Source: Smittium mucronatum (Eukaryota; Kickxellomycota; Harpellomycetes; Harpellales; Legeriomycetaceae). Taken from it: a stretch of DNA of 25,806 nt. The notes below the pieces were generated by a model, which had not been told where the DNA came from, did no database searches, and saw nothing but the letters and a program-made list of their open reading frames with translations. Both the position numbers and the translations under genes were made by a program. Below, in pieces: positions 1-25,806 of this stretch. The DNA lies in the NCBI GenBank assembly GCA_001953115.1, contig LSSL01000295.1:1-25806 (forward strand). Reading direction: 5' to 3'. The stretch's first letter is position 1, and each line of letters opens with the position of its first letter.

Positions 1-541
1 TTGAGCCTACTGAGGTAAAAAAAACCCTTAAATCACGTATATTGGATAAATATGATGTTTCGTAAGATTTTCCGGAAAAATGATTCGGTTTTAAAAACTC
101 ACACATATTATTGAAACCATCCAGAGTTGTTCTGTTATATTTTTTCTCCTTTTTTGATTCGTTTCTGATTACGTTATATATTTTATCCATTTCAACTACC
201 ATTCCATTATTTATTAGAATTCTGTAAATATTACCAGATTTATGTCCAATATTTACAAGTTTTAGAATTTCGCAGTTTATATCATTATTTTCCGTTCTAA
301 TACATTAATCGAAATGTGAAACCTTCAAATAAGTTAGATTTTTTCCATCATAAAATCCCCATAGCATTAACATTTCAGGGCATTTAAATTCGTTTATATT
401 TGTGCAATAGTATACCGAAGACTTGTAATTTTTTAAGTTTTTTGAATATCGTTTCTTCCAGAATTTTATACTTTCCGAGTATTCTAAATAATCTGAATCA
501 ACCCATTTATTTATTGCTAGGGGATTTTTAAGTGAACTCAT
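1..541 (-). pseudogene. MULE/FAR1-like transposase N-terminal part, one in-frame stop, runs off left edge
   Basis: Reading leftward from an ATG at 539-541, 78 codons are open, then a TAA at 305-307, and then the same frame is open for 101 more codons to the window edge, so this is one coding sequence of at least 180 codons with a single stop. Residues 46-80 look like a FLYWCH or WRKY-GCM1 type zinc finger: C46, C54, H76 and, just after the stop, C80. About 14 residues later comes a helical linker (LVNIGHKSGNIYRIL, then DKIYN) that resembles the segment following the zinc finger in MULE and FAR1-type transposases. The catalytic DDE domain would lie to the left of the window. A stop codon (TAA) sits directly before the ATG. 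The family call rests on pattern memory, not a search. The stop makes it a probable pseudogene, although a sequencing error is possible. Confidence 0.5.
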
Positions 542-1104
542 TATTTAAAATTTAAAATTTAACATTCAAATGCCTTCCTTTAATTTTTTCAAAAAAGAGT
601 ATAAAGTTTATAAAAATGTCTTCTAGGTTAAAAGGTGTTTTTTCTTTTCGTGGTATAAATTTTAGTACATTATTATAAAAAATCTAGTAAAAAATTTATG
701 AAGGCTATTAAAAATGAAGAATTTTAAGGTTTTGTATTCATTGGTTGTATTTTATTTTTATTTTATGCTAAAAAATCGCCTTTGTCTTCATTTTTTTTTA
801 AAACTGATAGATTTTTATTGGGAAATACCACAATTTGACTAATTTATTCTAAATTGGTACAATTAAACACAATTTGATCGAGATTTAATCTATTAGACTG
901 ATTTTACAAAATTTGATACAATTTCCCACAAATCGGCCGTTAAATACATTTTAATCTAAAAAAAATCGCAGAGCTACTTTGGGTTTGTTAAGATCTGGAT
1001 TTTTCTCTTGATTTGCAGCTAAGATTTTCTTTTTTATTAAAATCAGCTAATTATGGTAAATTTCTCATCAAATAAAGCATATTTTATAGAAATAGCTTCT
1101 AATT
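542..1104. other. Spacer with scattered CAATTTGA words
   Basis: No gene was seen. Between about 815 and 930 the words CAATTTGA or ACAATTT recur, and TGGGAAAT near 820 is matched by its reverse complement ATTTCCCA near 922. This could be the remains of a terminal inverted repeat, but it is too short to assign to an element. Confidence 0.4.
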
Positions 1105-1290
1105 TTAAAAATTTACTATTAGAGTCAAAGCATTTAATTTTAAAATTGATTTTTTAATTTTGATGGCAGTTTTAGATAATATTGGATAATCATTCATTTC
1201 ATTGGGTATACCGTAAATATCCACAATAGTGTTTATAAATAAAATTTTCAATTCATGTTTATCTTCTACACGAGAAATTACCTCACTCAT
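1105..1290 (-). CDS. Unidentified small ORF, 61 aa
   Basis: An ATG-initiated frame of 61 codons on the minus strand. The N-terminal half is mixed and charged (MSEVISRVEDKHELKI), which is less typical of random AT-rich frames than the other short ORFs nearby. The C-terminal half is lysine- and leucine-rich. No domain, signal peptide or membrane segment is recognised. It lies on the same strand as the transposase relic to its left but 560 bp away. It may be a small gene, an exon or a chance frame, and I cannot tell which. Confidence 0.2.
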   Translation of the reverse strand: MSEVISRVEDKHELKILFINTIVDIYGIPNEMNDYPILSKTAIKIKKSILKLNALTLIVNF

Positions 1291-1554
1291 ATTGAGGCGT
1301 TAAATATCTGCAAAATTAATAAATTTCCATAAAATTTCATGATTTAATTTAATAAAAGCTTCCAATTAAAGCAATATAATCAATCTTTCAGGATATATTT
1401 ATTCTCCAAATTGTATATAATTGATAATAAACTCTAATAAAACTATTTTATCTATTCATTCCTACTTGTTTTCGGTTCTCATAGCTGAAATAAGAATGTG
1501 ATTGTTTGGCTTGAAATAATAATTTAACTGAAGGGGCCTTTCTTCTAGGCCTGA

Positions 1555-1895
1555 TATTCAACTTTTAAGAACCGATTACTTAGCATGTTTTTTTTAATTA
1601 TCCTTGAATTACTGCACTTCTACTACTTTCCTAACGATAATTGTTTTTTTTTGGCTTTTAAAGCAACACTTTTACTTCACCCTTTAATCTGGAAGATGAG
1701 TGTAAAATTATAACAACATATCTTAACAGGAGCTTCCAATTAATTCCCAGAAAAAATTCCCAGAAGATCCCCAAAATATATGAAACCACTTATATGCATA
1801 TTAAATCCAGTTTCCTAGATTTAAATGTTAATGATAGAGCCAAAAAGATCTTTTTACTGTCTGTAGAAAATTTGAAGACAAATGTTTATAAATAA
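1555..1895 (+). pseudogene. Unidentified coding stretch in two overlapping frames (frameshifted or spliced)
   Basis: Two plus-strand frames with protein-like composition follow each other. The first is open from 1555 to about 1711 and contains an ATG at 1585 and the segment LELLHFYYFPNDNCFFLAFK. The second is open from 1662 to a TAA at 1893-1895 (77 codons) and contains PFNLEDECKIITTYLNRSF and later VNDRAKKIFLLSVENLK. The second frame has no early ATG, so an ATG-based ORF search misses it. A one-base shift or a splice between 1662 and 1711 would join them. The second segment reads like the amphipathic C-terminus of a soluble protein. I do not recognise the family. Other possibilities are a terminal exon, entered through the TTTTAAAG before 1664, or a pseudogene. 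Confidence 0.35.
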
Positions 1896-3410
1896 GTTTT
1901 GATATTTACTATAATAAACTTTCAAGATTTAATCGGAGTATAATAAATATACTAAAACTCAAATGAAGAAGTGATTTTTACTTTCATAAACTATTATAAG
2001 ATATGTTAGTTTAAAAGGTAACTATATTCCAAAAAATAAATAAATCAAGAAATCACACATTTTGTTATCAAAAAAAAATATAAGTTCTATTTATCACCTA
2101 AATAAATTACAATCGGTTAGAATGAATCCCAAAAGAAAATAATTTGGGTTTTAAACATAATAAAATTGTTTTTCAATAATAATGATAGATTTTTTGCAGT
2201 TTTAACTACACTTTTTAACTATTTAATTCGAAAAAAATCGAAAAGCGATTCTAAAAAAGTAAATATAATTTAAAAAAAGGTACATTTTAACTGAAAAAAG
2301 CGAATTTAAATTCGAAAAAATTGATGAAAAAAAAATGAAAAAGTCTAATAGAACTCGAAAAAATTATAAAATTATAAAATAATTGAATATATTAACTTTT
2401 TTTTTACTGGGCATAAATAAATATATACAAGATATTCTTTTTGTGCTAAAAGACTAGTAAAATTTTTTATATCTTCTTATAAAGAAAGTTAATATATAAT
2501 TTATTTTTATAGTTTAATTTAGCAATTGCTTTGGAATCCCTAATATAAATTAATGTTTTGTCGATATTATCTAATATATATTAGGATATAAATTTTAATT
2601 TAAGAGAAAAAATTTAAAGCCGATAGCTTCTGTATAATTTTTGTTTGATTATAAATTATAGTTTATATCCATTTTTTACACAATTAAACGCAAAGAAATA
2701 TTAATAAAAAGAAAATTTATCCTAATTAAAACTTGTAGAGATCGAGAGTGCACTTAATAATATATTATTATTATTTTCTAATTTTTGGAGCCACTTTTTG
2801 GCTGTTTTTTCTATTATTATGTATGTTGCCAAGTTGTTATATTATATTATTTTGATATTATAAATATTCAGTAAAAAAAATTAATAATACCTCATTTAAC
2901 GCACATAAAATAAATATTGAGGAAAAAAAATTTCATTAGAAAAAAGTGCTAAAACCAATACCTTTGATAAAAATCCCAGTTGCAGGAAATTAAAAATAAT
3001 GGTGAAATACAAAATAAATCACCTTTATATTAGAGCTTTCATTTTCCTATTCTTCAGAATTGTTGGAAATTTTTATAACACGATGAGCTTTAACCAGATC
3101 CCAAAATCAGTCACATAAAATTAAGTGTAATCAAATTGAGACACGAAAAAATAGGGGGGGGGTGTGAGATATATTAGGATGTAAAATAATAGATTAAATA
3201 AATTTCGATTATATAACATAATTTCTTGTAAAGATTCCACTATATACTTTAAAGTAAGTATCTGGTTTTATATAGGCGTGATATGATTTAAAGGCTTCTC
3301 ATCAAACCATAAGTATTTATTTTAATTTTAAAATATTCACTACTAAATCAATCCACGTCAAACCAATTAAAATGAATACAATAGAAAATAAATAAATGCG
3401 CAAATTTTAA
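1896..3410. other. AT-rich spacer
   Basis: About 1.5 kb without a supportable gene, mostly A/T runs broken by short mixed stretches. It contains a run of nine G at 3154-3162. The last part (about 3100-3410) may include the unrecognisable 5' end of the IS630-like element that follows. Confidence 0.6.
3154..3162 (+). repeat. Homopolymer G9
   Basis: Nine consecutive G in DNA that is about three quarters A+T. It is one of three long G or C runs in the window. Confidence 0.9.
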
Positions 3411-4110
3411 GATACAGAATTTCTCAGATATTCAAGCTTAGAAAAGTTCTTTATCTTCATTGGTGAAAGAAATGTTAATATTCTTATCAGAATAGCTAGG
3501 GGTAGGTGTAAAAGGAGCCAAACTACTATTTTTAAACTTTTGAAACTAAAGAGACCGAATTTTCACGTTATTGGTGGCCTTTTATCTTCAATAATTTTAA
3601 ACTTCAAACAAAAAAAAATTCTTATAAAAGTTGCGAACTCAATAAATGTTTGGATTTCCCAATTAAGGAAGCATTACCAATCGGGATTTCAAAATCAAGT
3701 ATTTTCATAATATCAGATACTTCGCCGTACCAAAAAAGTATAAATTACGTATTTGATATTTATTCTGGGATATAACATCTATATTTGGGTCCCTATTCAC
3801 AGATTTTAAACCCAACTGAAAAATCTTGGAGCGTTTTTAAATAGGAAGATAAGAAAGAATTGTTTGAAGAAACAAAATCACTTCACGAAGGTGACCAAAA
3901 TGATCAATGTGCACAGTTAGAATATGACAAGATGATAATATAATTGCAATATTGGAATCTGTGGGAATTGTATCACCAAATTTCTGCAGAAAGTTTACTT
4001 GGCACATAATCGCATTTTTTCCTGATGAAATTGAATTAAGAGATATGCTAATTGCTCTTAAAAATTATATTTATTACATTATCAATCCATTTTTAAATTT
4101 CTTAATATAG
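3411..4110 (+). pseudogene. Dead IS630/Tc1-mariner-like DDE transposase
   Basis: Three frames carry successive parts of a DDE transposase. Frame A (3411-3710) has FIFIGERNVN, matching the first catalytic motif (usually F-I-D-E) but with Gly in place of the catalytic Asp, then RIARGRCKRSQ and KRPNFHVIGGL, which match the family's R-G-R and N-x-x-V-I-G segments. Frame B (from about 3700) has IISDTSPYQKS, the second catalytic Asp motif, then GPYSQILNPTEKSWSVFK, matching the hallmark PPYSPxxNPIExxWS motif with the third acidic residue. Stops lie at 3773 (TAA) and 3842 (TAG). Frame C (3952-4110) supplies a C-terminal tail. A one-base loss in the T run at 3702-3705 would explain the A to B shift. 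The N-terminal helix-turn-helix is not recognisable. The element is inactive and old. Confidence 0.8.
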
Positions 4111-4689
4111 ATATACTTTTTTCCAAATATAAATTTGCATTTTCTGAATTAGATATCACCTTTTTTAAAATAAAAATTAGTAATTCGTATTTGATAATAC
4201 GTTTACTGAATTAGTTTTATACCTTTTTTGAGTTTAAATGCACTATTTATAATTGAAATTTAGTTTTTACAAATTTCTTCTTATATTTTTTCAATTTGGT
4301 AGTGAAAAAGTGTATAGAAAACCAGTAAATATAGAGCATTATAAACTATAGTTCCACATTTCATAGCCTTTAGGTGCCTAAAATTGCGGTTTGGGTTCTA
4401 AATTAGTGTGATGAATAATTATTTCGATTTATAAAATAAATAGGGATGTTTGAATATTATGATAATAACCAAAATATAACATTGTTTCAAGCTTTTACTG
4501 GATTCATTATTGTAATGTAAAATATAAAATTATTTAGAAATTTATTTTTAAAATACGCGTTATAATATCAATACACTGGTTTTTGGTATGGAACGGATGT
4601 ACTGCGGCGAATTGTGAATACATTTTCGAATAAACATTAATTAGTTGTTTTCAGCACCAATTTACTGAAATCATTTAGAAGTAAAAAGG
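4111..4689. other. AT-rich spacer
   Basis: No gene is seen. CAATTTG near 4290 is the inverse of CAAATTG near 3134. This could mark the ends of the IS630-like element, but eight bases is too little to claim inverted termini. Confidence 0.5.
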
Positions 4690-4712
4690 AAAAAATATAA
4701 TATATTATAAAA
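4690..4712 (-). terminator. Pol III termination T runs after tRNA-Ser
   Basis: On the minus strand, downstream of the tRNA, there is a TTTT at 4709-4712, 11 bases past the discriminator, then a T6 at 4690-4695. RNA polymerase III terminates at such runs, and the second is the stronger one. Confidence 0.6.
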
Positions 4713-4723
4713 TAATATTTATT

Positions 4724-4805
4724 CGTCAGCGGCAGGATTTGAACCTGCGCGGGCAGAGCCCAACAGATTTCGAATCTGTCTCCTTAACCACTCGGACACA
4801 CTGAC
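4724..4805 (-). tRNA. tRNA-Ser(CGA): tRNA-Ser, anticodon CGA
   Basis: This is an 82-base intronless class II tRNA. The 7-bp acceptor stem pairs GTCAGTG with CGCTGAC (one G-T pair), followed by discriminator G. The D stem is TCC/GGA around GAGTGGTTAA. The anticodon stem ACAGA/TCTGT encloses TTCGAAA, giving anticodon CGA (4770-4772 on the plus strand), which reads UCG serine codons. The long variable arm GGGC-TCT-GCCC is diagnostic of serine, and the T arm is GCAGG-TTCAAAT-CCTGC. The variable and T arms closely resemble those of fungal tRNA-Ser. CCA is not encoded, as expected in a eukaryote. All stems are intact, so it should be functional. Confidence 0.97.
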
Positions 4806-5217
4806 CATGAAATTTTAGGTTTAAATAATATATAATATACAAATATTTTCTAAATTAAAAATGTGATAACTATAATAATGTTCATATCGAATACAATAGT
4901 TTTTCGAAAATTTTCGAATGCTATACATTCATTCATTCGTTTGATTTTTTTATATTTTTACTTTCAAAAAAATAACATTTCATGGAAATTATGGTCAGAG
5001 ATTATAATAAAAATTACTCAAGTTGGGAAAGTGAAGGAAGTCTTTATTTTTGCAGTTTTGAAAGATAATATTTGTTAATAAAAATTTTCTATATTTTACA
5101 TAGACAAATAGAAGACCGAATACACCAAATATTCAATAATTGTTATCCCAAAACAACTGATAGCTAAACAACCATCATCAGTAAATATCGAATTTTGCTT
5201 TTTAAAAAAGAAAATGA
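4806..5217. other. Spacer between tRNA-Ser and a basic ORF
   Basis: No convincing gene. A plus-strand 71-codon frame at 4863-5078 is dominated by I, F and L and shows no motif. It could be chance or a transmembrane-like fragment, and I do not call it. Confidence 0.4.
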
Positions 5218-5391
5218 ATTTCATGTGTGGTTCAAACTCATAAGCTAGGAAAATTTACGATAAAACCAAGTAGAATGCTAAAACGGTTGGAAAAAAATAA
5301 AATAATAAGAAACATACTAAATAAAGCAAGCTGGATTCATGACAAACAAATGAAGACAAAACATCAGGAAAACAGACGACAAAAAAAGTAA
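5218..5391 (+). CDS. Unidentified small basic ORF or exon
   Basis: A plus-strand frame is open from 5218 to a TAA at 5389-5391 (57 codons), with an internal ATG at 5275 that would give 38 residues. It is strongly basic and hydrophilic (MLKRLEKNKIIRN, then KTKHQENRRQKK), unlike random AT-rich frames, which are rich in F, I, L and N. It is convergent with RPL22, ending about 85 bp from the RPL22 stop codon. After the TAA the same frame stays open toward RPL22. A small RNA-binding or ribosomal protein such as mitochondrial bS21 came to mind, but the diagnostic bS21 residues are absent. It may be a small gene, a terminal exon or a relic. Confidence 0.25.
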   Translation: MSCVVQTHKLGKFTIKPSRMLKRLEKNKIIRNILNKASWIHDKQMKTKHQENRRQKK

Positions 5392-5475
5392 TATAGCCAA
5401 CATGAAAAAATTATTTATCCCATTTATAAAATAGATTTACAAACACTAAACTTAATAAGAATCAAAATGTTAAAT

Positions 5476-6110
5476 TTATTCAGCAACTTGTTCTTGGTTG
5501 ATGTTGTAGTATTTGAGCTTGTAGGTATTTTTATCGGTAGAAACAACTCTGATCCAATCTCTAAGCTGGTTCTTCTTCAAGAACTTCTTAGTTAGGTATT
5601 TAAGGTATCTCTTGGAGAAATCGATCTTTGAGGTGACGTTGATGGATGAGTTTCCAGACTTGGAGATGATGATGGTGTTGCCCAATTTACCAGCTAAACC
5701 GTTGACCTTAATTCTGTCGTGCAAGTATTTTTCCTAAAAAAAAACCTCAAATTGATCTCTTGAGCCAAAAGTAAAAAAATAAAATAAGGATACTTACGAA
5801 CATGGAGATATCGAGGATCTTGTCACCTACTGGATCGGAAGCATCGATTTTGAATTTTCCCCAAAGCTTCTTTGGTTGAGTTTTTGATCTCTATTTTATT
5901 TTTTAATAAACAATAAAATCAAAGACATAAGATAAATAATATCATATTAAAATTATTGATAATATAAGGTTTCCACAGAGTCTTTCAAAAAATAAATTAT
6001 ATACGCTGTATGTGAGAGTGAAAGGGAATACAGATGCAAAGAAACATAGAAAAGCGATTGAAGTAGGTCCAAAAGTAGAAATGGGAATTTTTACTTACAA
6101 TGGCAGGCAT
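5476..6110 (-). CDS. RPL22: 60S ribosomal protein eL22, three exons
   Basis: Join of 6099-6110 (MPAI), 5798-5890 (31 codons) and 5476-5733 (85 codons plus TAA), giving 120 residues, normal for eL22. eL22 is an RNA-binding protein of the large cytosolic ribosomal subunit, on the surface near the polypeptide exit. Residues 36-47 (EKYLHDRIKVNG) and the basic core KRYLKYLTKKFLKKN (76-90) followed by LRDWIRVVS (93-101) are family hallmarks, and the short acidic tail ends in EQVAE. Both introns are phase 0 and begin GTAAGT, and intron 2 ends in T9-AG. The start is the only ATG that splices in frame and gives the expected Met-Pro N-terminus. No substitution looks damaging. The alternating mix of G/C-containing codons stands out from the AT-rich flanks. 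This is the one clearly functional protein gene here. Confidence 0.95.
5734..5797 (-). other. RPL22 intron 2
   Basis: A 64-bp spliceosomal intron, GTAAGT at the 5' end and a nine-T tract followed by AG at the 3' end. It separates codons 35 and 36 (phase 0). No perfect branch-site consensus stands out. Confidence 0.93.
5891..6098 (-). other. RPL22 intron 1
   Basis: A 208-bp intron, GTAAGT to ATAG, placed directly after codon 4 (phase 0). Its first 100 bases are richer in G and C than the rest. No C/D-box or H/ACA snoRNA signature was seen. An intron just after the start codon is common in fungal ribosomal protein genes. Confidence 0.93.
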
Positions 6111-8118
6111 CTTAGAGTAAGTTTAACTTGCTTTTTTATTAAAAAAGAGATCGGTACAAAGAGTCTGCCGGCAATTTTTGGAAAGAAGGTTTCAAAAAAT
6201 TATAACAAAATTCAACTATCAGTTTACTATGCTAAAACAATTTAGCAAGCTCAATAGAAAATTTTTTTTTTGCTATTTCTATTCGCTATTCAAATGCCTT
6301 AATGCTGTAGATTTCAATATTAGAGCAAATATTCAACCTTTAATATTTCATTTGAGGCTTCAATGTGATAGGGGTATACTTATTCCAATAATCTCACTGG
6401 AATTCATTTTTATCATAAAAAAGTATTTCATCCCAAAAAATAACCAATGAAATGATAAAATGGTTGATCCCAAAAAAACAATATGGTGGTTAAGGCAGTA
6501 AAATAGCAACAGCTTGGAAGGGTAAATAGTTTTACAGTTCTTTTATTGGTTAAATGTTTTTACATTGGCTAATTGTTAAAAAATACGAAACTATTTGTCA
6601 ATTGAATAAATTTATTCAACTGTGATTTATTATTCAAATTGTATAATAATTTACATCCAATTATATCTTTTATCCAAATAAAAGTTCTAATAATTTGTAT
6701 TAATAGGCTATAATTTTTTAGTGTAAAAAAGGCTCCATATATTGTAACGAATTGTAATGTATTATAGCTTTTTTCAGTAAATATTTAAGCCTATTAAATC
6801 ATTCTTAGAAAATAAAAAAATATGACTCCATTATTGGATGAATAATGTATCTGTCTAATTTACTTTACTGTCCATATCTGGGTATAATGAGTTTTTCAAT
6901 GTGTGCTCAATCTCTAGCCAGTGATAGAAAAAATATTTGTTAATTAGTTGGCCAATTCACAATAAAATATCGTGTCATTGCCAATTAAAATTATATATTT
7001 TTTCCGTACCATATCTAAACTTTTAAATGTGTTTAGGGTTAGTATTTTAACGTATACAGTATATCCAGTCAACGGTTGTCTATAATATCTCTATACGATA
7101 TTTTACCCCTTTTGGGTATAAGTATATTTGAGATGTTATTTAAAATAAACTTTCATATGATGTTATATTAGTTCTTATGAGAAACTAAATAAATTCTATT
7201 TGTATGTTCAACAGAAAAACTATTGGCATTTTTTGATTTTGATTTTAAAAGTTAAAATAACTTATGCTGGCTATGATGAATTAATAATTCACAGCATGAT
7301 AAACAATCTCAAAATCTGATCTCAAAAATCGTGATAGCATTTTCGACAAATAAGATTTACTTTTTCAAGCTTCATTCCTAGCTATTTCCTAGGTTGGTTA
7401 ACAAATATATATCAATACTCTACTCAAATTGAAGAGACTTTTCAAAGGTTATAGAAGATTGTTTATTCATTAACATCTGTGCCTAAAACTGAATTTTGTC
7501 CCTATTTAATAAAAAGGTTGATTAATATTCGCTGGTTTCAAAGATTAACCCGATTAAAATTGGCAATGAAATGTTTGTATTGACCAAAAAATGTTGGCTA
7601 CTTTTGTGTCGAGAGCCCTAATAAAGTAAGATTTTCTCGAACCTTCTCTCAAAGGTTTCTGAGCGAATATCTGTATTTTGTTTGAGCATCTAGCGTAAGC
7701 AAATGCGGTTGAATAAAACTATTTATTCAAAGAAAATTATAAAGGCATATCATAATATTCATAATACACTTACGGGAATCCATTCATGCTAATGTTAATT
7801 ACCTTTCGTTATATGAAGCTAAAGGTCCGATAAAACCTTTAGTGCAGTTTTAATCAAACTTAAGTGAATCTTGCGCCTATTATTTTTTTTTAAAGCGCGA
7901 TACTAATGAAGGTTCAATTTTTTCTAGTATACTGAAAGTTTACGGCTATGTGTGTTTTCTAACAATAAAATACTAAATACTAAAAAATTATAATATCCCA
8001 TGTATTTTTTGCTAAAGGATTTCAATTCCAGTATAAAGTGAAATATGCCAGAAATTCAGTGTGGGTTTAATGATTTTTTTTAATATCTGCAAATTTTATT
8101 AATAGGGGACATTGATAT
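6111..8118. other. RPL22 upstream region and long spacer
   Basis: The first few hundred bases must hold the RPL22 promoter (minus strand), but no clear element could be singled out. A 90-codon plus-strand frame at 6178-6450 has no domain and lies over this promoter, so I treat it as chance. From 6.5 to 8.1 kb base composition is mixed and coding-like scraps of 25-40 codons occur, for example a frame starting at 6848, but none is long or recognisable. Confidence 0.5.
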
Positions 8119-8378
8119 TTAAAGAAAATTTCCAAAACTAGGCAGCGAACATGCAAATAGAACTCCTATAAGAAAGTGGCCGTTTAAAGGTCGTTTTTTT
8201 AATACTGATTGCAATACCTCAGATAAATATAATATTTTTCCAATTGGGGGTAGGTTCTAGCCAGGACATCGACCAGCTTTGAGGATATATTTTCATTGAA
8301 AGTATAAAGAGCCCCAATACTGAATTTGACGATTTTAAAATAAATTTCCTGAAAAAAACTTCCCGAATTCAACCCCAT
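8119..8378 (-). pseudogene. Unidentified decayed coding patch in two frames
   Basis: On the minus strand an ATG at 8376-8378 opens 59 codons ending at a TAA at 8199-8201, containing the segment SIGALYTFNENISSKLVDVL. A second frame, open from about 8254 to a TAA at 8119-8121, contains KKRPLNGHFLIGVLFACSLP. A shift near 8240 would fuse them into one plausible soluble domain of about 80 residues. Local G+C is higher than in the flanks. I do not recognise the family. Being broken and isolated, it is most likely a pseudogene fragment or an old transposon piece. Confidence 0.3.
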
Positions 8379-9076
8379 CTATCCATTCTATATTAAGCAA
8401 TGTCGATTATGGCTTTTTTGATTATAAAATACGTTTTCAGTCCCCTTAGCTATACAGAAAGCAATCTTGATTATGTTCTTATTTTTTTTCTTTTAATATA
8501 TTTTTAAACACGGAATCATTAACTTTTTTTTTTATAAAAATCTATTTCATTTCTGAATTTTAATAAAAGTACGGGATCCAGATAGTCTATTATACGATAA
8601 AAAATCACATGATTATAACAAAAAAATTGTCGATAGGGTTCCTTTGGCTTAAAGGAAATATCAAAACTAAAAAGTGATACGTTCTACTCAGATTATAGCC
8701 TCAAGGCTTCCTCCTTTAGTGACACAAAAGCTATGATTAAACTATAAGTATGTGATATCCATTCGTGAAATACATACCTTTGATAACTTTTCTTTCTTAT
8801 TTTGACAATCATTCATATATATACACTATTTTTTTAGGGAAACAGTGATATTTTCAATACCTCTATAGCAAATCTAAAATTACTTGTAGTCGAAATGCAT
8901 TCTTGTTATTTTTAACCTAGAATTAAATTGTGATTTAAATAGAAGGTTTTTTAAAAAAATAATCCCTACGCGATGTAAGAGCTTTAACCTCCGATGACAA
9001 TTAAGTCTGTTAATTAGTTATTCCTACGCTATTGTTTAAAAAAAATGAAACTAAAGATAAATTGAACTTCAACGCT
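8379..9076. other. Spacer
   Basis: No gene or repeat was seen. Long T and A runs alternate with mixed sequence. Confidence 0.6.
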
Positions 9077-9087
9077 TTTTATAACAG
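9077..9087 (+). repeat. Target-site duplication, left side of retroposon copy 1
   Basis: TTTTATAACAG here is repeated as TTTTATAATAG at 9716-9726, on the other side of the element (10 of 11 bases). The repeat abuts the poly(T) run (the poly(A) tail on the other strand) on one side and the element's 5' end on the other, as expected for a retroposed insertion. Confidence 0.65.
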
Positions 9088-9715
9088 TTTTTTTTGTATC
9101 ACGGAATATTATCCTAAGATAACATCATTAAAAACTAATCTAAAATTTTCAAAAAATGAAAAGTGAAAATATTAAAGATCATTATTATAACCACAATAAA
9201 CTCTTTTTCCGAGCTACCAGCTGTGTAACTACTGGAAATGGGTAAAATCTACAAGCATAAAGACCCCCCCCCCATCTGCCATTGCTTCAAGCAGGCTATG
9301 ATTGAGGTTACATGAAGTCGTGAATTAAGCTCATTTTCAACAACAAAAAGTTCAATGAAACGATTAAGCTACTATTAGAGCCTACTTCTAACAGTGTTAA
9401 TAAAATTAGGCTTCTGACTAAACGTGGGATTGATGGACTAGTTATTCCTACAAATAGCTATCAGAAGTCGAGATCCGTCTGACTATCCAAAGATGGATTT
9501 TATGCAGAGAATTTCCAATAATGTTCATAGCTGTTCTGTTCCTTCTGTTTCGAGATTGTACTTCTCTGCAATCTCTGCCCTCTGATCACTGTATGCTGTC
9601 TCCACTACTCCCAAACAAGAATGTTACAAAACATTGTAAATTTTTAGTATAGTGTACTTCGAAAAGCACACTACTTAAGCCCCTAAAGCGCATCAAATTA
9701 TTCCACTCTTAAGGG
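9088..9715 (-). mobile_element. Non-coding poly(A) retroposon, copy 1
   Basis: This 628-bp copy is read on the minus strand, from CCCTTAAGAGTGG at 9715 leftward to a poly(A) tail seen as T8 at 9088-9095. It is flanked by an 11-bp imperfect target-site duplication. It aligns along its length with the copies at 10238, 18904 and 25241, and is the most diverged by eye: the AATAAA near the 3' end has become AATATT, and a C10 run (9264-9273) replaces mixed sequence found in the other copies. It keeps the stem at 9650-9673. No open frame is shared with the other copies. It is more G+C-rich than its flanks. It is an old, inactive insertion. Confidence 0.8.
9264..9273 (+). repeat. Homopolymer C10 inside retroposon copy 1
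   Basis: Ten C (G on the sense strand of the element) where the other copies have a mixed sequence around CTACCGACCACC. This is an expansion specific to this copy. Confidence 0.85.
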
Positions 9716-9726
9716 TTTTATAATAG
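9716..9726 (+). repeat. Target-site duplication, right side of retroposon copy 1
   Basis: TTTTATAATAG, the partner of 9077-9087, directly beside the element's 5' end. Confidence 0.65.
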
Positions 9727-10237
9727 ATATTTGAAATGAAATTTCTCTGGAAGAATCTCAAAAAATTTCCCAATTTAAACAAATTTATTAATTTAATATT
9801 AACTTTTTCGTCGCAGGTGGACCATTAAGTGTCATTTTCATGGCCAATATTTATATTGCTTTGTTTTTCGCTCAAAAAATTAACATTACGCGGGTTATAT
9901 CGTTGAAATTGGCAAATGTGTGTATTATAATTTAGCTAATCCAAGTGCTTAACACGCATGGAGACTAAAGAGTTGAATGAAAATTTAATGCGGATAGGGG
10001 TTTGTTGAGTATAGAAATTCGAGCTTCCTAAATTTTCAACCCCTATATAAAGACTTCCAAATTTACATTATAATTCTTTTCGCTCATTAAAGTTTCTTCA
10101 TACATTTAAATTGCTAAATTTCGGCATTTAATTGGCCTGAATGTTGCAAAGACAATTAAATTAAAGTTTATAGGCAAAAAATAGAAATAGCTTTCCAACC
10201 TTTTGGCTTAATACAGCTTTCCTTATCCTTTTTCATA
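9727..10237. other. Spacer between retroposon copies 1 and 2
   Basis: Single-copy sequence of ordinary composition. It includes a TATATAAAG at about 10045, but no gene follows it, so a promoter is not claimed. Confidence 0.5.
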
Positions 10238-11392
10238 TTTTTTGTAACACGGAATTTTATTGTAAGATAACGTCATTAAAAACCATACTAAAAATATATG
10301 AAAAAAAGAAAAAGGCTTATAGAAAAGACTATTGTTCTAGCTGCAATAAGTTCCTCTATCGGACTACTGGCTGCGTGCCTACTGGAAAAGGGTGCAATCT
10401 ACCGACCACCAAATAATACCCTGGCATTGCTTCAATTAGGTGTATTTCTGAGGCTACTTGAAGTTGAGAATTAAGCTCGTTGTCAATTAACAATAGTTCA
10501 TTGAAGCTACTGAGCTCCTATTCAGAGCCTAATTTTAACAGGATTAATAAAATTAGGCNNNNNNNNNNNNNNNNNNNNNNNNNNNNNNNNNNNNNNNNNN
10601 NNNNNNNNNNNNNNNNNNNNNNNNNNNNNNNNNNNNNNNNNNNNNNNNNNNNNNNNNNNNNNNNNNNNNNNNNNNNNNNNNNNNNNNNNNNNNNNNNNNN
10701 NNNNNNNNNNNNNNNNNNNNNNNNNNNNNNNNNNNNNNNNNNNNNNNNNNNNNNNNNNNNNNNNNNNNNNNNNNNNNNNNNNNNNNNNNNNNNNNNNNNN
10801 NNNNNNNNNNNNNNNNNNNNNNNNNNNNNNNNNNNNNNNNNNNNNNNNNNNNNNNNNNNNNNNNNNNNNNNNNNNNNNNNNNNNNNNNNNNNNNNNNNNN
10901 NNNNNNNNNNNNNNNNNNNNNNNNNNNNNNNNNNNNNNNNNNNNNNNNNNNNNNNNNNNNNNNNNNNNNNNNNNNNNNNNNNNNNNNNNNNNNNNNNNNN
11001 NNNNNNNNNNNNNNNNNNNNNNNNNNNNNNNNNNNNNNNNNNNNNNNNNNNNNNNNNNNNNNNNNNNNNNNNNNNNNNNNNNNNNNNNNNCCTACCCAAA
11101 CGTGGGTTTGATCGACATGGCTTTCCTACAAATAGCTGTAAGGCGCTGAGATCCGTCTGACTGTCGAACGCTGGACTTTTGAACTAGACTATGTCTCAGC
11201 TGTGCTAAACGATCGATTCCTCCTGTTTCGAGATATTCCTCCTCTGGAATAGCTGACCTCTGAATCGCTGTGCACTGTCTCCACTACTCCTAACCAACAA
11301 GAGTACAATCAGTGTGAAATTTTAGTTTAGTGTTCTTTGAAAAGTACGCTATTAAGCCTCTAAACCACGGGAAGGTATTCCACTGTTAGGTG
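10238..11392 (-). mobile_element. Non-coding poly(A) retroposon, copy 2, interrupted by an N gap
   Basis: Read on the minus strand from CACCTAACAGTGG at 11392 to a T6 (poly(A) on the sense strand) at 10238-10243. Subtracting the 532 N leaves 623 bp, matching the 626-628 bp of copies 1 and 3. It retains AATAAA (TTTATT at 10256-10261 on the plus strand) and an A-box-like TGGTTTAGAGG (11357-11367, reversed). The 20 bases on each side of the gap are the same as in copy 4, where they are separated by one base. The target-site duplication is unclear because both flanks are T-rich. It is non-coding and inactive-looking. Confidence 0.8.
10559..11090. other. Assembly gap, 532 N, inside retroposon copy 2
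   Basis: The left edge ends ...AATAAAATTAGGC and the right edge begins CCTACCCAAACG. In copies 3 and 4 these two strings are joined with a single T between them, so the sequence truly missing may be about one base and the N run a scaffolding estimate. Any reading frame drawn through it is meaningless. Confidence 0.9.
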
Positions 11393-12109
11393 ATTTCTTT
11401 TTTACGATTTGTATATTTTATTGGTGTAAATTTTTAAATTAAAATAGGAAAATTCCCATATTTCCTTTTTAAAGAGCCTTAGATTTTGTTTTCGTTAAAG
11501 AATTCTTTTTTCGAAATTATTTCAACTAAAAAATTAAATTTACACTTGAAGTTAGCGTTACAGTCTTTTTATAATAAATCCATGTTTAAAAAAAATTACT
11601 CAAAATTAGTCATTCTTTCATCTAATTGAAAATTCAATTGAATGAATGGGGATAAAAGTTTTATAATTTGTACCCAAGATTTAAATCTATTTTTGAAAGA
11701 ATTCTGCTTATCCAAATTTAAGGTTATTTTATTTCAACTATTTGAGATTTTCAATTAAAATTCAAAATCTGCTATATAAAGCCGTAAAGCGTTTTTAAAA
11801 AAATACCTTTTAAATTGGTATTATTATGCTTTTGCATTATCGATAACTGGAAAAAATATTAAACTAACCGAATAATGCCCAAATTCGAAAATATTTTATT
11901 CAGAGTTGATGATTTTTTAAAGTGCTTAATTATTATTATTATTTTATAAACAGCTGAGATGTGTTATAAATTTTTTTGAATTGATTTTATTTTATTTTTC
12001 ACATATCTTTTTTATATATTAGTGTATTGGAACATGTTAAAAATAGTCTAAAACAAAAAAAACGGTATTTTATAAATGTTGGAACATTCATTACAATTTT
12101 TTTATAAAG

Positions 12110-12322
12110 TTAAATCAGTTTAAAATTAACTTTAATTCTAACTAAAAACCTTTGAATACAAACACACTCATTTTTTTCATACGTTAATATTTTATCCTCT
12201 AATTTTCTTTTACAATAAAAATCAAATTTATCAATATTTATAATAACAGTAAAATAACTGTTTTTAAAAAAAATTATTGAACTTTCTAAATCTCTATGAA
12301 ATATTGAAAATTGAAATACCAA
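12110..12322 (-). pseudogene. Decayed protein kinase fragment (catalytic loop to activation segment)
   Basis: A 70-codon frame, opened by TTG rather than ATG, contains FHRDLESS (residues 8-15), matching the kinase catalytic loop HRDLKxxN, then FDFYCKRKLED (33-43), which lines up with the usual A-D-F-G-x-S-R-K-x-x-D, and ECVCIQRF (52-59), which lines up with the end of the activation segment (x-x-V-G-T-P-R-F). The loop Lys is Glu, the metal-binding Asn is Ile, and DFG is DFY, so it could not be active. The spacing from HRD to DF is about five residues longer than normal. The preceding frame reads like LSSLKIGIS, as in the helix before HRD, out of phase. It may be an old duplicate of a large kinase family. 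The match could still be fortuitous. Confidence 0.4.
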
Positions 12323-12497
12323 TTTTCAAGCTTGATAAATCTATTTTATTGCATAAGTTTCGATTTACCTAGTTTTAATATCGAAATGAATTCAATATTA
12401 TAAATACCAAATATAGGTAAAATGACTGTATTTTTAGAACATACAAATATAATGACCATTTTTTCAAATTTAAATTTAAAAATACATAAAAAGATAC

Positions 12498-12518
12498 TAT
12501 ATATATATATATATATAT
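12498..12518 (+). repeat. (TA)n microsatellite
   Basis: An uninterrupted TA run of about 21 bases. Similar but shorter runs occur near 16830 and 22360. Confidence 0.9.
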
Positions 12519-14422
12519 TATATACCCATATTCAGAAATCCATAATTATTTTTAAAAAATTAAATTAAATTTGGGTTTTCGATGAAAATTTTATCGAAAT
12601 TTTAGATTACATATTTTTTAAAAAAAACTTGGTGGGTTATAAAATTATGGTGTAAAATAACTTTTCAATAAAGTAATGAAAAATCATTGGAAAAACTTTT
12701 TTTTAATATTAATTATTATTCTGCGGATTAAACGCTAAAAATACTTAACAATTACTAGATAAGATTCCTAAAAATATATTTTGTAGAAAAATAAAATAGG
12801 TATTTAAGAAAATACACAATTGGAATTTTCGGAAGCCTGATATCCAAAAAATAACGCTAAATAGCATTTAAAGTTTTATATATTTAGTTTTGGATATAAT
12901 AATTTCTTTGTTATTATATTTAATACTATAATTAAACATAAGGTATGTTTTAAGATTTTCTACATTCCTGTTTGTTTTGGTGGCACATTTTCTCAGCCGT
13001 GCTGACCACAATATTTGATGATAATTTATTATTTATTAAAGCCTGGACTTTTAAAGTAATGATATCAATAAACCCCTATTAAATATCGAATTTTGTATCA
13101 CATAAATTAAAAAAGTGCTAAGTATATTTAATGCGTCAATAGTCTAAAGTATCGATAATGAAACTATTAGAGAAGGTGGATTTATAATTAAGTTATAAAT
13201 TATATCATAAATATTTGTTTTTGAATTTTATCCTTTTTGTTTTATATTTCACAAACCGTTTAAGTATTCTGGAAACATAAATATATTAAATATTTTATGC
13301 AGGTGTTAAAAATATTTTTATTCAGGGTCAGCAATTTATAAATATTTATAAATATTTAGATTTCTATTCGTATGTTTCTATGAGTTCAAGAAATTATAAT
13401 ACAAATGAATCTATATAATAAAAATTTAACTTTTATTACTTTTCATTTATAAATACCTTCAACAAGTATACTAATATAATTTGAATTTTTCAAAAGATGT
13501 GCTTTTTTAAGAATAAAAACAAAAAATTATATTTTTGGGCTTATATAATCATCAAATAATTTTTTTGAAAACACAAATGGAAGACTCTCTTAGAAAACCA
13601 CAAGATTTTTCGGAAAATATTTTTATTTTAAAAAATTTAGCAGTAATTGTGTACCTGAGATATATTTAATAGCAAGAATTTTTAAAAAAATAATTACTAA
13701 ATTTAGTAACTTTTTTATAGAAAATAACAACGTTAATTTATATTTTAAATTTAATAAGAGTTTTGAATGGAATTTAAAGCCAATTTAAATCGTAATTCTA
13801 ATTTAAAAAATCTATTTTGAAAATTTATTTATAGATTTATTTATTTTATTTTCATTAAAATTTAGAAAATAAGCGATAAATTTTAGAATTTATCGAAAAT
13901 ATATATCATTTTTTTTGAAAATTTACAAATATTTGTAATAGACCCCTTTTTTGAAATCTTAATCCCGAAAATTGAGGATAAGTCTTTGAATATGACATGA
14001 TACTTTTTTTAAAAAAAGATTAGTTTCTTTAAAATAAAAATAAAAATCATTTAAATGAAATAGTGTATACATAATTCAAATAAAGGTATTGTTTTAAAAC
14101 ATTAAAATAATAACCAGTAAAATTATTTAAATTATTGAATAACATAGAGGATATTTTATATCGATCTTTATTTATTAAATCAATTCGTAATTTCATTGAA
14201 AAATCAGTACGAAATAAATGATATTAATTGACCCATAAAAAGTTTATCTAAAAAAGTTTAGCAAGATTTCCGATTTATAACCATTAAAAATACTTCTATT
14301 TTATTTATCGATTAAAATTTTTGCGCTATTCCCAAAATAAAAAATCGGGCTTAAACAAAAATTTACAATATTATTTATCCTTTATTTCATTAGAATAATA
14401 TTTTTTAAATTTAAAACATCAA

Positions 14423-14450
14423 TACTGTTACTGTTACTGTTACTGCTACT
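14423..14450 (+). repeat. (TACTGT)n hexanucleotide repeat
   Basis: Four tandem units of TACTGT, the last ending in C, followed by TACT. It stands out in the surrounding A/T-only sequence. Confidence 0.85.
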
Positions 14451-17400
14451 ACATTTTATAATTAAAAACTATAAGAAGAAAAAAGCATAAAAATAAATTT
14501 AAAAATAAATTTACATAAATAATAAAATATTTTTTAAATTCCTCTATAAAATATTTTTAATGAAAAAAAGCAGTCGCGTGGCTCCCAAATGGAATTTCTT
14601 AAATTTAATAAAAATAAATATGTATATGAAAAAATGATTTTTTATACCGAGAAAAGAGCAGTATTATTTATTAAGTTGTTTAGTATTAGAATAAAATTTT
14701 ATTAGTATTTATTTATTTATCTCAGATTCGCTTGAAATTATTTGATATTAAGCTTATATTTTTTCGGCTGATTGAATAACTACTTCCTGAATTCCACACA
14801 ATTTGTGACTTGAATTATAAATTTAAATTTAATTGATAAATGGAGGTTAGATAAAAGAGTTGAAGAAACTCCCTGGTAAGATTTTTTGCATTTCTAATAA
14901 TTTTTTTGCCATAAGAAAAAAAATTAATACAAAAATTTAATATTTCTCAGTTTGAAAAATTCCCCTTTCTAATATTTGAGGAGATTAAAGATTTTAACTG
15001 CCCCAATTTTTTGGTTTAAATGATAATGAGCTAATTTTATAAAAACAAAGATAAAATATAGCTAAATTTGAAAAAAAAAAAATTCGATATTTTCTATGTA
15101 CGGATTAAACATGAATAACATATGAAAAAAAAGAGATAGAAATACCCAAAATACGATATTGAAAATTATGCTAAGAAAAAAAAATGAAGAAATTTAAATG
15201 TGAGAATGTTCATTCTATCGCTTTTTTGTGCACCTAATGAGGCAGATATATATTTTTTTCCATTCGGCTAGTGATATCTAGAAAAAAGGATAAACATTAT
15301 GTATATTTACCAAAATAAAAAACGTCAAATATAAAACTCACTATTTTTTTTTATTGAAGTAATTTTTTTAAACATAGTTTTTCTAGTTAATACTGACTTT
15401 AAAAAAAAAGTTGTAATTTTATTTTTTTGTTACCATAATAGAAAAAAATAAATGATTAGATATGTATTATTTTGAATTTTTTTTTAAAAAGAACATTTTA
15501 TAATCTTATAATCTTCAACAAACCAACAAATTATATTCACAATTAAAGATTCGTACACACATACATTTTATTATAGCAAGTTCAATATATGTTATTTTTT
15601 TACTTTCAGATTAAAAATCTTCAAGAAATATCCTATTATTATTGCTGTTTAAGAAGATGGATTTATAATATAGAAGTTTAAATATCCTTATAAACATAAA
15701 TATAATTTCTCTCAAATTTTGGTATTAAGTTAAGTAAATATGTACTTTTTAAAATTTGGTATTGTAAAATTTTCCGGAAACTTTAAAAATCATTACGAAA
15801 ATATCTTTCAATATGATATTAATCAAATAAATTTAGATTATATTGAATTTATAAATAATAAAATTTTTAAAAATATATTTTAACTTGTATAAATATTTAA
15901 AATAAAGGCTCTAAAATATTCTTGTATAATTAAAAAAATGTTTAGTTTTGTTGTAGCTATTTAACATAAAAAATATAAATAATTTAATGGAACTTTAAAA
16001 TTATATTTTATAGAATAAATCGTGGATCTAAAAGTGTTTTTAAATTTTAATTTTAATTTAAGAAGTAAAAATTTAAATTGTTTTTATTTTTAAATTAATT
16101 TTTCGGAATATCTTCATTTCCCAAATTTTTTCAAGAGTTTTTTTTTTCGTCTTCATGGCTAATAATTGATTTTCTTTTATTATAATTTTATAAATTAACT
16201 TAATATCGGTAGAAAATTTTGTTCTCGATAATTTTTTTTTTGAAAATTCATAAATACTAGTGCTTAGAATATATTGGAGACGAAAAATTCAAGCTATTTT
16301 GACATTCAAATTATTTTTATAAATTATTTTTGGGGAATAAAAATTAAAAATCAATCCCTCTGATAGTTTAAATTGTTATTTTTTTAAAAAATATAGGATT
16401 TTTTTGCGTGGTGAAATTTATATATGGAATTTTTCAAATTTTAGATATTAAAAATTTTAAATATTTATTATATTTTTACATAATAACAATCATGGAAATA
16501 TATACCTGTATTTTACATTTAATTGTGTCATCTATGCGGATTTATTCTTTTTTTTTGTTCATTTTTATCATATTTATTTTGGATCGTGTTTTCTATAGAT
16601 AAAATTAATGAATTTTCTAAACTTTTTATGTTAAAAAATCCTTTCTGTTTTAGAAAAATCATGGATAAAAAAAGTTAATTTTTTCGATATAATATTAACA
16701 TTAATTCTATTAAATCCCAATTATTTTATCAATATATTAATTTTTTTTCTATTTAAAAAATAGAATATAAAAGAAAAGAAATAATTTATATATTCTTAAA
16801 TTTTATTAATTTATTTAGTGATGAATATTACAATATATATATATATATGTATATGAGTATATACTAATAAATCTTATGAGGATATTTAAAAATATAATGC
16901 AACTTAATCCAATGAATTTATTAAATTTGAGAAAATTGCCTTTTTTAGGATATAGTTATTAATTCTCCAATAAAAATATCATTATTATAGAATAAGATAG
17001 ATTTTTAAATTATTGAAAATTTTATATGATTTTGTTTTCAATGGTAGGTTAAAGTGTTTTTATAATGATTATTATTTTTATAAAATCATTATTTGATAAT
17101 TGGAATATCTATTCGATAAGATTTACATAACAATATCCAAATGTAGAAATACATATTTTTTAAATATTCACATAGAGATAAAATCCGAAAAAAAAAGATA
17201 AATCCCTATTATAGCTTATAATAAAAGAAAAAATAGTTTTCATATCAATTTCTAATTTTTTTTTGAAAATAGAATAAATAAAGGGAAAATTAAAACTGGA
17301 AATATGACTTTTAATAGATTTTAGTACTAAAAAAAATTCTTTATATTAAGAATAAGAGTGTAAAATATTTTATAGATATTGGTATTTTTTAAAGTTTCTA

Positions 17401-18894
17401 ATAATAAAGTCTTTTATTTTAATTATTAAATGATGAATATAATATCTAATAATATTTTAAATATAAATTTTTTAAATTTGGATCTTGATTGAAATTTATT
17501 TTTAAAAAAATAGAAATAAATTCAAATATTTATTTAAAGAAAAAATAGAAAAACGATTATATTTTATAAATAATTAAAATTTCATAATTTTCTAATAAAA
17601 ATTATTGCAGCATGTTTATTTATGGGACTAAAAAACATTTTTCCTGTTAAATATTTTAATTCTGGTTTAATATGTGGTTTTTTATATGTATTTTAATGAA
17701 ATTTGATTTTTCCTCTTTTAAAATAACCACTAATAAATTTTTTATTTAAAATTATAGTTTACATTATCAAAATATTTCTATTTCGAAATAAATGATCGAT
17801 AGTGAAAAAAAATCAATAAAATCGGAAAATTTCAATATTATTTAATAATTAAGCATAAATTTATCTTAAAAATGTATAATAGGGATGTTTTCTACCTTCT
17901 TAATTATTTCCATATGATAGCTCAGATAAATTGAAAACTCTTTGCTGTTAATTAATAATAACCTTTCATTTTTTTTTGAATTATCAGTTTTAAAAACTAA
18001 TATTTTCAGTAATTGGTTGATTTATAAAAAATACTGAAGGAAAATATTATTTAAACCTTTATATTAAATTATAAGAATAACATTCGTTGAATAAAATATG
18101 ATATCATTTTTAATTTGATATTATATTATAAAAACATTTTTAATTCTTAATAGGATTCGATAATTCGTTATAAATATGATTTGAAGAAATAAAGGTATTT
18201 TTAAGTAAAATGAAAATAGTTTTGAATTTTTTTGCGAACCAAATAATAATTTATAGTGGTCGGGGTTTTATTTGGTTTGAGATGATTAATTGACGTATCT
18301 TTTAAAAAGCCACAAAATAATATAAAAAATCGCGAATTATATGATTTCTAATAATTTTGATTAGGGGTTTTTATTTTTAAATTCTGATTATATCTAATTT
18401 CCAATTTTATATATTGATTTCTTAATTAATGTAAGAAATATACTGTTTGTATATTCCCTTTGATATGAAGAACTTTACCATTAAAACATAAATGATTCTT
18501 AATACTTTAAATATTTTTCTACGATAAATAACAAATTTATTTAATAATGTGTAATTAGAATCGCAGAAGAAATCTTTTATTGGGAATTTATTATATCCAA
18601 TAAGTTTCTTCATTTATATTTGTGAGGCGATGGTTGAATTTCACCATAGAGAATAGTTTGAAAAGTAAAAAAGAACTAGCTTTCATAAAAATATACCAAT
18701 TATCGACTTTGATAACAAAAAATCATTTCCTCTTTTAATTGGTTTATCTTATTAAATTGAAAAATTAAATCATTTTAATTCCAGAAAATAATAATAATTA
18801 GTACTTTAAAAAAACGGAATATTAAATTAAAACCAATACTATTACTTAATGGGTCTATTTAATGCTTAATAAGACGTTAATCAATTAATGATTG

Positions 18895-18903
18895 GTTTTT
18901 TTA
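18895..18903 (+). repeat. Target-site duplication, left side of retroposon copy 3
   Basis: GTTTTTTTA directly before the element's first base, repeated at 19534-19542. It is low in complexity, so only moderately convincing on its own, but its position agrees with the boundaries deduced from copy 1. Confidence 0.5.
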
Positions 18904-19529
18904 CACTTAATAGTGAAATACCTTGCCGTTGTTTAGGGGCTTAATAGCGTAATTTTTGAGGTAAAATAAACTGATATTTCACACTGCGTTGTACTATTGT
19001 TGGTTAGGAGTAGTGGAGAAGTGCACAGCGATTCAGAGGACATCGATTTCAGAGGAGGAATATCTCGAAACAGGAGGAACCGATCGTTTATCACATCCGA
19101 GACATAGTCTAGTTCAAAATTCCAGCGTTAGACACTCAGACAGATTTCAACGTCTAACAGCTATTTGTAGGAAGGCCATGTCGATCAAACCCAAGTTTGG
19201 GTAGGAGCCTAATTTTATTAATTCTGTCAGAAGTAAGTTCTGACTAGGAGCTCAGTAGCTTCAATCAACTATTGTTCATTTACAGCGAGCTTAATTCTCA
19301 ACTTCAAGTAAACTCAGTCATACACCTAATTGAAGAAATGCCAGGAGGGATCTTTCGGTTGGTAGATTAAATCCTTTTCACACAGGTACACGGCAGTTAG
19401 TCCGATAAAGGAACTTATTGCAGTTAAAAAAATAGTCTTTTCTATACGTCTTTTTCTTTTTTTCATATATTTTTGTTATAGTTTTTAATGACTTTATCTT
19501 GCAATAAAATTACGTGATACAAAAAAAAA
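18904..19529 (+). mobile_element. Non-coding poly(A) retroposon, copy 3 (complete)
   Basis: A complete copy on the plus strand: it starts CACTTAATAGTGAAATACC and ends with AATAAA (19503-19508), then ATTACGTGATAC, then A9 (19521-19529). A 9-bp direct repeat GTTTTTTTA lies at 18895-18903 and again four bases beyond the A run. G+C is roughly double that of the surrounding DNA. A 71-codon frame at 18989-19204 lies inside but is broken in copy 4 by an indel and stops, so the element appears non-coding. The AATAAA plus tail shows that the source RNA was polyadenylated. The 5' hairpin seen in copy 4 has decayed here (GTAATTTTTGAGGTAAA), suggesting this copy is not a recent insertion. Confidence 0.8.
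19503..19508 (+). promoter_or_regulatory. Polyadenylation signal of the retroposon
   Basis: AATAAA ending 12 bases before the A9 tail of copy 3, and conserved in copy 2. The spacing is right for cleavage and polyadenylation of an RNA polymerase II transcript, although some RNA polymerase III SINEs also use AATAAA. Confidence 0.65.
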
Positions 19530-19533
19530 GTGT

Positions 19534-19542
19534 GTTTTTTTA
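19534..19542 (+). repeat. Target-site duplication, right side of retroposon copy 3
   Basis: GTTTTTTTA, the partner of 18895-18903, separated from the A tail by GTGT. Confidence 0.5.
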
Positions 19543-20525
19543 GAAAAGATCCATTATACTTGATTTTTAATAAAATGAGAAGGCAAAATATGATCTTTTT
19601 CAAAATTATGGTTATCTTATTTCAATGGTATTACTATTACCTAATTAGCTCGTTGTTAAATAAAAAACTGGAGTGTATAATTTTTTTATGACTTAATTGG
19701 TCACAGCACTACAAAATTTACTTTATTGAGGATCAATACCAATATATTATGTTTAATGATAAAATTTATAATAAATTTTATCGACTCGTAGCTCTAAATT
19801 TAATTGATATTTTTGAGCCAATTTAAATATCTTTTAAAAATTGAATAATTGAATAATGATGAAATATTAGTAAAACCAAAAAAAAAATGAAGCAATTCAA
19901 AATGATTTTCCTGGAAAAAATTCGAATTTATTGAAAATAATCCATCATATCTCTTAAAACTAATAAAAAATTCACATTAATACTAAATTTTTATAAATTT
20001 AAACAAAAGATTGGTTTGGAATATATTTTATGGTGCAAGTTCTTGGGTAATATATCTAATACATTTATTAATACTAAAAATTCACTTGAATTCAATAATA
20101 AGTAAAGCACTAGTCTCAATAAATCAAACAAATAAATGTAAAATCGATAAAGTAAAGTTGAGTTGATAATAAAATGAAATATATTAATGCCAATGATAGC
20201 AATATTTCATGTCTTGAAAAAAATTTTAAGCTGATTTTCAGCATTTTTTTTTCTTATTTTATATGCATAAAAAATTGATATTAAAAAAAGAAAAAATAAT
20301 TTAGTACGATAAATTTTAGAGATACTTATAAATATAATTTTTTAACGAGTTTTTTAATTACTTTAATTTTTTAAAAAAACTTTAGATTTTCAATATATTT
20401 TTATTATTTCGGTACAAATAATTTAAAAAAAAATCACTGTATATTTTCGGATTTTTTGTTGGCTGATTAAGATTTTAGTGATAATAATATTATAATATTA
20501 TTAAAATAGCATATAAAAAAATATT
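19543..20525. other. AT-rich spacer
   Basis: No gene or repeat was seen. Confidence 0.6.
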
Positions 20526-20996
20526 ATGTTTAAAAAAAAGGCTTTAAAACTGCCAACACCTATTAAAGCATGTTTTTATCAACATTTAGAAAAAACTACA
20601 TATATTGAAGTCTTTAGTTGTTTTTGTTTTTTTGAAGTTTTTTCTAAGATAAATTTTATTGGATATTTATTAGCGGATTCGGAATTTAAAATTCCACTAG
20701 ATTTAGGTTATTATATTGATAGATAAATTATTAATCATAAAAAAATACAATTTGTGAAAAAATAAAAGAATAGAGTTATATATAATTACACAATAATGTA
20801 TTTTTTAAAAAACGATGCTATATATACGCAAAGTTTTAAGGTATTTATCACTTTTGGGTCATTAAAACAGAAAATTAAGAAAATTAATTCGTTTAAAATT
20901 AGGTTTAAAGTGATCTCCGCTATTGCATTTTATCAAAATATTGGTCTAATATCAATAAATGATATTCATTTATATCTCGGACATGTTATTTCATAG
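20526..20996 (+). pseudogene. Stop-interrupted coding relic, possibly Sel1-like
   Basis: Two ATG-started 66-codon frames (20526-20726 and 20796-20996) are in the same reading frame, separated only by two TAA codons (20724 and 20763) and otherwise readable, so together they form a 156-codon frame with two internal stops. Amino acid composition is less biased than in chance frames here (LPTPIKACFYQHLEK, LLADSEFKIPLDLGYYID, ISAIAFYQNIGLISINDI). The pattern of small residues followed by D-L-G-Y-Y, and later Y-L-G-H, recalls Sel1-type helical repeats, in which an LG pair recurs every 36-44 residues, but the spacing is irregular and the call is weak. Other possibilities are an unidentified pseudogene, or exons with an undetected intron. 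Confidence 0.35.
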
Positions 20997-21784
20997 ATTT
21001 TTTTAAAAATATATACAAGTAAAAAATATATATACCTATTTTCTTAAAAAAGTCATAGGGGATTTTTATCTTTGAAAAAATATATAATTTAATAACGCGA
21101 AAGACGTTATACTTAATATATTTTAAAATTTAAAACTAAAGATGTTACTTCTTTTCGAGATTGTAGTATTGAAATAACTGCGAGACTATAAAATAGGCCC
21201 ATGTTATTTACCTTAAGTTTTTCTACATGAGAAAAAAAAATTAAAAAATAACTAATTTATTATAAATAATATTCTATAATAACTGTTTGATGTTATTTAA
21301 CTGTTTAATTGAGAATATTAACAAATAAATATCCGCTTAGATCTTTTTTTTATTTTTTAAAAGTAATTCAATAAAAAATATTATGTTTTTAAACAAAAAT
21401 TTTATCTTTTTTTACTAAATAACTGAAATTAAAATAAATGTTTAATTATTGTTCTTTTTAAAATTTAAACTAAATCCAGAATAAAATCGGATTTTTTAAA
21501 AGTGGCGTTTTTTTATTTGTAAAACAAAATATATTCTATTATAAAAACAAATTATAAGGGTTTATAAATCAATTTTTTAAATTAACAAATATCCTTAAAT
21601 TCGATTTTTTTTTAATGTACGAAAAATCAATCTTATAAAGGCGATCATATTATATTGGATAACAATAATAATTAATAAAAATTTGATTCAAGTAGAATTA
21701 TGGAAGTATAAGTATATGATCAAATTTTATTGGAAAAAATAAAAAAACGCTCTCTTTAATGTGCTTAGATAATGAGAAGGGTAA
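20997..21784. other. AT-rich spacer
   Basis: No gene or repeat was seen. Confidence 0.6.
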
Positions 21785-22213
21785 AGAAACAAATCTACAA
21801 CTCAAATATTACCTAAAGACGTATTAATAATAATTAAAATTTCGAAAATTTATACTCTGGATGTTTTGGGCCAAAAAAAGAATCGAAACCGAAAACAATT
21901 TTTTTTTTATAATAATAATTTTCTTAAGAGGTTATGAATTCTAGAAGAAAAAACATCTTGTTAAAAGCATTAAGCTCAATGATTTTTTTTTGTTATTCGG
22001 ATATTAAAGGGGGTGAGATCGAATTTTTTTTAGAGAGAAATCAATTATAAAAAAGTCTCAAGGTTATGAAAAATGTTTAAAATTTTTTATTATGATTTTT
22101 ACCCGGGAATGTAAAGTTACCATGGTCTTTGGAGATTAGCCCAAGGTGAATCTTTTTTTAAAATGCTTTATTCTTTTACATCTTCAGCCTTTCAAAGAAA
22201 AAGAATCTATTGA
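21785..22213 (+). pseudogene. Weak coding relic, possibly F-box-like at its start
   Basis: A frame without ATG, 21785-21937 (50 codons), includes TTQILPKDVLIIIKIS, which resembles the start of an F-box (L-P-x-D-V-L-x-x-I). After an AT-rich interruption another open segment, 22115-22213, has SYHGLWRLAQGESFFKML. The region from 21950 to 22150 is noticeably richer in G and C than its flanks. The two parts are in different frames, and no full domain can be traced. Treat this as a decayed gene candidate only. Confidence 0.2.
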
Positions 22214-22337
22214 ATCGGTCATTTTTTTTAGTTTTTTATAATAAATATATCCCCACGGTTAAATCTATTCGTCAATTACTAGATAACATAAATTTTGGTG
22301 AAATAAATATGGAAGAATAAGTATTATATGTATATTG

Positions 22338-22406
22338 CTGTTATTGCTGTGAATCATTATTATATATATATATATATTACTGTTATTGCTGTGAATCATC
22401 ATTATA
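22338..22406 (+). repeat. Local duplication of a 27-bp unit around a (TA)n run
   Basis: CTGTTATTGCTGTGAATCAT plus seven further bases occurs at 22338-22364 and again at 22380-22406, with one difference and a period of 42 bp. A TA run lies between them. Confidence 0.8.
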
Positions 22407-23569
22407 AGAGGTCTCTTCATTAATAACTTAAAAAGATCATTAATATAATCCGAATATGTAAATATTTATACATGATGGCACGATTCGCTTTCAGAACACT
22501 AAAATAGTATCCAAGGAACGAGAAGTGTATCTATTAAATTTCAGCTATCACATCTTTAAAATTTAACCTGGTATTTTAGATGATTAGAAAATAAAAATTT
22601 TCTACAAAAATTTCTCTTATAGAATACAAATATAACCAGACAATATTAATCCCAAAAGATAATATAAAATTAAAATAACCATTTTATTTAAATTCTATTG
22701 TAAGTTATATATCCTATCTCCAGAACTCAAAAGATTGAACTTCTAGGTTCTAAGATAGGTCTCAATGAGCACCTTGTAATTATTATTTATAAAATTGATT
22801 ATATAGAATAAAATTATTAACATCCTTCATTCCCTATTACAAATATTAATTTCTTCATATTTTTTATCTTCAGTTCATTAAAACCTCACTTTTTTTTTAC
22901 CATAAAATTTGCTCAATAAAGAAAATATCACAAATTTATCTAGTTTAATCTATTAAATGTTCAAATACACATCAATATAGAAAAAATGGCAATTTCATTC
23001 TTAAGTGTATTTTTAATATATTTTCCTTTTAATTCCTAATTTTATTAAATATGAATAATAAAGACTCAAACCCAATTTTATTTTTTGATAATTGTGTCTC
23101 ATAATCAATCATTCAAGTATATTTTAAGTTTAAAAATAAATTATGCGAAAAAAAATAAAATCAAGTATATTTTAACATCTTTTTCGTGTAATATTTAACA
23201 TATATTTTATGGAATATATATTGGCTTGATCTTTATTTTTTAAGAATAATGTTCTGCAATCTTTGATTATTAATGTTTTTTTAGCTCTATTTCGGAGATT
23301 TTATTAAGTTAGTAAATATAAATAATTGATGACATTTCTAAAAACCCAAAAAATACATTGTGCAGTGGATTTTTTCATAATTGTGGTAAGTTTTCAGGAT
23401 AAAACCTAGATATTGTATAAAACCGATTTTTTTAAATAATCACATAGTATTTGATAAATTTTGAAGAACTAGAATAGCTCAAAGTTATATTTTTATATAT
23501 CCTATATGGTAATATTCCCCACAGTGTGCCCTCCAAATAGGATGATACGTTATTAACATATATATTTAG
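22407..23569. other. Spacer with one weak open segment
   Basis: No gene is called. A plus-strand frame from 22601 to about 22735 reads fairly protein-like (ISLIEYKYNQTILIPKDN) with one TAA inside, but it has no start codon and no recognisable motif. Confidence 0.4.
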
Positions 23570-24035
23570 AAAACTCCCAATGATATCTATCCTCCTCCGC
23601 TAATAGACGAACATTTTTTTATAACTCCTAACTTTTATACTGGTTTTACTGAATTTCGAATAATCAAAAGTATAAAAAGATTAAACCTTTCTCTATCGCA
23701 AACTATTCAAAAAAGAGTAGAAAGCCAAAAAACAACGCATAAATGCAACTATTTTTTTAGCTGGATTGGATATAACTATAATCAGGTATGATAAAAGAAA
23801 CACTCTGATGTTATAAAAATGATTTGATTTTTTTCCTCTTTCATAATTGGGTTATATATTTTAGATCGAAATCTAATAGTTTTTTTGCCATTCTAGGTTT
23901 ATCTGTAAACCCCATCAGAAAATGAAAAAAAAACATTTAACTTTACTGCTTCATACAAGTTTATGGAGCCGAAGAAAAGATGACCCTGAACTCCAATTTA
24001 AACCTCAAACTACTACAGCAGATTTTTTTATTTAA
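23570..24035 (+). CDS. Unidentified gene fragment: two exon-like segments
   Basis: Segment 1 (23570-23785, 72 codons) follows a TTTAG and ends at CAG|GTATGA, which would serve as acceptor and donor sites. It reads IYPPPLIDEHFFITPNF, then TEFRIIKSIKRLNLSLSQTI and HKCNYFFSWIGY, very unlike chance AT-rich translation. Segment 2 (23880-24035, 51 codons to TAA) contains FICKPHQKMKKKHL and LWSRRKDDPELQFKPQ. Joining 23785 to 23880 keeps phase 0 with a 94-bp GT...AG intron, although the better-looking acceptor TTCTAG at 23896 would put the frame out. No start exon was found, and neither segment has an early ATG. I do not recognise the family. Cys and His residues around the junction could bind metal. 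It is either an intron-containing gene missing its first exon or a pseudogene. Confidence 0.4.
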
Positions 24036-25240
24036 TAAGTCCAAATATAAAAGCAATTCAATATACAGACTTTTTTAAAAAAATTATTCGATCTTTTGTT
24101 TTGTTAAAGCACATTAAATTTTGATTGGAACTGTTTTAAAAATTGCCAAGCGATTTTTAGCTCAAAGCTAGGGGGGGGGGGTTGCGGCAGACAAAATAAG
24201 GATAGAAAAAATGATATTGATATTAAAATGATAATTATATTAGCAACATTTTAAAAATAATCTAAAAGGAATGCTGTATAAATCCTCATTTTTTTAACAA
24301 AAACTTGGCAGTTATGATTTATGTGCATAAAAAATTAGATTTTTTTTCTCAGTCATTGATGATATGTTCTAATAGGGTTTATAAAAAACCTCAAAGTTTG
24401 GAAATATCATATAAAACTGACTTGATACCACAAAAGAAAAAATCCAATAAAAAAAATCTATAATTTTGACTAGTAGTTGGGTTGATTAGAATATATTTTA
24501 GCTCAAAGTAACCAAGTAGAGTACAAGCAATGGTATCTTTTCTTGTAAAACCCCAGAGATCAAACTTCAACAGATGGGCTATGTCGGGTATCTGGAAACG
24601 GGAAAGAAATAAAATGCTTAAGCATTCAACCATTGTTTCTCCTTAGTCTCTTAATTATCTTTGGCATTATAAGAGCCAATAAAAATATATTTTGGGTTTA
24701 ATATAGATTTGAAATATCCACAAAAACATCGATTTTTAAGGATAAACCGTTTCTAAATGGTTTCTGCGATTAAAAAGATAATGTTCTCTCGGTTGATTGA
24801 ATGGGTATTATCTCAAAATCAACATTATGTTGTATTTTATATAAGCTTAAAGGCTTTATATTTATTTTCATCATTTATATTTCACTTCAGAAGAGAAAGA
24901 AGATATTGCTTTATGTTTATGACCTTGATTTTTTTATAATATTGTAAAAATATATCATATTTTTTAAAAAAGCTTTAAAATAATGTGCGTAGCTTGGTTT
25001 AATACTTCGCGTGATGGAATTCAAATCAAACTCATATTTTAATTAGTTAAAAGTTCGCTTTGAAATTGAATCCATAGTTTTTCCAATTTTTTAACGGCAA
25101 ATTGAAAATTATAAGTTTCATAAATAGGGGATCGATATATTCTTGGGCCCTGATAGAAAACATTTAAGGTAAGAAAGCTAAAAATTCTTTTTACTGTTGA
25201 AATTAACTAGCTACTATTAGGTGTCTACTATGTATACAGG
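24036..25240. other. Spacer with two weak ORFs
   Basis: A minus-strand 80-codon frame (24391-24633, MVECLSILFLSRFQIPDIAHLL) and a plus-strand 60-codon frame (24757-24939, MVSAIKKIMFSRLIEWVLSQ) have some non-random composition but no domain. In the first case the opposite strand also has open protein-like stretches, so strand and reality are undecided. I would not annotate either as a gene without expression evidence. Confidence 0.35.
24171..24181 (+). repeat. Homopolymer G11
   Basis: Eleven consecutive G, the longest G run in the window, followed by TTGCGGCAG. Confidence 0.9.
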
Positions 25241-25281
25241 CCCCTAAGAGTGAAATACCTTGCCGTGGTTTAGGGGCTTAA

Positions 25282-25305
25282 TAGTGTACTTTTCGAAGTA
25301 CACTA
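25282..25305 (+). other. Perfect hairpin with TTCG tetraloop in the retroposon
   Basis: TAGTGTACTT pairs with AAGTACACTA around the loop TTCG. In copy 1 the sense strand is TAGTGTGCTT-TTCG-AAGTACACTA (9650-9673 reversed), where one A-U pair has become G-U, so pairing is kept. Copies 2 and 3 are degraded. Confidence 0.75.
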
Positions 25306-25320
25306 GACTAAAATTTCACG

Positions 25321-25406
25321 CAGCGTTGTACTATTTTTAGTTGGAAGTAGTGGAGACAGCGCACAGCGTTGCACTATTCTTGGTTGGGAGTAGTGGAGAT
25401 AGTGCA
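25321..25406 (+). repeat. 43-bp tandem duplication inside retroposon copy 4
   Basis: CAGCGTTGTACTATT... at 25321-25363 is followed directly by a second 43-base unit starting CAGCGTTGCACTATT at 25364-25406, with a few differences. Copies 2 and 3 have one unit. Confidence 0.85.
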
Positions 25407-25641
25407 CAGCGATTCGGAAGACAGCGATTCCAGAGGAGGACCATCTAGAAACAGGAGGAACCGATCGTTTAGCACAGCTGAGACATAGTCTAGTGCACAA
25501 GTCCAGCGTTCGACAGTCAGACGGATCTCAGCGTCTAACAGCTATTTGTAGGAAAGCCATGTCGATCAAACCCACGTTTGGGTAGGAGCCTAATTTTATT
25601 AATCCTGTTAGAAGTAGGCTCTGACTAGGAGCTCAATAGCT

Positions 25642-25663
25642 TCAATGAACAACAGTTCATTGA
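25642..25663 (+). other. Second hairpin of the retroposon
   Basis: TCAATGAAC (25642-25650), loop AACA, GTTCATTGA (25655-25663), a perfect 9-bp stem. Copies 2 and 3 keep the fold with one or two mismatches and a different loop (TATT). Confidence 0.65.
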
Positions 25664-25806
25664 CAAAGAGCTTAATTCATGACTGCACGTAACCTCAGTC
25701 ATCCAGCCTACTTGAAGCAATGCCAGGGTATTATTTGGTGGTTGGTAGATTGAACCCTTTTCCCGTAGGTACGCAGCCGGTAGTCCGGCAGAGGAGCTTA
25801 TTGTAG

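Follow-up and report, generated by a model that had tools for sequence, protein, structure and literature searches.

A SINE-like retroposon of Smittium mucronatum with a predicted HDV-like ribozyme fold at its 5' end

A stretch of 25,806 nt from Smittium mucronatum, a fungus that lives in insect guts (contig LSSL01000295.1), analysed in full and called the window below, contains four collinear copies of a non-coding repeat, two on each strand. What kind of element is this, and how might its RNA be formed and copied? The original prediction described the four copies from the sequence of the window and proposed a SINE-like element or a retroposed structured RNA. The copies, whose number and strands agree with that prediction, are listed in Table 1. 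Copy 2 is a single element with a 532-base run of N between its halves; the halves correspond to consensus positions 305-619 and 3-303, and are therefore nearly contiguous. The G+C content of the copies is 36-46%, against 23% for the remainder of the window, so that the earlier description of it as roughly double that of the host DNA is accurate only in copy 4 and, within copy 2, in the 5' half.

Table 1. Repeat copies and associated features in the window (contig LSSL01000295.1). Ribozyme and helix assignments are predictions.
Feature	Position	Strand	Remarks
Copy 1	9096-9715	-	77% identity to consensus, old; C1 at 9715
Copy 1 A tail	9088-9095	-	
Copy 1 ribozyme region	about 9636-9715	-	strict descriptor fails; P2 and P3 changed
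Copy 1 probable target-site duplication	9077-9087 (3' side), 9716-9726 (5' side)		11 bp, 1 mismatch
Copy 2	10244-11392	-	C1 at 11392; N gap 10559-11090 inside
Copy 2 A tail	10238-10243	-	
Copy 2 ribozyme		-	strict descriptor fails; P1 changed
Copy 3	18904-19520	+	87% identity to consensus
Copy 3 A tail	19521-19529	+	
Copy 3 ribozyme		+	strict descriptor fails; P1 and P4 changed
Copy 3 possible target-site duplication	18895-18903 (5' side), 19534-19542 (3' side)		GTTTTTTTA, 9 bp, low complexity
Copy 3 3' end	19503-19520	+	AATAAA poly(A) signal 19503-19508, then ATTACGTGATAC, then A tail
Copy 4	25241-25806	+	5' part only; cut by contig end
Copy 4 tandem duplication	25322-25407	+	43-nt unit
Copy 4 putative HDV-like ribozyme	25241-25319	+	all helices intact
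Copy 4 putative P1	25241-25247/25270-25276	+	
Copy 4 putative P2	25250-25256/25313-25319	+	
Copy 4 putative P3	25257-25259/25267-25269	+	
Copy 4 putative P4	25282-25291/25296-25305	+	
Copy 4 presumed catalytic C	25308	+	

The consensus is about 619 bp long, with an A tail added at its 3' end. Copies start with 5'-CCCCTAAG and end with ...AATAAAATTCCGTGATAC(A)n, and an AATAAA hexamer starts at consensus position 602 of 619. All six frames contain stops and a long reading frame is absent, in keeping with the earlier observation that the copies share none; two of the six frames, searched against Pfam with stops masked, gave no match. Over its whole length the consensus is predicted to fold with mild stability (z -1.7; none of 20 shuffles was equally stable). 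The window and the fetched loci together contain 71 complete or partial copies, and the genome contains further ones: a first repeat query returned at least 41 matches, the best 40 of 2320 first-look candidates having been scored, and a second at least 40, from the best 40 of 1315. Genomic copy number is probably on the order of 10^3. Identity to the consensus is 92-98% in 30 of 34 full copies. Two candidate subfamilies, L022 and L016, were rejected when each proved to be a single copy.

Target-site duplications of 10-16 bp, at a score of at least 10, flank 15 of the 32 testable copies, while re-paired flanks, used as controls, gave 0. These duplications differ in length and sequence from copy to copy, as do the flanks themselves, and in 14 of the 15 copies they adjoin base C1 directly, the remaining copy having one extra G. 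A tails of at least 6 bases are kept in 27 of the 32, where a majority of copies without such tails would have spoken against the original prediction; its own tails of six to nine A, noted in the window, are present at copies 1-3 (6-9 bases). The two target-site duplications claimed there do exist in the sequence, at copies 1 and 3, but both fall below the strict threshold of 10, copy 1 scoring 8 and copy 3, whose duplication is mostly T, lower still; the proof is therefore taken from the other genomic copies. The repeat is short, non-coding, dispersed and high in copy number, and it has the A-rich tail and variable target-site duplications of a SINE. Judged from its sequence features, its identity as a LINE-mobilised, SINE-like retroposon, as first proposed, is well supported.

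The first 79 bases are predicted to form an HDV-like fold beginning at C1. A nested double pseudoknot whose helices P1, P2, P3 and P4 are ordered and spaced as in HDV is predicted for the consensus and for 41 of the 63 copies that have a 5' end. The expected C in J4/2 followed by N-R-A, and the U and G in L3, are all present. A motif descriptor, composed after the fold had been seen, has a single match in the consensus, at base 1; in 293,672 bases it matches 41 times, always within SINE copies and once per copy, 30 of these matches being in copies fetched by means of this same 5' stretch. Among the 33 copies not fetched in that way, the strict descriptor is still satisfied by only 11 (10 of 29 from loci, 1 of 4 from the window). 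Shuffled loci gave 0 matches, as did 500 shuffles of the consensus (plus strand), and random sequence of equal G+C gave 107 matches in 478.35 Mb, or 2.2e-7 per base. In those 33 copies the J4/2 C is retained in 32, U20 in 32, G25 in 30 and the equivalent of A78 in all 33, while the base immediately after the J4/2 C is variable. The corresponding counts for all 83 copies, 50 of them fetched by likeness to the 5' stretch, are 81, 82, 79 and 83. Two details weigh against this reading: P1.1 could consist of no more than a single G22-C37 pair in reverse orientation (G22 in 59 and C37 in 62 of 63 copies), and L3 has one base fewer than its counterpart in the genomic ribozyme of HDV.

Covariation was considered as proof of a ribozyme and dropped. 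Compensatory double changes in the helices number 5, compared with a shuffle mean of 3.4, and 244 of 1000 shuffles reach 5, so that even with 20 more 5' ends the count does not rise above shuffles; the added ends, moreover, were picked because they resembled the two copies that show double changes, which biases the count upward. The copies appear to be mostly offspring of few sources, and conservation of the core could also stem from a few source genes. In predicted folding, the first 110 nt alone favour another structure, although P1, P3 and P4 do form in the predictions for 90 nt, for 130 nt and for the whole element. HDV-family models in Rfam found no match up to E 10, which is weak evidence, since most known members of the HDV-ribozyme family came from structure-only searches (PMC5640933). 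Matches up to that E value were to miRNA, snRNA and lncRNA models only, far below cut-offs, and were taken as chance, including the two inside the element (mir-981 in L013 and mir-305 on the P4 hairpin); Rfam offered no known source RNA. Genomic 5' junctions agree with putative cleavage 5' of base 1. The earlier guess of a constrained, structured RNA seems to have been right, in the form of an HDV-like ribozyme modelled at the 5' end.

The 3' end of the element may indicate its copying partner. Its tail resembles that of a local LINE family (L041/L043/L055/L060), with p 0.0025 against 2000 shuffles and p 0.001 against 3726 genomic 66-mers, 4 of which score as high or higher; 20 LINE 3' ends were read, and the comparison was set up with the tails already in view. 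With one LINE copy alone the match is modest (p 0.014-0.035), and an initial comparison with LINE tails gave no clear signal. From this tail likeness, the mobilising LINE would probably be a member of that family.

We propose, at a probability of roughly 0.8, that the repeat, of about 619 nt, is a SINE that is non-autonomous and probably lacks a promoter; a self-cleaving ribozyme would free its RNA, a poly(A) signal would end it and a LINE would copy it. The element would be transcribed within longer RNA polymerase II transcripts; the putative ribozyme would cut just 5' of C1 and so fix the 5' end, and the built-in poly(A) signal would fix the 3' end. A LINE-encoded protein would then copy the SINE RNA via target-primed reverse transcription. 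The choice of partner LINE, made from the likeness of the 3' tails, is the part with weaker evidence.

The strongest competitor, which we regard as doubtful rather than improbable, holds that the repeat is an internally deleted LINE derivative that inherited an HDV-like ribozyme with the LINE 5' end, in the way that NARTc relates to L1Tc. The precedent in trypanosomatids (PMC4035085) and the likeness of the 3' tail to the local LINE both favour it; against it, neither the consensus nor its two ends found a match at E <= 1e-3 in 30 RT loci, and two stretches upstream of LINE copies, one mostly N and the other a host gene, contained no significant match to the SINE. An unlikely alternative makes the 5' end a transcription start, in a pol II SINE or a retroposed mRNA-like RNA whose head serves for binding or as a promoter. 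AATAAA with an A tail would suit such an RNA, and Pr77 of trypanosomatids is promoter and ribozyme at once (PMC4035085), but the exactness of the C1 end among copies with target-site duplications and the retention of an HDV-type core (C, U, G, CNAA) speak against a mere start site.

Less likely again is a conventional pol III SINE, the hairpins at its 5' end being something other than a ribozyme. In size and A tail the repeat does resemble a SINE, and the consensus has loose A-box-like (3) and B-box-like words. A tRNA scan of the window found nothing outside 4724-4805, no tRNA, 5S or 7SL match occurred in the 10 loci scanned of 30 that bear copies, and pol III transcription is argued against by internal TTTT runs (at 50, 311 and beyond), which would terminate it; the classical form with a tRNA, 5S or 7SL head was rejected on these grounds. 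The chance rate of the base-1 fold, about 2e-7 per base, also counts against this reading. That the repeat is a solo LTR of a gag-pol element we consider negligible: it is multi-copy and of about 600 bp, as an LTR might be, but the variable target-site duplications and the A tails contradict it, and 0 SINE copies were found in 30 RT-anchored loci, which span only about 1.5 kb from RT.

The ribozyme-freed SINE proposed here has several known relatives in architecture. SINE-like elements bearing HDV ribozymes are known in trypanosomatids (PMC4035085), where NARTc, RIME and SIDER (Pr77 with L1TcRz) derive from a LINE having the same 5' end, and occur in another host; Pr77, moreover, doubles as a promoter, whereas the Smittium SINE is probably promoterless. 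R2 and non-autonomous elements derived from it use a 5' HDV-like fold to free their RNA from a co-transcript (PMC3774820; PMC3414825), and the Smittium SINE is alike in its predicted 5' fold. R2 is site-specific in 28S rDNA, however, while the Smittium SINE has flanks and target-site duplications that vary by copy. Fungal HDV ribozymes are already described, in Penicillium, Aspergillus and others, typically with C-G at the cleavage site (PMC5640933), as in the first P1 pair here. According to the same source, P4 of these variants contains an E-loop and their P2 and P3 are separated by an additional base, whereas the putative Smittium P4 is a simple hairpin of 10 bp capped by a TTCG loop; the main text of that paper nowhere uses the word "retrotransposon". 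Metazoan non-LTR retrozymes, non-coding, with a self-cleaving ribozyme and termed a possible SINE family (PMC7761336), have hammerheads, tandem repeats and circular RNAs, in contrast to the single HDV-like motif and A tail found here. On balance we lean towards regarding the element as a fungal SINE of order 10^3 copies without its own promoter, combining an HDV-like ribozyme head, a poly(A) signal end and LINE copying with a body that comes from neither a LINE nor a known small RNA, and as the first such element reported in fungi in the literature searched.

SINEs are usually explained through internal pol III promoters. If the reading is true, a SINE of high copy number that generates its 5' end with a ribozyme would constitute a testable second route beyond the trypanosomatids, and a ribozyme-set 5' end would account for insertions that begin at one exact base. 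Smittium species are culturable and most full copies are close to the consensus, and material therefore exists with which ribozyme activity may be tested against copying success.

Comparison of the window with itself finds four collinear copies of the SINE, two on each strand, and together with a base-by-base reading this bears out the arrangement that had been predicted originally. G+C content is 36-46% in the copies against 23% in the remainder of the window. The two halves that flank the N run of copy 2 adjoin in the consensus (positions 303 and 305), and probably either the stated size of the run is wrong or a tandem duplication is hidden inside it. An exact word test, applied to the 63 copies that have a 5' end, detects the 43-nt tandem duplication of copy 4, just past the putative ribozyme described below, in 12 of them; the duplication may mark a SINE subfamily. 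At Rfam gathering thresholds the window matches nothing but the tRNA-Ser gene (anticodon CGA), which is also the sole gene that ARAGORN finds there.

Coordinates of the SINE copies and other features in the window
Feature	Positions	Strand	Remarks
SINE copy 1	9096-9715	-	base-by-base reading
SINE copy 2	10244-11392	-	base-by-base reading; 532-base N run inside
N run in copy 2	10559-11090		532 bases
SINE copy 3	18904-19520	+	base-by-base reading
SINE copy 4	25241-25806	+	base-by-base reading; runs off contig end
Tandem duplication in copy 4	25322-25407		43 nt
tRNA-Ser gene	4724-4805	-	

The genome searched is a 73.8 Mb assembly, either part of the published 102.35 Mb assembly of S. mucronatum (26.05% G+C, repeat ratio 2.94%; PMC5954228) or another version. 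One of its actin-related exons matches a protein of S. mucronatum, a harpellalean gut fungus, at 100% identity across 98% of the exon; that protein is named Actin-2, and its relatives carry the name centractin. The strings "transpos" and "ribozyme" are absent from the main text of that genome paper (PMC5954228). No paper on this family was found among the open papers listed for Smittium, Harpellales or fungal ribozyme SINEs, an absence that falls short of proving the family novel. Queried with copy 3, the genome yields at least 41 matches (best 40 of 2320 first-look candidates scored), and with the first 85 bases of the SINE at least 40 (best 40 of 1315). Together, the fetched loci and the window contain 71 separate copies or fragments, including 34 full-length ones, with 77-98% identity to the consensus. 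SINE flanks totaling 127 kb contain seven further copies or fragments, and 100 kb of reverse transcriptase loci contain none; from these figures we infer a copy number, itself uncertain, on the order of 10^3. In 23 of the 30 loci L061-L090, fetched by the 5' end of the SINE, the copy runs to the very edge of the fetched sequence; a repeat that breaks the assembly would be expected to do this.

Target-site duplications were sought by a fixed rule, with a threshold score of 10, in the 32 copies having both ends and flanks. Fifteen copies reach the threshold, with duplications of 10-16 bp, whereas control flanks re-paired between copies give none. The duplication directly abuts the first consensus base, C1, in 14 of the 15, and the other has an extra G. 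Below the threshold are all four copies with less than 90% identity, including window copies 1 and 3, and 13 younger ones (17 of 32). At least six A residues immediately follow the SINE end in 27 of 32 copies, and the last 18 bases of the consensus begin with AATAAA. The retroposition proposed in the original prediction is upheld by duplications and A tails, marks that point to target-primed reverse transcription as the way the SINE has spread.

The first 79 bases, CCCCTAA GA GTGAAAT ACC TTGCCGT GGT TTAGGGG CTTAA TAGTGTACTT TTCG AAGTACACTA GACTAAA ATTTCAC, can be folded like the HDV ribozyme, with P1 of 7 bp, P2 of 7 bp, P3 of 3 bp flush with P1, P4 of 10 bp, and C-U-A-A in J4/2. L3 starts with U20 and includes G25, the numbers of the corresponding bases in the HDV genomic ribozyme. 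A descriptor, written after the fold had been seen, fits the consensus at base 1 and at no other position. It matches 41 times in 293,672 bases of loci, always within a SINE copy and once per copy, and never in shuffled loci or in 500 shuffles of the consensus. These matches comprise 10 of 29 copies at loci L001-L030, one of the four window copies, and 30 of 30 at L061-L090, a set fetched using the descriptor-bearing 5' stretch itself. Random sequence of equal G+C gives 107 matches in 478.35 Mb, so that a chance match at base 1 has a probability of about 2 in 10 million.

The strongest independent support for the putative ribozyme is that the genomic 5' junction lies exactly where the fold predicts cleavage. 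In 32 of 33 copies not fetched through the 5' stretch the presumed catalytic C is unchanged, with a variable base after it; in a larger set, 81 of 83 copies have that C. The copy at locus L009 has A in its place in J4/2 and would, if the model is right, be a natural inactive variant. For R2 ribozymes it is reported that no detectable cleavage remains once the catalytic C (in that of a silkmoth) or the L3 G (in that of a wasp) is changed (PMC3774820). The first P1 pair of the SINE fold is C-G, described as typical of the 230 HDV variants in a fungal survey (PMC5640933). Rfam HDV models do not match the SINE, and P1.1 is weak. There are five compensatory double changes in the helices, four of which affect a single pair; shuffles average 3.4. 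P1, P3 and P4 are all present in the predicted folds of 90 nt, of 130 nt and of the full-length element; the first 110 nt alone are predicted to adopt another structure.

A reverse transcriptase search of the genome gives at least 151 matches (best 150 of 605 candidates scored), including one LINE family at L041, L043, L055 and L060, with a more distant relative at L047. Twenty 3' ends fetched for this family yield a consensus that ends in AAATTAGTTTTTATAACTTTTTATTAACTTTAAAATAAATTTCCCGT(A)n and aligns to the SINE end with TTTTTTTA...TAGTTTTT...AATAAA.TTC in common. This likeness has p 0.0025 against shuffles and p 0.001 against a set of 3726 genomic 66-mers, in which four reach or exceed its score; with the L060 tail alone, p is 0.014-0.035. 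Tail likeness is suggestive, short of proof, of this family as the partner of the SINE. Other LINE families include one with a 1002 aa open frame (L059; RVT_1 and a weak endonuclease match) and one with a 1246 aa open frame inside its locus (L039). At L113, no more than about 1.3 kb from a LINE copy, lies a host gene whose product, in our reading, has a signal-like N terminus followed by a long repeat region rich in serine and glutamate. Since no relation of the SINE to tRNA, 5S or 7SL RNA was found, and its consensus carries runs of four or more T from position 50 onward, we infer that it would be co-transcribed by pol II, not transcribed by pol III.
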